Shown piece after piece: positions 1-64,000 of a stretch of DNA of 64,000 bases. The first letter of the stretch is position 1; every line of letters begins with the position of its first letter. Under the pieces are notes generated by a model. The model saw only the letters and a list, made by a program, of their open reading frames with translations, was not told the DNA's origin and searched no databases. The stretch comes from Nitrospirota bacterium (GTDB lineage Bacteria; Nitrospirota; JACRHL01), in the NCBI GenBank assembly GCA_029881725.1, contig JAOUMB010000009.1, positions 1 through 64,000 on the forward strand, in the 5' to 3' direction. Made by a program: the position numbers and the translations under genes.

Positions 1-1
1 C

Positions 2-2716
2 CCGCCCGAGGAATTGGCCAGCCCGTTGGTGAAGGGCGCGCTGAAACACGTCGACCGTGGGCAACTGGCGATGTCACTGGAAGAGTCCGCGGCACTCGCC
101 CAAGCCCTCGGCATCAGGCGCTTGTCCCAAGAGACACTGAAATCCATCCACGAGAAGTCCCAGGGATGGATTGCCGGAACGCTCCTGATGCAACAGAGCG
201 AGGACATGGCCATCAGCGAGGAAACTCCCGGAGTACTCGATTCGAATGGAACCATGTTTGATTTCTTCGCGGGAGAAGTTCTGGCATCTGTCGAGCCGGA
301 AACACATGAATTCCTGCTGACCATATGTTTTCTCCCCGAAATTTCAGTGGAAACAGCCCGACAACTTTCCGGAACGTCAACCGCAGGCAAAATTCTTTCA
401 GCTCTGTATCGAAAAAATCTGTTCCTGGAAAAACACGGACACCCAACCCCGGTGTACACGTTTCATGCGCTGTTCCGGGATTTCCTGCAACACCAAGCGG
501 AGGAAAAACACGCCCCGCCCCAACTCGCTGCGATCAAACGGAGCTCAGCCCGCGTCCTTGAGCATGCAGGCAATTTTGACTCGGCCTTGGCGCTGTCGGC
601 GTCCATCGGTGACTGGGAACACGTCGTCGCAATCATTTTGGAACAAGCACCTGTACTGATGCAGCAAGGTCGTTTCAAGCTACTTCAACAGTGGATCGGG
701 CGCATTCCGGATGATGTTGTGAAGGAGTACCCCGTGCTCTCCATGTGGCTCGGAAGCGCCACACTCCCGGAAGATCCAGCCACCGCCCGCACGCACCTCG
801 TCCACGCGTATTCGCTGTACCACACCGCCGGTGAAACGGGCGGATGCCTGACGGTCTGGCCCGCAATCGTCGAGACGATCATGTACGAGTGGGGGGACTT
901 TCACCCGCTCGACCAGTGGATCAACTCCCTGACCGCGCTGCTGGGGGGGCAGCCGCAATTCCCGTCCGCCCGGGTGGAGGCCCAGGTCGTCACGGGGATG
1001 TTCAGCGCGCTGATGTTCCGGCAACCGGACAATCCGGACCTGCCGGTTTGGGAACACCGAATGGAGGAACTGGTCGAAGGGACGACCGACCCCAACCTTC
1101 GGATAATCATCGGATCCCGTCTGGCGCAATATGGCTCGATGACAGGCACCTTTGCGAAGGCCCGGCAAATCTTGGACCGGCTTCGGCCCCTGGTTACCGG
1201 CGAAGGCGTATCCCCATTAGCCCGGATTACCTTCCACTCGGTCGAGGCCATCCACTTCTGGATTACCGGTCAGCCGGACGCATGTCTTGAGTCGGTCTCG
1301 AAAGGCCTGCGTATTTCAAGTGAGACCGGCGTGGCCGTATCCGATTTTTTCCTGTACTCGCAAGGGGCGTACGGGGCCCTGACCAAAGGGGACGTCCGTT
1401 CCGCCGAAGAGTATCTTTCTCACATGGAAAGCGGGTTATCCCCCGACAGGTACCTGGACCAGTCACTCTTTTATTACCTCGTCTCGTGGGCCAGCATCCT
1501 TAAAGGTGACGCCTTGCGGGCGGAGGAAGAGATCGGGTTCGCCCTGGAGCACTCCACCCGTTCAGGGATGCACTTTTCCGAAGGAATCGAACACTTGGCT
1601 GCTAGCCAGGTCGCAGTGCATAGGGGAAAACACAACAAAGCAAAATTCCACCTAGAAAAAGCCAGAGCGATCGCGCGCTCCATGCGCAGCGAGCACATGG
1701 AGTTCATGTGTCTCCTGTTGACCGCATATATCGGGATTTCGGTTGGCGATACGCCAACCGCAGAGGGAGCGCTGCGTAGCGCCCTTGCCCTAGGGCGGAA
1801 AAACAGTTACGTGAACTTCCCCTGGTGGCAACCGTCGATGATGTCGGTTCTGGCTGAAACGGCCCTTTCCGCGGGGATTGAGCCCGAGTACGTCCAGACA
1901 CTGATCAAGGTGCAGGGACTCACTCCCAGCTCGTTGGCTCCCCCGCCACGGGATTGGCCTTGGCCGGTGCAGGTGGAAATGCTGGGGGGGATGCGCCTGT
2001 CGGTGGACGGGAGCCTGGTGAAGTTTGGTCGCAAGGTCAAGAAAAAGCCCCTTGAATTTCTCAAGGCCATTATCGCGCTGGACAGTGGCGCGGGAGTCCC
2101 CTGGGAAAGGGTGGCTGACCTGCTTTGGCCGGAATCAGAGGGGGACGCCAGTGAAAAGGCATTTGCCATCACCCTTCACCGCCTCCGCGAACTCCTTGGG
2201 AACAGTCAGTTGATCCGCAGGATCGAGGGGAAACTGTCGGTGAATCCCGAGCTGTGCTGGGTGGACGCCGTTGCGTTTGAGCGCGTGCTCGACATCGCTC
2301 AGCGTTTAAAAAAACAGGGGGATACCGCAGGCTATTATCAATCGCTGGAGTCCGCCCTGTCCCTGTACAAGGGAACGTTTCTGCCCAATGATGACGACCT
2401 CCCGTGGGCAGTACCAACCCGGGAGCGCCTGAGGTCCCGTTTCGTTGACGCCACCTGCGAACTGGGGGAACACCTGATGCAACTGGACGGTACCGAAGCC
2501 GTCCACCGGTATCAGAATAGCATCGCCATCGACCCCCTGCAGGAAGTCCTCTACTGCGGGTTGATCCGCCACCACCTGAAGCATGACAGCTACGGCGAAG
2601 CCCTTTCCGCATACAACCGGTGCAAGGACGTCTTTGCGTCGGCAGACCTCCCGTTAAGCCCCTCGGGCCCCCTGGAAATCCTGTTCCAGGAAATTTCTGC
2701 CCCGGGCAGAAAATAA
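2..2716 (+). CDS. MalT/SARP-like ATPase-TPR-BTAD transcriptional regulator, 5' partial
   Basis: The reading frame is already open at the left edge (Pro-Pro-Glu-Glu before the first possible TTG), so the N-terminal AAA/STAND ATPase region lies outside the window. What remains starts in the part that follows the NTPase in MalT-like regulators (EGWxAG-like segment near residue 55), continues as about 500 residues of helical TPR-like repeats, then a winged-helix OmpR-type DNA-binding domain at about 654-745 (KKPLEFLKAIIAL, VADLLWPE) and a bacterial transcriptional activation domain (BTAD) at about 755-895. Such proteins are signal-sensing activators; which signal cannot be read. It is the obvious candidate regulator of the ThDP/citrate-synthase-like operon 317 bases downstream on the same strand. 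That link is inference from position. Confidence 0.85.
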   Translation, partial: PPEELASPLVKGALKHVDRGQLAMSLEESAALAQALGIRRLSQETLKSIHEKSQGWIAGTLLMQQSEDMAISEETPGVLDSNGTMFDFFAGEVLASVEPETHEFLLTICFLPEISVETARQLSGTSTAGKILSALYRKNLFLEKHGHPTPVYTFHALFRDFLQHQAEEKHAPPQLAAIKRSSARVLEHAGNFDSALALSASIGDWEHVVAIILEQAPVLMQQGRFKLLQQWIGRIPDDVVKEYPVLSMWLGSATLPEDPATARTHLVHAYSLYHTAGETGGCLTVWPAIVETIMYEWGDFHPLDQWINSLTALLGGQPQFPSARVEAQVVTGMFSALMFRQPDNPDLPVWEHRMEELVEGTTDPNLRIIIGSRLAQYGSMTGTFAKARQILDRLRPLVTGEGVSPLARITFHSVEAIHFWITGQPDACLESVSKGLRISSETGVAVSDFFLYSQGAYGALTKGDVRSAEEYLSHMESGLSPDRYLDQSLFYYLVSWASILKGDALRAEEEIGFALEHSTRSGMHFSEGIEHLAASQVAVHRGKHNKAKFHLEKARAIARSMRSEHMEFMCLLLTAYIGISVGDTPTAEGALRSALALGRKNSYVNFPWWQPSMMSVLAETALSAGIEPEYVQTLIKVQGLTPSSLAPPPRDWPWPVQVEMLGGMRLSVDGSLVKFGRKVKKKPLEFLKAIIALDSGAGVPWERVADLLWPESEGDASEKAFAITLHRLRELLGNSQLIRRIEGKLSVNPELCWVDAVAFERVLDIAQRLKKQGDTAGYYQSLESALSLYKGTFLPNDDDLPWAVPTRERLRSRFVDATCELGEHLMQLDGTEAVHRYQNSIAIDPLQEVLYCGLIRHHLKHDSYGEALSAYNRCKDVFASADLPLSPSGPLEILFQEISAPGRK

Positions 2717-2831
2717 TCCCCTTTCTGTATCCAATCTGTAATTCCGACCTCGGTTAGAGTGCTTCTCGCGACCGGATGATCGCAGGCACCGGTCCACAAC
2801 CCGCGACGGATATTGTCCGCCCGGGAAGGCA

Positions 2832-2988
2832 GCCACGGCTCATCTGCGAAACCAAGGGGGAAATTGGGGGAGCCGTGGCCGCCACCAACGCGCGTTCTGC
2901 GGAGAGAAGACAAATAAAAGCCGGAGCGTAAATTGGGGGAAAAAACGCTCCGGCTTAGGCAGACAGTGTTGCGAACTGTCTAGTGCCT
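2832..2988 (+). promoter_or_regulatory. Three consecutive hairpins in the 317-base leader of the ThDP operon
   Basis: Bases 2717-3033 carry no gene. They hold three inverted repeats in series: GCCACGGCT/AGCCGTGGC (2832-2840 with 2871-2879), AAGCCGGAGCG/CGCTCCGGCTT (2918-2928 with 2946-2956, 17-base loop ending in six A) and AGACAGT/ACTGTCT (2961-2967 with 2975-2981) extended by AGGC/GCCT. The first two loops both contain AAATTGGGGGA. No hairpin has a clear T-tract, so attenuation, protein binding or RNA processing are all open. The stem CCGGAGCG/CGCTCCGG also occurs after rpmB at 28821-28843. I could not match a known riboswitch. Confidence 0.6.
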
Positions 2989-3033
2989 GCGCACATTCTA
3001 GCATGTGTTCGGAATTTTATGGAGAGGGGATAG

Positions 3034-4890
3034 ATGGCAAAAACAGTCTACGCAAAGGGCGAGCGGGCCGTGAGCTCGTGGGGGCCCCGCGAGGAACCAT
3101 ACGAGGCAACGGACCTGATCCTCTCCTACGTGAACCAGTTGGGAATCAAATGCGTGTTCGGGGTGCCTGGCGGGGCCGTTGAGCCCATGTTCAACGCCAT
3201 GGCCCGCAGCGAAGCCAAGGGTGGAGCACGGGTCGTCGTGGCACGCAACGAGTGCGGCGCGGCGTTCATGGCCGACGGCTACGCCCGGGAAAGCGGCGGG
3301 TTGGGCGTATGCGTCGCCACGACCGGACCTGGCGCAACCAACATGCTCACGGGGGTCGCGTCCGCGTATCAGGATCGGATTCCCCTCCTCGTGATTACCG
3401 CCCAGACCGCCCTCCCCACGTTCGGGCGAGGAGCGATCCAGGAATCTTCCTGCACCGCCATCGACACCACCAGCATCTTCCGACATTGCACAAAATACAG
3501 CACGCTCGTCTCCCACATCGAACAGCTGGAACACAAGCTGGCATCCGCCATTACCGTCGCGATGCAGGAACCCAAGGGGCCTGTGCACCTGAGCATCCCG
3601 CTGGACTTACAACGCGCAAAGATAGTCTCAAGCGAACCTAAGTTTGATCTGACCAATCGTTTTTTCTCTCCCGCACTGGTTGACCCCCGCGCGCTTGACG
3701 ATCTTGCTGGGCGACTACTGGCCGCTCATCGCGTCACGATCATTGCCGGAGAAGGATGTACCGATGCGGGCGGATCCCTGTTGCGGCTCGCCGAACGGAT
3801 TCATGCCAAGGTGGTTACAACTCCGCAAGGAAAAGGGGTGGTCAGCCCCTATCACCCCTTGTATCAAGGCGTGTTTGGCCTTGCTGGGCATGCATCGGCA
3901 CACGACGCTCTTGCCGACCCTGAAGTCGATCTGGTGTTGGCAGTAGGAACTGCCTTGGACGAGATCGCCAACAAGTGCTGGGACGAAAACATCGTATTTA
4001 CCCCCCGTTTGGTCCACCTTGATTCAGACGCCGGAAATTTCAAATTCACCCCCATGGCCCGGATGCACGTGCCGGGAAACATCCAGGCCACGGTTGATCA
4101 CCTGATCTGCAAGCTGGGGATTCCGGAGTACGGCATGAAAGCGGCGCCTCCATCCAGCCCGGCATCCGGCCCGCAATTCGACGCGGCGGGAAAGTCCATC
4201 GCCCGGCGTCGCGACGCCTACAAGCTGTGGATGAACCGAATGAACGAGTCCTACAAGTGCATTGAGGATACGGACACGATTTTGCCGCAGCGGCTGATGT
4301 TCGAACTCTCCACCCGCTTTCCCCAGGGAACGCGCTTCCTGGCGGATATCGGAAACAGCTTCCTGTGGAGCCTGCATTACCTGCACCCATACGAGTCGCC
4401 CGATCCAGAACGGCATGCCATTCCCGGGGGCCACTTTCGGACCAGCATGGGCTTTTCCTCCATGGGCTGGGCCATCGGGGGCGCTGTGGGCACGACACTC
4501 GCGCGTCCGGGAACCCCGGTGGTCTGTATCGTGGGGGACGGCAGCCTGCTGATGAACGGCCAAGAATTGTCGGTGGCCGTGGCCGAACGCATCCCGGTGG
4601 TGTTTGTTGTTCTCAACGATGCCTCGCTGGGCACGGTCAAGCACGGGCAACGGCTTGCCGGTGCCGAACAGGTTGGATGGCAGTTGCCGCAAGTGGATTT
4701 CGTTCAATACGCGCGCTCCATGGGAGCCACCGCTCAAGCGCTTCGCACCCCGGCGGACTTCGACTGCCTGGATGTCGACGCCATGCTCTTGCGTCGCGGC
4801 CCGACCTTGCTGGACGTCTACATTGACCCGGAAGAAGTGCCCCCCATGCGGATGCGCATGGCGTCGCTTGGAACGGGGGTGGGCGAATGA
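3034..4890 (+). CDS. ThDP-dependent acetolactate-synthase-like enzyme
   Basis: 618 residues, the usual length of the acetolactate synthase / benzoylformate decarboxylase superfamily. The N-terminal pyrimidine-binding domain shows the catalytic Glu in RNECGAAFMADGYAR (near residue 72) and the TTGPGATN motif. A central Rossmann-like domain follows, and the C-terminal pyrophosphate-binding domain has GDGSLLMNGQ ending in the Mg/ThDP-binding ND about 27 residues later. Expected chemistry is decarboxylation of a 2-oxo acid and possibly carboligation; the substrate is unknown. A purine-rich stretch (GGAGAGGGG) lies just before the ATG. The stop overlaps the next start (ATGA at 4887-4890), so translation is coupled to the first citrate-synthase-like gene. 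It is not linked to an ilvN or to other branched-chain genes, which argues against a housekeeping ALS. Confidence 0.85.
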   Translation: MAKTVYAKGERAVSSWGPREEPYEATDLILSYVNQLGIKCVFGVPGGAVEPMFNAMARSEAKGGARVVVARNECGAAFMADGYARESGGLGVCVATTGPGATNMLTGVASAYQDRIPLLVITAQTALPTFGRGAIQESSCTAIDTTSIFRHCTKYSTLVSHIEQLEHKLASAITVAMQEPKGPVHLSIPLDLQRAKIVSSEPKFDLTNRFFSPALVDPRALDDLAGRLLAAHRVTIIAGEGCTDAGGSLLRLAERIHAKVVTTPQGKGVVSPYHPLYQGVFGLAGHASAHDALADPEVDLVLAVGTALDEIANKCWDENIVFTPRLVHLDSDAGNFKFTPMARMHVPGNIQATVDHLICKLGIPEYGMKAAPPSSPASGPQFDAAGKSIARRRDAYKLWMNRMNESYKCIEDTDTILPQRLMFELSTRFPQGTRFLADIGNSFLWSLHYLHPYESPDPERHAIPGGHFRTSMGFSSMGWAIGGAVGTTLARPGTPVVCIVGDGSLLMNGQELSVAVAERIPVVFVVLNDASLGTVKHGQRLAGAEQVGWQLPQVDFVQYARSMGATAQALRTPADFDCLDVDAMLLRRGPTLLDVYIDPEEVPPMRMRMASLGTGVGE

Positions 4891-5708
4891 CCGGCAGGGG
4901 AATCGATACCCAGGTGCGGGACCGAAAGGAGGTTTTCGCCACGCGGTCCCGCACCCGGATTTGGGGAGAGAAGCCATCGCCCGCCAATCCCTATCTCGCG
5001 GACGCGGCGATATGTCACGGATACGACCACCTGGATCTGATTCGGCACTGCGGGTTTGCGGATGTCCTGTACCTGCTTTTCCGCGGGGAACTCCCATCGC
5101 AAGACCAGTCAGCGCTTCTGGATTCCCTCATGGTGGCGCTGATTAACCCGGGACCACGCCACCCAGCATGCCGTGCCGTCATGAATACGGCCGTCAGCAA
5201 AACAAACCCGGCCCACTTTCTTCCCATCGGCCTTTCATTGCTCAGCGGTGACCACCTAGGCAACGGAGAGGTCGCTGCCGCAATGAAATTCCTTCTGGAG
5301 AACTCGGGCGGCGACCCGGAAGCGGTGGCAGGTGACCTGCTGGAATTGGCCCCCAGTCCGGAAGGCGACCGGCGGATTGCACCGGGGTTCGGAACCCGCT
5401 TCGGGGGAATTGACCCGATGGCGGGAAAGATCGTCAGGCACTTTTCCGTACTCCCGGGAGCGGGCGATGCGCTGCGCTGGGGAGCACGGTTTGTGGAAGC
5501 GATTGAAGGCCACGGGATGGGGTGGCTGATGCCGGGAATTGCTGCTGCTGTCTTCATCGACCTCGGTTTCTCACCGAGGGAGGGAGGTGGCCTGTTTCAG
5601 ATGATGAGTGCGCCGGGAATTCTTGCCCACGGACTGGAACTGGTGGGACAACCGCTGACCGCGATGCCCTTTGTGGAGAATAAGGATTATGTCATCGAAC
5701 GCGGCTGA
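4887..5708 (+). CDS. Half-length citrate synthase / citryl-CoA lyase-like protein A
   Basis: 273 residues, against about 430 for bacterial citrate synthase and close to the size of citryl-CoA-lyase-type proteins. The N-terminal citrate-synthase signature is visible (ICHGYDHLDLIRH then a LLFRGELPS helix), and near residue 170 PGFGTRFGGIDPMAGK aligns with the family's GFGHR...DPRA segment, keeping the Arg and the Asp-Pro but with Thr in place of the His. The C-terminal part (APGILAHGLELVGQP) is also typical of the fold. Activity could be condensation or cleavage of a citryl-CoA-like thioester; the altered His leaves catalysis uncertain. It starts inside the ThDP gene's stop codon and its end overlaps the next gene by 20 bases, so the three products are probably made in fixed ratio. 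Confidence 0.75.
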   Translation: MTGRGIDTQVRDRKEVFATRSRTRIWGEKPSPANPYLADAAICHGYDHLDLIRHCGFADVLYLLFRGELPSQDQSALLDSLMVALINPGPRHPACRAVMNTAVSKTNPAHFLPIGLSLLSGDHLGNGEVAAAMKFLLENSGGDPEAVAGDLLELAPSPEGDRRIAPGFGTRFGGIDPMAGKIVRHFSVLPGAGDALRWGARFVEAIEGHGMGWLMPGIAAAVFIDLGFSPREGGGLFQMMSAPGILAHGLELVGQPLTAMPFVENKDYVIERG

Positions 5709-6564
5709 GCAGTGCGAGGCGCTCCACTTCTGGGATACGCGGCGCAACGTGATTCGCACGCGGGTCGGCGGCGCGGTCATTGGGGAAGGCGTCGTGTTCA
5801 GCCACGGCTACTCGATGCTTGAAGAACTTACCGGGCACGCAACTTTTTTCCAGGTGCTCGTTCTGAACGTTACCGGACGGCTGCCGGAAAAACGCCTTGC
5901 GGACTGGCTGGAGGCCACCTTTACGTGCATGAGCTGGCCTGATCCCAGAATTTGGTGCAACGGGGTGGGATCCTACGGGGGCGCTTTGCGCACCTCCCCC
6001 GTTGCCGCCATCACCGCAGGCACCCTTGCTGCGGACTCAAGGTTATACGGCCCGGGGTCGTTTCCCCTGGTTGCGGAGACCATTGGGAAAGGCCTTCGGC
6101 TTCGGCAACAGGGAGCACCCACCGCCGACATCGTAGCGCGCCTGAATCGACGCGCCGATTCGCCGTCGGCGGCGGTCCCCGGGTACGCACGTCCAATTGC
6201 CGCCGGGGATGAGCGTATTCCAGTGATGGACCAGGTTGCCCGCAACCTTGGCTTTACCGCTGGCCCGCACCTTGAACTGGCCATCGATATCCACGATTAC
6301 ATGATGGCGGAATTCGAAGAAGGTTTGAATCTTGCCGGATACCTTGTGTCATTTCTGATGGACCAGAACATGAGTGCAAAAGAGATTTACCGGCTGTATT
6401 CGCTCTGTGTGAACAGCGGGATCCACGCATGTTACGGAGAGGCATTCGATAACCCTCCAGAGTCCTTTCTTCCCCTTATGTGCGACGACATCGAGTACAC
6501 AGGCCATCCATCCAGAAAAACACCAAACCATCAGCAAGATAAGGAGAATGTGTATGTTCAATAA
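5689..6564 (+). CDS. Half-length citrate synthase-like protein B
   Basis: 291 residues from the ATG at 5689, which is preceded by a good ribosome binding site (GGAGAATAAGG); an in-frame TTG at 5671 is less likely. It is a second, divergent citrate-synthase-fold protein: VGGAVIGEGVVFSHGYSMLEEL matches the start of the family in layout, and VPGYARPIAAGDERI near 170 sits where GFGHR...DPRA is expected. Key active-site residues appear replaced, so it may be a structural partner of protein A rather than a second enzyme. Its start lies inside gene A and its end overlaps the following small gene, supporting a heteromeric complex. Function is inferred only from fold and context. Confidence 0.65.
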   Translation: MSSNAAEQCEALHFWDTRRNVIRTRVGGAVIGEGVVFSHGYSMLEELTGHATFFQVLVLNVTGRLPEKRLADWLEATFTCMSWPDPRIWCNGVGSYGGALRTSPVAAITAGTLAADSRLYGPGSFPLVAETIGKGLRLRQQGAPTADIVARLNRRADSPSAAVPGYARPIAAGDERIPVMDQVARNLGFTAGPHLELAIDIHDYMMAEFEEGLNLAGYLVSFLMDQNMSAKEIYRLYSLCVNSGIHACYGEAFDNPPESFLPLMCDDIEYTGHPSRKTPNHQQDKENVYVQ

Positions 6565-6793
6565 CAGTATTTCCATGCACGATATTCCGGAAGGAAAAAC
6601 CGAGTATTTCGTTTGCGTCCCGCAACTAACTAAGTTTGGTTGCGATGTACGTGATCAGGAAAGTGGCCGCCAGGTCCACAACATGATTCTGGCTGGGCCA
6701 TTTGAGGAGCAAGAGCCCGCAATTCTGGCTCGTTCCTTTATTCAGGAGTCTGGTGTGGACGCTCGGCTGGTGAGGATTGATGACCTTGACTGA
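6554..6793 (+). CDS. Small acidic hypothetical protein closing the ThDP operon
   Basis: 79 residues. I chose the ATG at 6554 because AAGGAG sits seven bases upstream of it; the ATG at 6548 would leave almost no spacing. The gene overlaps the 3' end of citrate-synthase-like gene B by 11 bases. The product is acidic, with two Cys and no signal peptide or membrane segment, and ends in Asp-Asp-Leu-Asp. I recognise no domain. Tight coupling to the three upstream genes suggests an accessory subunit or carrier-like partner, but nothing in the sequence (for example a Ser phosphopantetheine motif) proves that. Confidence 0.6.
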   Translation: MFNNSISMHDIPEGKTEYFVCVPQLTKFGCDVRDQESGRQVHNMILAGPFEEQEPAILARSFIQESGVDARLVRIDDLD

Positions 6794-6866
6794 CCCCGCC
6801 AACCGCACCTGAAACAATACCGGTTCTGTGTCCATCCCATCGCGTTACGTCTTCGAAGGAATGACT

Positions 6867-6941
6867 CAGAGGTGGCCCGGTAATCCCCCCGCACGCTGGC
6901 CCGACCGGGCATCGACCCACCCGCGCCCCCGGCCACCTCTG
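6867..6941. other. Large inverted repeat in the gap after the ThDP operon
   Basis: The 315 bases from 6794 to 7108 hold no gene I can support. They contain an exact 11-base inverted repeat, CAGAGGTGGCC (6867-6877) with GGCCACCTCTG (6931-6941), enclosing a smaller GCCC/GGGC hairpin. There is no T-tract, so a classical terminator is not certain, though it is placed where the operon should end. Confidence 0.5.
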
Positions 6942-7108
6942 CCCAACATACGCCCCAGGTCCCGGAATCCATCCCCCTTCGGGCGTGAAAGGACGGACGC
7001 CCCCGTGCCTCACAAACGCCACAATCTGGCGGAACCAAATCCGGATCCCGTGCCGCTTCGGCTATCATCAAAGTGAATCGATTCCCATTGAGGCCCAAGG
7101 AGCGCCCC

Positions 7109-7336
7109 ATGTTGATGACATCGGAAGAGGCCCAGACCAAATGGTGCCCGTTTTCCCACTCCATCCCCGGCCCCGTGGAGTCGCCCGGTACCACCGGGCG
7201 CCGCATGGCCGCCAACCCGGACGCCACCTGCCTGGCCGAGGCCTGCGCCACCTGGCGCTGGTGGGCCGACCCCAAGGGCGAGCAGCCGGGCGACTATGCC
7301 CCGGTCGGGTATTGCGGCTTGGCCGGAAAGCCGTAG
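7109..7336 (+). CDS. Small Cys/Trp-rich conserved-type protein
   Basis: 75 residues from the ATG at 7109, preceded by AAGGAGCG at good spacing; a GTG at 7073 in the same frame has no such site. The protein has five Cys: KWCPFS, then a CLAEACATWRWW segment and GYCGLAGKP at the C-terminus. The pattern suggests a metal-binding or disulphide-bonded mini-protein of a kind often annotated as hypothetical. There is no signal peptide. It ends 35 bases before the small multidrug export gene. Function unknown. Confidence 0.65.
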   Translation: MLMTSEEAQTKWCPFSHSIPGPVESPGTTGRRMAANPDATCLAEACATWRWWADPKGEQPGDYAPVGYCGLAGKP

Positions 7337-7371
7337 GGTCACCCCTCCGGCCTTTTTGCCCCCGATCCCCG

Positions 7372-8055
7372 GTGCCCCATCCCACCCAGCCGGAACCACC
7401 GCAACCGGGCTGGCGCCGGTTGGGGAACCGCGTCGAAGGACGGGTACTGGCCATCGGGCTGGCGCTGGCGCTGGCCAGCACCGGCGCCCTGACCGCCACA
7501 TGGACCCTTAACCCGGACCTGGCCCGGCTGATCGGCGCCGTCGTGGTGTCCAACATCATGTTCGGTTTCGCCGCAGGGCTTTCCGTGGGGTATGCGGCCC
7601 ACCTGAGCCACGCCTTGGTAATCCCGGTCAACATGCTGGTGGAGACGGTGGTGGTGCTGCTGTTCTATCCCCTGTTCGTGCTCGGCTGGAACCGGGCCTC
7701 GGCCACCGGCCCCCTGCAACGGCTGGTGCAACGCACGGTGCGGATGGCGGAGCGCCATCAGGAGCGCATCCGCCGCTACGGCCTGCCGGGACTGCTGCTG
7801 TTCGTAATGGTGCCATTCTGGATGACCGGTCCGGTGGTGGGGTGCGCCATCGGCCACATGCTGGGCTTTCGCGCCCGCACCAACCTGACCGTGGTGCTGA
7901 CCGGATCTTATCTGGCCACCTTCGGCTTTGCCTTGCTGCTAAAGGGCCTTGAAGACCGCCTGGCCCAGGTCGGCGCCTGGGCACCCCTGCTGCTGGTGGC
8001 GATCATCATCGGCGTGGCCGTTGCAGGCCATTTCCTGCGCCCCCCGGAAAAATAA
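7372..8055 (+). CDS. Small multidrug export-family membrane protein
   Basis: 227 residues from the GTG at 7372. The frame is open further upstream, but that stretch overlaps the preceding gene and is Pro/Arg-rich shadow sequence. The protein has about five hydrophobic segments, with a cytoplasmic Arg-rich loop (MAERHQERIRRYG) before a GLPGLLLFVMVPFWMTGP helix, the pattern of the putative small multidrug export family (Sm_multidrug_ex). It would lie in the inner membrane; its substrate is not known for the family in general. It converges on the truncated haemoglobin gene and shares a bidirectional terminator with it. Confidence 0.75.
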   Translation: MPHPTQPEPPQPGWRRLGNRVEGRVLAIGLALALASTGALTATWTLNPDLARLIGAVVVSNIMFGFAAGLSVGYAAHLSHALVIPVNMLVETVVVLLFYPLFVLGWNRASATGPLQRLVQRTVRMAERHQERIRRYGLPGLLLFVMVPFWMTGPVVGCAIGHMLGFRARTNLTVVLTGSYLATFGFALLLKGLEDRLAQVGAWAPLLLVAIIIGVAVAGHFLRPPEK

Positions 8056-8091
8056 AGAAAGGGGGGGCCGCTTTCGCGATCCCCCCTTTTT
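8056..8091. terminator. Bidirectional rho-independent terminator
   Basis: AAAGGGGGG (8058-8066) pairs with CCCCCCTTT (8081-8089) across a 14-base loop. A-rich sequence on the left and T-rich on the right give a terminator for both the export gene (plus) and the globin gene (minus). Confidence 0.8.
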
Positions 8092-8119
8092 CCAACGGGG
8101 TCACACACATCGGGAAGGC

Positions 8120-8488
8120 TTATTTGTTCAGCACGTCCGCGCGGGTGCTTTCGGCGATGGCGCCCACTTCGGCGATCATCTCCGCCGGCACGTTCAGCTC
8201 GGCCAAGGTGGAACGCAGGTGGGTCATCACGTGCTCGAAGTGCGAGTCGTTCAGGCCCATCTGCTGCACCAGACGGCGATGCCCCTCGCGCATGTCCTGT
8301 CCGCTGTAGAAATTCGGACCCCCGAAGGCCATGGTCAAAAAGGCCTTCTGCTTGGCAGCCTGCTTGGTCATGTCCACGCCCTCAAAAAACGGCGCGATGT
8401 ACGGATCGTTCTCCACCCGCTTGTAAAACATATCCACGGCGGCGTTCACGGCCCCTTCACCACCCAGACGCTCGAAAAGACTGCTCAT
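8120..8488 (-). CDS. Group 1 truncated haemoglobin
   Basis: 122 residues from the ATG at 8488, which follows a clear GGAG; a longer frame upstream runs through the operator. The globin begins MSSLFERLGGEGAVNAAVD, typical of group I truncated haemoglobins, with the Phe-Tyr pair of helix B (MFYKRV), and a conserved proximal His in REGHRRLV and the later HFEHVMTHL helix. The likely role is nitric-oxide detoxification or oxygen handling in the cytoplasm. Its promoter region holds an NsrR-type palindrome shared with the divergent nsrR-like gene, which fits NO-induced expression. Confidence 0.9.
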   Translation of the reverse strand: MSSLFERLGGEGAVNAAVDMFYKRVENDPYIAPFFEGVDMTKQAAKQKAFLTMAFGGPNFYSGQDMREGHRRLVQQMGLNDSHFEHVMTHLRSTLAELNVPAEMIAEVGAIAESTRADVLNK

Positions 8489-8542
8489 GATTGGCTCCTT
8501 TTTCCTGATCAGCGTGAGCACCATCCGTGCACACACAAAATT

Positions 8543-8565
8543 AACATGCATATGAAATGCATCTT
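8543..8565. promoter_or_regulatory. NsrR-type operator
   Basis: Two 11-base arms, AACATGCATAT and AAATGCATCTT, separated by one base (8554). This closely matches the known NsrR palindrome (AAGATGCATTT-N-AAATGCATCTT type). It lies 55 bases upstream of the globin start and 77 bases upstream of the divergent Rrf2/NsrR gene, so one site could repress both. Confidence 0.85.
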
Positions 8566-8641
8566 ATGATCCATGTGGGATAATGTCAATATCTTCTGTG
8601 GAGATTGATGAAAATCTCCCGACAACGGGACCACGCCTGAC

Positions 8642-9079
8642 ATGCAACTGACCTTATATACGGACTACGCCATCCGCACCCTGATCTATCTGGGCACCCA
8701 CCCGGACCGGCGGATAACGGTGGGGGAGATCTCCACCAGCTTCGGCATTTCCCGCAATCACCTGACCAAGGTGGTGCAGCGACTGGGTCAGTTGGGCTAT
8801 GTGAACACGGTGCGCGGAAAGCACGGTGGCCTGGAGCTTGCGCGCCACGCCGGTGAGGTGACCCTGGGTGAGATGGTGCGCCTGCTGGAGCCATTCACCC
8901 TGGTGGAATGTTTCGACACCGACCGGGACACCTGCCCGATCACCCCCGCATGCAAGGTGAAGGGCGCACTGGAAAAGGCCCGGCAGCGTTTTTTGAGCGC
9001 CCTGGACGAGTACACGGTGGCCGACATGGTGGAGGAGCCCCGGGGGCTGATCACCCTGCTGGCCATCGGCCCCCGGTAA
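8642..9079 (+). CDS. nsrR: Rrf2-family NO-responsive repressor NsrR
   Basis: 145 residues, typical of Rrf2 proteins. An N-terminal winged helix (MQLTLYTDYAIRTLIYL, ISRNHLTKVVQRL) is followed by a dimer helix and three Cys at about residues 91-106 (ECFDTDRDTCPITPACKV), the spacing used by NsrR to bind its Fe-S cluster. NO damages the cluster and relieves repression. The gene is divergent from the truncated haemoglobin with an NsrR box between them, which is the main reason for calling it NsrR rather than IscR or another Rrf2 member. Confidence 0.9.
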   Translation: MQLTLYTDYAIRTLIYLGTHPDRRITVGEISTSFGISRNHLTKVVQRLGQLGYVNTVRGKHGGLELARHAGEVTLGEMVRLLEPFTLVECFDTDRDTCPITPACKVKGALEKARQRFLSALDEYTVADMVEEPRGLITLLAIGPR

Positions 9080-9222
9080 CCCCCCTCACACCCCACCTGC
9101 CCGGCAGAATCCGCGACCTCCACGCACCGATTGATTCCCTTTCCCTTCACACCGCGCGCGGATAGCGGTACGCTCTAAATGACAGCGTGACTCTCGTGTA
9201 ACCGTAAGCCAGGAGGTGTGCC

Positions 9223-10110
9223 ATGGCTGCCACGTTTGCCCGCCGGATCGTTCCCGTTGTCATGCTCACCTTCATGACTTTAGCCCTCGGCGGCTGCGCC
9301 CACCTAGACGAGATGCTGTTTCCCAAAAAGAAAACCCACCGGGCCACCAGCGTCATGGCGTATCTCTATCCGGAAGCGGATTACCGAGCACTTACCGCCA
9401 CCGCAAACATCTCCGTTCCGGCCACCGTGGGCATTGCCTTCGTCCCCGGGGGTGGGAGCCTGGGAATGAGTCGGGATACCATGTCACCGGTTTCCGAAAA
9501 AGAAAAATCCCGACTACTGGAATTGGTGAGGCAGCGTTTCGAGCAGTATGAATTCATCGGCCGCATCGAGCCGATTCCCACCGCCTACCTGAGAGAAAAT
9601 GGGGGGTTTGACAATCTGCGCCAGATCGGGTCCATGTTCAACGTGGACCTGATGGTGCTGCTCTCCTACGACCAGATCCAGTTCGACGACCCCAAGGCCA
9701 GTTCGCTGGCCTACTGGACGGTGGTGGGACTGTATCTGTTCAAAGGGGAAACGAACACCACCCAAACCCTGCTGGACGCGGTGGTGATCGACATCAAGAG
9801 CCAGAACATGTTGTTCCGTGCCCCCGGAATCAGCGACGTGGAGGGCACCTCCACCGCCCTCAAGCAGTCGGAGGCGCAGCGGCAACAGGCGGTATCCGGC
9901 TTCCGTCTGGCGGCGGCGGACCTGATGGAAAACCTGGACCGGCAACTGTTGACGTTCCGTGATCGGGTAAAGGCCAACCAGGAGCCGGAGGTGCAGGTGA
10001 CCTATCGGCAGGGACATTCCAGTGGCGGCATGGGAGGCGCCATGGGAGGCGCCGGAGCGGCCCTGGCCCTGGCCGCCGTGGCCCTGGCTTGGTGGCGCCG
10101 GGATCCGTGA
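9223..10110 (+). CDS. Rhombotarget lipoprotein (GlyGly-CTERM-type)
   Basis: 295 residues. A signal peptide with lipobox (LALGGC, Cys near residue 26) gives a lipidated N-terminus. The body is alpha/beta, with a segment about envelope stress-like lipoproteins (MFNVDLMVLLSYDQIQFDD). The C-terminus is the telling part: a Gly-rich stretch (GGMGGAMGGAGAA), one hydrophobic helix and a basic tail (WWRRDP), a rhombosortase sorting signal. One base separates it from the rhombosortase gene, as in known rhombotarget-lipoprotein/rhombosortase pairs. The protein is probably cut in the Gly-rich stretch by its neighbour. Its final role is unknown. Confidence 0.85.
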   Translation: MAATFARRIVPVVMLTFMTLALGGCAHLDEMLFPKKKTHRATSVMAYLYPEADYRALTATANISVPATVGIAFVPGGGSLGMSRDTMSPVSEKEKSRLLELVRQRFEQYEFIGRIEPIPTAYLRENGGFDNLRQIGSMFNVDLMVLLSYDQIQFDDPKASSLAYWTVVGLYLFKGETNTTQTLLDAVVIDIKSQNMLFRAPGISDVEGTSTALKQSEAQRQQAVSGFRLAAADLMENLDRQLLTFRDRVKANQEPEVQVTYRQGHSSGGMGGAMGGAGAALALAAVALAWWRRDP

Positions 10111-10111
10111 C

Positions 10112-10693
10112 ATGCCACGCCTGACCGCCACCGTGGCGGCCCTGTGTTTTCTGGCATGGACATTGCCAGACTGGGCGCGGTGGCTCGCGTATGACCGGGA
10201 AGCGGTTTTTTCCGGCCAGATCTGGCGGCTGGTCAGCGGACACCTGTGTCACGCTTCCGGGGCTCACCTGTTCTGGAACCTCCTCTCCTTTGCGGTTCTG
10301 GGAGCGTGGCTGGAACACGCCAACCCCCGGAGCTTCCGTCTGCTGATGGAAACTTCCGCGACGGGTATCGGCGCCGTCCTCCTCTTCCAGCCACAGGTAG
10401 CGGTGTACGTGGGGATGTCCGGGGTCAATTCCTCGCTGGCGGCTTTCCTGATCACCACCATGGTGCGGTTCGGCCGCGCCAGGCAACGGGCCGCCGCTTC
10501 GGCGCTTGCACTGCTCTTTTTGCTGAAGATCACCTACGAACTGGGCACCGGCCGGTTTCTGTTCGTCACTCTGGAAGCAGGCTGGACCCCCCTCCCCTCC
10601 GCACACCTGGCCGGTGCGGTGATTGGCCTTCTGGTTCCCCTGATTGGCTGGTTTTTCGCCCCCGCTCACCCGGGAGCTCCGCGCCCCGTGTAA
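10112..10693 (+). CDS. rrtA: Rhombosortase (rhomboid-family intramembrane protease)
   Basis: 193 residues, about six membrane helices. The rhomboid catalytic Ser lies in VGMSGVNSS (near residue 103) and the His in PSAHLAGAV (near 163); HLFWNLLSFAVLG is the rhomboid HxxxN helix. The small size and the directly upstream GlyGly-CTERM-type lipoprotein identify it as a rhombosortase, which cleaves the C-terminal anchor of its targets at the inner membrane. The ATG at 10112 follows the previous stop after one base. Other targets would be expected elsewhere in the genome; none of the other secreted proteins in this window shows the same tail. Confidence 0.88.
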   Translation: MPRLTATVAALCFLAWTLPDWARWLAYDREAVFSGQIWRLVSGHLCHASGAHLFWNLLSFAVLGAWLEHANPRSFRLLMETSATGIGAVLLFQPQVAVYVGMSGVNSSLAAFLITTMVRFGRARQRAAASALALLFLLKITYELGTGRFLFVTLEAGWTPLPSAHLAGAVIGLLVPLIGWFFAPAHPGAPRPV

Positions 10694-11804
10694 CCGGTAA
10701 TCATTCCGTGATTTTCCCTCTTGCGAACCGTTAACGCACCGGAAAATTAGCATCGTGCGAGAGGGGTGCTTTGCGCACGGGTGTTCCGCGCACGGCGGTA
10801 TGGGCGGACGCGGCAGTCCGGCCCGGTGCCAGGCAGCGTGCGGTTAGGAGGAAGGGGGGAATCCACCCGGATACGGTACAACCAATTGAACCAACAGCAT
10901 TTCTAACATCCATCCCCGCCCTCCGGATGGGGCGGAGAGGGGCGGAAATGCAGACGCCGCCCCGTTTCAGAATTTCATTTAATGTGTCGTTAAATTAAAT
11001 GAATTCCAGCCACCACCCCCTTCCCGGACCTCGGCAACCCCCCGCAAACCCCCATCGCCCAAACGTATCCCACCTGGACCGCGGTTCCAAAAATCAGGAA
11101 ATCTCTATAATTTCAGTCTCCTCTGCGTGTTTCGTTTCGCTGGCCGCCCACTCCACAAAACCTCTTTTTTTCCACGTTTTCAACTGGTTATGAAACTCCT
11201 CCGGAAAACCTCCCGTTTCAACCCACCGCATCGTGCTACCGGCCTTCAGAACCTCTTGATATTCCGTTCCGAGGTCACCGTGAACATGCGAAACCCACGG
11301 TGCGAAACGTCCCCACAAAGCGGTTTTTATTCCACAAAAACAACCGGTTCTGCGCGCGAAAACCGTTAATTTTCACCGTATTTTATTTCGCAACCACAAA
11401 CGCGATTTTTCAAATGAAACCAACTGGTTCTGAGTTTTCAGCCGATTTTTTGCGAAATAAATCCGCCGCGCCCACAAACGATCAAGATCACCACGTATTC
11501 AATTGGTTATGCCATGTGGTTTGCCGTGGACCACGGTTTAGCTTTGCCGTTTGCGAAGCGGAATCGCACGATTGGCCCACGCCTGCTCCCTCTGGATGGG
11601 GGCAGAAACCACACGTAACCAGTTGTTTTTGTGAACCACGTCTGCACCGCATGCGTCACATTCACCAGCCCCGCCGGAAACGCAGGCGGATGCATGCCAT
11701 CCCGCGCTACGCTGCCACCCGTTGACCGGAGTGCCGTGCCAACGGACGCCAAGGGGAGCGCCCGGCCCACGGCCTCCCCCACGCGGACCATGAGGCGAAG
11801 GCCC
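10694..11804. other. 1.1-kb non-coding region with degenerate repeats
   Basis: No convincing gene is present: short open frames on both strands lack ribosome sites and a stable composition. The base content is clearly richer in A and T than its surroundings, especially 11090-11520. It holds the 40-base repeats listed separately and further inverted copies of their core (CAACCAATTG at 10879-10888, TAACCAGTTG at 11616-11625). Confidence 0.6.
11153..11511. repeat. Four degenerate ~40-base repeats with AAC(T/C)GGTT-like core
   Basis: Units at 11153-11192, 11313-11352, 11394-11432 and 11472-11511. Each starts CCACAAA and ends CAA(C/T)(T/C)GGTT(A/C)TG; three of the four also carry CCAC about 20 bases in. 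Unit starts are 160, 81 and 78 bases apart, that is about two, one and one periods of 80. An inverted partial copy lies at 11616-11640. Read on the minus strand each unit keeps the same reading pattern (Asn-x-Leu near the core, Trp or Phe further on), but stops interrupt it. Confidence 0.65.
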
Positions 11805-12308
11805 TTACCCCTTTCGAGTGCCGCTTCCCCCCCTGGATACGGCCGCGCGGTAAAGCTGGGCAAGGGTGAACATAAGGAGGACGTTGACTCCGACCGGAGC
11901 GATGAGAAAATGATAGCCGGAGGCGATGACATCCGGCCCTCCCACTACGCAGGAAAGCGCCGCGGCCCCGCCCGGAGGGTGCAGGCAGTTCAACAGGCGC
12001 ATGAGAAGGATGGCCCCTCCCACCGCCAGGGCCGAGGCGATGGCCACGTCCTGAACCAGTTGGGAACTGGTGATCCCGGCAAGAACGCTCACCAGGTGCC
12101 CCCCCACAAACGCCCAAGGGCGCGACAAGGGACTGTCCGGCAGGCAAAACAGAAGGGTGGCGGCGGCGCCCATGGAGGCTACCAGCAGCACCGCCGTCAT
12201 GCCCCCCGCAAAGTGCCGGGTGACCAGCGCCACAAGCAGGATCGCCACCCCCGCCGCCAGTGCGGGCCGGGCCTGACGCCACAGGTACATTAAGCGGTCA
12301 CGCAACAC
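11805..12308 (-). CDS. HPP-family integral membrane protein
   Basis: 167 residues with four to five hydrophobic segments and the signature [14 protein letters not shown] near residue 110, which defines the HPP family of small membrane proteins (some plastid members carry nitrite across membranes). [20 protein letters not shown] is the other conserved stretch. No sensor CBS domains follow, so it is the short form. It stands alone: the next minus-strand gene upstream is beyond the repeat region and the downstream one reads separately. Substrate in this organism is unknown. Confidence 0.8.
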
Positions 12309-12374
12309 ACCATGCTCCCAATATCCGGAAAACCGGCATGTAGCATACCAGATTATGAGGGGAAGGTCGGGCCG

Positions 12375-13345
12375 TCAGCCTTCGTGCAGCAGACAGGCCA
12401 CCTGATGGCCTGCACCCACCTGGATAAGCTGCGGGTCCACGCTGCGGCAGCGGTCAATCACCTCCGGGCAGCGGGTTTGGAAGCGGCAGCCGGGGGGCAG
12501 ATCCACCGGACTCGGCAGGTCGCCGGTGAGCAGCTGCCGGTCGCGCTTCACGGTGGGGTCCGGCACGCACACGGCGTCCAGCAGGGCCCGGGTATACGGG
12601 TGCCTGGGGCTCGAGTACAGGGAGGCGGTGTCGGCCAGTTCCACGATGCGCCCCAGGTACATGACCGCCACCCGGTCGCTGATGTGGCGCACCATGTTCA
12701 GGTCGTGGGCGATGAACAGAATCGCCAGACCGTAGGCCTCGCGCAGATCCTGAACCAGATTGATCACCTGGGCCTGAATCGATACGTCCAGGGAACTGAC
12801 CGGTTCATCCGCCACGATCAGCCGGGGGGACAGCATCAGGGCGCGGGCAATGCTGATCCGTTGCCGCTGGCCGCCGGAAAATTCGTGGGGAAACCGGCTC
12901 AGGGCCGACTCGGTGAGCCCCACCTGGGCGGTCAGTTCCAGCACCCGGCGGCGGCGCTCTTCCTTGTCGGAAACGCCGTGCACCACCAGCGGTTCCTCCA
13001 GAATGGTTCCGATGCGCATGCGTGGATTGAGCGACGCGTAGGGGTCCTGGAAAATCACCTGCATTTCGCGGCGCAGGGCCTTCAAGCGGTGACGATCGGC
13101 GGTGAGCACGTCCTCGCCGTCGAACTGCACGGAACCGGCGGTGGGCTGCAGAAGGCGCAGGATCAGGCGCCCGGTGGTGGATTTTCCGCAGCCCGATTCG
13201 CCCACCAGCGACAGCAGTTCGCCGGGCATCAGGGAAAACGACACCCCATCCACCGCCTGCAACTGCTTGTGGCTTTTCCCGAACAGGCCGCCGGGGCCCA
13301 CCGGAAAATGCTTGGAGAGGCCGTTGACTTCCAGCAGCGGCCGAC

Positions 13346-13349
<4 letters not shown>
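12375..13349 (-). CDS. Oligopeptide/dipeptide ABC transporter ATPase, OppF/DppF type
   Basis: 324 residues. Walker A is [12 protein letters not shown] near residue 56, the signature is [15 protein letters not shown], and Walker B is [12 protein letters not shown]. The C-terminal oligopeptide-transport extension is present ([14 protein letters not shown]), which marks the peptide/nickel subfamily. The start overlaps the stop of the upstream OppD-like gene by four bases, so the two ATPases are co-translated. No permease or binding protein is adjacent, so the rest of the transporter must lie elsewhere. Confidence 0.88.
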
Positions 13350-14326
<977 letters not shown>

Positions 14327-14366
14327 GCGTCTCGCCTATCCTTGGCGGAAACCCCATTGGTTTCGG

Positions 14367-15074
14367 TTAGGTCTGCATCAGGGAGCGGCGCACGGTAGCC
14401 AGCAACGCCTCGGCATCGCGCCGGGAGGGGTCCAGTTCCAGCGCCTTTTGCCATTCGGCAATGGCCATGGCGTGGAATCCCTTGCGGAAATAGATCTGCC
14501 CGGTCTGCACATACGGCAGCGGCAACTCCGGGTTGAGCGACTTGGCGTGGGCGAACACCCGCAACGCGTCGTCCAGCTTTTCCTGACGGCGCAGCACCAT
14601 GCCGACCTTGCACACCACGTCCACATAGCGTGGCCGGAGGGTAAGGGCGCGGCGGAATTCGTGCAGGGCATCGTCCAGCCGGTCCAGTCGGGCGTAATCG
14701 TCGCCCAGACCCACGTGACGGTTGGCGATGCGGTCGATAACAGGGCCGTCGTTTTCGGTCTGCACCTGGCCCGCGGCGTCGCGGAACACCTCTTCGGCCT
14801 CTTCGTAGCGGCCCAACTCGTTATAGGCCACCGCCAGATTCAGGCACGCCTCGGTATAGGCCGGATTGGCCCCCACCGCCTGCTCGAAACAGCGCACGGC
14901 GTCTTCCATGCGCCCGCCCGTGTAGTGGATCTCACCCAAGCGGTTGTATACATCGGGATAGCCACCCGGATGGTTTTCCACCACCCCTTCAAGCAGCTTG
15001 CGGCTCTCTTCCAGAGACCCCTTCCGATACAACGCGTCGGCCAGTTCCAGAATATTTTCGGTATCGGAGAACAT
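14367..15074 (-). CDS. TPR-repeat protein next to mglBA
   Basis: 235 residues from the ATG at 15074, with an AAGGGG ten or so bases upstream; an upstream in-frame start would add an Arg/Cys-rich extension that does not look coding. At least five TPR units are visible (for example [20 protein letters not shown] and [20 protein letters not shown]), covering residues 5-220. There is no signal peptide, so it is probably a cytoplasmic scaffold. It follows mglA on the same strand, which suggests a role in cell polarity or motility, but TPR proteins are generic and this is inference. Confidence 0.75.
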
Positions 15075-15197
15075 GCTGAAAAAACCCCTTGCGATCACCT
15101 GTTGCAGGCGCCGCTGCACACCACTACGGCAACTGCCACATATGGTAGCACATCCCTCACGCGCAGCCATCCGATCCAGACCGGACAGCCCGTGCGG

Positions 15198-15791
15198 CTA
15201 GGTGTTTTCCTTTTTCTTAAGCTCCATGATGACCTGCTTGGCGATGTCCTTGAGGGTGTCAAACACTCCTTCGCCGGTGTGGGCACAGGCCTCAACCACT
15301 GGCACGCCACGTGGGTTGAGCAGGCCGTTCATCTCCTCCACGGAGGCAATGTCGGGCAGGTCACGCTTGTTGTACTGGATATTGAACGGGATCTTGTCCA
15401 GATCGGAACCGTGTTCCGCCAGATTCTGGCGCAGGTTTTCCAGACTCTCCACGTTCGCCTCCAGCCGGTCTACCTGGGAATCCGCGACGAACACCACGCC
15501 GTCGGCACCACGCAGAATCAGCTTGCGGCTGGCATCGTAGAACACCTGCCCCGGCACTGTGTACAGATGAAAACGCACTTTGAAACCGCGGATCGAACCG
15601 AGTGCCAGCGGCAGAAAGTCGAAGAACAGGGTGCGCTCGGTCTCCGTCGCCAGCGAGATCATCTTGCCCCGGTTGTCCGGGTTGGTCTTCTGGTAGACGT
15701 AGTTGAGGTTGGTCGTTTTCCCGCACAGACCAGGGCCGTAGTAAACGATCTTGCAGTTGATCTCGCGGGATGAGTAGTTAATGAATGACAT
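15198..15791 (-). CDS. mglA: MglA-like small Ras-type GTPase
   Basis: 197 residues. P-loop [15 protein letters not shown] near 20, the switch region TLFFDFLPL, and [13 protein letters not shown] instead of the canonical DxxGQ, as in MglA. NKRDLP gives base specificity. MglA-GTP marks the leading pole in rod-shaped bacteria and controls type IV pili or gliding. The gene lies five bases after mglB, the GTPase-activating partner, in the usual order. Length and motifs are normal. Confidence 0.92.
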
Positions 15792-15796
15792 CGCGG

Positions 15797-16276
15797 TTAC
15801 AAAAACAACTGGTCAATATCGTCTTCGGTGATTTCGGCAAACGGAGAAAGGTCTTCTTCCTCCGATACCCCTTCTTCCGCCCCCTGGATCAGGAGGGCTT
15901 CCAGATTTTTGGTGGTGTTTTTCACCCGCAGCCGCACCAGGCCGATGGACGTTTCCGCATCAAACAGCACCACCAGAATGGCGATGCCGCCCACCACCGA
16001 AAGGTGCAGATGCTCGTCCTCGCCTTCGTGCAGGACGCCACCGAATTTTTCCTCCCCCACCAGCTCGGCAATGGCCTTGGAGGCGGCCATGTTACTCGCG
16101 GTCAGCGCGGCGATGGCGGTGGTATCCACCTTGGTGGCATCCCCCGCCTGCCCCAGCAACTGCCCGTTGCCGTCGATCAGAAAGGCCACCCGGGCCTTCG
16201 CCGCCTGGCGAAAACCCCGCAACTCCTCCTCGACCCGCTCGAGTACCTGCGCTGTTATGAAATTCTGGGAACCCAC
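15797..16276 (-). CDS. mglB: MglB-like Roadblock/LC7 GTPase-activating protein
   Basis: 159 residues from a GTG at 16276 preceded by AGGGA; a longer open frame continues upstream to 16525 but overlaps glcD and has no ribosome site, and 159 residues is the family's normal size. The Roadblock/LC7 fold is seen from about residue 8 to 120 ([50 protein letters not shown]). The acidic C-terminal tail is also typical. It stimulates MglA GTP hydrolysis at the lagging pole. Confidence 0.88.
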
Positions 16277-16478
16277 GTCAGATCCCTCGCTTGCATCCTT
16301 GCAACGTAAACTTTCCTTCCTGAAAGTGAAGTGGGTTATAGCACACCTTGCGGCCTCCTCCAAGGCATCTTTGCAGATATGCCCACCCACTTCGGTGAGG
16401 ACTGTTTTCCATATCGGACAGTGCGCGTGCCACCAAAAGTCCAAATTGTGTGCACCGCGCTCCGCGTTCCCGCACTCC

Positions 16479-17873
16479 CTAAAAGATCTTTCCCGGGTTG
16501 AGGATACCGTTCGGGTCAAAAGCATGCTTGATGCGGCGCATCACTTCGATGCCCGCCTCCCCCACCTCAATCGGCAGGTAGGCGGACTTGGTCACGCCGA
16601 TGCCGTGCTCCCCCGATACACTCCCCTCCAAGCGCACCACCTCCGCGAACAATTCTCGCACCGCCTGCTCCGCCCGGGCCATGAGCGGTGCATTGTCCCG
16701 GTCCACCATCACATTCACATGCAGGTTTCCCTCCCCCGCATGTCCAAAGCAGACGATGGGCAGATCGTAACGCATGGCCAGATTGTCCACCACGGTGGTC
16801 AACTCCGGCAAGCGGCTGCGGGGCACCACCACGTCCTCGTTGATCTTGGTGGGGGCCACTTCATACATGGCCTGGGACAGGGCCTTGCGCGCACCCCATA
16901 CGCGCTTTACCTCATCGGCGGTAGACGCATGGCGCACCTCGATTGCGCCATGTTCCCGGCACACCTGGGCTACCCGCTCCGCGTCGGCGGCCACCTGGGC
17001 ATCGCTGCCGTCCACCTCCAGGATCAGCAGGGCGCGGGCGGCGTCCGGCAGGGTCACCCCGCCGAACGCCCGCACCAGATCCAGGGAGCGCGGGTCCATG
17101 AACTCGCAGGCCCTCGGCACCACCGCGCGGGAGATGGTGTCCGATACCGCCCGCGCGGCCCCGGCCACATCAGGAAATGCCGCCAGCAGGGTGCGCACCG
17201 CCTCCGGCTTTGGCAACAACCGCAGGGTCAGGCGGGTGATGATGCCCAAAGTGCCTTCGGTACCCACCAGCAAGCGTGCCAGATCGTATCCGGCCACCCG
17301 CTTGACCGCTTTGGATTCGGTGGCCAGGAATTCACCGTCCGGCAGCACCGCATCCACCGCCAGCACGTAGTCGCGGGTGCCGCCATACTTGACCGAGCGC
17401 GGCCCTGTAGCGGCACAGGCAGCGTTCCCCCCCACCGTGCAGGTGGCGGAACTGGACGGATCGGGCGGATAGAAAAGCCCCACCGCCTCCACGGCCTTAT
17501 GCAGGTCAGCGGTCACCACCCCCGGTTCCACCCGGGCCACCAGATTCTCCCGGTCAATCTCCAGGATGCGGTTCATCCGCTCCAGGCTGAGCACGATTCC
17601 TCCCCGCACCGGTACGCTGCCCCCCACGAACCCCGTACCCGCCCCGCGGGGAACCACCGGAAACGCCAGTTCATTGGCCAACCGCACCACCGCCACCACC
17701 TCCCGAGCCGATTCGGGAAACACCACAAGGTCCGGCAACGCCTCCAGCCGGGTGGCGTCATAGGCGTAGCACAGGCGTTCCGCACGATCCGCACGCACCC
17801 GCTCGGCGGGCACGACACGGGTCAGTGCCGCAGCCAGGACGGCGGAGGACCGGGTGGTGGACGCAGCTGCCAT
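16479..17873 (-). CDS. glcD: FAD-linked glycolate/D-lactate oxidase subunit GlcD
   Basis: 464 residues, normal for GlcD. The FAD-binding type 4 domain spans about 45-225 with VPRGAGTGFVGGSVPV and a TVGGNAACAATGPRSVKYG stretch; the C-terminal FAD-oxidase domain contains CFGHAGEGNLHVNV and SGEHGIGVTK, the His-rich active-site motifs. It oxidises a 2-hydroxy acid (glycolate or D-lactate). No glcE or glcF is next to it, so a single-subunit D-lactate dehydrogenase role is possible. It is transcribed toward mglBA, with about 200 bases between. Confidence 0.88.
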   Translation of the reverse strand: MAAASTTRSSAVLAAALTRVVPAERVRADRAERLCYAYDATRLEALPDLVVFPESAREVVAVVRLANELAFPVVPRGAGTGFVGGSVPVRGGIVLSLERMNRILEIDRENLVARVEPGVVTADLHKAVEAVGLFYPPDPSSSATCTVGGNAACAATGPRSVKYGGTRDYVLAVDAVLPDGEFLATESKAVKRVAGYDLARLLVGTEGTLGIITRLTLRLLPKPEAVRTLLAAFPDVAGAARAVSDTISRAVVPRACEFMDPRSLDLVRAFGGVTLPDAARALLILEVDGSDAQVAADAERVAQVCREHGAIEVRHASTADEVKRVWGARKALSQAMYEVAPTKINEDVVVPRSRLPELTTVVDNLAMRYDLPIVCFGHAGEGNLHVNVMVDRDNAPLMARAEQAVRELFAEVVRLEGSVSGEHGIGVTKSAYLPIEVGEAGIEVMRRIKHAFDPNGILNPGKIF

Positions 17874-17965
17874 TTCAGCACGGTAGCACCGCCCGGACGC
17901 CCCGGTAAAGCCCCTTTAAGTGGCTGCTTTTAATCCAGATATGAAATTGACCTACCACCCGCCCC

Positions 17966-17995
17966 TTGTCAACGGACCCCCTGGGACGTTATAAA
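17966..17995 (+). promoter_or_regulatory. Probable sigma-70 promoter for mdh
   Basis: TTGTCA (17966-17971) and TATAAA (17990-17995) with an 18-base spacer, about 110 bases upstream of the mdh start in the divergent glcD-mdh gap. Confidence 0.5.
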
Positions 17996-18104
17996 GTGCG
18001 ATTCTGATTTTTGAACGTGAACGGTAATAGTCGCGTGGCAGGGCGGTTCCGGCAAGACCGGAAGACCGGTCCCTCGGCCACGCCTAACGGAGGTAAACAG
18101 GGCG

Positions 18105-19085
18105 ATGCGCAGATTCAAGACAACGGTGGTGGGCGCGGGCAACGTTGGCTCCACCCTGGCCCAGCGGCTGGTGGAAAAAGAGCTCACCGACGTGGTGCTG
18201 ATCGACCGCGTGGCCGACCGGGGTGAGGGCAAAACCCTGGACCTGCTGCAAAGCTCTCCGATTCTTGGCTTTGATACCAAAATCATCGGCGCCCACGATT
18301 ACGGGCCCACCGCGGATTCGGACATCGTGGTCATCACCGCCGGATTCCCCCGCAAGCCGGGAATGAGCCGCGACGATCTTCTGAAGATGAACATGGAGGT
18401 GGTTCAGGAGGTCACCGAGAACATCGTCAAGCATTCTCCGGATGCAATTATCATTGTGGTGACCAACCCGCTGGACGTCATGTGCCACGTGGCCTGGAAG
18501 GCCAGCGGATTCCCCAAGAACCGCATCATCGGCATGGCCGGCATCCTGGATACCGCCCGGTTCCGCACCTTCATCGCCATGGAATTGAATGTGTCGGTGG
18601 ACAACATCCACGCCTTCGTGCTCGGTGGCCATGGCGATTCGATGGTCCCGGTGCCGCGTTATTCCACCGTGGCCGGCATCCCGATTCCGGAGTTGATGAC
18701 CCAGGATCGCATTGACGCGCTGGTGGAGCGCACCCGGAACGGCGGCGCCGAAATCGTTGGCCTGCTCAAAACCGGCAGCGCCTACTACGCCCCCTCCGCC
18801 GCCACCGTGGAAATGATCGAAGCGATCATGGTGGACAAGAAAAAAATCCTCCCCTGCTCCGCCCTGTGCGAGGGTGAGTACGGCATCAACGGCACCTTCA
18901 TCGGGGTGCCGTGCAAGCTTGGCACCAACGGCATCGAGGAGATCGTCGACGTGCGCCTGTCCAACCCGGAAGGCGATGCGCTGCACCGCTCGGCGGACCT
19001 GGTCAAGGAGCAGACCGCCCTCATTGACAAATTCATGGCGGAAAACAAGAAAAACGGCAAAAAATCCGCCCCGGCGGAGGGGTAA
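18105..19085 (+). CDS. mdh: Malate dehydrogenase, LDH-like type
   Basis: 326 residues. NAD-binding [10 protein letters not shown] at the N-terminus, Asp at the end of the second strand (VVLIDR) indicating NAD preference, [17 protein letters not shown] with the mobile-loop Arg residues that favour oxaloacetate, and the active-site His in [15 protein letters not shown]. This is the LDH-like malate dehydrogenase of many alpha- and delta-type lineages rather than the gamma-proteobacterial form. Good ribosome site GGAGG upstream. The C-terminus carries a Lys-rich tail (KKNGKKS) beyond the usual end. It leads a run of four metabolic genes on the plus strand. Confidence 0.93.
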
Positions 19086-19113
19086 GGCCCCGGCGGACGC
19101 GGGCCCACCGCAC

Positions 19114-20535
19114 ATGGACGCCCATGAACTGACAGTGGCCGGAACCGCATTCCGGGCCCACCACAGCGACCCGGTGACCAACCCGTTCACCGGCGACACC
19201 ATCGCCCAGGTGCCCCAGGCCGGCCCGGACGCGGTGGAGGCCGCCATATCCGCCGCTGTCACTGCGTTTCACGACTACCGCGAATGGCCCGCGCATCGCC
19301 GGGCCCGCCTGTTATCCGACATCGCCGCCGCCATCGCCGGACGCCGCTCGGAACTGGCAGGCCGCATCGTGGAGGAAGGGGGCAAGCCGATCACCCAGGC
19401 CCAGGGGGAGGTGGACCGCGCGGTTACCACCTTCACCATCGCCGCCGAAGAGGCCAAGCGCCTGTCCGGAGAGGTGCTGCCGGTGGACATAACCGCCCCC
19501 GGCGAAGGGTACGTGTCCTTTACCCGGCGGGTGCCGGTGGGGCCGGTATCGGCCATCAGCCCGTTCAACTTTCCGCTCAATCTGGTCGCCCACAAACTGG
19601 CTCCAGCCCTGGCCGCGGGCTGCCCGATGGTGCTCAAGCCTCCGGTACAGACCCCGCTCACCCCCCTTTTGTTGCAGGACATCGTGGTGCAGGCCGGGGC
19701 GCCGCACGGGTTGTTTACCGTCATCCCGTGCTCGGTGGAGCATGCCCAACCGCTGATCACCGACGACCGCATGGCGTTTTTAAGCTTCACCGGCAGTGAC
19801 CGGGTCGGCTGGCAGATCAAGGCCCTGTCCGGAAAGAAGCGCGTGGCGCTGGAACTGGGGGGCAATGCGGCGGTCATCGTCTGCCCGGACGTGGATCTGG
19901 CCGCCACCGCCAAACGGGTAGCGTTCGGTGCCTTCGCCTATGCGGGACAGATCTGCATCTCGGTGCAACGCATCTTCGTTCAACACGAGGTCTATGAACC
20001 GTTCATGGCGGAACTGGTGCGCGCCACCGAGGCCCTGGCGGTAGGGGATCCACGCGACCCGAACACCGTGTGCGGCCCGCTCATCGACACTGCCGCCGCC
20101 GACCGGGTGGCCTCCTGGGTGCAGCGGGCTGTGGACGGCGGCGCAACCCTGCGTACCGGTGGCCAACGGGACGGCAACGTGATCCGCCCGGTGGTACTCA
20201 CCGACGCCCCGGCGGAACTGGAAGTCTGTTGCCAGGAGGTGTTCGGTCCGGTGGCCGTGGCCGCGCCGTTCGACACCTTCAAGCAGGCGGTGGAGATGGT
20301 CAACACCTCCCGCTTCGGCCTGCAGGCGGGAGTATTCACCCGGGATCTGTCCGAAGCCCTGTACGCCCACCGCCATCTGGAGGTGGGCGGCGTGGTGGTG
20401 GGCGACATCCCCACCCTGCGCTTCGACCACACCCCGTACGGCGGCGTGCGGGACTCCGGCCTCGGACGCGAGGGCGTGCGTTACGTGATGGACGAACTGA
20501 CCGAACCCCGCCTGCTGCTCATTAAGGAAAACTGA
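19114..20535 (+). CDS. Aldehyde dehydrogenase (NAD(P)-dependent)
   Basis: 473 residues from the ATG at 19114, 28 bases after mdh. The nucleophile Cys is in YAGQICISVQR near residue 290 and the general-base Glu in ALELGGNAAVIV near 255; FTGSDRVGWQI is the NAD-binding loop. The sequence resembles lactaldehyde/succinate-semialdehyde or glyceraldehyde-3-phosphate-type dehydrogenases, but the substrate cannot be set from motifs. Beside a gamma-glutamyl hydrolase of the PuuD type, a semialdehyde from polyamine or GABA breakdown is one reasonable guess. Confidence 0.88.
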   Translation: MDAHELTVAGTAFRAHHSDPVTNPFTGDTIAQVPQAGPDAVEAAISAAVTAFHDYREWPAHRRARLLSDIAAAIAGRRSELAGRIVEEGGKPITQAQGEVDRAVTTFTIAAEEAKRLSGEVLPVDITAPGEGYVSFTRRVPVGPVSAISPFNFPLNLVAHKLAPALAAGCPMVLKPPVQTPLTPLLLQDIVVQAGAPHGLFTVIPCSVEHAQPLITDDRMAFLSFTGSDRVGWQIKALSGKKRVALELGGNAAVIVCPDVDLAATAKRVAFGAFAYAGQICISVQRIFVQHEVYEPFMAELVRATEALAVGDPRDPNTVCGPLIDTAAADRVASWVQRAVDGGATLRTGGQRDGNVIRPVVLTDAPAELEVCCQEVFGPVAVAAPFDTFKQAVEMVNTSRFGLQAGVFTRDLSEALYAHRHLEVGGVVVGDIPTLRFDHTPYGGVRDSGLGREGVRYVMDELTEPRLLLIKEN

Positions 20536-20552
20536 CCCGCCGAAACGAAGCC

Positions 20553-21305
20553 ATGACCGCGCTCCCTCACATCGGCGTTGTCGGCGACTTCAATCCCGGC
20601 ACCATGGAACGCTTCGGCGGCGACGAGGCCCACCATTTTCTGAACGCCCGCTATACCCGTGCGGTGCGCGACGCGGGCGCCTTGCCCTGGCTTTTGGGGG
20701 TGCCCCGGGACGAGACCGACGCGGACACCTACCTGGACAAACTGGATGCCCTGCTGATGACCGGCTGCGGCCGCCATCTGGACCCTGCCGCCTACGGGGA
20801 AACCCCACGCTTCGATCTGGACATCATGGCTCCGGACAAGCAACGCTTTGAGGTGGCCCTGTACACCGGCGCCCGTGCGCGGGGGCTTCCGGTGCTGGCC
20901 ATTTGCGGCGGCATGCAGACCATCAACGCCGTGTTAGGCGGCACCCTGGTGCAGCGCATCGGCATGGAGGTGGACGCCCCTCTGGAACATATGCAGACCA
21001 GCAAGGCGGTCCACACGGTGCACGACGTGCGCGTGGTGGCAGGAAGCCGTCTGGCGCGCATCTGCGGGGCCCAGACCTTGGCCGTCAATTCATCCCATAC
21101 CCAATCGGTAAAAGCCGTCGGTCAAGGCCTGACCGTCACCGCCACCGCGTCGGACGGCGTGGTGGAGGCCTATGAAAGCACCGACGGCATGGTGATCGCC
21201 GTGCAGTGGCATCCGGAGTACCTGTACCCGGACCACCCGGAGCAGGCAGCCCTGTTTGCCGCGCTCGTGGAGTCGGCACGCACCCGGTGCCCACTGGGCG
21301 GTTGA
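20553..21305 (+). CDS. PuuD-like class I glutamine amidotransferase / gamma-glutamyl hydrolase
   Basis: 250 residues. The nucleophile is Cys in LAICGGMQTINAVLGG (near 113) and the catalytic His-Glu in AVQWHPEYLYP (near 217), with a NSSHTQ motif before it as in gamma-glutamyl-gamma-aminobutyrate hydrolases. It would release an amine or amino acid from a gamma-glutamyl conjugate in the cytoplasm. It starts 17 bases after the aldehyde dehydrogenase, so the two are in one operon. Other Puu genes are not in the window. Confidence 0.85.
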   Translation: MTALPHIGVVGDFNPGTMERFGGDEAHHFLNARYTRAVRDAGALPWLLGVPRDETDADTYLDKLDALLMTGCGRHLDPAAYGETPRFDLDIMAPDKQRFEVALYTGARARGLPVLAICGGMQTINAVLGGTLVQRIGMEVDAPLEHMQTSKAVHTVHDVRVVAGSRLARICGAQTLAVNSSHTQSVKAVGQGLTVTATASDGVVEAYESTDGMVIAVQWHPEYLYPDHPEQAALFAALVESARTRCPLGG

Positions 21306-21448
21306 CCTTCCTCCGACCGGACCCCGGTCGCATTGCCAACCTCCCTTATTTGGGGTAGCGTGAGGTCTGCCGCTGAGTACGGCGGTAACCCGGATTTCCG
21401 GCGGACGGCCCCGGAGGGCGGGGCTGGTAGATTCAGAATTTCCGGCAT

Positions 21449-21469
21449 ACCGGGGGCTTCGCCCCCGGG
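21449..21469 (+). promoter_or_regulatory. Strong hairpin just before the pntAA ribosome site
   Basis: CCGGGGGC/GCCCCCGG with a three-base TTC loop (21450-21468), ending about 20 bases before the GTG/ATG zone of pntAA. A second perfect hairpin, CGACCGG/CCGGTCG, lies at 21315-21331. The former could limit access to the ribosome site or end transcription from upstream. Confidence 0.45.
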
Positions 21470-21490
21470 TACCGGCGGAGAGGAGAGGGG

Positions 21491-22615
21491 ATGAATATCG
21501 GCATACCCAGAGAGACCGAGCCCGGTGAAACCCGGGTGGCGGCCTCGCCGGATACCGTCAAACAGATGATCGGCAAGGGCCTGACCGTGCGGATCGAAAG
21601 CCATGCCGGTGAACACAGCGCCTGGCCGGACGCCGCCTACACCCAGGCCGGGGCGGAAATTGTCAAGCGGGCGGATCTGTTTGCCCAGTCCGATGTGATC
21701 TTTACCGCCCAACCGCCCGACGATGCCACCCTCGACATGCTCCGCTCCGGCACCGTGGTGGTGGGCATGCTGTCCCCCCTGTCGGCGCCGGAGAGAATCG
21801 AAAAGTGGGCCTCCGCCGGGCTGACCACCCTGGCACTGGAACTACTGCCACGGATCACCCGCGCCCAGTCCATGGACGTGCTCTCCTCCCAGAGCAACGT
21901 GGCCGGATACAAGGCGGTGCTGGTGGCCGCCAACCACTACCCGCGCATGTTCCCGATGATGATGACCGCCGCCGGCACGGTGACCCCGGCGAAGGTGCTG
22001 GTGCTAGGGGGCGGTGTGGCGGGCCTGCAGGCCATCGCCACCTCCAAACGGCTGGGGGCGGTGGTCACCGGCTACGACGTTCGCCCGGAAGTGGGCGAAC
22101 AGGTGGCAAGCCTGGGAGGAAGATTTATCTGCGTGGAGCAGGAGCAGCGGGCGGAGGCATCCGTATACGCCAAGGAGATGGCCGACGATTACAAACAGAA
22201 GGAACAGGCGCTGCTGGCCACCCACGTTCCGCTCAACGACATGGTGATCACCACCGCGCTGATCCCCGGCCGCCCGGCACCCAGGCTGATTGACGAGGAA
22301 ATGGTGCGCTCCATGCGTCCCGGCTCGGTGATCGTGGATCTGGCCTCCGCCACTGGCGGCAACTGCGCCCTCACCCGCCCGGGTGAGGTGATCGAGGCGC
22401 ACGGCGTTACGATTGTCGGTACCCTGAATCTGGCGGCGGGCATCCCCGCCGACGCCAGCCACCTGTTCGCGCGCAATCTTGTGAATTTCATTTTTCCGAT
22501 GCTGAATGAGCAGGGGGAACTAATGCTCAATACGGAAGACGAACTGGTCGCCGGGTGTCTTGTCACCCGGGGCGGCGAAATCGTCCACCCACGCTTTTCC
22601 GGAAAGGAGGGCTGA
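21491..22615 (+). CDS. pntAA: NAD(P) transhydrogenase subunit alpha part 1
   Basis: 374 residues, the soluble NAD(H)-binding domain I of proton-translocating transhydrogenase. It starts NIGIPRETEPGETRVAASP, the classic alanine-dehydrogenase/PNT N-terminus; QSNVAGYKAVL and the Rossmann motif VLGGGVAGLQAIATSKRLG follow. It exchanges hydride between NADH and NADP in the three-subunit complex made by the next two genes. Good ribosome site (GGAGAGG) before the ATG. The split into separate alpha-1 and alpha-2 chains is the form found in many alphaproteobacteria and others. Confidence 0.93.
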   Translation: MNIGIPRETEPGETRVAASPDTVKQMIGKGLTVRIESHAGEHSAWPDAAYTQAGAEIVKRADLFAQSDVIFTAQPPDDATLDMLRSGTVVVGMLSPLSAPERIEKWASAGLTTLALELLPRITRAQSMDVLSSQSNVAGYKAVLVAANHYPRMFPMMMTAAGTVTPAKVLVLGGGVAGLQAIATSKRLGAVVTGYDVRPEVGEQVASLGGRFICVEQEQRAEASVYAKEMADDYKQKEQALLATHVPLNDMVITTALIPGRPAPRLIDEEMVRSMRPGSVIVDLASATGGNCALTRPGEVIEAHGVTIVGTLNLAAGIPADASHLFARNLVNFIFPMLNEQGELMLNTEDELVAGCLVTRGGEIVHPRFSGKEG

Positions 22616-22617
22616 AC

Positions 22618-22953
22618 ATGACCGAGACCCAAGCCATCACCGAGGTCGCGGGCAACGTCCACGGAGCGCTGCCGTCGCCGTTTCTGGTCGGCCTAACGGT
22701 ATTCGTGCTGGCGGTATTTGTCGGCTATCACGTGGTGTGGAAAGTCACCCCCGCCCTGCACACTCCCCTGATGAGCGTGACCAATGCCATCAGCGCGGTA
22801 ATCATCGTCGGTGCCCTGCTGGCGGCGGGACCCGCCGAGTTGAATCTGGCCACCGGACTGGGGTTGGCAGCGGTCGCGCTGGCCAGCGTGAACCTGTTCG
22901 GCGGGTTTCTGGTCACCCAGCGCATGCTGGAAATGTTCCGCAAGAAAAAGTAG
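22618..22953 (+). CDS. pntAB: NAD(P) transhydrogenase subunit alpha part 2
   Basis: 111 residues from the ATG at 22618, directly after the pntAA stop, with GGAGG in the end of pntAA. Three to four membrane helices follow; YHVVWKVTPALHTPLMSVTNAISA is the highly conserved PntAB motif. It supplies part of the proton channel in the inner membrane. Confidence 0.92.
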   Translation: MTETQAITEVAGNVHGALPSPFLVGLTVFVLAVFVGYHVVWKVTPALHTPLMSVTNAISAVIIVGALLAAGPAELNLATGLGLAAVALASVNLFGGFLVTQRMLEMFRKKK

Positions 22954-23004
22954 CCATTCGCCGGTCGACACTTTCCCGCAGCGCCAATCATCCGGAGAAT
23001 TTCC

Positions 23005-24396
23005 GTGTCCCAAGACGCCACCAGCCTTGCCTATTTGATCGCATCGGTCCTGTTCATCCTGTCCCTCAAGGGACTCTCTTCACCGGAAACGGCACGCCAG
23101 GGCAATATGCTGGGCATGCTGGGCATGGCCATTGCCGTGGCCACCACCCTGATGGCGCCGCACGTGGTCGGCTACGGCCCGATTGCCGCCATGATCGTGC
23201 TGGGCGGAGTGATCGGCGCCGTGGTGGCCAGACGCATCCCGATGACGTCCATGCCGGAACTGGTGGCCGCCATGCACTCCCTGGTGGGACTTGCCGCCGT
23301 CCTGATCGCGGTGGCGGCATTTTTGAGCCCCACCGAATACGGCATCGCCGGGGCCGACGGCCGCATCGGGGTGGGCAGCCTGGTGGAGATGGTGATCGGC
23401 GCATTCGTCGGCGCCATTACCTTCACCGGATCGGTAATCGCCTTCGGCAAGCTGAAGGGCACCTTTGGCAGCGCCCCGGTCGTGTTCCGGGGCCAGCATC
23501 TGGTCAATCTGACCATGGCCATGGCCATGGTGGCGGTCAGCGTTCACTTCTGCGTTACCCAGTCGTTCGCAAGCTATCTGGTGGTGATCGGCATTGCCCT
23601 GCTGTTGGGAGTACTACTCATCGTGCCCATCGGCGGGGCCGACATGCCGGTGATCGTATCCATGCTCAATTCCTATTCGGGCTGGGCCGCGGCGGGGATC
23701 GGCTTCACCCTGGGCAACCATCTGCTGATTGTGGTTGGCGCCCTGGTGGGCAGTTCCGGTGCGATCCTGTCCTACATCATGTGCCGCGCCATGAACCGCT
23801 CCATCTGGAACGTTCTATTCGGCGGCTTTGGCACGGAAACGGCGGAAAGCCCCCAGCAGGCGGCGGCGGGCAAGGGGGCCAAGAGCGGAAGCCCGGAGGA
23901 CGCCGCGTTCCTGATGAAGAACGGCAGCAGCGTAATCATCGTGCCCGGCTACGGAATGGCGGTGGGACGCGCACAGCATGCGGTAAAGGAGATGGCGGAA
24001 CTGCTCTCCGAGGCGGGGGTGAGCGTGCGTTTTGCCATCCATCCGGTGGCCGGACGCATGCCCGGCCACATGAACGTATTGCTGGCCGAGGCCGAGGTGC
24101 CCTACGATCAGGTATTCGAACTGGAAGAAATCAATCGTGAGTTCAAGGACTGCGACGTGGCGCTGGTAATTGGCGCCAACGACGTGGTCAACCCGATCGC
24201 CCGCAGTGATCCGGGCAGCCCTATTTACGGCATGCCGATCCTCGACGTGGACAAAGCCAAGACGGTGATGGTAGTCAAGCGAAGTCTGGCGCCCGGCTAT
24301 GCGGGCATCGACAACCCGCTGTTCTACGCCGACAACACCCTGATGCTGTTCGGTGATGCAAAGGAAATCGCCGAGCGTATCGTGCAGTCGTTATAG
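23005..24396 (+). CDS. pntB: NAD(P) transhydrogenase subunit beta
   Basis: 463 residues from a GTG at 23005, preceded by CCGGAG. The N-terminal half is a bundle of about nine membrane helices, with the proton-path residues in MHSLVGLAAVL. The C-terminal NADP(H)-binding domain III has IVPGYGMAVGRAQHAV and VIGANDVVNP. It completes the PntAA-PntAB-PntB operon that makes NADPH at the expense of proton motive force. Confidence 0.93.
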   Translation: MSQDATSLAYLIASVLFILSLKGLSSPETARQGNMLGMLGMAIAVATTLMAPHVVGYGPIAAMIVLGGVIGAVVARRIPMTSMPELVAAMHSLVGLAAVLIAVAAFLSPTEYGIAGADGRIGVGSLVEMVIGAFVGAITFTGSVIAFGKLKGTFGSAPVVFRGQHLVNLTMAMAMVAVSVHFCVTQSFASYLVVIGIALLLGVLLIVPIGGADMPVIVSMLNSYSGWAAAGIGFTLGNHLLIVVGALVGSSGAILSYIMCRAMNRSIWNVLFGGFGTETAESPQQAAAGKGAKSGSPEDAAFLMKNGSSVIIVPGYGMAVGRAQHAVKEMAELLSEAGVSVRFAIHPVAGRMPGHMNVLLAEAEVPYDQVFELEEINREFKDCDVALVIGANDVVNPIARSDPGSPIYGMPILDVDKAKTVMVVKRSLAPGYAGIDNPLFYADNTLMLFGDAKEIAERIVQSL

Positions 24397-24406
24397 GGAA
24401 TCTGCC

Positions 24407-25357
24407 TCAGACGGAGCGACCCAGCCGCTCGAACAGGTCAATGGCCAGGCCCTCGCGCAGGCCATAATCGCTCACTGACACCGCACCGAACTGGAAATCG
24501 TGCATCACCCGGAGCAGAATGGCGCAGCCCGAGACCATCAATTCCTCGCGCCCCGACTCAATACCGGTCATGCGGGCCCGTTCGGCAATCGACGCGCGTG
24601 CGATCCGCGCGTACAGTTCCTCTACGCGCAGCAACGGCAACACATGGTTGTTGATCCGCGCCGGGTCGTAGACAGTCATTTCCTGGTCCATGGCCGCCAG
24701 GGTGGTGGGAGTCCCGGCGGTGGCCACCAGCCGCACATTGCCCAACTCCCCCAGCCCTTCCCGCACGGTGCGCATGTGCTTCCGAAGAAATTCGTCCAGG
24801 TCGTACAGTTCCGGCTGCCGTGGTGGATCTCCTTCCAGAAAGCGTTCCGTGGCGGTCACCACCCCCATGGGAACACTGACCCGCGCCGCCTGCTCCCCCC
24901 CCTTGATCAGAATAAATTCAGTGCTGCCGCCGCCAATGTCCACGATCAACAGGTTGCGGGTATCGCCGTTCAGAACCGAGGAGGCTCCCAGGGCGGTCAG
25001 CCGGGCCTCCTCATCGCCGGGGATCACGTTCAGATCAAGGCCGGTTTCGGCGCGCACCCGCTCGGCAAACTGCGGGCCGTTTTCGGCTTCGCGCACGGCG
25101 CTGGTGGCGGCCACCGCCACCCCATCCGGGGCCAACTCGCGGATTTTTTCGGAAAACCGACCCAGCACCGCAAGGGAACGCTCCACGGCAACGTCAGCAA
25201 TGCGCCCGGTATGCGCCAGCCCTTCTCCCAGCCGGGTCATCTCACGGTCGGAATGCTCCACGTGAATTACGTGCTGTTCGTTGATGCGCGCCACCAGCAG
25301 GCGGATGGTGTTGGTACCCACGTCCACCGCCGCCACGCGGCTGGTGCGGGCCCACAT
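24407..25357 (-). CDS. Ppx/GppA-family exopolyphosphatase, short form
   Basis: 316 residues from the ATG at 25357; an open extension upstream overlaps the lipoprotein gene. AAVDVGTNTIRLLVAR is the first phosphate loop of the actin-like ATPase fold, and LIVDIGGGSTEFI the second. The length matches the short Ppx/GppA form and lacks the C-terminal HD-like part of E. coli Ppx. It would degrade polyphosphate or pppGpp. It converges on pntB and lies 13 bases after the lipoprotein gene. Confidence 0.85.
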   Translation of the reverse strand: MWARTSRVAAVDVGTNTIRLLVARINEQHVIHVEHSDREMTRLGEGLAHTGRIADVAVERSLAVLGRFSEKIRELAPDGVAVAATSAVREAENGPQFAERVRAETGLDLNVIPGDEEARLTALGASSVLNGDTRNLLIVDIGGGSTEFILIKGGEQAARVSVPMGVVTATERFLEGDPPRQPELYDLDEFLRKHMRTVREGLGELGNVRLVATAGTPTTLAAMDQEMTVYDPARINNHVLPLLRVEELYARIARASIAERARMTGIESGREELMVSGCAILLRVMHDFQFGAVSVSDYGLREGLAIDLFERLGRSV

Positions 25358-25370
25358 GGGCTGAATCAGG

Positions 25371-25943
25371 TTAGCGGGCACGGAACCGGAATTCGAATAT
25401 CTCTCCGGCCACCGGCACACGCACGGTCAGGTGACGGGCATAGATCATGGTGAGCGGAAAAAACACCGGACCGCGCACCTGGGTGCGGGCCTCCACCTCG
25501 CCCGCGGTCAAACCCGACAACGTCGCCGCAAAGTCGAAACTGTAGAAAGGGGGGGGAGGTGGCATCACCATCGGGTGAAGCATACCATCGGGATAGGGCG
25601 GTGGCGTGGACATGATCTGCTCCAGCCGTTCTGGCGGGATGGGGCGATACAGGTTGTTTTCCTCGTCCAGCACCACTATGTCCACCGGATCGAACGGAAC
25701 CGGCCCTGGCCCATCGTTGCGCACCAGGACGTAAAGCGGGAACACGTACCGCAGCAATACCTGATACGGCTCTTCCCGCCACGCCTTGGTGCGCACGGTG
25801 ACGGAGACGTCGCCACGCTGCTGGGTACTGCCATGCCGGTCACTGGAAACGGTGAGGCCTGGGTCGGACACTGGAATCCATGCCCCGCAGCCGGAAAGCA
25901 GCGCGGCCACGGCCAGACACCCCATTGTTCGCAAACGAATCAC
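25371..25943 (-). CDS. Outer-membrane-type lipoprotein, unknown function
   Basis: 190 residues. The signal peptide ends in a lipobox (ALLSGC, Cys at 19) with no Asp at the next position, so outer membrane sorting is expected. The mature part is beta-rich, with a Pro-rich loop near residues 115-130 (MSTPPPYPDGMLHP, MVMPPPPPFY). I recognise no family. It lies between recG and the Ppx/GppA gene on the same strand. Confidence 0.7.
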   Translation of the reverse strand: MIRLRTMGCLAVAALLSGCGAWIPVSDPGLTVSSDRHGSTQQRGDVSVTVRTKAWREEPYQVLLRYVFPLYVLVRNDGPGPVPFDPVDIVVLDEENNLYRPIPPERLEQIMSTPPPYPDGMLHPMVMPPPPPFYSFDFAATLSGLTAGEVEARTQVRGPVFFPLTMIYARHLTVRVPVAGEIFEFRFRAR

Positions 25944-25995
25944 AGCACCATCCTAAGGCAGGCCCCGCCGCGTGTCCATCCCGCCGGGATCGCCA

Positions 25996-28419
25996 TTACC
26001 CCACCGCGCCCCAACTCAGGTGATCCTTCCACCGTTCGGCCACGGTGCGCTTCAGCGCGGCGTGCTCTGGACGGGACAGCACGGGGTCTTGATCCAGCAG
26101 CCGCGCGGCCTCCTCGCGGGCGGAAGACAATAACGCCGCGTCGGTAATCAGGTTGGCCACCTTCAATTCCGGCAGGCCCGACTGGCGGCGTCCGAACAGC
26201 TCGCCAGGGCCGCGAATTTCCAAGTCTCGCTCGGCGATGACAAAACCGTCGTTACTGTCCACCAACGCCTTGAGCCGCTCCCGTCCGTCCCTGGAAACGG
26301 CGGGGGAAGCCACCAGCAGGCACTCGCCCGGCCACTTCCCACGCCCCACCCGGCCACGCAACTGATGCAACTGGGACAGGCCAAAGCGCTCAGCGTGCTC
26401 CACCACCATGACGGTGGCCTCGGCCACGTCCACCCCAACCTCCACCACGGTGGTGGTCACCAGCACCTGAATACGCCCGGCGGCAAAATCGGCCATTACC
26501 GCCGTCTTTTCGTCGCTACGCATGCGCCCGTGCAGCAACGCCAGTTGCAAGCCGGAAAGGTCGCCATTCCGGAGTTCCTCCATGGCCACCGTGGCGGCAC
26601 GCAGGTCGGACTTTTCCGAGTCCTCCACCAACGGGTGCACCACGTAGGCGCGGCGCCCTTTTTCCACCTCAACCCGAATTTTTTTGTAAACCTGCTCGCG
26701 CCGTTTTTCCCCGTACAGGCGGGTCTTGACCGGGGAGCGGCCCGGCGGCAATTCGTCGATCACCGACAGATCCAGGTCACCGTACACGGTCATCGCCAGG
26801 CTGCGCGGAATCGGAGTGGCGGTCATCGCCAGCACGTGGGGCGACTTGCCCTTGGCCCCGATCAGCGCCCGCTGGCGCACCCCGAAGCGGTGCTGTTCGT
26901 CCACCACCGCCACCCCCAGCCGGTGAAATGACACCTTGTCCTGAATCAGCGCCTGGGTGCCCACAACAATGGGGATGGTCCCGTCAGCCACCGCCGCCAA
27001 AGTCGTTTTGCGCCCCTTTGCCTGCCCCCCCACCAGCAGCGCCACCGGAATCCGCAGCGCCTCCAGTAGCTCAGAAATTTTTTGATAGTGTTGCGCCGCC
27101 AACACCTCGGTGGGGGCCATGATGGCGCCCTGAAAACCGTTGTCCACCGCACGCACCAAGGCGAACAGCGCCACCATGGTCTTGCCGCATCCCACATCGC
27201 CCTGCACCAGACGGTGCATGGGGGTGTCTCCGGACAGGTCGCGGAACACCTCCGCCAGCACCCGTTCCTGCGCCCCGGTCAACGCGAATGGTAAGCGCTC
27301 CCGCAGGCGCGATTCCAGCGCCCCCGGCCGGTCGGGAAAAGAGATACCGGTGCGCACCCGGGTCTGGTTGCGCCGCTTCAACCCCAGCCCCAGTTGCAGA
27401 TGAAAAAATTCCTCGAAGGCGAACCGTCGCGTGGCGGACGCCACCGCCGCCACCTGCGGCGGTCGGTGCACGGTTCGGAACGCCTCGTCGCGGGCGGGCA
27501 GCCCCAGCCGCTTCAGCACCGCCTGCGGCATCGGATCCTCATCCGGCACCGCCGTAATCGCCGCCGCCACCCAGGTACGCAGCTGGCGCGAAGTGAGCCC
27601 TTCGGTTGCGGGATAAATCGCCACCACCCGACCGGTGTGCACAGTCTCTTCCCCATCCTCCCACGGCTCGCACTCCGGGTTTTCCAGCACCGGCACGTTC
27701 AGAAAGCGGTCAAAAATCACCTTGCCGGACAACAAATACTTTTCCCCGGCACGCACCTGGCGCGCCTTGTGCGGCTGATTGAACCACCGCGCCACAACGA
27801 CCCCACCCAGCAGTGAGTCATCGGTGAGCACCGCGTCAAAGATGCGCATGCGCCGGTTCCGGGTGGTCTTCAGTTCCGCGTCGATTACCTCGCCACGCAC
27901 GGTGGCCATTCGCCCGGGGGTCAATTCGGACACCGTCAGGATTCGGCTGCGGTCCTCGTAGCGGGACGGCAGGTGCAGCAACAGGTCCTCGACGGTGCGG
28001 ATGCCCAGTTTTTCCAGCAGCATCGCGCGCCGCTCACCCACCCCGGGCAGAAAACGCACGTCAGCCCCCAGGGTCAGCAGGCCGATTGCCTCCGGCACCG
28101 GCGATCTCCGTTTTTCACTCGACCCCTTCTTCCGGGTGCGGCTCGGCGCCCCACCCTGAATGTCACCCAGCACCACCTTCAGGCAATCCCGCCGCCCGTC
28201 CGCGTCCAGCCGGTCGTACGTCGCCAGCGCTTTCAACCAGCGATCCGCCCGCCCCCGCCCGGGATCTTCAGGATCCAGAGCCTCCCGCCAGGCAGCGACC
28301 TTTGCGCGCACCAGATCCGGCAATCCGCCGATCCGTTCAATGGCGGTTCCATCCCGGGTGGCAAACGTGAGCGGTCCGATCAGGTCCGACAGGGGTGTGT
28401 CGGTTGCAGTGGGGTTCAT
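25996..28419 (-). CDS. recG: ATP-dependent DNA helicase RecG
   Basis: 807 residues from the ATG at 28419 (a 13-residue longer start is also open). The wedge domain sits in the first third (FLPGVGERRAMLLEKLGIR, LLHLPSRYEDRS); the helicase core has Walker A GDVGCGKTMVAL, the DEQH box VVDEQHRFGVRQR, MTATPIPRSLA and the RecG-specific QLRGRVGRG. It remodels stalled replication forks and Holliday junctions. The N-terminal 130 residues are longer than usual and low in conservation. Confidence 0.93.
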   Translation of the reverse strand: MNPTATDTPLSDLIGPLTFATRDGTAIERIGGLPDLVRAKVAAWREALDPEDPGRGRADRWLKALATYDRLDADGRRDCLKVVLGDIQGGAPSRTRKKGSSEKRRSPVPEAIGLLTLGADVRFLPGVGERRAMLLEKLGIRTVEDLLLHLPSRYEDRSRILTVSELTPGRMATVRGEVIDAELKTTRNRRMRIFDAVLTDDSLLGGVVVARWFNQPHKARQVRAGEKYLLSGKVIFDRFLNVPVLENPECEPWEDGEETVHTGRVVAIYPATEGLTSRQLRTWVAAAITAVPDEDPMPQAVLKRLGLPARDEAFRTVHRPPQVAAVASATRRFAFEEFFHLQLGLGLKRRNQTRVRTGISFPDRPGALESRLRERLPFALTGAQERVLAEVFRDLSGDTPMHRLVQGDVGCGKTMVALFALVRAVDNGFQGAIMAPTEVLAAQHYQKISELLEALRIPVALLVGGQAKGRKTTLAAVADGTIPIVVGTQALIQDKVSFHRLGVAVVDEQHRFGVRQRALIGAKGKSPHVLAMTATPIPRSLAMTVYGDLDLSVIDELPPGRSPVKTRLYGEKRREQVYKKIRVEVEKGRRAYVVHPLVEDSEKSDLRAATVAMEELRNGDLSGLQLALLHGRMRSDEKTAVMADFAAGRIQVLVTTTVVEVGVDVAEATVMVVEHAERFGLSQLHQLRGRVGRGKWPGECLLVASPAVSRDGRERLKALVDSNDGFVIAERDLEIRGPGELFGRRQSGLPELKVANLITDAALLSSAREEAARLLDQDPVLSRPEHAALKRTVAERWKDHLSWGAVG

Positions 28420-28598
28420 CGGCACCGCGCTCCCACACCTTTGCATCGGCAGGACCACGCAAACGCCCTATTGCCGGACAGAAAGTGTTCTGGTATCATG
28501 CCGGGTCCGTTTGCGTATCGTGCCACGCACCGGATGCTGGCCCTCTGCTTTGGACGAGGCCGGTGACGTGAACAAGATTTTTTCCGGGAGAGTTCCTG

Positions 28599-28808
28599 AT
28601 GGCCAACGTATGTAATTTTTGTGGCAAAAGCCGGATGAGTGGCAATAACGTCAGCCACTCCCACCGCAAGACCCGCCGCGTATTCCACCCCAACATTCAG
28701 GGTATGCGTGCCTTGGTGAACGGTGTGGTCAAGCGCGTCAAGGTCTGCACCCGCTGCCTGCGCTCCGGAAAAGTGGTCAAACCGGTTAAGGCGGTCAAGC
28801 CGGACTAG
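28599..28808 (+). CDS. rpmB: 50S ribosomal protein L28
   Basis: 69 residues with NVSHSHRKTRRVFHPNIQ, the L28 signature. It keeps two CxxC motifs (VCNFCGKS and VCTRCLRSGKV), so this is the zinc-ribbon form. GGGAGAG precedes the ATG. It is divergent from recG. Confidence 0.95.
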   Translation: MANVCNFCGKSRMSGNNVSHSHRKTRRVFHPNIQGMRALVNGVVKRVKVCTRCLRSGKVVKPVKAVKPD

Positions 28809-28820
28809 GCTCCCCGCGTC

Positions 28821-28843
28821 CCGGAGCGGATTTTTCGCTCCGG
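28821..28843 (+). terminator. Hairpin after rpmB
   Basis: CCGGAGCG/CGCTCCGG with a seven-base T-rich loop, 12 bases after the rpmB stop. No T-tract follows on the plus strand, so efficiency is uncertain. The same stem sequence appears at 2921-2928/2946-2953 in the ThDP operon leader. Confidence 0.5.
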
Positions 28844-28983
28844 CCACCCCCGCCCTCTGCTTCGCCTTCCCCACCGGGGCAGGTGTTCTTTCGCGCCCGA
28901 ATTTCAGTCCAAACCCGAGGTGATCCCCGCACAAGCCGGGAAGGATGTCCGTTGTCATCCCGCCCCGGCTCCTCACAGTCCGG

Positions 28984-29415
28984 TTAGCGGACCACCAGAA
29001 CCGGGCAAGCGGCACGCTGCACCACCCGTTCAGCGGTGCTCCCCAATGCCTCGTGGGAGATCCCGGTGCGACCGTGGGTACCCATCACCACCAGATCCGC
29101 CCCGGTGTCCGCCACGGCTTCCACAATGGCCCGCCACGGCTTGCCCTTGAGCACCCGGGTTTCCACATTGAGCCCTTCAGACTTGGCCTTGTCGGCCAAC
29201 TCCTTTAGCTTCACCTGCGAGGCAATGTCGTGCTGCTCCTCCAGCTCCGTAACGCTGGGGATCAGTCCCACCATCCCGTAGTGGGAAAGAACCGGCTCCA
29301 CCACGTACAGTGCCACCAGCTTTGCGCCACACAGCTTTGCCAGTTCCGCCGCATGTTGCCACACGCCCTCGGACGGCTCGGAAAAATCCGTCGGGACCAG
29401 AATTTTCTGATACAT
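28984..29415 (-). CDS. Universal stress protein UspA family
   Basis: 143 residues from the ATG at 29415, preceded by AGGAAG. It starts YQKILVPTDFSEPSEG and has the ATP-binding GTHGRTGISHEALGSTAERV motif near the C-terminus, typical of single-domain Usp proteins. It stands between rpmB and the fatty-acid genes and is probably monocistronic. Confidence 0.9.
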   Translation of the reverse strand: MYQKILVPTDFSEPSEGVWQHAAELAKLCGAKLVALYVVEPVLSHYGMVGLIPSVTELEEQHDIASQVKLKELADKAKSEGLNVETRVLKGKPWRAIVEAVADTGADLVVMGTHGRTGISHEALGSTAERVVQRAACPVLVVR

Positions 29416-29545
29416 GCGCTTCCTTCCATTTTCACGCATTAAAAAAAGCAGGGCCACACGGTGTCGGAAATATCACACAGGTGACCCGGTACTGAAAGAG
29501 TACGTTTTTCGGGCCGCCGGAGGCAACCGGAAACGGCGGGAACAG

Positions 29546-30604
29546 TTACCGTTTCGGGCGGGCGTTCAGCACGATCTTGCCAAAATGGGTGCGCGCTTCC
29601 ATACGGGCGTGAGCCTCGTCGGCCCGGGGCAGGGGAAACACCTGATCGATCACCGCCCGGATGCGCCCCGCAGCGGCATGGGAAACTACCTGATGCAGGT
29701 CGGAAATTCCCCCCAGCCGCGCCCCGTACATGGTCTGCTGACGTGCGAACAGGTCACGCAAATTGAACTTCACTTCACCACCGGAGGTGGTACCACACAC
29801 CAGCAGTCGCCCGCCCACGGCCAGAGCCTTCAGATTGCCCGCAAACAGCGCCGCACCCACGTGATCGAACACCACCTGCGCCCCGGCGCCACCGGTGGCC
29901 TCCAGCACCTTCTCGGGAATATTTCCGGAAGTGTGATCAAAGCAGGCTTCAGCCCCCAGATCCTGTGCCAAACGGCACTTTTCAGCGCTTCCGGCCGTGG
30001 CCAGCACCCGTGCCCCGTGCAGGCGGGCGATCTGAATTGCGAAAATGCCCAACCCGCTGCCCGCACCATGAACCAGAACGGTCTCACCGGCGGTAACCCC
30101 TGCCCGGGTGACAAGCAGGTGCCAGGCGGTGATCCCCGCCACCGGCAGACAGGCCGCGTGCAAATCATCCAAATGATCGGGAAGCGGAACCAGGTTGCGG
30201 GCCGGAATCGCCACGAAAGGTGCATAGGTACCGGCGCTGACGGTACCCAGAATGGAAAACCGGTCACACCGTTGCCCCTGCCCCACCACGCAGTGGGAAC
30301 AGAATCCGCAGGAAAGGCCCGGATAAATTACATAGCGGCCACCGATTTCGACCCCGGTCACCCCCGGCCCCAGAGCGATGGCCACCCCGGCACCATCGCT
30401 GCCGGGAGTATGGGGCAGGGCCACCGGCAAAGCCCCGCTGCGCAGCCACACATCCAGGTGATTGACCGAAGCGGCACCCAGATGCAGCAACACTTCGCCC
30501 GGCCCCGGCTCCGGCACCGGAACCGCCTCGGTGGCCAGCACCTCCGGTCCGCCAGTGCGGGAAAACCGCACGGCACGCATGGTATCGGGAATGTTGCCCA
30601 CCAT
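29546..30604 (-). CDS. Zinc-type alcohol dehydrogenase / quinone oxidoreductase family protein
   Basis: 352 residues from 30604; an ATG at 30580 (MRAVRFSRTGG) is the more typical family start, so the true N-terminus may be eight residues shorter. The GroES-like domain holds SVNHLDVWLRSG and a structural zinc-type Cys cluster (GLSCGFCSHCVVGQGQRC). The Rossmann domain has VHGAGSGLGIFAIQIARLHG. It would reduce a quinone or enoyl substrate with NADPH. It lies 17 bases downstream of fadJ and is probably part of the fatty-acid operon. Confidence 0.83.
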   Translation of the reverse strand: MVGNIPDTMRAVRFSRTGGPEVLATEAVPVPEPGPGEVLLHLGAASVNHLDVWLRSGALPVALPHTPGSDGAGVAIALGPGVTGVEIGGRYVIYPGLSCGFCSHCVVGQGQRCDRFSILGTVSAGTYAPFVAIPARNLVPLPDHLDDLHAACLPVAGITAWHLLVTRAGVTAGETVLVHGAGSGLGIFAIQIARLHGARVLATAGSAEKCRLAQDLGAEACFDHTSGNIPEKVLEATGGAGAQVVFDHVGAALFAGNLKALAVGGRLLVCGTTSGGEVKFNLRDLFARQQTMYGARLGGISDLHQVVSHAAAGRIRAVIDQVFPLPRADEAHARMEARTHFGKIVLNARPKR

Positions 30605-30621
30605 GTCCCCCCGGATCGAAT

Positions 30622-32703
30622 CTATTTGCCGCCGGCAAAGTCCTTCAGCCACTGGTTCGGCGCAAACCGTTCTCCGTGAGTGGCGGCCAGCTTTTCCAGC
30701 ACCGCCACCACCTGAGCCGGACCGCGTTCCTCCACGTAGCGCATCAAACCACCTCGGAACGGCGGGAAGCCGGTTCCAAAGATCATCCCGGCATCCAGTT
30801 GCTGGGCATCCTCGACAATGCCTTCCTCGAGAATTCGCGCCCCCTCCGCCACCATCGCCAGCACGCACCGGTCGCGGATGTCATCGTCAGAAAACGAGGC
30901 GTTTCCGCGCCCCTCCAGCAGACGGTAGCTCTCCGGGTCCACCCCCTTGGACTTGCCGTTTTCGTACTTGTAAAACCCCTTTCCGACCTTACGGCCGTAA
31001 CGGCCCGACTCAAACAACTTGGCCATGCCTGGGGCCGGAGTCATGCGCTTTCCAAAGCCCTTGAACAGTACATCGGCCACATGGTGACAGATGTCCAACC
31101 CGATCTCGTCCGACAAACGGAACGCAGCCATCGGCATGCCGAAATCGTGCAACACCTTGTCCACATGGTCGATTTGAGCGCCCTCCTGGAGCAACATCAT
31201 CGACTCGTTCAGGTACGGCATCAGAATGCGGTTGACCAGAAATCCGGGACACTCCTGCACGATCAGCGGCATCTTGCCGATGCGCACCGACAGGGCAGTA
31301 ATCCTGGCTACCGTTTCCGGAGAGGTTTTCTCGCCGACCACCACCTCCACCAGCGGCATCTTGGGTACCGGATTGAAAAAATGCATGCCCGCGGTCCGTG
31401 ACGGATCCGGCACCTCGGAGAACATCTCGTTCACCGACAGGGAGGACGTGTTGGTCAGCAGCAACGCCTTGTCGCCCAACTGTTTCACCGCGTTGGCAAA
31501 CAGGGATTTTTTAATACCCATGTTCTCGGCTACCGCCTCCACAATCAGATCCGCCTTGCCCAGACGATCCAGATCGGTGGTCGGCAATATCCGGCTCATC
31601 ATCCGCTCCGCCTCGCCGCGCGGGGAATTGCGGGCGGCGAACTGGGCATTTTTGGCAATGCTCGCAACTGCTTTGCCCAAGGCCTGATCGGAAAGGTCGG
31701 CCAGCCGGACAATCAGCCCCTTGCGGGCGAATTCGCTGGCAATTCCGGCGCCCATCACACCGGCGCCCACGACCACCGCATGGGTGATGGCTGCGGCATC
31801 CGCCTTGCCGAGCCGTGCAGCATCCTGGTGTTTCAGCTTTTCGGAGGCGAAGAACACGCGGATCAGATTTTTGGTGACCGCCAGCGGGATCAGCGACCCG
31901 CAGGAGTCGGCCTCCACCTTATGGGCCTGGAGGGACGCCATTCCCTGAATCCGCTCCAGCACCTTCAGCGCCGCATGCGGGGCCGGATAGTGGTCCGGAC
32001 GGGCTTTTTTGGAAAGCATTTTGCGGGCCTGATCGAAAAACACCTTGCGGCCGAGCGGATTTCCGGTCAACAGCCAACTCCCATTGGCGCGCACCCGGCG
32101 GTTCTTTTCCACCACCTTGCGGGCGGCGGACAGCAGCACCTCCGGCGCCACCGCCTGGGTCACCAGCTTGGCCTTTTTGGCCTGCCGGGCGTTGATGGTG
32201 GAGCCGCCCAAAATCCACTGGGTGGCCTTTTCCAACCCCACCACCTTGGGCATGCGCACGCAACCTCCGAAGCCGGGGTGGATGCCCAGCTTCACTTCCG
32301 GCAGGCCCATGCGGGTGGATGTATCGTCAGTGCACACCCGGTGGGTGCAGGCCAAGGCCAGCTCCATGCCGCCACCCAGACAGACACCGTGAATCGCCGC
32401 CACGGTCGGAAACGGCATTTTTTCCAACTGAATCAGCACCGCCTGACCGCGCTCCACCAGTTGCGTGGCCGTGGTCGGATCGACGATTTCAGAAATCTCA
32501 TTCACATCCGCACCGGCGATGAAGCCAGACTTGGCGGAACGGACAATCATCCCCTTGGCCGACCTGGCGGACAGCTCGGTGAGCACCTGACTCAATTCCT
32601 CCAGCACCGCCCCGGACAGGACGTTGACCGCTTTATCGGGAACATCGATGGTGAGGGTGATGATGCCGTCCTCTTCCGTATGACTCCAGTTGCGACCGCT
32701 CAT
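30622..32703 (-). CDS. fadJ: Multifunctional enoyl-CoA hydratase / 3-hydroxyacyl-CoA dehydrogenase
   Basis: 693 residues. The N-terminal crotonase domain (about 1-190) has the oxyanion hole SGFIAGADVNEI and HGVCLGGGMELALA, with LPEVKLGIHPGFGG. From about 310 the NAD-binding domain VVGAGVMGAGIASEFARKG and the conserved HFFNPVPKMPLVEVV follow. It carries out two steps of fatty-acid beta-oxidation. Its start directly follows the thiolase stop (32704), giving the anaerobic-type FadI-FadJ pair in one operon. FadB is the alternative name; thiolase similarity and order favour FadJ. Confidence 0.88.
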   Translation of the reverse strand: MSGRNWSHTEEDGIITLTIDVPDKAVNVLSGAVLEELSQVLTELSARSAKGMIVRSAKSGFIAGADVNEISEIVDPTTATQLVERGQAVLIQLEKMPFPTVAAIHGVCLGGGMELALACTHRVCTDDTSTRMGLPEVKLGIHPGFGGCVRMPKVVGLEKATQWILGGSTINARQAKKAKLVTQAVAPEVLLSAARKVVEKNRRVRANGSWLLTGNPLGRKVFFDQARKMLSKKARPDHYPAPHAALKVLERIQGMASLQAHKVEADSCGSLIPLAVTKNLIRVFFASEKLKHQDAARLGKADAAAITHAVVVGAGVMGAGIASEFARKGLIVRLADLSDQALGKAVASIAKNAQFAARNSPRGEAERMMSRILPTTDLDRLGKADLIVEAVAENMGIKKSLFANAVKQLGDKALLLTNTSSLSVNEMFSEVPDPSRTAGMHFFNPVPKMPLVEVVVGEKTSPETVARITALSVRIGKMPLIVQECPGFLVNRILMPYLNESMMLLQEGAQIDHVDKVLHDFGMPMAAFRLSDEIGLDICHHVADVLFKGFGKRMTPAPGMAKLFESGRYGRKVGKGFYKYENGKSKGVDPESYRLLEGRGNASFSDDDIRDRCVLAMVAEGARILEEGIVEDAQQLDAGMIFGTGFPPFRGGLMRYVEERGPAQVVAVLEKLAATHGERFAPNQWLKDFAGGK

Positions 32704-33987
32704 CTATACCGCCTCCACCAATACCGTTGCGCCCTGACCCCCACCAATGCAGAGTGTGGCGATGCCGTTCTTGCCTCCCGTGCGGTTCAACTCGCGCAGC
32801 AGGGTCAGCACGATGCGGGTTCCGGTGGCACCCACCGGATGGCCCAACGCCACGCCCCCTCCGTTCACGTTGACCTGGTTCCAGTCGGGCGCCCCCGGTG
32901 CCTTGGCGCCGCCCATCTCCCTTTTGTAAAACTCCTTTGAGTCCCACGCCCGCAGACACGCGATAGCCTGGGCCGCAAACGCTTCGTTCAATTCCACAAG
33001 GTCAATGGCGTCCCAGCCCAGGTTGTGCTTTTCAAATATCCGGTGGGTGGAATAGACCGGCCCCAGCCCCATGCGGGACGGGTCCAATCCGCCAAAGGCA
33101 AAGTCCACCATGGCACCCAACGGCTTCATGGCGCTCTTCTTGGCAAAATCCTCGCTGGTCAACAGTACCGCACAGGCGCCGTCGGTGATCTGGGAGCTGT
33201 TGGCGGCGGTAACCGTGCCGTTTTCGCGATCAAACACTGGCTTCAGGGTGGCCAACTTCTCCAGGGTGGAGTCGGCCCGGTGCCCGTTGTCGCGGGAAAC
33301 CGGGTCAAAGGTCGGCGGCGGGAAGGTAGTCATCACCTCGTCATCAAAACGCCCCGCCTCCCACGCGGCCGCCACCCGCAGGTTGCTGGTCATCGCCAAC
33401 TGATCCTGTTCGGTACGGCTGATGGCGAAATCCCGCGCCAGATTTTCCGCCGTCTGCCCCATGTTCAGGGTGCTGACAGGATCGGTCAGGCCGAGAATCA
33501 GGCCGATGTCCGGAAAAAGGTCCTTCATCGGCAATTTTTTGAGATGGCCGACCTTGGCACCCAGGCTCTTTTTCTTTTGCAGTTCGGTGAGCCACGCCCG
33601 TACCGAGCGCTTGACGATAAACGGCGCGTCGGACATGGATTCCACCCCCAGGCAGATCACGCATTCGGCGCGCCCGCTGGCGATCATCATCCACCCCTCG
33701 GCAAGGGCCTGAATGCCGGACGCACAATTGCGGTGCACGGTATAGGCCGGCACCGAATTGGGCAGGTGGGCGCGCAAAGCGATCACACGGGCCACGTTCA
33801 CGGCATCCACCGGTTGAATCACATTGCCGGCCACCAGTTCATCCACCTGGGATGGGTCGATGCCGGTACGGACCATTAACTCGGCGGTAACATAGCGGCC
33901 CAGGTCCACCGTGTGAGCGGCGGCCTGCAGGGTGCCTGCCTTGGTAAATGGGGTCCGCACCCCGTCCGCGATCAAAACCTTGCGCAT
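32704..33987 (-). CDS. fadI: Acetyl-CoA C-acyltransferase (thiolase) FadI
   Basis: 427 residues from the ATG at 33987 with AAGGA upstream. The nucleophile Cys is in YTVHRNCASGIQALAEG (near 95), the His in NGGGVALGHPVGATGTR, and the second Cys in ATLCIGGGQGATVL. It performs the thiolytic last step of beta-oxidation and forms the trifunctional complex with FadJ. The length is that of FadI rather than the shorter FadA. Confidence 0.9.
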   Translation of the reverse strand: MRKVLIADGVRTPFTKAGTLQAAAHTVDLGRYVTAELMVRTGIDPSQVDELVAGNVIQPVDAVNVARVIALRAHLPNSVPAYTVHRNCASGIQALAEGWMMIASGRAECVICLGVESMSDAPFIVKRSVRAWLTELQKKKSLGAKVGHLKKLPMKDLFPDIGLILGLTDPVSTLNMGQTAENLARDFAISRTEQDQLAMTSNLRVAAAWEAGRFDDEVMTTFPPPTFDPVSRDNGHRADSTLEKLATLKPVFDRENGTVTAANSSQITDGACAVLLTSEDFAKKSAMKPLGAMVDFAFGGLDPSRMGLGPVYSTHRIFEKHNLGWDAIDLVELNEAFAAQAIACLRAWDSKEFYKREMGGAKAPGAPDWNQVNVNGGGVALGHPVGATGTRIVLTLLRELNRTGGKNGIATLCIGGGQGATVLVEAV

Positions 33988-34080
33988 GATGAAAACGTCC
34001 TTGTTTCCCTTATGGTTGCCCCTGTTCATTGTCGGCAAGTACCGGGGGGCGCTGTAACTGTATCCTGTGGGTCGCCCCTG

Positions 34081-35709
34081 TCAACCGCCTTTCGCCGTTC
34101 CGCGGCGGCGCGCCACCACCCGCCACAGGGTATCCACCTCGCTCCCCCCCAGCATTTTGTGTACCACAAGGTAGACCACAGCGAAACCACCCACTGCCCC
34201 CCCCAAAACCGAAATTTGCAGGGTCGGTACCCCTCCCTCCCACAGGGGCAGCCCGGCCACCCACATGCAACCGCCGCCCATCACGACCGACGCGGCCACT
34301 GTGCGCGCCACCGAGGGGAGCAGGTTGGCGGCACCCAAGCCGTGCAAGCGTCGACTCAGGGCAAACAGCAGCAGGGAAAAATTGAGCATCGCCGCCAGGG
34401 CCGTGGCCAAGGCCAGCCCCATGTGGCCCAACGGCCCCATCAACAACAGATTAAGTCCGATATTGGCGGCCATGGCCATGGCCGCGATGCGCACCGGGGT
34501 GGCGGTGTCCTTGAGCGCATAAAAGGTGGAAGCGGCAATCCGCACCCCGGCAAATGCCCACAGACCGGTGGCGTAGGCGAACACCGCGGATGCCGTTCCC
34601 AAAGTCGCCGCCCGATCGAAAGCTCCGCGCTCGAACAGGGTGGCGATGATCGGCTCGCGCAACGCAATCAGCCCGGCCATTGCGGGTACCGTGACAAACA
34701 GGATCAGCTTCAGCCCGTCGCCCACGCCGCGGCTCATGCCTTCCATATCCCCCCGTGCCGACTGGGCGGACAGGGAGGGAAGAATGGCCGTGGCCAGGGC
34801 CACGCCGAAAATGCCCAATGGGAAGTGAATCAATCGCATGCCGTAGTACAGATAACTCACCGACCCTTCGGGCAGAAAGGACGCCAGCAGGGTATTCACC
34901 AGCAGATTTACCTGCGTCACCGACAGGGCGAAGATCATCGGGATCATCAACCGCCCCATGCGCCGCACATCCGGATCGGACGGCCCCCAGGCCGGTCGCG
35001 GCACCATCCGGTGTTGGACCAGACCGGGAATCTGCAGCCCCAGTTGCAAAAAACCACCAAGCAGCACGCCGATGGCCAGCGCCAGGGCCGGTTCACCCAT
35101 GGTGGGAGCCAGCCACAGGGAACAACTGATAATCGCCACGTTAAAGAGCAGCGGTGCCAGGGCTGGCAGGGCAAAAGCGCGCAGGGAATTGAGAATGCCC
35201 ATGGCCAGCGCGGCCAGACCGATGAAGATCAGATATGGAAACATGATGCGGGTCAGCAGCACGGTCAGTTCCCGCTGGGCCGCGTTGCCGGAAAATCCGG
35301 GGGCAATGACCTGTACGATAAACGGCGCCAGCAGGATGCCCACACAGGTGACCACCACCAGAGCCAACAGCAGCAACGTGAACGCCCGGCTGGCCAGTTC
35401 CCACGCCCGGGCACGCCCCTCCCGGGTCAGTTTTTCGGTGAAGACTGGCACGAAGGCGGCACTCATCGTGCCCTCCGCCAACAGTTCCCGCAGCATGCTG
35501 GGGATGCGGAACGCGACAAAAAACGCGTCCGCCACCAGCGAGGCGCCGAACACGCGCGCCACCACCATATCGCGCACGAACCCCAATATCCGTGACAAAA
35601 AGGTGAACAGGCCGATGGTACCCGCGGCACGGGCCACGCGGTCGGTTTCGCCGGAACCCCCTTCGGAGGGCGGAGGCGGCGGATCGTTGGAGCGACTACC
35701 GGTTGACAC
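34081..35709 (-). CDS. murJ: Lipid II flippase MurJ (MviN)
   Basis: 542 residues from the GTG at 35709, with GGGGAC before it; an upstream ATG at 35766 is possible. About 14 membrane helices. The N-terminal RAAGTIGLFTFLSRILGFVRD and GTMSAAFVPVFTE are the MurJ hallmarks. It moves lipid II across the inner membrane for peptidoglycan synthesis. It is divergent from rpsT, a very common arrangement in proteobacteria. Confidence 0.92.
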   Translation of the reverse strand: MSTGSRSNDPPPPPSEGGSGETDRVARAAGTIGLFTFLSRILGFVRDMVVARVFGASLVADAFFVAFRIPSMLRELLAEGTMSAAFVPVFTEKLTREGRARAWELASRAFTLLLLALVVVTCVGILLAPFIVQVIAPGFSGNAAQRELTVLLTRIMFPYLIFIGLAALAMGILNSLRAFALPALAPLLFNVAIISCSLWLAPTMGEPALALAIGVLLGGFLQLGLQIPGLVQHRMVPRPAWGPSDPDVRRMGRLMIPMIFALSVTQVNLLVNTLLASFLPEGSVSYLYYGMRLIHFPLGIFGVALATAILPSLSAQSARGDMEGMSRGVGDGLKLILFVTVPAMAGLIALREPIIATLFERGAFDRAATLGTASAVFAYATGLWAFAGVRIAASTFYALKDTATPVRIAAMAMAANIGLNLLLMGPLGHMGLALATALAAMLNFSLLLFALSRRLHGLGAANLLPSVARTVAASVVMGGGCMWVAGLPLWEGGVPTLQISVLGGAVGGFAVVYLVVHKMLGGSEVDTLWRVVARRRGTAKGG

Positions 35710-35846
35710 CAGTCCCCCTGAGCGAATAAAATGCCAAGTTTCCGGAACAGTCCACCCGTGTGTCACAGCGGGGCGAGACTCCGGTCGGTACGCCGTCCGG
35801 AACGGGTGTTTCCGGGCGACACGGTTTCTTTGAGGATACGAGTTTT

Positions 35847-36110
35847 ATGGCCAATCACGCTTCCGCAGCCAAACGCGCCCGCCAGGCGCTTGTCCGCCGC
35901 GACCGCAACCGCAGCACCATGTCCGCCGTCCGCACCGCCGTGAAGAAGGTGGAAACAGCGGTTATCGGCAAGGACAAGGACTCCGCCCAGAGCGCCCTGA
36001 AGGACGCCACCGTGCTGCTCTCCCGCGCCGCCGGCAAGGGTGTGCTGCACAAGAACAACGCGGCGCGCAAGGTTTCGCGTTTGACGTTGATGGTTAACGC
36101 CATCGGCTAA
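35847..36110 (+). CDS. rpsT: 30S ribosomal protein S20
   Basis: 87 residues from the ATG at 35847. MANHASAAKRARQALVRRDR and the C-terminal KGVLHKNNAARKVSRL are standard S20 features. The end runs into the convergent holA 3' end with a 17-base overlap. TTTGAGGATACG precedes the start. A perfect nine-base hairpin (CCGGGCCCG/CGGGCCCGG, 36123-36143) just downstream probably ends the transcript. Confidence 0.95.
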   Translation: MANHASAAKRARQALVRRDRNRSTMSAVRTAVKKVETAVIGKDKDSAQSALKDATVLLSRAAGKGVLHKNNAARKVSRLTLMVNAIG

Positions 36111-37121
36111 CGGCTTCCCGGACCGGGCCCGTTCCGGGCCCGGCCGCCCGTTGCCCCGTTCCGCACAAGCCCATCACTTCGCGCTCCAGCACGATGCGCG
36201 GGGGCAGGGCTCCCCCTTTCAAATCCTGGTCCACGCGTGCAAAGCGTGCAAAAGCGGCCTGAATCTCCCGGTCGGTGAATTTACGCGCCTGCGCGCCCAG
36301 CTTGTTGGCCACGAACGGCGGCACACCCACCTCCCGCGCCAGATTGCCATTCCCGGTGGCCAGCACCTCCCTTGCCCGGGCAATCAGCCGGAACTGACGG
36401 GTAATCATCCCCTGCACCTTGAGCGGCGCCTCTCCCGCATCCAGCAGCGTGCCCAGCGCATTCAGCGCCCTCCCGCCACGCCGCTCGCCCAGCGCGTCCG
36501 CCAGCTCGAACACCGTATGCACCCGCCCCCGGCCCACGGTTTCCTCCACCGCCTCCATACCGATACGGCCGCCCTCTCCAGCCCACGCGGCCGCTTTGTC
36601 CAGTTCCGCTGCCAGGGTGGCCAGATGGGTGCCGCAATACTCGGTCAGGAAGTGCGCCGCGCGGGGGTCCAGTTGCAGACCCATGCGGCGGGCCCGCGCG
36701 CTCAGCCAGTGGAGGCGTCCTTTTCGTATAACGGTTTGCATGGCACCACCGCGCCGACCTTCTTGACGGCGTTGAAGGGGTTCCGCCGCATGTCCGGCTT
36801 TTCCCCTTCCAGCACCAGACAGGTGGTGGGCGACGGGTCGGTCAGGTACCCGGCCAGCACCGCCAGATCGTCGGCCTTGAGACGCTCCACGAAGCGCACC
36901 ACCACCAGCCGCCGCTCGGCCATCATCGGCAGCATCTGGGCAGCCGCCACCACATTGGCGCCACTGCACTGACCGCCGTCGAAACGGTCCAGATTGAAAT
37001 CGGCCATGCCCTCATCCAGAACGGCGGCGCGGATATCCGCCAACGCCTCCGCGCGCAGCATCTCTTCCTCGCCGTGCACCAGATAGACCGGCGCCACGGG
37101 TGATAGCGGGACGTTGATCAT
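36094..37121 (-). pseudogene. holA: DNA polymerase III delta subunit, apparently frameshifted
   Basis: Two overlapping frames together give one HolA. The first (37121-36702) has the start VYLVHGEEEMLRAEALADIR and the clamp-opening part, then ends a few residues after KPLYEKDAS. The second continues at the matching point with HWLSARARRMGLQLDPRAAHF and runs to 36094. The junction lies at about 36705-36725, near a TTTT/AAAA run; adding one base there restores a single 340-residue protein. holA is essential, so a sequencing error or a recent lesion is more likely than true loss. No classic X-XXY-YYZ slippery site is present in the first frame. Confidence 0.85.
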
Positions 37122-37609
37122 GGCGATTCCTCTCCGCCGGGCAATTCCAGCAAAATCGATTCGGCCAGCGCGAAGGCGGCCTCAGCCACCGCCCGATCCT
37201 TGCGGTCGCGGTTCCCGGTCGCGTCGCCGGTCACCGCATAGTCGGCGGCCACCACCATACGCCGGCCGTCCCATCCGGAACCCTCATCCGACTCAAAATC
37301 AAGCAATACGGTCAGCACCAGCCGCCGCTGGTAGGCGACCCCGGCCCCATCATAGGCCAGAATGTCGTCCGTGACGCTCACCACCCGGCCACTCAGGCGT
37401 GGCACACCATAGGCCACCACGTTCACCCCTCCCGCCAGCAGCCGCTCGCGCACGGCGGCGCTGACGATTTCGGCCACAAACGGCTCCGACGTGTCGTTAT
37501 GAAAGGCGCTGACCGCCAATCGAACCCCCGCATCCGTGCCTTCACGCACCACGTGATAACCGGAGCAGCCCGCAAGCAGTATCAGCACCGGGATGAGTCC
37601 CCGGAACAT
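37118..37609 (-). CDS. lptE: LPS-assembly lipoprotein LptE
   Basis: 163 residues from the ATG at 37609. Lipobox LLAGC with Cys at 15, followed by SGYHVVREG, the usual start of mature LptE, and AVSAFHNDTSEPFVAEIVSAAVRERL, the family core. It plugs the LptD barrel in the outer membrane. It sits between leuS and holA, the standard proteobacterial order leuS-lptE-holA, with four-base overlap into holA. Confidence 0.88.
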   Translation of the reverse strand: MFRGLIPVLILLAGCSGYHVVREGTDAGVRLAVSAFHNDTSEPFVAEIVSAAVRERLLAGGVNVVAYGVPRLSGRVVSVTDDILAYDGAGVAYQRRLVLTVLLDFESDEGSGWDGRRMVVAADYAVTGDATGNRDRKDRAVAEAAFALAESILLELPGGEESP

Positions 37610-37613
37610 GCCC

Positions 37614-40094
37614 CTAGGCCACCACATTGACCAGCTTTCCGGGCACATAAATCACGCGCCGTGGCGATTTTCCGTCCAGTTGGACGGAGACTTTTTCACA
37701 GGCCAGCGCCGCCGCCTTCACCGACTCCTCATCGGTTTCCACCGGCAATTCCACCCGATCCCTCAGTTTTCCGTTCACCTGGACGATAATGGTCATGCTT
37801 TCGGCCACCAGCCAATCCGGGTCGGCTTGCGGCCACGGCTGGTGACACACCAGATCCTCCCCGCCGATTACCGGCCACAATTCCTCCGCCATGTGCGGAC
37901 CGAACGGCGCCAGAAGCAGCACCATAATGCGCGATGTCTCGCGCAGGGTGGCGCCGTCCCCCGCCGCGCCCTTACCCTCGACGATACGCGTCTTGAACTC
38001 GCTGGCCGCGTTGAGCAACTCCATCTGCGCCGCAATGGCGGTATTGAACTGGTAACTGCGCTCGATATCGTCGGTTACCTTGGCAATGGTGCGGTGGGTT
38101 GCCCGTTTCAGGTCGCGGGCCTCGGAAGAGAGCTCCACCGGCCCGGAATCGGCGGGCGGCAGATCGTGCGCCAGGCTCCACACCCGCTTCAGGAATCGGT
38201 GCGCCCCCTCCACGCCGGAATCGGACCACTCCAGATCCCGCTCCGGCGGCGCTGCAAACAGGATAAAAAGCCGTGCGGTGTCCGCCCCGTAACGGTCCAT
38301 CAGTGCCGCCGGGTCCACCACATTGCCCTTGCTCTTGGACATCTTGGCCCCATCCTTGATCACCATCCCCTGAGTCAGCAGACGGCGGAACGGTTCCGAT
38401 ACGGTGGTCAGCCCCACGTCACGCAGCAGCTTGGTGAAAAAACGTGCGTACAACAGGTGCAAAATGGCGTGCTCAATGCCACCGATGTACTGATCCACTG
38501 GCAACCATCGGTCAGCCTGGGTGGGATCCAGCATGCGCCCGGTCCCATCACGGGTACCCTGACAGGTGTAACGCGCAAAGTACCAGGACGAGTCGATAAA
38601 GGTGTCCATGGTATCCGTATCGCGCCGGGCGCTCTTGCCGCAACGGGGACAGTCAACCGCATGAAATTCGGGGCTCTGGGCCAGATAGGAACCGGTCTCC
38701 GGCAGTTGCACACCGATGGGCAATTTAACCGGCAGCAATTCCTCGGGAACCGGCACCATGCCACAGGCGGCACAATGGATCACCGGGATGGGCGTTCCCC
38801 AGTAGCGCTGGCGGCTGATGCCCCAGTCGCGCAGGCGGAAATTGATGGTGCGCCGTCCCGCGCCCCCGGCCTCCAGCCGGTCGGCCACGGCCCCCTTTCC
38901 GGCCTGGCTGGGCATGCCATCGAACGGCTCGCCGGAGTTGATCATTCGACCGGGTCCGGTATGGGCCTCCCGCATGGTGGCTGGATCCAGTGGCTCACCA
39001 TTCGGCTGAATCACCACCCGAATCGGCAGGTTGTATTTTTTTGCAAACTCGAAATCACGCTGGTCGTGGGCCGGAACCGCCATCACCGCGCCGGTTCCGT
39101 AACCCATCAACACGAAGTTACCCACGTAGACCGGGATTGGCTCTCCGGTGAGCGGGTGAATCGCCACCCGGCCGGTGTCCATGCCACGTTTTTCCAGGGC
39201 CTCCATGGCCGCCTCCGACACCGCATGACGCTTGCATTCCTCGATGAACGCGGCCAGTTTCGGATTGCCGGCAGCCGCGGCTTCAGCCAGAGGGTGGCCG
39301 GGGGCCACCGAAATAAAGGTCACCCCCATGAAGGTATCAGGCCGGGTGGTATACACGGCCAGCGAATCGGGGCCGGCGCCTGAAGCCTCCAACGCGAAGG
39401 TGATCTCCACCCCTTCGGAGCGCCCGATCCAGTTTTTCTGCATCGCCACCACCCGTTCCGGCCAGCCGTCCAGGGTGTCTAGGTCGTCCAGAAGTTCCTG
39501 GGCATAGTCAGTGATGCGAAGACACCACTGCTCCAGTTCCCGCGCGGTGACCGGGGTATCGCAGCGCCAGCACGCGCCGTCCACCACCTGCTCGTTGGCC
39601 AGCACCGTGTGGCAGGGGTCGCACCAGTTCACCTGGCTGGCCTTTCGGTAGGCAATGCCTTTTTCAAGCAACTTCAGAAACAGCCACTGGTTCCATCGGT
39701 AGTATTCCGGCTCGCAGGTGGCCAACTCCCGCGACCAGTCGTAGGAAAGGCCCAGTCGCTGCATCTGGCCACGCATGTCGGCAATGTTGGAGCGGGTCCA
39801 TTCGTCCGGCGGCAGCTTGTGTTTGATGGCGGCGTTTTCGGCGGGCAGGCCGAAGGCGTCCCACCCCATCGGATACAGCACGTTGAAACCGCGCATGCGT
39901 TTGTAACGCGCAATGACGTCGCCGATGGAATAGTTGCGCACATGCCCCATGTGAATTTTCCCGGAGGGGTACGGAAACATTTCCAGGCAGTAGAAACGCG
40001 GGCGGGAATCGTCGTCAGAGACGGCAAAGCTGTTCTCCGCACGCCAGTGTTCCTGCCAGCGGCGCTCAATGGATTGGGGATCGTAAGCGGTCAC
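37614..40094 (-). CDS. leuS: Leucyl-tRNA synthetase
   Basis: 826 residues. Class I signature [14 protein letters not shown] near 48 and [12 protein letters not shown] near 590. The CP1 editing domain is present (about 225-415, with [11 protein letters not shown]). A Zn-type CAACG segment sits near 445. Normal length for bacterial LeuRS. It charges tRNA-Leu in the cytoplasm. Confidence 0.96.
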
Positions 40095-40336
40095 GGCGGT
40101 CCGGGAAATTCAGGGGTCGATGACGGGCGGCTCGGCCGCCGTGGAATCACCGCGGCTTTCACCCGCAACGGGCTCGCCTTCCAAGGGAAAACGGGTGCCC
40201 CGGAGGGGTTTTGCGGCCGGCGAAGCCTAGCATGTGGCGGGCGGTCCCCGCAAGGCGAAGCGGGTGGTTGACGTTGTGGACAACCCCGCTTTCATGGTAA
40301 CGTTTCTCCTCTTTTCACGCCGCGAAATCACACACC

Positions 40337-41746
40337 ATGACCTCAGTCGACCTCAAACTGCCGGTGGTGGCCCTGGTGGGCCGCCCCAACGTGGGCAAAT
40401 CCACCCTGTTCAACCGCATTGCCGGCAAACGCGTGGCCATTGTGCTGGACACCCCGGGGGTGACCCGGGACCGCCACTATCTGGAGGTGGAATGGGGCCG
40501 CATGCGCTTCACGCTGGTGGACACCGGCGGCGTGGACCTGGCGGAGGAAACCGGCCAGTTGGACCACGAAGTAGGGGAGCAGAGCCTCAAAACCCTGGCT
40601 GAGGCCGACGTGGTGCTGTTCATTACCGACGCCCGCGAGGGAATTACCCCTGCTGACCGGGAGATTGCCGACCGGCTGCGCAAGTCTGGGGTGGCGGTGG
40701 CGCATCTGGCCAACAAGGCCGACAGCGAGGCGGTCAGCCACGATGCCCTGGGGGATTCCCAGATCGGCTTCGAACCGTTCATTCCCGTCTCCGCGGAGCA
40801 CGGGCGTGGACTGGACGAGCTGTATGACCTGCTGCGCGAACGGCTGCCGGAGTGGGAAACCCCGCCGGAAGAGACCGAACAGGAGCCGGACACGGCCACC
40901 CGCGTAGCGGTGGTGGGCCGACCCAACACGGGCAAGAGCACCCTGATCAACCGGCTGCTCGGTGAAGAGCGGCTGGTGGTGAGCAACGTCCCCGGCACCA
41001 CCCGCGATGCCATTGACTCGGAAGTCACCTTCAAGGAACAGCCCTACCTGTTCATCGATACCGCCGGCATCCGCCGCCGGGGAAAGATCACCCGGGGCGT
41101 GGAGCGGGCCATGCTGACCCGCACCATGGAGGCGCTGAAGCGCGCCGAGGTGGCGGTACTGCTGATGGACGCATCAGAGGGTGTCACCGAGCAGGACACC
41201 AAAATCGCCGGACTGGTGCTGAATTCCCACCGGGCCTGCGTACTCGGGATCAACAAGTGGGACTTGCACAAGGGCGACGATGAAGCCAGACAGGGGGCAC
41301 TAAGCGAAATCTCCCGTCACTTCCCGTTTCTGGTCCACGCCCCGACCGTGTTCCTGTCCGGACAGACCGGTTTCCACCTGACCCAGTTGTTTACCGCGGT
41401 CGACAAGGTGGGGGCGGGCTTCCGCCTGCGCATCGGCACCGGCGAACTGAACCGCACCATTGAGGGGCTGATCCAACGCCAGGCGCCCCCCAACCATAAG
41501 CACCGGGCAGTACGCATCTACTACGCCACCCAGGTGGGTGCCGCACCGCCGCGTTTCGTGCTGTTCGTGAACATGCCGGACGGTATCACGGACTCCTACA
41601 AGCGGTACCTGGAAAACGGCCTGCGGGAAGCGTTCGGATTTCAGGGAGTGCCGCTGCACATCGCCGTGCGCCACCGGGACAAGGAAAAGCGCGAGGTGAG
41701 CCGGCGCAGCGTCAGCAGTCGCCGGGGCAAGCCCGCCCGCCGCTAA
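40337..41746 (+). CDS. der: Ribosome-assembly GTPase Der (EngA)
   Basis: 469 residues with two tandem GTPase domains: GRPNVGKSTLFNRIAG near 15 with DTPGVTRD and NKAD, and GRPNTGKSTLINRLLG near 195 with VPGTTRDAID and NKWD. The C-terminal KH-like domain follows (VRIYYATQVGAAPPRFVLFVN). It acts in late 50S assembly. The C-terminus is Arg/Ser-rich. Confidence 0.95.
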   Translation: MTSVDLKLPVVALVGRPNVGKSTLFNRIAGKRVAIVLDTPGVTRDRHYLEVEWGRMRFTLVDTGGVDLAEETGQLDHEVGEQSLKTLAEADVVLFITDAREGITPADREIADRLRKSGVAVAHLANKADSEAVSHDALGDSQIGFEPFIPVSAEHGRGLDELYDLLRERLPEWETPPEETEQEPDTATRVAVVGRPNTGKSTLINRLLGEERLVVSNVPGTTRDAIDSEVTFKEQPYLFIDTAGIRRRGKITRGVERAMLTRTMEALKRAEVAVLLMDASEGVTEQDTKIAGLVLNSHRACVLGINKWDLHKGDDEARQGALSEISRHFPFLVHAPTVFLSGQTGFHLTQLFTAVDKVGAGFRLRIGTGELNRTIEGLIQRQAPPNHKHRAVRIYYATQVGAAPPRFVLFVNMPDGITDSYKRYLENGLREAFGFQGVPLHIAVRHRDKEKREVSRRSVSSRRGKPARR

Positions 41747-41752
41747 CGGGGG

Positions 41753-42316
41753 TCAGGACGCCACCAGCTTGTACAGCACTTCAGAGCGGGACGAGGCGCC
41801 CATTTTGGACATGATGGTCTTGATGTGGTCCTTGACCGTGTATTCGGAGATGAACAGCAACTCGGCAATCTCCTTGTTGCCCTTGCCGTAATACAGAAGC
41901 CGTACCACGTCCTGCTCCCGGCGCGAGGTGTGGTAACGGCGGCGCACCGCGTCAAAATCCACCTCCCGTTCCAGGGCCACGGTCTCGATCAGCACCATTA
42001 CCATCGGCTGCACGCCGGGGGCACCGGGAGCCAATAACTGGGCACGCAGGCCAAAATGGCCCCCGGCTTCCTCATGAATCGCGTAGGCGCATTGCCCTCC
42101 CGTGGTACCGGTAAGCACCTGACGGGCGGTCAGTCGCGTTTGGCGGGCCAGTGGGCCATCCCCCGCGCCGGGCGCGCTTTCCCCCACCTGGAGCAACGCC
42201 GACGCCTCGGTATTGGCGGACACCAGCCCTCCCTGCTCATCGATCAGCACCAGGCCGGGCTGGCGGCGCTTGCGCAAAATGGCTAACGGATCGGGCTCGA
42301 AAGGGGGCTGGGTCAT
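41753..42316 (-). CDS. LuxR-type response regulator-like transcription factor
   Basis: 187 residues. The C-terminal LuxR helix-turn-helix is clear at about 129-185 (TSRREQDVVRLLYYGKGNKE, then IAELLFISEYTVKDHIKTI). The N-terminal half is PAS-like (LVLIDEQGGLVSANTEAS), not a receiver domain, so it probably senses a ligand or redox state directly. It ends six bases from der on the opposite strand and is divergent from the TerB-like gene. Target genes unknown. Confidence 0.82.
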   Translation of the reverse strand: MTQPPFEPDPLAILRKRRQPGLVLIDEQGGLVSANTEASALLQVGESAPGAGDGPLARQTRLTARQVLTGTTGGQCAYAIHEEAGGHFGLRAQLLAPGAPGVQPMVMVLIETVALEREVDFDAVRRRYHTSRREQDVVRLLYYGKGNKEIAELLFISEYTVKDHIKTIMSKMGASSRSEVLYKLVAS

Positions 42317-42473
42317 GGTCGTTCAGGGCTCACCGGAAATGATTGAATAGGAGGCATAACGCCACCCCTCTCTCATCGCCTGAAACCGCCCGCGACTTGA
42401 GCGGCGGGGTCGACAAATCCTCTACGAACCGGCACCATATCCGGTGTTATTCACCCCCGATTTCCCAACCGCC

Positions 42474-42959
42474 ATGCTTGACGCCATCCAACGTTTTTTC
42501 AAAAACCACATGCAGGACGAAGCCCGGGCGATCACCGACCGCGCCGCCACCCCACATGCCCTGAGGGTGGCCACCGCCGCAGTCCTGGTGGAAGCCATGC
42601 GCGCCGACAGCCAGGTGTCGGCGGAGGAGCGGGAGGCCCTGCAGGGGGCCTTGGGAGCCAAGTTCGAGTTGCCGCCGGATGAAGTGAGGGAACTGATCGC
42701 CCTGGCTGAACAGGAGGCGGCGGTGGCTACCTCCCTGTACCAGTTCACCCACCTGATCGATAAGGGGTTCAGCCATGAGCAAAAGACCCGCGTGGTGGAA
42801 TTGCTGTGGCAAGTGGCCTTCGCCGACGGTCATCTGGAAGCGCGCGAGGAGGCCGTCGTGCGCCGCGTGGCCGACCTGATCCACGTGCCGCACAAGACCT
42901 ACGTGGACGCCAAGATTCGTGCGCGGGCAGAGGCCCCGGATCCGGGGAAGTCCGAATAA
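42474..42959 (+). CDS. TerB-like helical protein
   Basis: 161 residues from the ATG at 42474. All-helical, with two copies of the TerB pattern: ATAAVLVEAMRADSQVSAEE and LLWQVAFADGHLEAREEAVV, both with the Ala-Asp-(Ser/Gly) turn that binds metal. The family is linked to tellurite resistance and envelope stress, but most members have no known function. It is divergent from the LuxR-type regulator. Confidence 0.75.
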   Translation: MLDAIQRFFKNHMQDEARAITDRAATPHALRVATAAVLVEAMRADSQVSAEEREALQGALGAKFELPPDEVRELIALAEQEAAVATSLYQFTHLIDKGFSHEQKTRVVELLWQVAFADGHLEAREEAVVRRVADLIHVPHKTYVDAKIRARAEAPDPGKSE

Positions 42960-42987
42960 GAAATCCGGTTGTCGGTGCGTTGGAGCC

Positions 42988-43134
42988 CTAAGGAAGCGCC
43001 TCGGCGGCAATTCGCGGCAGGGCGTTCAGCACCGAAAGCCAGGGCGGCGGGGCGTAAGCCACTGCGCCGATCATCAGCACCGTGGCCATGAACGACAATG
43101 TGAACGCGGCCAGATTGACCGCGTTCCGGTACAT
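42988..43134 (-). CDS. Tiny membrane peptide B (48 residues)
   Basis: 48 residues from ATG at 43134. One long hydrophobic helix (LAAFTLSFMATVLMIGAVAY) followed by a Pro-Pro-Pro-Trp turn and an amphipathic end. The start lies 10 bases after the stop of peptide A, with only a weak ribosome site, so it is likely translated by coupling. I recognise no family. Because it lies under the same sigma-54 promoter and c-di-GMP riboswitch as peptide A, the pair is probably regulated together. Confidence 0.6.
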   Translation of the reverse strand: MYRNAVNLAAFTLSFMATVLMIGAVAYAPPPWLSVLNALPRIAAEALP

Positions 43135-43144
43135 GATGTCGGGA

Positions 43145-43282
43145 TTATCCCGCAAGCGCGAGCGTGTAGATATCGGCACCGATCATGCCCACCACGGTGA
43201 TCGCGGTGAAAATGAATATCAGCCGTGCCTTGGCCAGCAGATCCAGGGTGTAGTTGTAGGTGACGACGGACAACGATCGCAT
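43145..43282 (-). CDS. Tiny membrane peptide A (45 residues) under a c-di-GMP riboswitch
   Basis: 45 residues from the ATG at 43282, preceded by a strong AGGAG at the right distance. N-terminal part polar with Tyr residues, then one membrane helix (LIFIFTAITVVGMIGADIYT) and a short tail. It is the first gene after a c-di-GMP-I aptamer. Its size is like CydX-type or other regulatory mini-proteins that bind a larger membrane complex, but I see no family match. Expression should follow c-di-GMP level and sigma-54 activity. Confidence 0.68.
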   Translation of the reverse strand: MRSLSVVTYNYTLDLLAKARLIFIFTAITVVGMIGADIYTLALAG

Positions 43283-43284
43283 AC

Positions 43285-43332
43285 GGAAACTCCTTCAAGC
43301 CATCACACGCACACAGCGTTCCATGGGTTTCC
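43285..43332 (-). promoter_or_regulatory. Likely riboswitch expression platform at the ribosome site
   Basis: In the mRNA, GGAAAC just after the aptamer (plus coordinates 43327-43332) can pair with GTTTCC (43285-43290), which covers the spacer and the last base of the AGGAG ribosome site (43290-43294). This suggests control of translation rather than termination; no terminator is seen. Confidence 0.5.
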
Positions 43333-43334
43333 TG

Positions 43335-43410
43335 GCAGGCCGGCCGCCTCGGTGAGGCCCGAACCTTTGCGTCCCATCCTCACGGATGGTTTGCCCCGGG
43401 CAGGGTGCCC
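43335..43410 (-). ncRNA. Cyclic-di-GMP-I (GEMM) riboswitch aptamer
   Basis: Read on the minus strand the conserved parts occur in order: GGGGCAAACC (43388-43397), a stem CCATCC/GGATGG closed by a GTGA tetraloop (43374-43389), GGGACGCAAAG (43365-43375), and the second stem beginning CGGGCCTC with GCCTC/GAGGC (43346-43358). These match the GEMM-I consensus, including the GNRA loop and the GGGACGCAAAG junction. The closing P1 stem could not be fixed by eye. It lies between a sigma-54 promoter and the first small peptide gene. Confidence 0.88.
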
Positions 43411-43440
43411 TGTTCCCGGCGGGAACGTTTCCACCAAGTG

Positions 43441-43456
43441 AGCAAGGCTTGTGCCA
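43441..43456 (-). promoter_or_regulatory. Sigma-54 promoter
   Basis: Minus strand TGGCACAAGCCTTGCT, an exact fit to the TGGCAC-N5-TTGCT consensus with the -24 GG and -12 GC correctly spaced. A start about 12 bases downstream would place the c-di-GMP aptamer near the 5' end of the transcript. An AT-rich zone upstream (43465-43505) could hold activator sites. Confidence 0.8.
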
Positions 43457-43561
43457 CCTTTCTGAATAGAACACTTTCCGTTTCAATTCATATAGTTGAG
43501 CGAAACACCCCCGCCTCACCCCCCTCGCTGGCGAGGCAAAGAACGAACATTCACAGGGCAA

Positions 43562-44296
43562 TTATTTGCCCATTGTAACGCCACCGCCTGCCCCTTCAAG
43601 AATCTCCGTGGCGATTGCGCGTGCCGCAGCCACCCGGTCGGGGGCGTCGCGGATGGGACGGCCAATCACCAGATAATCAGCTCCGGCGGCCAGCGCGGCG
43701 ACCGGTGTGGCCACCCGGCTCTGGTCACCCACGGCGGCGCCGGCCGGGCGAATGCCGGGGGTAACAATGATAAAATCCGGCCCCGACTCCATCCGTACCC
43801 GGCGCGCTTCATTACCGGAACAGACCACCCCGGCACACCCGGCTTCGCGGGCCATGCGCGCACGACGCGCCACCAGCCGTTCCGGGTCCAGCAGGGATTT
43901 TTTCAATCCCAGGTCCGCCAGACTGTCCGGCCCCAGACTAGTCAGGGCGGTCACCGCCAGAATATCGACGCCAGGTGCCAGCCTGGAAACCGGACGATGC
44001 ATCCCGATCAGTGCATCCGCATGCACCGTAATCAAGCGCGGACCCAGCGCCGCCACGGAACGCAGCGCCGCTGCCACGGTGGCTGGAATATCGTGCAATT
44101 TCAGGTCGAGGAACACCTCCTGCCCCATCTCCCGCACCATTCTCACCACCGGGGGACCTTCCCGCCGGAACAGTTCCAACCCCACCTTGAACATGCCGAC
44201 CGCGCCCGCCAGTTCCTTCACGTGAAGCCGGGCCGTCTCCAGATCAGGGACGTCGAGTGCATAGATAATGCGCTTTTCAGGAGTCAGTGTAGTCAT
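43562..44296 (-). CDS. pyrF: Orotidine 5'-phosphate decarboxylase
   Basis: 244 residues (an ATG six bases upstream is equally possible). The core motifs are [33 protein letters not shown] (Asp-Lys-x-x-Asp catalytic set) and IIVTPGIRP. It makes UMP in pyrimidine synthesis. It is divergent from copA. Confidence 0.93.
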
Positions 44297-44402
44297 GATC
44301 ATGGGAGTGTCTCCTGGGGGGAAGTTACAGTTTAACGCTCCGCTCCCGCCCCAACAATACCTTGAGCCGCCCCTGGGACCCTACCGGGGTTACAATTATC
44401 AG

Positions 44403-46904
44403 ATGAATCCAACCACTGCATCCGCCCCGGAGCGCGCGCCAGAACGGCACGTGATCTTGCCGATCACCGGCATGACCTGCGCCGCCTGTGCCGCCCGCAT
44501 CGAAAAGGTGCTCAACCGCGCCGACGGCGTTGTGAACGCGGAGGTGAACTTCGGCACCGAATCGGCCAGCATCACCTACGATCCGGCCACCCTTTCCACC
44601 AGCAAGTTGTTGGCAACGGTACGCAAGACCGGTTATGACGTAGCACTGGAGCAGAGCGACTTTCCGGTGGCCGGGATGAGTTGCGCCGCCTGTGCCGCCC
44701 GCATTGAAAAGGTACTGGGTCGCATGGATGGCGTAGTCGAGGCCCAGGTAAATTTCGGCAATGCCAGCGCTGTGGTGCGCCATCTGCCCACGGTGACCCT
44801 GGGCGATCTTTCCGCCGCAATAACGCGCGCCGGGTTTTCCATTCCGCAGGCGGACACCCCGGAACAGGAATCCGGCGCGACCGAGCGCGAGGCCACGCGC
44901 GAGCGCCATTCCCTGACTCGCCGGCTGGTCGTTTCGGGAGTTTTGGCACTGCTTGTCTTCGTGGGCAGCATGCCGGGCCTGTTTCCGTTTGTAGCGGTCA
45001 TTCCCGGTCGCCTTTGGTGGCTGCTTGCGCTGGCCACTCCAGTCCAGTTCTGGGCCGGATGGCCCTTCTACCGGGGCGCGTTTGCCGCCGCCCGACATGG
45101 CGGGACGGACATGAACACGCTGGTTGCCATCGGTACCAGCGCAGCCTTTTTCTACTCGGCCGCCGGGGTTTTGGCACCTGGTGTGATGACCGGCGCCGCC
45201 GGCGGTGGGGAGGTACATGTCTATTTCGACACCGCGGCGGTGATTATCACCCTGATTTTGTTGGGCCGCACCCTGGAGGCCCGCGCCCGGGGACACACCT
45301 CGGACGCCATCCGCCGTCTGATGGGCCTTGCACCGCGCACCGCCCGGGTAATCCGGGACGGAGTGGAGACGGAAATCCCAATGGAGCAGGTAATCCCCGG
45401 CGACCGGGTGGTGGTGAAACCGGGGCAGAAGATTCCGGTGGACGGCACGGTTGCCGAGGGTCACTCCACGGTGGATGAAAGCATGCTGACCGGGGAACCG
45501 ATTCCCGTGGAAAAAAAAGCGGGCGATCCGGTCATTGGTGGCACCCTGAACAAAACCGGGGCCTTCCATTTCACCGCCACGCGGGTGGGGCGCGACACTG
45601 CACTGGCGCACATTATCGACATGGTCCGCAAGGCGCAGGGTTCCAAGGCTCCTATCCAGCGGGTAGCGGACCGGGTGGCGGGTATTTTCGTGCCGGTGGT
45701 GCTGGGCATCGCCGCGCTCACCTTTGCGGTGTGGATGATCGTGGGACCGGAACCGCGCTTCCTTACCGCCATGATGGTATGCGTGACCGTATTGATCATT
45801 GCCTGCCCCTGCTCATTGGGACTGGCCACGCCAACTGCGATTATGGCCGGCACCGGGCGCGGCGCGGAACTGGGTGTGCTGATCAAGGGGGGGGAAAGCC
45901 TGGAGGGAGCACACCGCATCACCACCGTGGTATTCGACAAAACCGGCACCCTTACCCATGGTCGCCCGGAAGTCACCGATTTGCACGTGACCGATGGGGA
46001 CGAAGTCACCCTGCTTGCACTGGCCGCCGGGGTTGAAAGGGCTTCTGAGCATCCCCTCGCCCAGGCAGTACTGGAGGCCGCCGCGCATCGTCAGGCCGAG
46101 CCGGTCACCGTGGAGCGTTTCGAGGCGCTGGCCGGACGCGGCGTGTCCGCCACCGTGGATGGAGCGACCATATTGCTGGGCAACGAGCGGCTGATGGCCG
46201 AGCAGGGGGTGGATATAACCCCGGTGGTGACGTGTCTGGAGCAGATTACCGGAGAAGGTAAAACACCGGTGTTGGTGGCCCGCCAGGGGAACCTTCTCGG
46301 ACTGCTGGCGGTAGCGGACCGGGAAAAACCGGAAGCCCGCGCGGCGGTTGCCGCCCTGCACGCCTTGGGCCTGACCGTCGCCATGATCAGTGGCGACAAC
46401 CGCCGTACCGCGGAGGCGGTGGCGGCACGCCTGGGCATCGACCGCGTGCTGGCCGAGGTGCTCCCTCAGGACAAGGCCGAGGAGGTGGAGCGCCTGCAAC
46501 AGGCGGGAGAGGTGGTGGCCATGGTGGGTGACGGCATCAACGATGCCCCGGCACTGGCCCGAGCCGACCTGGGCATTGCCTTGGGCACCGGCACCGACGT
46601 GGCCATGGAAGCCGCCGATGTCACCTTGATGCGCGGCGACGTGATGGGCGTGGTGGCCGCCATTGAGTTGTCCCGCCAGACCATGCGTACCATCCGCCAG
46701 AACCTGTTCTGGGCCTTTGGCTACAACACCGCCGGCATCCCCATCGCGGCGGGGGTACTGTACCCCTTTACCGGACTGCTGCTGTCGCCCATCATTGCCG
46801 CCACCGCAATGGCGTTCTCCTCCGTCTCCGTGGTCAGCAATTCGTTGCGGCTCAAACGGTTTACGCCCCGCCTGGCTACGTTGCCCAAGGCCGGGCCAAA
46901 TTGA
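44403..46904 (+). CDS. copA: Copper-exporting P1B-type ATPase CopA
   Basis: 833 residues from the ATG at 44403. Two heavy-metal-associated domains with [15 protein letters not shown] (near 20) and [15 protein letters not shown] (near 90), nearly the same sequence, so recently duplicated or under selection. Membrane metal site CPC in [12 protein letters not shown] near 467, phosphorylation site DKTGTLTHG near 512 and hinge [14 protein letters not shown] near 708. The CPC signature and the double CxxC metal-binding domains point to Cu(I) export across the inner membrane. No copper regulator is adjacent. Confidence 0.93.
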
Positions 46905-46936
46905 TTCGTATCCCGCCCGGAGCGTATTATCGCCTC

Positions 46937-47806
46937 ATGAATTTCGGTGCCCCGGACACGGAAACAGCGGTGGATCACACCCGCATCGCCCACCTGATCG
47001 CACTGCTCGGCGATGACGACCCGGACGTGGCGGAAACCATTACCACCCATCTGCGGGAAATCGGTCCGGTTGCGTTACCCGCGCTGCAGGCGGCGGAAAA
47101 GGAGGCCTCCCCCCCCCTGAAAGGGCGCGCCGCCACGCTGATCCGCGAGTTGCTCGAGGCTCAATTGCTGGAGGAATTGCGCGCCTTCGGGCGCGAGGGA
47201 TGCCCCAACCTCGAAGAGGGTTTATACCTGCTGGCCCGGTTGCACACCCCGAACCTGGACCCGACGGTCTGCACCCGTTCCCTGACACGCATGACCGAAG
47301 ATCTGATGGTCCGTCTGGATCCGGGGGAGGGAGTGGCCGGCATGGTTTCTTGTTTTTCCCGCTACCTGTATGGCGAACTGGGCTTCCACGGCAACCTGTC
47401 GGATTACTACAACCCGGACAACAGCTACCTGAACACCCTTTTGATCACCCGCGCCGGTATCCCCATCAGTCTGTCAGCGTTGTATCTTGTGCTGACGCGG
47501 CGGCTGGGACTGGCGGTTACCGGGGCCGGCCTGCCCGGCCATTTTCTGGTCTGCTTCAACGAAGGCAACCGTCGGTGGGTGATCGACCCCTTTCACCGGG
47601 GGCGTGTGCTGGATCGGGAGGGGTGCGAAGACTTGCTGCGCGGCATCGGTCTGAGTTACGAGGAGCGCTACCTGGACCCGGTGGATAACCGCTACATCCT
47701 GGAGCGGTCACTCAAAAACCTGATATCGATCTATTCGGAACGCAACGAACCCGAGGCACTGGAGCGTCATCAGAAGGCGATGGACGCCCTGCGCGGCAAG
47801 GAGTGA
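46937..47806 (+). CDS. SirB1-family transglutaminase-like protein
   Basis: 289 residues from the ATG at 46937. The N-terminal part has HEAT-like helices (LIALLGDDDPDVAETI), and the core has the SirB1 transglutaminase-like motif: YNPDNSYLNTLLITRAGIPI (in two adjacent pieces) and GLPGHFLVCFN, ending in a TPR-like helix pair with RYILERSLKNL. The Cys nucleophile normally found in transglutaminases is replaced by Ser/Asn in this family. Function in this organism is unknown. Confidence 0.85.
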   Translation: MNFGAPDTETAVDHTRIAHLIALLGDDDPDVAETITTHLREIGPVALPALQAAEKEASPPLKGRAATLIRELLEAQLLEELRAFGREGCPNLEEGLYLLARLHTPNLDPTVCTRSLTRMTEDLMVRLDPGEGVAGMVSCFSRYLYGELGFHGNLSDYYNPDNSYLNTLLITRAGIPISLSALYLVLTRRLGLAVTGAGLPGHFLVCFNEGNRRWVIDPFHRGRVLDREGCEDLLRGIGLSYEERYLDPVDNRYILERSLKNLISIYSERNEPEALERHQKAMDALRGKE

Positions 47807-47812
47807 ACGCCC

Positions 47813-48880
47813 TCAGGCGGCCCCTTCACCGGCGGCTCCAACCCGCTCCCCCACAAACGGCAACGCGGCCACTTCAGCGGGTTCCCCTTCCACACTAACC
47901 GGAGTGCCCGGTTCCCAGTGACTGCGCTTCAGAAAGGCCAGTGCCACCACCGCATTCAGCATCGGGGAATAGGCCACGCTTTTTACCGTCCCAACCTGCA
48001 TGTCACCGTCGGTGACTACGGCTCCCGGCTGGGGCGCGCGCCCTCCGGCCACCAGTCCACACAAGCGGCGGCTCAATTGCCCCCGGAACACCACCCGCGA
48101 CAGGGTTTCCTGCCCAACAAAACACCCCTTGTCAAAGGCCACACTGTCAGTAAGTCCGGCTTCCAGCAGGATTACGGAATCATCCACCTCCACCCCGTAG
48201 CGGGCACGGCCCGACTCGATGCGCAGGGATTCCAGCGCCGAAAATCCGATGGGCCCCACCCCACGCTGCTCTCCCGCCGCCAGCAGATCACCCCAGCGGC
48301 GCGCAAGCTCCCCCAGAGGGACAAACAGCTCAAACCCGGGCACGCCAAACTCGGCGTTGGCCACCACCAGCACTCCGTCCGGCCCGTGGGTAATGGTACC
48401 GGGGTTCCCGCCCTGAATACCCAGGGCCGCCGTCACCGTATCCGACGCAAGGGGACCGTACACGCCGATGCGCCCCCATTCGACGGTCACATCCGCTGTC
48501 GCCGCCTCGCGGATAATGGTGTATTTGTCGAGAAACTGCTTCGTAAAGGCACCCACCGCCGGGTCCATATCGAGAAGGAAGCGGTCCTCCAGCTTGAGTG
48601 CCAGAAACAGGCTTTGCACCTTGCCGTGGGTGGTGCAGATCGCATCATGCACCGCCCCGTCCACCGGGGTTTTGACCACATCGTTGGTGGTCATGCTCTG
48701 CAGCAGGGCCTCCCGGTCCGGGCCGGTTACGGAAATCACCGCCCGGTACCCCCGGTCGATGATGCCCCCCGTCTCACGCATCCGGCGATGCTCCTCCACC
48801 GGATCACCGTAATCGGCCACCACCTGGCGGCCATCCAGTTCCATAAAGCGCCCCCCCAGGGCGGCATGGGTTTCCTGCAT
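47813..48880 (-). CDS. ygfZ: Folate-binding Fe-S assembly protein YgfZ/GcvT-like
   Basis: 355 residues from the ATG at 48880. The diagnostic YgfZ motif KGCFVGQE is present (near 255), after GcvT-like domain segments (DRGYRAVISVTGPDREALLQ, LRIESGRARYG). Such proteins aid repair or assembly of certain Fe-S clusters using folate. A longer open frame upstream to 49456 is shadow of the divergent radical SAM gene. It converges with the SirB1-like gene. Confidence 0.88.
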   Translation of the reverse strand: MQETHAALGGRFMELDGRQVVADYGDPVEEHRRMRETGGIIDRGYRAVISVTGPDREALLQSMTTNDVVKTPVDGAVHDAICTTHGKVQSLFLALKLEDRFLLDMDPAVGAFTKQFLDKYTIIREAATADVTVEWGRIGVYGPLASDTVTAALGIQGGNPGTITHGPDGVLVVANAEFGVPGFELFVPLGELARRWGDLLAAGEQRGVGPIGFSALESLRIESGRARYGVEVDDSVILLEAGLTDSVAFDKGCFVGQETLSRVVFRGQLSRRLCGLVAGGRAPQPGAVVTDGDMQVGTVKSVAYSPMLNAVVALAFLKRSHWEPGTPVSVEGEPAEVAALPFVGERVGAAGEGAA

Positions 48881-49000
48881 ATCGATCCTGTCGAAAGAAT
48901 TTGTAATGCGCTGATTATAGGCCCGTCCTCCGGGCCCGGGCCACCCCCGGCTAATTTCTCCAAACTTCCCCTTGACGCGGCGTACGGAATCCGCAAACAT

Positions 49001-49909
49001 ATGTTTGCCATGCAGCTCGCCCTCCTGTCCAACCTTCCTGCCCGCCGCCAGGGCGGCACACTCTCCGTGGGGGAGAGTCTGGCCAGCCACGGCCCGGAAG
49101 TGATCTATCGTGAGGTAACCTGCCGCAACGTGCTGGGCCGCTCCCCGGCGGCGGAAAAGATGGGCTACCCGTTTTCCTGGACCGTCAATCCATATCGGGG
49201 CTGCGAAATCGGTTGCACTTACTGTTACGCCCGGGCCACCCACGAATACCTGGGTGCCGATCCGCAGGCGTTCGAAAACGAGATTTTTGTAAAACTGGGG
49301 GCGGAGCGTACTGTGGCCCGTGCCCTGCGCCCGGAGCATTTCCGCAACGGCAATGCCGGTGGCGCGGAAATCGCCATCGGCACCGTCACCGACCCCTACC
49401 AGCCAGCCGAGCGGCGCTACCGGCTGACCCGCCGCATTCTGGAACGGCTGGTCCATTTTTCCGGCCTCACCCTGTCAGTCACCACCAAGAGCCCATTGGT
49501 CACCGATGATGCCGAACTACTTGGCAGCATTGCCCGCAAGTCGGATCTCACCGTCCACATGAGCCTGATTTCGCTGGATGCCGATCTGCTGCGTCACCTG
49601 GAACCGAAGGGCGCCACTCCGGAAGCGCGCCTGTCGGCCATCGCCCGCCTGACCGCCGCAGGGGTACGGGTGGGGCTGTTTATCATGCCGCTGATTCCCG
49701 GCCTGAACGACGACCCGGCCGCTGTTCGCCGCCTGGAGGCCGCCGCCCGTTCCGCCGGGGCCGCCTTTGTGGTTCGCCAGCGCCTTTCCCTGCGCGACGC
49801 CACCTGGCCGACCTTGGAGGCATCCCTGCGCGAACACTATCCTGAGGTGCATCGGAACCTGTCCCGGCGCATGCTGTCCCGGAGCCTGCGGCAGCAAAAA
49901 ACCGCCTGA
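49001..49909 (+). CDS. Radical SAM protein, Rv2578c-like
   Basis: 302 residues from the ATG at 49001 (another in-frame ATG at 49010). The Fe4-S4 motif is YRGCEIGCTYCYARATHEY near residue 68, of the CxxxCxxC type. GTVTDPYQPAERRY and LVTDDAELL follow, as in the spore-photoproduct-lyase-like family named after Rv2578c. It may repair DNA or modify a small molecule. Its promoter region is shared with the divergent ygfZ, which supports the idea that its cluster depends on YgfZ. Confidence 0.85.
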   Translation: MFAMQLALLSNLPARRQGGTLSVGESLASHGPEVIYREVTCRNVLGRSPAAEKMGYPFSWTVNPYRGCEIGCTYCYARATHEYLGADPQAFENEIFVKLGAERTVARALRPEHFRNGNAGGAEIAIGTVTDPYQPAERRYRLTRRILERLVHFSGLTLSVTTKSPLVTDDAELLGSIARKSDLTVHMSLISLDADLLRHLEPKGATPEARLSAIARLTAAGVRVGLFIMPLIPGLNDDPAAVRRLEAAARSAGAAFVVRQRLSLRDATWPTLEASLREHYPEVHRNLSRRMLSRSLRQQKTA

Positions 49910-50035
49910 CGTTGGTCAACCACGGGAACCTCTGCGGTTGATCAAACCGGGAGCCCGCTGCTAGAATTGCCGTTTCCTCCCGTGCGTGAATGCCCGTGCG
50001 GAAGTGGGATTTTTTCTTGAAAGAGGGCCTACCCC

Positions 50036-51088
50036 ATGCGGGATACCATTCGCCGGTTTGAAGATCGGGTCATCGCCGGAGAGCTCCTTACATACGAAGA
50101 AGGGTGCCAGTTGGCCGCCATCGAGGCGGATTCGCCAGACCTGCTGGACCTGATCTCCTCCGCCAACCGGGTGCGCCTGCACTTCAAGGGCACGCGGGTG
50201 GACACCTGCTCGATCGTCAACGCCAAAAGTGGCTCCTGCTCCGAGGACTGCGCTTTCTGTTCCCAGAGTGCCCACCATGGGGCCGGGGTGGAAAGCTATC
50301 CGCTGCTGGACTCCGAATCCATCGGCCGTGCCGCCGACGAGGCATTTGACGCGGGAGCAGAAGCATTTGGAATCGTGGCCGCCTGGAAAGGCCTGCGGGA
50401 AGGCCCGGAACTGGACCAACTGCTGGACCGCATCCGGGATCTGGTGGCCAAGAACAAGGGGCATGTGGACGGTTCCCTGGGCCATGTGCCCAACGACACC
50501 ATTGCCCGGCGCCTGAAAGAAGCCGGGGTGCATACCTACAATCACAACCTGGAAACCGCACCCAGCCATTTCGCGAATATCTGCTCCACCCACACCTTCG
50601 AGGATCGGGTGCAGACCATCCAGCGCCTGAAAGGCGCGGGCATCCGCGTGTGCAGTGGCGGCATATTCGGCATGGGTGAAAGCTGGGAGCAGCGGGTGGA
50701 ACTGGCCGTTCACCTGCGCGATCTGGATACGGACGTGCTTCCAATGAATTTCCTGAACCCCCTCGAAGGCACCCCGCTGGAAAGCGCCACGCCGCTGACG
50801 CCGCGCGAGTGCCTGAAAACCATCGCCATCTACCGCCTGATGCTGCCCACCGCCAACCTGATGCTGGCCGGTGGCCGCGAGGTAAACCTGCGCGATCTGC
50901 AAAGCTGGGCCTTCCACGCCGGAGCCAACGCCTGCATGGTGGGAAACTACCTGACCACCCCCGGACGCAGCACCGCCGAGGACAGCCGAATGCTCTCCGA
51001 TCTGGGGCTGGACAGCCCACTGGCGGTGCCGCAACCGGTTGCCACCCAGGACGCCTCCCCGTTGAAGGTCATTTCCGTTGGCGCATAA
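50036..51088 (+). CDS. bioB: Biotin synthase
   Basis: 350 residues. The radical SAM triad lies in SGSCSEDCAFCSQSAHHG (near 65), with DTCSIVNAKSG before it, the BioB signature. YNHNLETAPSHFANICSTH and the [2Fe-2S]-ligand region follow; MLAGGREVNLRD and NACMVGNYLTTPGR close the barrel. It inserts sulphur into dethiobiotin. No other bio genes are adjacent. Purine-rich GAAAGAGGG precedes the ATG. Confidence 0.95.
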   Translation: MRDTIRRFEDRVIAGELLTYEEGCQLAAIEADSPDLLDLISSANRVRLHFKGTRVDTCSIVNAKSGSCSEDCAFCSQSAHHGAGVESYPLLDSESIGRAADEAFDAGAEAFGIVAAWKGLREGPELDQLLDRIRDLVAKNKGHVDGSLGHVPNDTIARRLKEAGVHTYNHNLETAPSHFANICSTHTFEDRVQTIQRLKGAGIRVCSGGIFGMGESWEQRVELAVHLRDLDTDVLPMNFLNPLEGTPLESATPLTPRECLKTIAIYRLMLPTANLMLAGGREVNLRDLQSWAFHAGANACMVGNYLTTPGRSTAEDSRMLSDLGLDSPLAVPQPVATQDASPLKVISVGA

Positions 51089-51189
51089 CTGCTTCAGCGA
51101 GGCCACGGCTTGTGGGCCACTCCCATTTGCCGATTGACTGAGGGACAGCAGTTTCGGTATTCTGCGGCGCTTAAATTCTTTTCGCCTGT

Positions 51190-51266
51190 GGCGGCGTAGC
51201 TCAGTTGGTTAGAGCAGCGGAATCATAATCCGCGTGTCCGGGGTTCGAATCCCTGCGCCGCTACCA
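51190..51266 (+). tRNA. tRNA-Met (anticodon CAT)
   Basis: 77 bases including the encoded CCA. Acceptor GGCGGCG pairs with CGCCGCT (first pair G-U), the D arm has GCTCAGTTGGTTAGAGC, the anticodon stem-loop GCGGAATCATAATCCGC displays CAT, and the T arm has GGGTTCGAATCCC. This fits elongator tRNA-Met; tRNA-Ile with a modified C cannot be excluded. A strong terminator follows. Confidence 0.93.
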
Positions 51267-51273
51267 TTTTCAG

Positions 51274-51312
51274 ACCCCCCCGTGGGCACGCCCTCGGGGG
51301 GGTTTGTTTTTG
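51274..51312 (+). terminator. Rho-independent terminator of the tRNA
   Basis: ACCCCCCCG (51274-51282) pairs with CGGGGGGGT (51295-51303), 12-base loop, then TTGTTTTT. Confidence 0.85.
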
Positions 51313-51431
51313 GACACTTGACCGGCGCTCATCGCACGACTTGTGCGGTGGGCAAGGTGACCGAAAACTGCTCCCCGTACACGGGCCGTTTCCGCAACGG
51401 CTGTAACGGACCGCCCCTTAGCTTGCCGTTG

Positions 51432-51914
51432 CTATAACTGTGCTGTGACGGTATTCACCTGACAGTTGGCCACGGATAGAGGAAGTGGCCATGCCGCCCC
51501 CTGGCTGGAGCCGTCGGCGTAGCTTCCAAGGACGGAAAGCTGCACCGTGTTTCCCGTGGCGGTGAGTGTGGTCGCCGGGACGCTGATTGCCAGGCCGGAA
51601 GGCGGGCTGAGCCACTGCGTCAGATCGATGGGGGGAACATCAACAATCCCGTTTGCAGGCACGATGAAGGGCTCCGACTGCCCGGCCCGGGTCACGCCGT
51701 TTTCCACGCAGGTGGCTCGGGCGCGCTCGATATTACCCCCGCCTGGCACGTTGGGCACCACAAAGGTGCCGTCCGGCTGCACCTGGGCGGTGCGGTTCAA
51801 AATGCTGACCGTGCAGTTTTCGTTGAGGGCCGCGTATGCGTCCCCGCTCAACACACCAAGTATCGCAATCACTGTGGCAATGCCGAGTGCCCAATTTTCT
51901 CTAACTTTCCCCAT
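51432..51914 (-). CDS. Orphan secreted N-terminal fragment of a surface protein
   Basis: 160 residues. Signal peptide cut after DAYA, then ALNENCTVSILNRTAQVQ, a module followed by an Ig-like start (TCVENGVTRAGQSEPF, ISVPATTLTATGN) that in large bacterial surface proteins continues for hundreds of residues. Here it stops after the first repeat. It is either a short secreted protein or a truncated remnant. The same 86-base cassette reappears at 54960-55045. It lies next to the tRNA at the edge of the accessory array. Confidence 0.6.
   Translation of the reverse strand: MGKVRENWALGIATVIAILGVLSGDAYAALNENCTVSILNRTAQVQPDGTFVVPNVPGGGNIERARATCVENGVTRAGQSEPFIVPANGIVDVPPIDLTQWLSPPSGLAISVPATTLTATGNTVQLSVLGSYADGSSQGAAWPLPLSVANCQVNTVTAQL
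51745..51830. repeat. Direct repeat, copy 1 (secretion-domain cassette)
   Basis: 86 bases nearly identical to 54960-55045 (three mismatches by eye), encoding the same mature N-terminal module. The two copies are about 3.2 kb apart, a possible recombination site. Confidence 0.8.
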
Positions 51915-52085
51915 CGCGTTAGTCCTTCCAACATTCCTTCAACAAGGCTAGTAGGTAATTCGAACCGAAAAGACAACGAAATGCACTATATGTGGATGCA
52001 TTACTGGCAATTTCAGAAAACTCTTTTCTCAAATTGTAAAAAGAGATTTCAAGAGCAATATGTCCATCACATGGATACACTTGTT

Positions 52086-52991
52086 TCAACGGTATCTTTC
52101 ACGAATAATAAACTGGCCTTTCATTTCGCTTTCCCTGCCGCCAAATCTGAAGTACCAAACCTCTCTCGCAAATTGCCGAATAAGGGGATCACGACCCTCA
52201 TTAATTGACTTCATTGCATCACTTTCAGGGCCAATGTCGGGGTCCGCCAGGACAAGCATAAAATTCCGAATTCTATCGAAAAACGCCTCCGTGTCGGTGG
52301 ACCAGTCTATTCCGTATATGCTCGATATTTCATTTCGAGCCAGGTTGTGTTTATACCCCTTATCTTCTGGAAGTTCATGCAAGGATACAAAGCTTTTCCA
52401 CCCACTTGACAGCTCATATATCGGCAAATCAAAGTTAAGTGATGATCGGTATTCTTCCCACTCCAAAAGGGCCTTTCCACTCCAGGCCTCATATGGTTGC
52501 GTCATTCCTGACAAATCATATGCACCGTCCTTGGCAGGCTTTATTAACAGGAGTGAATGCCCTGTTTTCATTCCAATAATAGGGTGTGATCCATCTTCGC
52601 CAGTCGGCTGGGGTATCGCCAGATAAAAATGGCTCCCGATACCATTTCCATGGACCACTTTTTCCACTATCACATCGTATAACGGAACATCGGAACCGGG
52701 TGTAAGCACTGCTGACAAAGTCCCTACCACCGCAGATTCCGCCCCAAGAAGTGCTGAATATGGCGTCCATTCGCGGACATCACCAATATCCATTGTTTCA
52801 CTTATTGAGACTGGCACACCGCTCCCTTCATCCACTTCATTCACTGAAACCGGCACACCGCGCTCTTCAGCCAGCAATTGACCCGGAACAACAAAAGACA
52901 CTGCTATCACAGTGGAACAAAAAATCCAACGACATATTGACGCATTGAATATCATTTTAAAGTGATTCTTTTTCGGCCTCAGAATTGGCAT
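52086..52991 (-). CDS. Secreted partner protein of the PKD/HExxH module, copy 1
   Basis: 301 residues from the ATG at 52991, which has AAGGGAG five bases upstream; the start overlaps the end of the large PKD gene by 13 bases, so translation is coupled. It has a signal peptide with hydrophobic core CSTVIAVSFVVPGQLLA. Two near-repeats (GVPVSVNEVDEGS and GVPVSISETMD) follow the cleavage site. The later part (AVVGTLSAVL, LYDVIVEKVVHGNG, RDPLIRQFAREVW) aligns in order with the second partner at 55279-55971, so the two are diverged paralogues. No known domain; could be a chaperone, inhibitor or immunity protein. Confidence 0.65.
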   Translation of the reverse strand: MPILRPKKNHFKMIFNASICRWIFCSTVIAVSFVVPGQLLAEERGVPVSVNEVDEGSGVPVSISETMDIGDVREWTPYSALLGAESAVVGTLSAVLTPGSDVPLYDVIVEKVVHGNGIGSHFYLAIPQPTGEDGSHPIIGMKTGHSLLLIKPAKDGAYDLSGMTQPYEAWSGKALLEWEEYRSSLNFDLPIYELSSGWKSFVSLHELPEDKGYKHNLARNEISSIYGIDWSTDTEAFFDRIRNFMLVLADPDIGPESDAMKSINEGRDPLIRQFAREVWYFRFGGRESEMKGQFIIRERYR

Positions 52992-54922
52992 CCATACTCC
53001 CTTGAAACATCACTTTGAGTCCACTCTCTATAATTGGGGGAAGCCTGGGCATCAATCTGATACGCCTGCCACTCCCTCAAACACTGTGTGTTATTTGTCA
53101 AGTTGATATCTGCAGCACTAAACTGCATCGTCGCGGCCGCCGCCGCATTCATCGCATCTACAAGAGTTGGATAGAAAAGGCCTTGCACTGCACTCATCCA
53201 GATAGATGGCTGAAACAGGTCCTTCCACGGTGCCGCACCAGTCCACTGAAACACATGATAATCTTCATGTGCACGCACTTTATTGTAAAACTGTGATGTG
53301 ACAGGAACGCCATAGGACACAACATAAGGAGACGTCCTGCTTAGTGTGCCCTGAACGATAACGTACTGCCCGGACGCTGAGTCAAAATTAGCAAAGAATT
53401 GCCCTTCCATTGAGGCGCCGGCCGCACTGTGCGGATCAAACTCAACCGATAGCGCTCCATCTAAACTCACATCATCTTTTCTGGATGACATATTTATTCC
53501 TCCCACCGTCGCGGCACAATCAATCGCGTAAGGCGATCCGCCAGGAAGCATATTCTGAAAATGAAACTGGGTATCTGGAATTGAGTACCAGTGCGCATTC
53601 AGAACCGTGGTTGTTTGTCCGCTCGGTGAACTAAACGCAACGTTCGGGCTATTTCCTACAGACCCCGCCCCGGGCCAGACACGCCATTCCCAAGCCCACG
53701 AATCTACGGTTGCAGTACTTGGTGTAACCTCGCATGTAAATGTAGAAGAGTTACTTCCATCAATAACCCTCATATGGTGGCGGTTACCATTCTTTGGAGC
53801 AGACGAAACTACCGCGACCCCAACCACGGTCACCTTTACAGTGGCCGCCACGGACTTGCTGCAATGGTTACACGTTAAATCCAGATTAACTGTGTACTCT
53901 CCTGGACTTGTGAACTTGTGCAAGGGAGCCCTGTCAGTGCTACGCCCCCCATCTTTGAAGTCCCATTGGTGGTTATACTTGCAATTACTCGCGTCTGGAA
54001 TTGGGGTGAACTGAACACTCGCGTCTACCGGAACAACAAGCTCAGTCTTCCCGTTAGCGTATACGGTTACGGAATTCAGAGTGATTTCTACCGTGCAGTC
54101 ACCATTTCCATCACACGTTTTACAGTCCCCACAGCTACAACAGTCTCCCGGTGTATCCGGGTTTGCACCGCAATGCCACCCGGACTTGACCACTCCTACG
54201 CCAGGGTCGGAAACCAGCAACATCCCGTCCTCACTCACCGACCCGGTACCGATGCTGACAAAAGCGCCGATGTCGTGATCGAAAGAAAACATGTTGGTTT
54301 TTTCGCCCGCTCCCATACCGTCCACGTTGGGCATGGTCAGCGTGGCGGGCGGGTCGAACACCACTCCCGGCGGCTGGATGGTCACGATCAGACTCGGCTG
54401 CTGGCCCATCTGTGGCACCATGGGCACCTTGTCTCCGTGCACCGTGGTGACGGAAAGATAGCCCTCGCTGCTGCCGTCCGGGAAGGTGGTCGAGTTGGGG
54501 TGCACCGTCAACTCAAATCCCGGAACCCCCTCAAGCGTATACGAAACCGCGTCCGCGCCGCCCACCAGCTTGGCGTTGGTCAGGTCCAGCGGCACCAGAT
54601 AGATGGGCATGCCCAGGCCGTTGCTCGCCCCGGACACGGTGGAAATGTCATGCCCCAGGATGGGGTATTCCACCACCCCCGGCACTCCCGCAGTGCTGCC
54701 GTCCACGATCAGGTGGATCGGCCCCACCGGTGCGTTATTCAGAATGAACTGCCCCTCGGCATCGGTTACCGCCTCGCGGGTGGTTCCCTCCACTCGCACG
54801 GTCACATCGGGAATCGGTACATTGGTGTTGTCCAGCACCACCCCGCTGATGGCCGTCAGCCCCGGATCGCCAAAGGCAAGGGCGGCGGAGGTCGGATAAT
54901 TTATGTCAGGCAGTGTATTCAA
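52979..54922 (-). CDS. Large secreted PKD-domain protein with C-terminal HExxH motif
   Basis: 647 residues from a TTG at 54922, but the same frame continues upstream past one TAG (54935-54937) into the signal-peptide segment at 54938-55123, so the true gene may begin there. Order of parts: carboxypeptidase-regulatory-like domain (about 18-75), a beta-rich domain found in exoproteins (VTIQPPGVVFDPPATLTMPN, ending VVKSGWHCGANPDTPG), a Cys-rich linker (CCSCGDCKTCDGNGDC), a PKD domain (HQWDFKDGG), an Ig-like domain and a C-terminal region with AHEDYHVFQW, a HExxH zinc-protease-like motif. Ends YGCQF. A secreted metallopeptidase or adhesin is plausible. Confidence 0.72.
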   Translation of the reverse strand: MNTLPDINYPTSAALAFGDPGLTAISGVVLDNTNVPIPDVTVRVEGTTREAVTDAEGQFILNNAPVGPIHLIVDGSTAGVPGVVEYPILGHDISTVSGASNGLGMPIYLVPLDLTNAKLVGGADAVSYTLEGVPGFELTVHPNSTTFPDGSSEGYLSVTTVHGDKVPMVPQMGQQPSLIVTIQPPGVVFDPPATLTMPNVDGMGAGEKTNMFSFDHDIGAFVSIGTGSVSEDGMLLVSDPGVGVVKSGWHCGANPDTPGDCCSCGDCKTCDGNGDCTVEITLNSVTVYANGKTELVVPVDASVQFTPIPDASNCKYNHQWDFKDGGRSTDRAPLHKFTSPGEYTVNLDLTCNHCSKSVAATVKVTVVGVAVVSSAPKNGNRHHMRVIDGSNSSTFTCEVTPSTATVDSWAWEWRVWPGAGSVGNSPNVAFSSPSGQTTTVLNAHWYSIPDTQFHFQNMLPGGSPYAIDCAATVGGINMSSRKDDVSLDGALSVEFDPHSAAGASMEGQFFANFDSASGQYVIVQGTLSRTSPYVVSYGVPVTSQFYNKVRAHEDYHVFQWTGAAPWKDLFQPSIWMSAVQGLFYPTLVDAMNAAAAATMQFSAADINLTNNTQCLREWQAYQIDAQASPNYREWTQSDVSREYGCQF

Positions 54923-54934
54923 CTGACCTTCCTG

Positions 54935-55123
54935 CTAGTTTGCCTGCAATTTCGTGTACGGCACGTTGGGCACCACAAAGGTGCCGTCCGGCTGCACCTG
55001 GGCTGTGCGGTTCAGGATGCTGACCGTGCAGTTTTCGTTGAGGGCGGCAAAGGCGACAGTGGCCAGAACCACCGTAACGGTCAACGCGCCAACCAGTACC
55101 CCCAGTACCCTGTTCTTTTTCAT
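54935..55123 (-). CDS. Signal peptide and N-terminal module separated from the PKD protein by TAG
   Basis: 62 residues from the ATG at 55123 (GGAAG upstream; ATGs at 55132 and 55162 are alternatives). Signal peptide MKKNRVLGVLVGALTVTVV..., cut near FA-ALNEN, then the shared module up to VPNVPYTKLQAN and a TAG. The next codons (Gln-Glu-Gly-Gln-Leu-Asn) lead straight into the 647-residue protein in the same frame. Without readthrough, the large protein has no signal peptide. Either a nonsense mutation, amber readthrough, or restart at the TTG. Confidence 0.65.
   Translation of the reverse strand: MKKNRVLGVLVGALTVTVVLATVAFAALNENCTVSILNRTAQVQPDGTFVVPNVPYTKLQAN
54960..55045. repeat. Direct repeat, copy 2 (secretion-domain cassette)
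   Basis: Second copy of the 86-base cassette described at 51745-51830. Beyond it the two copies diverge at once after Val-Pro-Asn-Val-Pro, which marks a recombination or deletion joint. Confidence 0.8.
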
Positions 55124-55278
55124 TATCTTCATCTCTTCCCCATCGTGGCTAACCGCCGTCATGCCTCCGGTGGTTCCGCTTGCACCGCTGCTTTATCGAA
55201 ACTTGGAGTCTTTAAGCGACTCCGGAAACCGCCTCGTACTTTAATAACTCCCGCTCAACCAGAAATCCCTGACTGACG

Positions 55279-55971
55279 TTACAAATCATCTTGGATTTCT
55301 TGTTCCATCCATAGTGACTCCTGCTGTCGTATGGGATCGCCACTATTCCGAAAGCTCTCCAGGATATGCATTTTCCCTTCTTCATCCGCGCCAATAAATT
55401 CGACGAGATCTTCCACAATTTGAATCATATCAAAACCATTTATACGCTCATCATATTTATAGTATTTTTGGATTATAACATTCGAAAATTCGTTTCTTTC
55501 ACCACCAACAATTACCGCGCTTTGCCATCGCCTTAAGAGGTTATACCCAATTAATTCAGAACCACCCTCTGTATCGTCACTTCCATTCTTTCTTTCCGCA
55601 AAAAATTTCTTAACAAACAAAAGGTATTTCTCCCCAATAAACAAAAACGGGGTCGGCTCGGCCGACATACTTGACATCGGTTCGGCATATAGAAGAACTG
55701 GTTTTCCAATATCAACATTTGCATCGCCTTTTATTACCCGCTCGATTTCAACCTCATATAATCGATGAGTCACCACATTCGAGTTCTCATCATTCTTGAT
55801 ATAACGCAAAAACCTGACCGTTCCCACGATCACGGCATCCGATTGCCTGGACATTTCTCCAGGGTGCCACTCAGAGAGCCCATTGATGTTGTTAGCCAAT
55901 GCCCCGGGACTCAAAAAAGCGGTGGCTGCAAAAGCAAGCATAATGACTGCAAATGTTCGTAGATGTTTCAT
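55279..55971 (-). CDS. Secreted partner protein of the PKD/HExxH module, copy 2
   Basis: 230 residues with a signal peptide cut near ALA-NNI. Contains SDAVIVGTVRFL, YEVEIERVIKGDANVD, FIGEKYLLFVKKFF and near the C-terminus SGDPIRQQESLW; these match the order of motifs in the 301-residue partner at 52086. It lacks that protein's GVPVS repeats. It sits 18 bases after the decayed PKD paralogue. The AT content is much higher than in the core genes. Confidence 0.62.
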   Translation of the reverse strand: MKHLRTFAVIMLAFAATAFLSPGALANNINGLSEWHPGEMSRQSDAVIVGTVRFLRYIKNDENSNVVTHRLYEVEIERVIKGDANVDIGKPVLLYAEPMSSMSAEPTPFLFIGEKYLLFVKKFFAERKNGSDDTEGGSELIGYNLLRRWQSAVIVGGERNEFSNVIIQKYYKYDERINGFDMIQIVEDLVEFIGADEEGKMHILESFRNSGDPIRQQESLWMEQEIQDDL

Positions 55972-55989
55972 CCGTATTCCCTGGCATAC

Positions 55990-57792
55990 CTATGGGCAAA
56001 GGGAGTATGACGTCCCAAACGCGCTTAGATTGTTGGGATCAAACTCAAGAAAATGGGGAGCGACGGCATTCGATTTTACATATGCCCTTCTCTCGCCAGC
56101 ACAATACAGTCCATCTATGTCTTCCGAAATAATGGTATAGGATCGATTTATCTCGTCCCCAATTGCCACATCCAGCATCTGTAGAAGCGTAGCGTGCGAT
56201 GTGGCTGTTGCCGCTGAGATCGCCTGCCATACCCTTTGCGGGTCCAGTAATGTTGAATAAGTTGGCTCTACAGACCAATCCTGCACATGTGAATCTTCAT
56301 GCACCAGTGTTTTGAAATAGAAATCTCCATTTGAGGAAACACGTATTACTTCCTGTGCCGGCGTCCTAGAAAGGACTCCAATGTCTGTAAATGACCACAG
56401 GCCTGTGGACGCATCAAAATTAACTGTAGGGATTCCTTCAAGTATAGGATCGTTAGTCTCCCCCATAGGGTTTGGAACCTCTACAGTCAGTTTTACGGGT
56501 TCCGACTCCACGGCCAGACCACCCACAGTTACTTTGCATGAAATGTTGTATTCAGACCTCCAATGTTGCGAACCCTGCTGGAAGTTTTTATTTGGGGATG
56601 CAAACCAATGACCTTTGGTGATGGAAGTCTGTCTGTCAGCGGGTGTGCCGAAGTTGGCTGCCGGAGAATTACCCGCACCTGCATCAGCCCACGCTTCTAC
56701 CCATTCATATGAGGCCACGTCTGCTTCGGGGACGCTCGTATTGCACACAAATGGGGAAGAGGAGCCAAACCCCTCTGTAATTTGCATTGATCCGGGGCTC
56801 ACCGTTACCCCAACCACCGTCACTTTTACAGTACCCGTCACGCTCTTGCTGCAATGGTCACACGTTAAATCCAGGTTTACCGTGTAGTCTCCTGGACTCG
56901 TGAATTTGTGCAAAGGCGCCCGTTGAGTGCTGGTGCCCCCGTCCTTGAAATCCCAGTTATGATTGTATTTGCAGTTACTCGCGTTCGGCTGTGGCGTAAA
57001 TTGAACGCTAGTATCCACCGGATACGATAAGCTCGGTATTCCCGTTCGCGTATACGGTAACAGAGTTCAAGGTGATTTCCACAGTGCAGTCACCATTCCC
57101 ATCGCACGTTTTACAATCGGCACAGCTACAGCAGGTTCCCGGCGTATCCGGGTTCGCGCCGCACTGCCACCCCGACTTGATCACCCCCACTCCGTTATCG
57201 GACACCAGCAGCAGGCCGTCCTCGCTTGCCGAGCCGGTACCGATGCTGACAAAAGCGCCCAAGTCATGATCGAATGAAAACATGTTGGCTTTTTCGCCCG
57301 GCGCCAGTCCGTCCACGTTGGGCATCGTCAGCGTGGCGGGCGGGTCGAACACCACACCCGGCGGCTGAATGGTCACGATCAGGTTCGGCTGCTGGCCCAT
57401 CTGCGGCACCATCGGTACCTTGTCCCCGTGCACCGTGGTCACGCTCAAAAGCCCTCCCTATTTCCGTCGGGGAAGGTCACTCCGCCCGCCGGAATGACCA
57501 GTTCAAAGCCGGGCACCTCGGTCAGGGTATAGGTCACATCGTTGGCACCGCCCACCCACTGGGCGTTCATCAGGTCCAGCGCCACCAGGTGGATTGGCAT
57601 GCCCAGGCCGTTGTCCGCCCCGGACACGGTAGACATGTCGTACCCCAGTATCGGGTATTCAAGCACATTCGAGGTGCCCGCAGTAGAACCGTCCACAATC
57701 AGGTGGATCGGACCTGCCGGACCGTTTCCCACCTGAACGCCTCTGAATACCTCCGATTCACCCCTACCTCCAACGCTTGAGGTTCTACGCAT
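55990..57792 (-). pseudogene. Decayed paralogue of the PKD/HExxH secreted protein
   Basis: Three adjacent frames together match the 54922 protein from its carboxypeptidase-regulatory-like domain to the end. Breaks: a one-base loss in a T-run near 57448 (after DGNREGF), and a one-base gain near 57020 (after NTELIV). The signal peptide and the first part of the first domain are missing, replaced by unrelated sequence. The last part is intact and keeps LVHEDSHVQDW, another HExxH motif, although the residues around it have changed. Best read as a pseudogene, though the last 342-residue frame could still be made. Confidence 0.8.
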
Positions 57793-57839
57793 CTAGGTGT
57801 CCACAAAACCGGATGAAATCCGGTCATCGAGCAAGGGGC

Positions 57840-58035
57840 ACATCTTCATGCTATAGTCGTTTCATGGGTGGCACAGGCATCCTGAATCACCCACATTGGG
57901 GAAACACGATGGGTGGTAAATCCTCATATATTCCCACAATTCCAGCATGTTGTTGGGTGCCCCGATGGGGCGCACAGATACCGCCCCCGCATGGGGCCTG
58001 GGCGGATTTTCGCCAATCTGGCGGGAAGGGAAGGT
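57840..58035 (+). promoter_or_regulatory. Structured leader upstream of the 58041 gene
   Basis: The 248 bases between the pseudogene and the next gene hold several hairpins: GGGTG/CACCC enclosing CAGG/CCTG (57867-57893), a GTGCCCC/GGGGC arm pair near 57956-57975, and CCGCCC/GGGCGG near 57980-58005. I could not match a known riboswitch class. Confidence 0.4.
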
Positions 58036-58040
58036 GTCCA

Positions 58041-58745
58041 ATGAGGAAATCTGTACTTGGTGGCGCACTAATCATCACCTTTATGCTGCTAACCGTATCA
58101 GCTGGTGCTCAGAATCCGGGTGGGGTTTCGCTGCCGGATCAAAGCATCCTGACGCTTCAAGCGGAAGTCAACGCACTTAAGGATGCCATTTCCGGGCTCT
58201 CCAGTGGCAGCCCGGTGCGGGTATTTTCCGCCGATGTGGCGGTGGGAACGGTGATCGGCAACGTTTCCGATCCGATGGCGGCCACTTCCGGCCTGTCCAT
58301 CCTGACGGAAACCGGCATGATGGCGACCATCAGCAACGGAAGGGGCGGATACATGACCACTCCGGCAGGCACATTATTGCCCCTGCCCAGTTCCATAGGG
58401 GGGAACTCTGTTCTCTTCAATGGCCCCGGCTGTACCGGGGACGCCTTTGTTCCGGACCCGCAATGGTCTCCGACTCCAGGCGAACCGGGCAACGGCCTGG
58501 CACTGGAAGCCGAAACCGGTGTCGTGGCCATGCAGGCCGGGCTGGTGGGCTACATTGCTCCTGGAACCGTGCCTGTTTGGATTACCCCGGCTTCGACCCT
58601 CTACTACGATTCGTATATGGGTCAGGGGTATTGCCAGGAAGGCGGGATGGAAGCCTGGATGTACCCGGCTCTGCCAAATGACCCCGTAGTCACCGGAGTT
58701 CCGAACAGCGGGGCATTTGCGCCACCGGTGCGGCTCGGATTCTGA
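58041..58745 (+). CDS. Secreted protein of unknown function
   Basis: 234 residues from the ATG at 58041. Signal peptide ends SAGA-QNPGG. Residues 30-50 form a short amphipathic helix (LTLQAEVNALKDAISGL), possibly a trimeric coiled coil; the rest is Gly/Pro-rich and beta-like, with two Cys pairs (GPGCTGDAF, GYCQEGG). I recognise no family. It lies between the PKD array and the aldo/keto reductase, reading away from the array. Base content is like the core genome. Confidence 0.7.
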   Translation: MRKSVLGGALIITFMLLTVSAGAQNPGGVSLPDQSILTLQAEVNALKDAISGLSSGSPVRVFSADVAVGTVIGNVSDPMAATSGLSILTETGMMATISNGRGGYMTTPAGTLLPLPSSIGGNSVLFNGPGCTGDAFVPDPQWSPTPGEPGNGLALEAETGVVAMQAGLVGYIAPGTVPVWITPASTLYYDSYMGQGYCQEGGMEAWMYPALPNDPVVTGVPNSGAFAPPVRLGF

Positions 58746-58843
58746 CCTGAACACCCGTGGCCCCTCCCTGCCCCGGCCTTGACCCGCGGGGAGGGGCCGG
58801 GGACAATGCGGCGCGCACCGTTCGGCTTTTCGTTGGAGACCGC

Positions 58844-59818
58844 ATGCAGTACCGCCGCTTGGGAAAATCCGGTCTGCAGGTAAGCGCCATCGGGCTCGGC
58901 TCGTGGACCACCTACGGAAAACAGGTGGATGAAGCCACCGCCGCCCGGTGCATCAGCGCGGCACTGGACGCCGGCATCAACCTGTTCGATACGGCCGAGG
59001 GATACGCCGATGGGGCCGCCGAGGAAATTTTCGGGCGGACATTCAAAAGCATCGGCGCACCACGCAGCGAGCGGGTGATCTGCACCAAGGTGTACAACGG
59101 CGGCGATAAGCCTAATCAGAAAGGGCTGTCCCGCAAGCACATCCTGGAAGGCATCGAGGGGTCATTGCGGCGTCTGCAGGCGGATTACGTGGATCTTTAT
59201 CTGTGCCACCGGCCCGACTTTGAAACCCCGGTGGAAGAAACCGTGCGCGCAATGGATCACCTCATCCGCCAAGGAAAGGTGCTTTACTGGGGCACGAGTT
59301 GCTGGCCGCGAGAGCGTATCGCCGAGGCATTTGCGGTGGCCCGCCGCGATCACCTGACGCCACCCTCCGCCGAGCAGCCTCCCTACAACCTGCTGGACCG
59401 CCAACCGGTGGAACAGCGATTGGCGCCCCTGTGCGAGGCCCATGGTCTGGGCCTGACCACCTATTCACCCCTTTACGGCGGCATCCTCACCGGCAAGTAT
59501 GTGGATGGGCAGATCCCGCCCGGCAGCCGCGCCACCTACCGGGGAACCGCATGGCTGACGGAGCGGCTGGAAGGTGGCATGGGCCGGACAATGGCGTTGC
59601 AGGTGAAAAACCTCGCCACCCTGGCGGCCGAATTCGGCACCACTGCCGCGCAGGTGGCACTCGCCTGGTGCCTGAAAAATCGTCACGTTTCCTGCGCCAT
59701 CACCGGCGCCAGCCACCCACGGCAGATCGCCGACAACCTGCATGCGTTGGCGGTAGCCGAGCACCTGGACGGGGCATCCATGCAGCGGCTCGATGCCATA
59801 TTTCGGCCCCTGGATTGA
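58844..59818 (+). CDS. Aldo/keto reductase, potassium-channel beta-subunit type
   Basis: 324 residues from the ATG at 58844. The catalytic tetrad is visible: Asp and Tyr in FDTAEGYADG (near 45), Lys in CTKVYN (near 86) and His in LCHRPDF (near 121). SWTTYGKQVDE and GILTGKYVDGQIPPGSRA are typical of the Kv-beta-like AKR group. It reduces aldehydes or ketones with NADPH. It precedes the GT41 gene with a 127-base gap. Confidence 0.88.
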   Translation: MQYRRLGKSGLQVSAIGLGSWTTYGKQVDEATAARCISAALDAGINLFDTAEGYADGAAEEIFGRTFKSIGAPRSERVICTKVYNGGDKPNQKGLSRKHILEGIEGSLRRLQADYVDLYLCHRPDFETPVEETVRAMDHLIRQGKVLYWGTSCWPRERIAEAFAVARRDHLTPPSAEQPPYNLLDRQPVEQRLAPLCEAHGLGLTTYSPLYGGILTGKYVDGQIPPGSRATYRGTAWLTERLEGGMGRTMALQVKNLATLAAEFGTTAAQVALAWCLKNRHVSCAITGASHPRQIADNLHALAVAEHLDGASMQRLDAIFRPLD

Positions 59819-59945
59819 ACCCCCCCGGAACGGGAAACCGGGAATGCGTCTGCTACAATGAGGCGCGCCGTTTTCTCCAGTATCCGCGCCCGGTATGTTG
59901 AAGGGGTTCAACCCAACCGGACGCCATGTGTCCCAGGGCCAGATT

Positions 59946-61880
59946 ATGAAGGGTGACCGCCCTCCCACCAACCCACCGCCCCCCCCTCCTGCCCCGCTCC
60001 CGGAATCGCTGGCGCGGGTGACTCTCCCCGCAGAAGCCGAATCGATTCTGCGGGCATTCCTGGCCACGCACCCGCATCACCCGGAGGCACTGCATCGGCT
60101 GGGGCTGTCCCTGGTATTTCAGAATCGTTTCGCCGACGCGCTCGGACCACTTTCGCGCAGTGCTGAGTTGCAGCCGAATGCGGTCCCGGTCCGGCTGCAT
60201 CTATCCAGGACGCTCCAATCGATGGGCCGTCACGCTGACGCCATAACGGTGCTTCGCCAAGTGGTGGCGCTGGAACCGAATCATGGGGAGACCCTGTTTA
60301 CCCTCGGGGCAACACTGGCCCTCCTGGGTGGACACGAAATGGCCCTCGAACCACTTACCCGGGCTGCGGAACTGGCCCCTGACAACGCAGATTGGCAGGT
60401 GGCCCTGGCGCGCTCCCTGATTCTGGCCAAGCGCCACGACGATGCAATACGGATACTGGAATCCAACCTGATCCGGCACCCAGGGCACACGGAAACGCTT
60501 TTATATTTGGTTCAATGTCAGCAATCCCTGTGCCGGTGGGACCATCTCTATGAGCGAGTGACCGCCGTATGCGCGGCATTGGACAAGGCTCCAGGGACGA
60601 TTGTTGCGGATCCGTGGGTAATGCAGTCGCTGGTGGACTCTGCCGAGCAATTGCAGTGGTACACGCGCCCGATGGCGCAGATCACAATGGCCAAGGCGGT
60701 CGCGACCGGAGTCCGGCCGTTCGTCCATACCCGGCCGAAAAGACGGAAACGGATTCGGTTGGGATACGTTTCACCGGACTTCCGTCCGCACCCGGTGGCC
60801 TCGCTGGTGGCTCCGATCTTCGAACAGCACGACCGCAGCCATTTCGAGGTGATCGCATATTCCCTTGCCGCGGCGGCCGAATCCCCGCTCCGGACCCGGA
60901 TCCGGGATGGAGCTGACCGTTTCGTGGATTTTCGCGGGCGCTCGTCCCTGAACATCGCACAAACCATCTTTGATGATCGGGTGGATATCCTGATCGATCT
61001 GGCCGGCTACACGGCCGGTGCGCAAACGGAAATCGCCGCCTTCCGCCCTGCGCCGATCCAGGCCGGGTACCTCGGGTATCCGGGCACGCTGGCCGGCAAC
61101 TTTCTGGACTACATCCTGGTCGACCGCTTTGTATTACCGGAATCAGTGGCCGCCTTCTTTTCCGAGCAGCCGGTGTACCTCCCGAACTCCTATCTGACCG
61201 GGGGGAAAGACGACCAAACGATACCAGCCCCCCCGGAACGGGAGGCCTGCGGACTGCCGGAAGATGCGTTCGTGTTCTGCTGTTTTAACACCACCTATAA
61301 GATTCTGCCCAAACTGTTCACCGTGTGGATGCAGCTCCTCCGCGAAGTCCCGCACAGCGTTCTGTGGCTGGCGGAACCAGCTCCGGAGGCACGCGCCAAC
61401 CTGTTGCACGAGGCCGGTGCACAAGGTGTGGATTCAAGCCGGATTATCTTCGCTCCGCGTTGCCCAAACGTTGCGGATCACCTTGCCCGGGTCACCTTGG
61501 GCGACCTGTTTCTGGATACTTTTCCGTACAACGCCCACGCCACCGCCAACGACATGCTGTGGGTGGGTGTGCCGGTACTGACCCTTGCGGGCCATACCTT
61601 CCCCTCCCGGGTGGCTGGAAGCCAATTGACCACCATCGGTCTTCCGGAACTGGTCACTCACTCCTTGGATGAATACCGTGACCGGGCCCTTGAGCTGGCG
61701 CACAACCCCGAAATTCTCAAGAAACTCCGGTGGCGGCTGGCCGATGTCCGCCAGCACACGCCCTTGTTCGACAGCGTGCGTTTGACTCGACACCTGGAGC
61801 AGGCATTCGAGATGATGTGGGAACGATACCTGGACGGAAAACCGCCAGCCCCGCTCACCGTTGCCAACCCCTTACCCTAG
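59946..61880 (+). CDS. TPR-containing GT41 (O-GlcNAc transferase-like) protein
   Basis: 644 residues from the ATG at 59946; an ATG at 59895 would add 17 residues. A Pro-rich start, then four to five TPR units (about 30-200), then the GT41 catalytic region: LGYVSPDFRPHPVASLV with the catalytic-type His, CCFNTTYKILPKLF, and FLDTFPYNAHATANDMLWVG, which carries the UDP-sugar-binding pattern. Such proteins glycosylate Ser/Thr of proteins, in bacteria often flagellin, pili or adhesins. The secreted array upstream is a possible source of substrates, but this is inference. Confidence 0.85.
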   Translation: MKGDRPPTNPPPPPPAPLPESLARVTLPAEAESILRAFLATHPHHPEALHRLGLSLVFQNRFADALGPLSRSAELQPNAVPVRLHLSRTLQSMGRHADAITVLRQVVALEPNHGETLFTLGATLALLGGHEMALEPLTRAAELAPDNADWQVALARSLILAKRHDDAIRILESNLIRHPGHTETLLYLVQCQQSLCRWDHLYERVTAVCAALDKAPGTIVADPWVMQSLVDSAEQLQWYTRPMAQITMAKAVATGVRPFVHTRPKRRKRIRLGYVSPDFRPHPVASLVAPIFEQHDRSHFEVIAYSLAAAAESPLRTRIRDGADRFVDFRGRSSLNIAQTIFDDRVDILIDLAGYTAGAQTEIAAFRPAPIQAGYLGYPGTLAGNFLDYILVDRFVLPESVAAFFSEQPVYLPNSYLTGGKDDQTIPAPPEREACGLPEDAFVFCCFNTTYKILPKLFTVWMQLLREVPHSVLWLAEPAPEARANLLHEAGAQGVDSSRIIFAPRCPNVADHLARVTLGDLFLDTFPYNAHATANDMLWVGVPVLTLAGHTFPSRVAGSQLTTIGLPELVTHSLDEYRDRALELAHNPEILKKLRWRLADVRQHTPLFDSVRLTRHLEQAFEMMWERYLDGKPPAPLTVANPLP

Positions 61881-61944
61881 CGGGAGTGACCACTCCGCTA
61901 CCCCCTTTCCAGGGTACCCGCCCGCATCTGTTAGAATAAGCGGC

Positions 61945-62892
61945 ATGGATGCAGGGAAGGGGACATCCATCCACTCCCCAGCCCATGCCGGGGACCGCAT
62001 TGTGGTCGTCGGCGAGGTGCTGTACGATCGGTTTCCGGACGGTGACCGGCTGGGGGGAGCTCCGTTCAACGTTGCATGGCACCTGACCGGCCTGGGGCTG
62101 GATCCGCTGTTTGTCAGCCGTATCGGCAACGACCCCGCAGGTGACCAGATCCGTTCCGCCATGGCCGGCCACGGCATGGACACCTCCGGCCTGCAAACCG
62201 ACCCCTCCCTCCCTACCGGAATCGTCCAAATTGAACTGGATGGGGCCGGGGGACATGAGTTCACCATCCTCCCCGATCAGGCCTACGACCAGATTGACCG
62301 CGCGGCGCTGGCAAACCTTTTGGGCGGAACACCGCCATCACTGATCTGCTTCGGCACCCTGGCCCTGCGTGCAGCCGGGAGCAGGGCGGCAATTTTAAAC
62401 ACCGTCACCCACTGCCCGGGGACGCGTTTTCTGGATGTGAACCTGCGCAAGGAGTGCTGGACCGTCGATACCGTTTCCGCCGCCCTGACCCACGCCTCCG
62501 TGGCCAAACTGAACGACGAGGAACTGGCAACGCTGGGCAGTCTGTTCGGGTTGCGTGGCCGCGAGCCGAAACAGGCATCCGCCCTGCGCGACCGGTTTGG
62601 ATTGGAGGCGGTGTGCGTTACCCGGGGGGCTGGCGGCGCGTTGTGGGTGGACGCGAACGGAGCACTGGAAGCAGGGATCCCCGATACCGTGGAGGTGGTG
62701 GATACCGTGGGCGCGGGGGACGCGTTCTCGTCGGTGCTCATTATGGGACTGGCTCGTGGCTGGCTCCCGGAAGACACCCTGCGCCGGGCCACCCGGTTGG
62801 CAGCCGTCGTATGCGGCATGCGGGGCGCCTGCCCGGACGACCCAGGTTTTTACCGCATCTGGCGGGAAAAGTGGATGGGGACTCCCGCATGA
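61945..62892 (+). CDS. PfkB-family sugar kinase, probable fructokinase
   Basis: 315 residues from the ATG at 61945. PfkB motif 1 region GGAPFNVAWHLTGLG near 40 and motif 2 DTVGAGDAFSSVLI near 252, with the catalytic Asp. It overlaps the start of sucrose-phosphate synthase by four bases (ATGA), a known arrangement in which fructokinase and SPS act in sucrose turnover. Fructose is the likely substrate. Confidence 0.85.
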   Translation: MDAGKGTSIHSPAHAGDRIVVVGEVLYDRFPDGDRLGGAPFNVAWHLTGLGLDPLFVSRIGNDPAGDQIRSAMAGHGMDTSGLQTDPSLPTGIVQIELDGAGGHEFTILPDQAYDQIDRAALANLLGGTPPSLICFGTLALRAAGSRAAILNTVTHCPGTRFLDVNLRKECWTVDTVSAALTHASVAKLNDEELATLGSLFGLRGREPKQASALRDRFGLEAVCVTRGAGGALWVDANGALEAGIPDTVEVVDTVGAGDAFSSVLIMGLARGWLPEDTLRRATRLAAVVCGMRGACPDDPGFYRIWREKWMGTPA

Positions 62893-64000
62893 GTGAGGGA
62901 TTGTATATCGCCTTGTTTTCGGTACACGGGCTGATCCGTCCGGAGCAGCCAGAACTGGGACGCGACCCGGACACCGGTGGGCAGATCATCTATGTGCTGG
63001 ATCTGGCGCGCAACCTGGCCAAACATCCTCGGGTGGCCCAGGTGGACCTGTTCACCCGCCAAATATTCGACGACGAGGTCGGCCCCGATTACGCAATCCC
63101 CGAAGAGCCCCTCGGCAAGGACGGGGCGCGTATCGTACGGATCCCGTGCGGCCCCAGAAAATACATCCGCAAGGAGGCCCTGTGGCCACATCTGGACGAG
63201 TTCGTCGACCGCACGGTGAGCTACCTGAGGCGCCAGAAGCACAGCATGCCGCATCTGTTCCACAGCCATTATGCGGATGCGGGGTACGTGGGCCACGAGT
63301 TGTCGCGCTTTCTCGGTGTCCCCCTGTTCCACACCGGCCACTCCCTGGGGCGAACCAAGCGCAGCCGACTGCTGGCCTCCGGGGCGCAAGCCAAAAACAT
63401 TGAGGAGCAGTACCATTTCAAGCAGCGCATCGCGGCTGAGGAACGGGTATTCCAGCATGCCGCCTGCGTGATCTGCTCCACCCGGCAGGAAGCCGACACC
63501 CAGTGGGGCGAATACCAGAACGCATACAATACAGAACTTCGAGTGTTTCCTCCCGGCACCGATACCACCCGGTTTTCACCGCCCACACGCGGCTGGACCC
63601 CCTCTCCGATCCAGCGCGAAGTGGATCAGTTCCTGCGAAATCCACGTCTGCCGATCATTCTGGCCCTGGCCCGCGCCGACCCGCGCAAAAACATGCGGCG
63701 CCTGATCCAGGCGTATGCCCAGTCCAAACGGCTGCGGGAGATGGCAAACCTGGTGATCATCGCCGGCAACCGGGACGACGTGCGGGACCTGAAGGGAAGC
63801 ACCCGCGACGAGTTGACGCACCTGCTGCTGGATGTGGACAAGTTCGAACTTTACGGCCATATCGCCATGCCCAAGCACCACGCACCGGACGATGTGCCCG
63901 ACCTGTACCGCATGGCGGTGCGCCGCCGCGGTGTATTCGTCAACCCGGCCCTTACCGAGCCGTTCGGCCTGACGTTGATCGAGGCGGCCGCCACCGGACT
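62889..64000 (+). CDS. Sucrose-phosphate synthase, 3' partial
   Basis: The first 370 residues; the frame is open at the window edge. GT-B glycosyltransferase with the SPS hallmark DPDTGGQIIYVLDLARNLA near 26, FHSHYADAGYVG, HTGHSLGRTKRSRLLASG, and the nucleotide-sugar site beginning NPALTEPFGLTLIEAA at the end. It makes sucrose-6-phosphate from UDP-glucose and fructose-6-phosphate. Sucrose is a compatible solute in many proteobacteria. A phosphatase gene is expected beyond the window. Confidence 0.88.
   Translation, partial: MSEGLYIALFSVHGLIRPEQPELGRDPDTGGQIIYVLDLARNLAKHPRVAQVDLFTRQIFDDEVGPDYAIPEEPLGKDGARIVRIPCGPRKYIRKEALWPHLDEFVDRTVSYLRRQKHSMPHLFHSHYADAGYVGHELSRFLGVPLFHTGHSLGRTKRSRLLASGAQAKNIEEQYHFKQRIAAEERVFQHAACVICSTRQEADTQWGEYQNAYNTELRVFPPGTDTTRFSPPTRGWTPSPIQREVDQFLRNPRLPIILALARADPRKNMRRLIQAYAQSKRLREMANLVIIAGNRDDVRDLKGSTRDELTHLLLDVDKFELYGHIAMPKHHAPDDVPDLYRMAVRRRGVFVNPALTEPFGLTLIEAAATG

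What the first reader, a model, noticed from the sequence alone, without database searches (positions are those of the whole stretch)
42988..43282. Two unannotated membrane peptides (45 and 48 residues) as the riboswitch output
Both frames are short, one hydrophobic helix each, with a strong AGGAG for the first and a 10-base gap to the second. They would escape common gene callers. A c-di-GMP aptamer in front of tiny membrane proteins suggests a new class of c-di-GMP-controlled regulatory peptides.
Basis: partly seen in the sequence, partly recalled or inferred. Interest (0 to 1): 0.85.

Follow-up and report, generated by a model that had tools for sequence, protein, structure and literature searches.

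The report
Riboswitch-controlled pair of tiny membrane proteins
In an obscure lineage of Nitrospirota-like bacteria, the only detected riboswitch of its type, predicted to sense the signal c-di-GMP, sits behind a special promoter and controls nothing but two conserved, previously undescribed membrane proteins of about 45 residues, whose job is unknown.

Summary
On the minus strand a c-di-GMP-I riboswitch (43330-43404) is followed by a 45-aa and a 48-aa ORF, each with one hydrophobic helix; of 181 ORFs of 40-65 aa in the window, only two are this hydrophobic. The same riboswitch plus ORF pair occurs, in a partly conserved neighbourhood, in two other genera of the class (67%/54% and 38%/39% identity; three of four genomes held). 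Between the two closest genomes both frames show purifying selection (pN/pS about 0.5). The next gene (TerB-like) is convergent in all three, so the pair is the whole operon. I add a sigma-54 promoter 36, 37 and 36 nt before the aptamer in all three, and a canonical G20/A47/C92 ligand pocket. Neither peptide has a detectable relative in 393 other genomes of the phylum, Pfam, NCBIfam, PHROGs or the PDB. In about 88 other such riboswitch loci of the phylum the only comparably small membrane outputs are Flp pilins, which these are not. Function is unproven; most likely the pair are co-made subunits or modulators of an inner-membrane complex. 'Regulatory peptides' is only a guess. Switch direction is undetermined.

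The parts
43441..43456 (-). sigma-54 (RpoN) -24/-12 promoter, TGGCACAAGCCTTGCT
   Evidence: Only exact TGGCACN5TTGCW in the window, 0.12 expected; same kind of site 36/37/36 nt before the aptamer in window/G003/G001; 2, 4 and 8 of 2000 shuffles as good; one RpoN gene per genome
43330..43404 (-). c-di-GMP-I riboswitch aptamer (best Rfam model RF03167); ligand contacts G20 = 43395, A47 = 43368, C92 = 43335 by alignment
   Evidence: cmscan 59.5 bits, E 1.7e-11; alignments; only match in the genome
43283..43329 (-). expression platform with Shine-Dalgarno AAGGAG (43295-43290); no intrinsic terminator found
   Evidence: sequence; folds; terminator scan
43145..43282 (-). microprotein 1, 45 aa, one transmembrane helix, conserved KARLI and D-x-Y
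   Evidence: same length in three genera; pN/pS; AF2 single helix 2-44, pLDDT 87.6
42988..43134 (-). microprotein 2, 48 aa, transmembrane helix, PPWL kink, second helix
   Evidence: conserved in three genera; pN/pS; AF2 helices 2-27 and 31-46, pLDDT 87.4
42444..42959 (+). convergent TerB-domain gene that bounds the operon (context, not part)
   Evidence: Pfam TerB 6e-34; same convergent place in G003 and G001

Best explanation
This is a genuine two-gene operon for two single-span inner-membrane microproteins. Transcription starts at a sigma-54 promoter, so it needs an activator ATPase and its signal (promoter shown by conservation; activator inferred). The transcript opens with a c-di-GMP-I aptamer that should bind c-di-GMP through G20/A47/C92 and change access of ribosomes to the first Shine-Dalgarno (ligand from conserved contacts; translational control inferred from the lack of a terminator; ON or OFF not determined). 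The second gene is probably translated by coupling to the first, so both proteins are made together. They most likely sit side by side, N-terminus in the cytoplasm, and act as small subunits or modulators of a larger inner-membrane complex used when the cell changes between free and surface life (inference).
For: Riboswitch. Pair conserved with it in three genera. Purifying selection between the two closest genomes. Sigma-54 site at fixed distance and rpoN in every genome. 10-15 GGDEF domains in each of the three genomes with the pair. Convergent TerB gene leaves no other gene in the unit. Helices. No terminator-like site between aptamer and the first gene.
Against: Only three sequences per peptide, and the synonymous signal is lost against G001 (column shuffles 167 and 140 of 1000). 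Folding did not give one consistent switching mechanism: forcing the aptamer lowers Shine-Dalgarno exposure in G003, changes little in the window, and in G001 it stays paired either way. Nothing tests membrane insertion, partners or function.
Confidence: 0.62

Rival explanations
1. The pair are structural subunits of a surface appendage, as divergent counterparts of the tandem Flp pilins that other riboswitches of this type control in the phylum.
For: Four other loci have the riboswitch followed by two small single-helix proteins, both Flp pilins (L072, L082, L107, L116): the same layout.
Against: Neither peptide shows the E-Y processing motif seen in those pilins (GATAIEYGLLAALIA); no Pfam or NCBIfam match. 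The conserved basic KAR just before the helix of peptide 1 does not look like a pilin N-terminus.
Confidence: 0.12
2. The peptides are membrane-active toxins or lysis peptides of the small hydrophobic type.
For: Size, one helix each, layered control of expression.
Against: Single copy and syntenic in three genera, two co-encoded genes; no match in PHROGs, peptide 1 none in plasmids, peptide 2 none in phages.
Confidence: 0.08
3. The translated frames are incidental; the conserved thing is the RNA leader, an untranslated regulator.
For: Riboswitch and promoter are conserved at least as strongly as the frames; beyond the closest pair the codon signal is saturated.
Against: Identical 45-codon length, aligned start and stop, hydrophobic character, KARLI and PPWL motifs in three genera, and synonymous bias in the closest pair.
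Confidence: 0.06
4. The two frames are the split remains of one larger two-helix membrane protein that is being lost.
For: Adjacent frames, each with one main helix, gap of 3 to 10 nt in two genomes.
Against: Three diverged genera all keep two separate frames with their own stop and start; no longer relative found.
Confidence: 0.05

Closest known systems
c-di-GMP-I (GEMM-I) riboswitches, Rfam RF01051/RF03167
   Same: Aptamer sequence, structure model and the contacts G20, A47, C92 (contacts named in PMC4744006)
   Different: Output is two uncharacterised microproteins and nothing else; preceded by a sigma-54 promoter at fixed distance
c-di-GMP-I riboswitch followed by tandem Flp pilins (L072, L082, L107, L116)
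   Same: Riboswitch of the same model, then two small single-helix proteins
   Different: No pilin motif and no sequence relation
Small single-span accessory proteins of membrane complexes, such as CydX, KdpF, AcrZ, MgtS (from own knowledge)
   Same: Size, single helix, no catalytic residues
   Different: No partner gene next to them, no sequence match found, control by c-di-GMP riboswitch plus sigma-54

Membership tests
c-di-GMP-I riboswitch | Match to the covariance model above the curated score | tested here: met
   59.5 bits against 59 in the window; G001 and G003 score 53.1 and 51.9, below the cut-off but E about 1e-11
c-di-GMP-I riboswitch | Ligand contacts G20, A47, C92 | tested here: met
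   Present in all three by alignment; numbering from PMC4744006 and PMC3764141
c-di-GMP-I riboswitch | Binds c-di-GMP and changes expression | not testable with these tools
   Needs in-line probing and reporter fusions
c-di-GMP-I-GGC variant (RF03167) | G at position 47, as in the model consensus (my reading of the name as G20/G47/C92) | tested here: not met
   Consensus reads CGCGAAG, all three sequences CGCAAAG, so the pocket is that of ordinary c-di-GMP-I
Sigma-54 promoter | GG and GC ten bases apart in a TGGCAC-N5-TTGC context | tested here: met
   exact in window and G003, two mismatches to TGGCACG-N4-TTGCW in G001
Flp pilin | Processing site and E-Y motif of the kind GATAIEYGLLAALIA | tested here: not met
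   Absent in all six sequences; no Pfam match for the window's two
Known small membrane proteins with solved structure | Sequence relation to a PDB chain | tested here: not met
   Profile of peptide 2: none; profile of peptide 1: only repeat-protein and GPCR matches with no stretch passing on its own
Type I toxin | Antisense RNA antitoxin | not tested
   No antitoxin RNA family was reported there by Rfam, but no dedicated search was made

The most novel reading that the evidence does not exclude
The pair is the first case of microproteins that are the sole, dedicated output of a c-di-GMP riboswitch: a direct route from the second messenger to an inner-membrane machine through two tiny transmembrane regulators, gated a second time by sigma-54.
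Probability: 0.33. Interest if true: 0.8.

Novelty: new variant of a known kind. Interest (0 to 1): 0.58.

Why it matters
c-di-GMP riboswitches are usually read through the large genes they control. A conserved riboswitch whose whole operon is two proteins of about 45 residues is easily missed by gene callers and shows where to look for c-di-GMP effectors too small to be annotated. It is also the only detected riboswitch of its model in each of three genomes with 10-15 GGDEF domains, so in this lineage the RNA branch of c-di-GMP control found by this model comes down to these two proteins. The fixed sigma-54 site gives a testable two-input design.

Tried and rejected
Wider family: profiles of both peptides against 396 genomes of the phylum gave only chance-level hits outside the class; the best were checked and lie in unrelated long proteins or off-frame. 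PDB hits of the peptide 1 profile are designed repeat proteins and not meaningful. Flagellar link: two other exact sigma-54 sites of the genome precede a FliO-like gene and a MinD/ParA-type ATPase plus sigma factor, but FlhA is not detected in G000 and G003, which have the pair, and is present in G002, which lacks it, so no correlation. Switch direction: folds with and without the aptamer forced were inconsistent. No paper in the library holds both 'c-di-GMP riboswitch' and 'small membrane protein'.

Full report
What is there. On the minus strand, in order of transcription: a -24/-12 site at 43456-43441, a c-di-GMP-I aptamer at 43404-43330, AAGGAG at 43295-43290, an ORF of 45 codons at 43282-43145, a gap of 10 bases, and an ORF of 48 codons at 43134-42988. 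The next gene, a TerB-domain protein at 42444-42959, is on the other strand, so nothing else can be the output of this unit. Upstream lies pyrF (43562-44302).

Is it more than chance? A short ORF alone proves nothing: one search lists 101 of them in 10 kb. But of 181 ORFs of 40-65 aa in the window only two have a 19-residue stretch with mean hydropathy of 2.0 or more; by their own values (2.04 and 2.11) these are the two in question. More telling is conservation. The class to which the genome belongs has four genomes in the collection. Three of them (own, G001, G003; three genera) hold the riboswitch, and in all three the same pair follows it. The fourth, G002 (540 contigs, 91% complete), shows no riboswitch, no pair and no TerB neighbour. 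Peptide 1 has 45 residues in all three, with invariant M1 R2 L16 K18 A19 R20 L21 I22 F25 D37 Y39 G45. Peptide 2 shares R3 A5 A10 F11 T18 A24 and PPWL. Window against G003 shows pN/pS 0.49 and 0.55, values reached by 9 and 3 of 1000 column shuffles, while the other frames give higher ratios; against G001 the comparison is near saturation and gives no signal. The neighbourhood (TerB convergent, P-type ATPase on the other side) is shared by G003 and G001, so inheritance looks vertical.

Regulation. The aptamer scores best with Rfam's c-di-GMP-I-GGC model, yet the position at which that model's consensus has G (Vc2 position 47) is A in all three, as in ordinary c-di-GMP-I aptamers; G20 and C92 are also kept (contacts from PMC4744006 and PMC3764141). 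So c-di-GMP is the expected ligand. New here is the sigma-54 promoter: the exact TGGCACN5TTGCW occurs once in the window (0.12 expected) and six times in the genome, against one match of the reversed control pattern. A site of this kind lies 36, 37 and 36 nt before the aptamer in window, G003 and G001 (TGGCACAAGCCTTGCT, TGGCACACCCCTTGCT, GGGTACGGTTGTTGCA), with 2, 4 and 8 of 2000 shuffles as good. Of 23 other riboswitch loci of the phylum checked in the same way none reached a score of 10 of 12. All four genomes have one rpoN; the three with the pair have 10-15 GGDEF domains. No terminator-like site lies between aptamer and first ORF in the window, so control is probably translational. In G003 the aptamer strand GGGGCAAAC is complementary to GUUUGCCCC just before the start codon, and in G001 the Shine-Dalgarno is held in a CUCCG-UAAC-CGGAG hairpin, but calculated exposure with and without the aptamer does not agree between species. 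I leave ON or OFF open.

The proteins. AlphaFold2 on three-row alignments gives one helix (2-44) for peptide 1 and two (2-27, 31-46) for peptide 2, mean pLDDT about 87. Net positive charge precedes the hydrophobic stretch in every sequence, which predicts N-in orientation. The two are not related to each other. There is no match in Pfam, PHROGs or, above chance, NCBIfam, no meaningful one in the PDB, none for peptide 1 in plasmids or peptide 2 in phages. Outside the class no homologue was found in the phylum sample.

Is it a general theme? RF03167-type riboswitches are found in 170 of 396 genomes of the phylum. First ORFs behind about 88 of them look by eye like secreted, fibronectin-like, cytochrome, flagellar (FlgC-like), CBS or PilZ-like proteins, and Flp pilins. 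The only comparably small membrane outputs are Flp pilins, in four loci as a tandem pair (L072, L082, L107, L116). That arrangement is an analogue, not a relative. This survey used a simple ORF picker and can miss small genes.

Verdict. 'New class of regulatory peptides' goes beyond the evidence: it is one family in one small class, function unknown. I read it as a new variant of a known kind, a c-di-GMP-I riboswitch operon with sigma-54 promoter whose entire output is a microprotein pair.

Noticed in passing
G000, C103:69050 (outside the window; L058, L136) and C3:56174 (L053): Exact sigma-54 sites precede a MinD/ParA-type ATPase plus sigma factor and a FliO-like gene, yet no FlhA was detected in G000 or G003 (98-99% complete) while G001 and G002 have it. 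Flagellar genes may be partly lost in these two genera, or missing from the assemblies.
   Followed up: partly
L072, L082, L107, L116: In other genomes of the phylum the riboswitch is followed by two tandem Flp-type pilin genes of about 57 and 61-67 aa.
   Followed up: no
RF03167 matches across the phylum (e.g. L012-L014, L026, L027): Many carry a coupled change, GCCAAAC with GACGGAAAG in place of GGCAAAC with GACGCAAAG, a covariation next to the ligand pocket. The family name G-G-C, read as G47, does not fit these sequences, which have A there.
   Followed up: no
43140-43152 (-): An inverted repeat CGGGA-TAA-TCCCG spans the stop codon of the first peptide; it could affect coupling to the second.
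   Followed up: no
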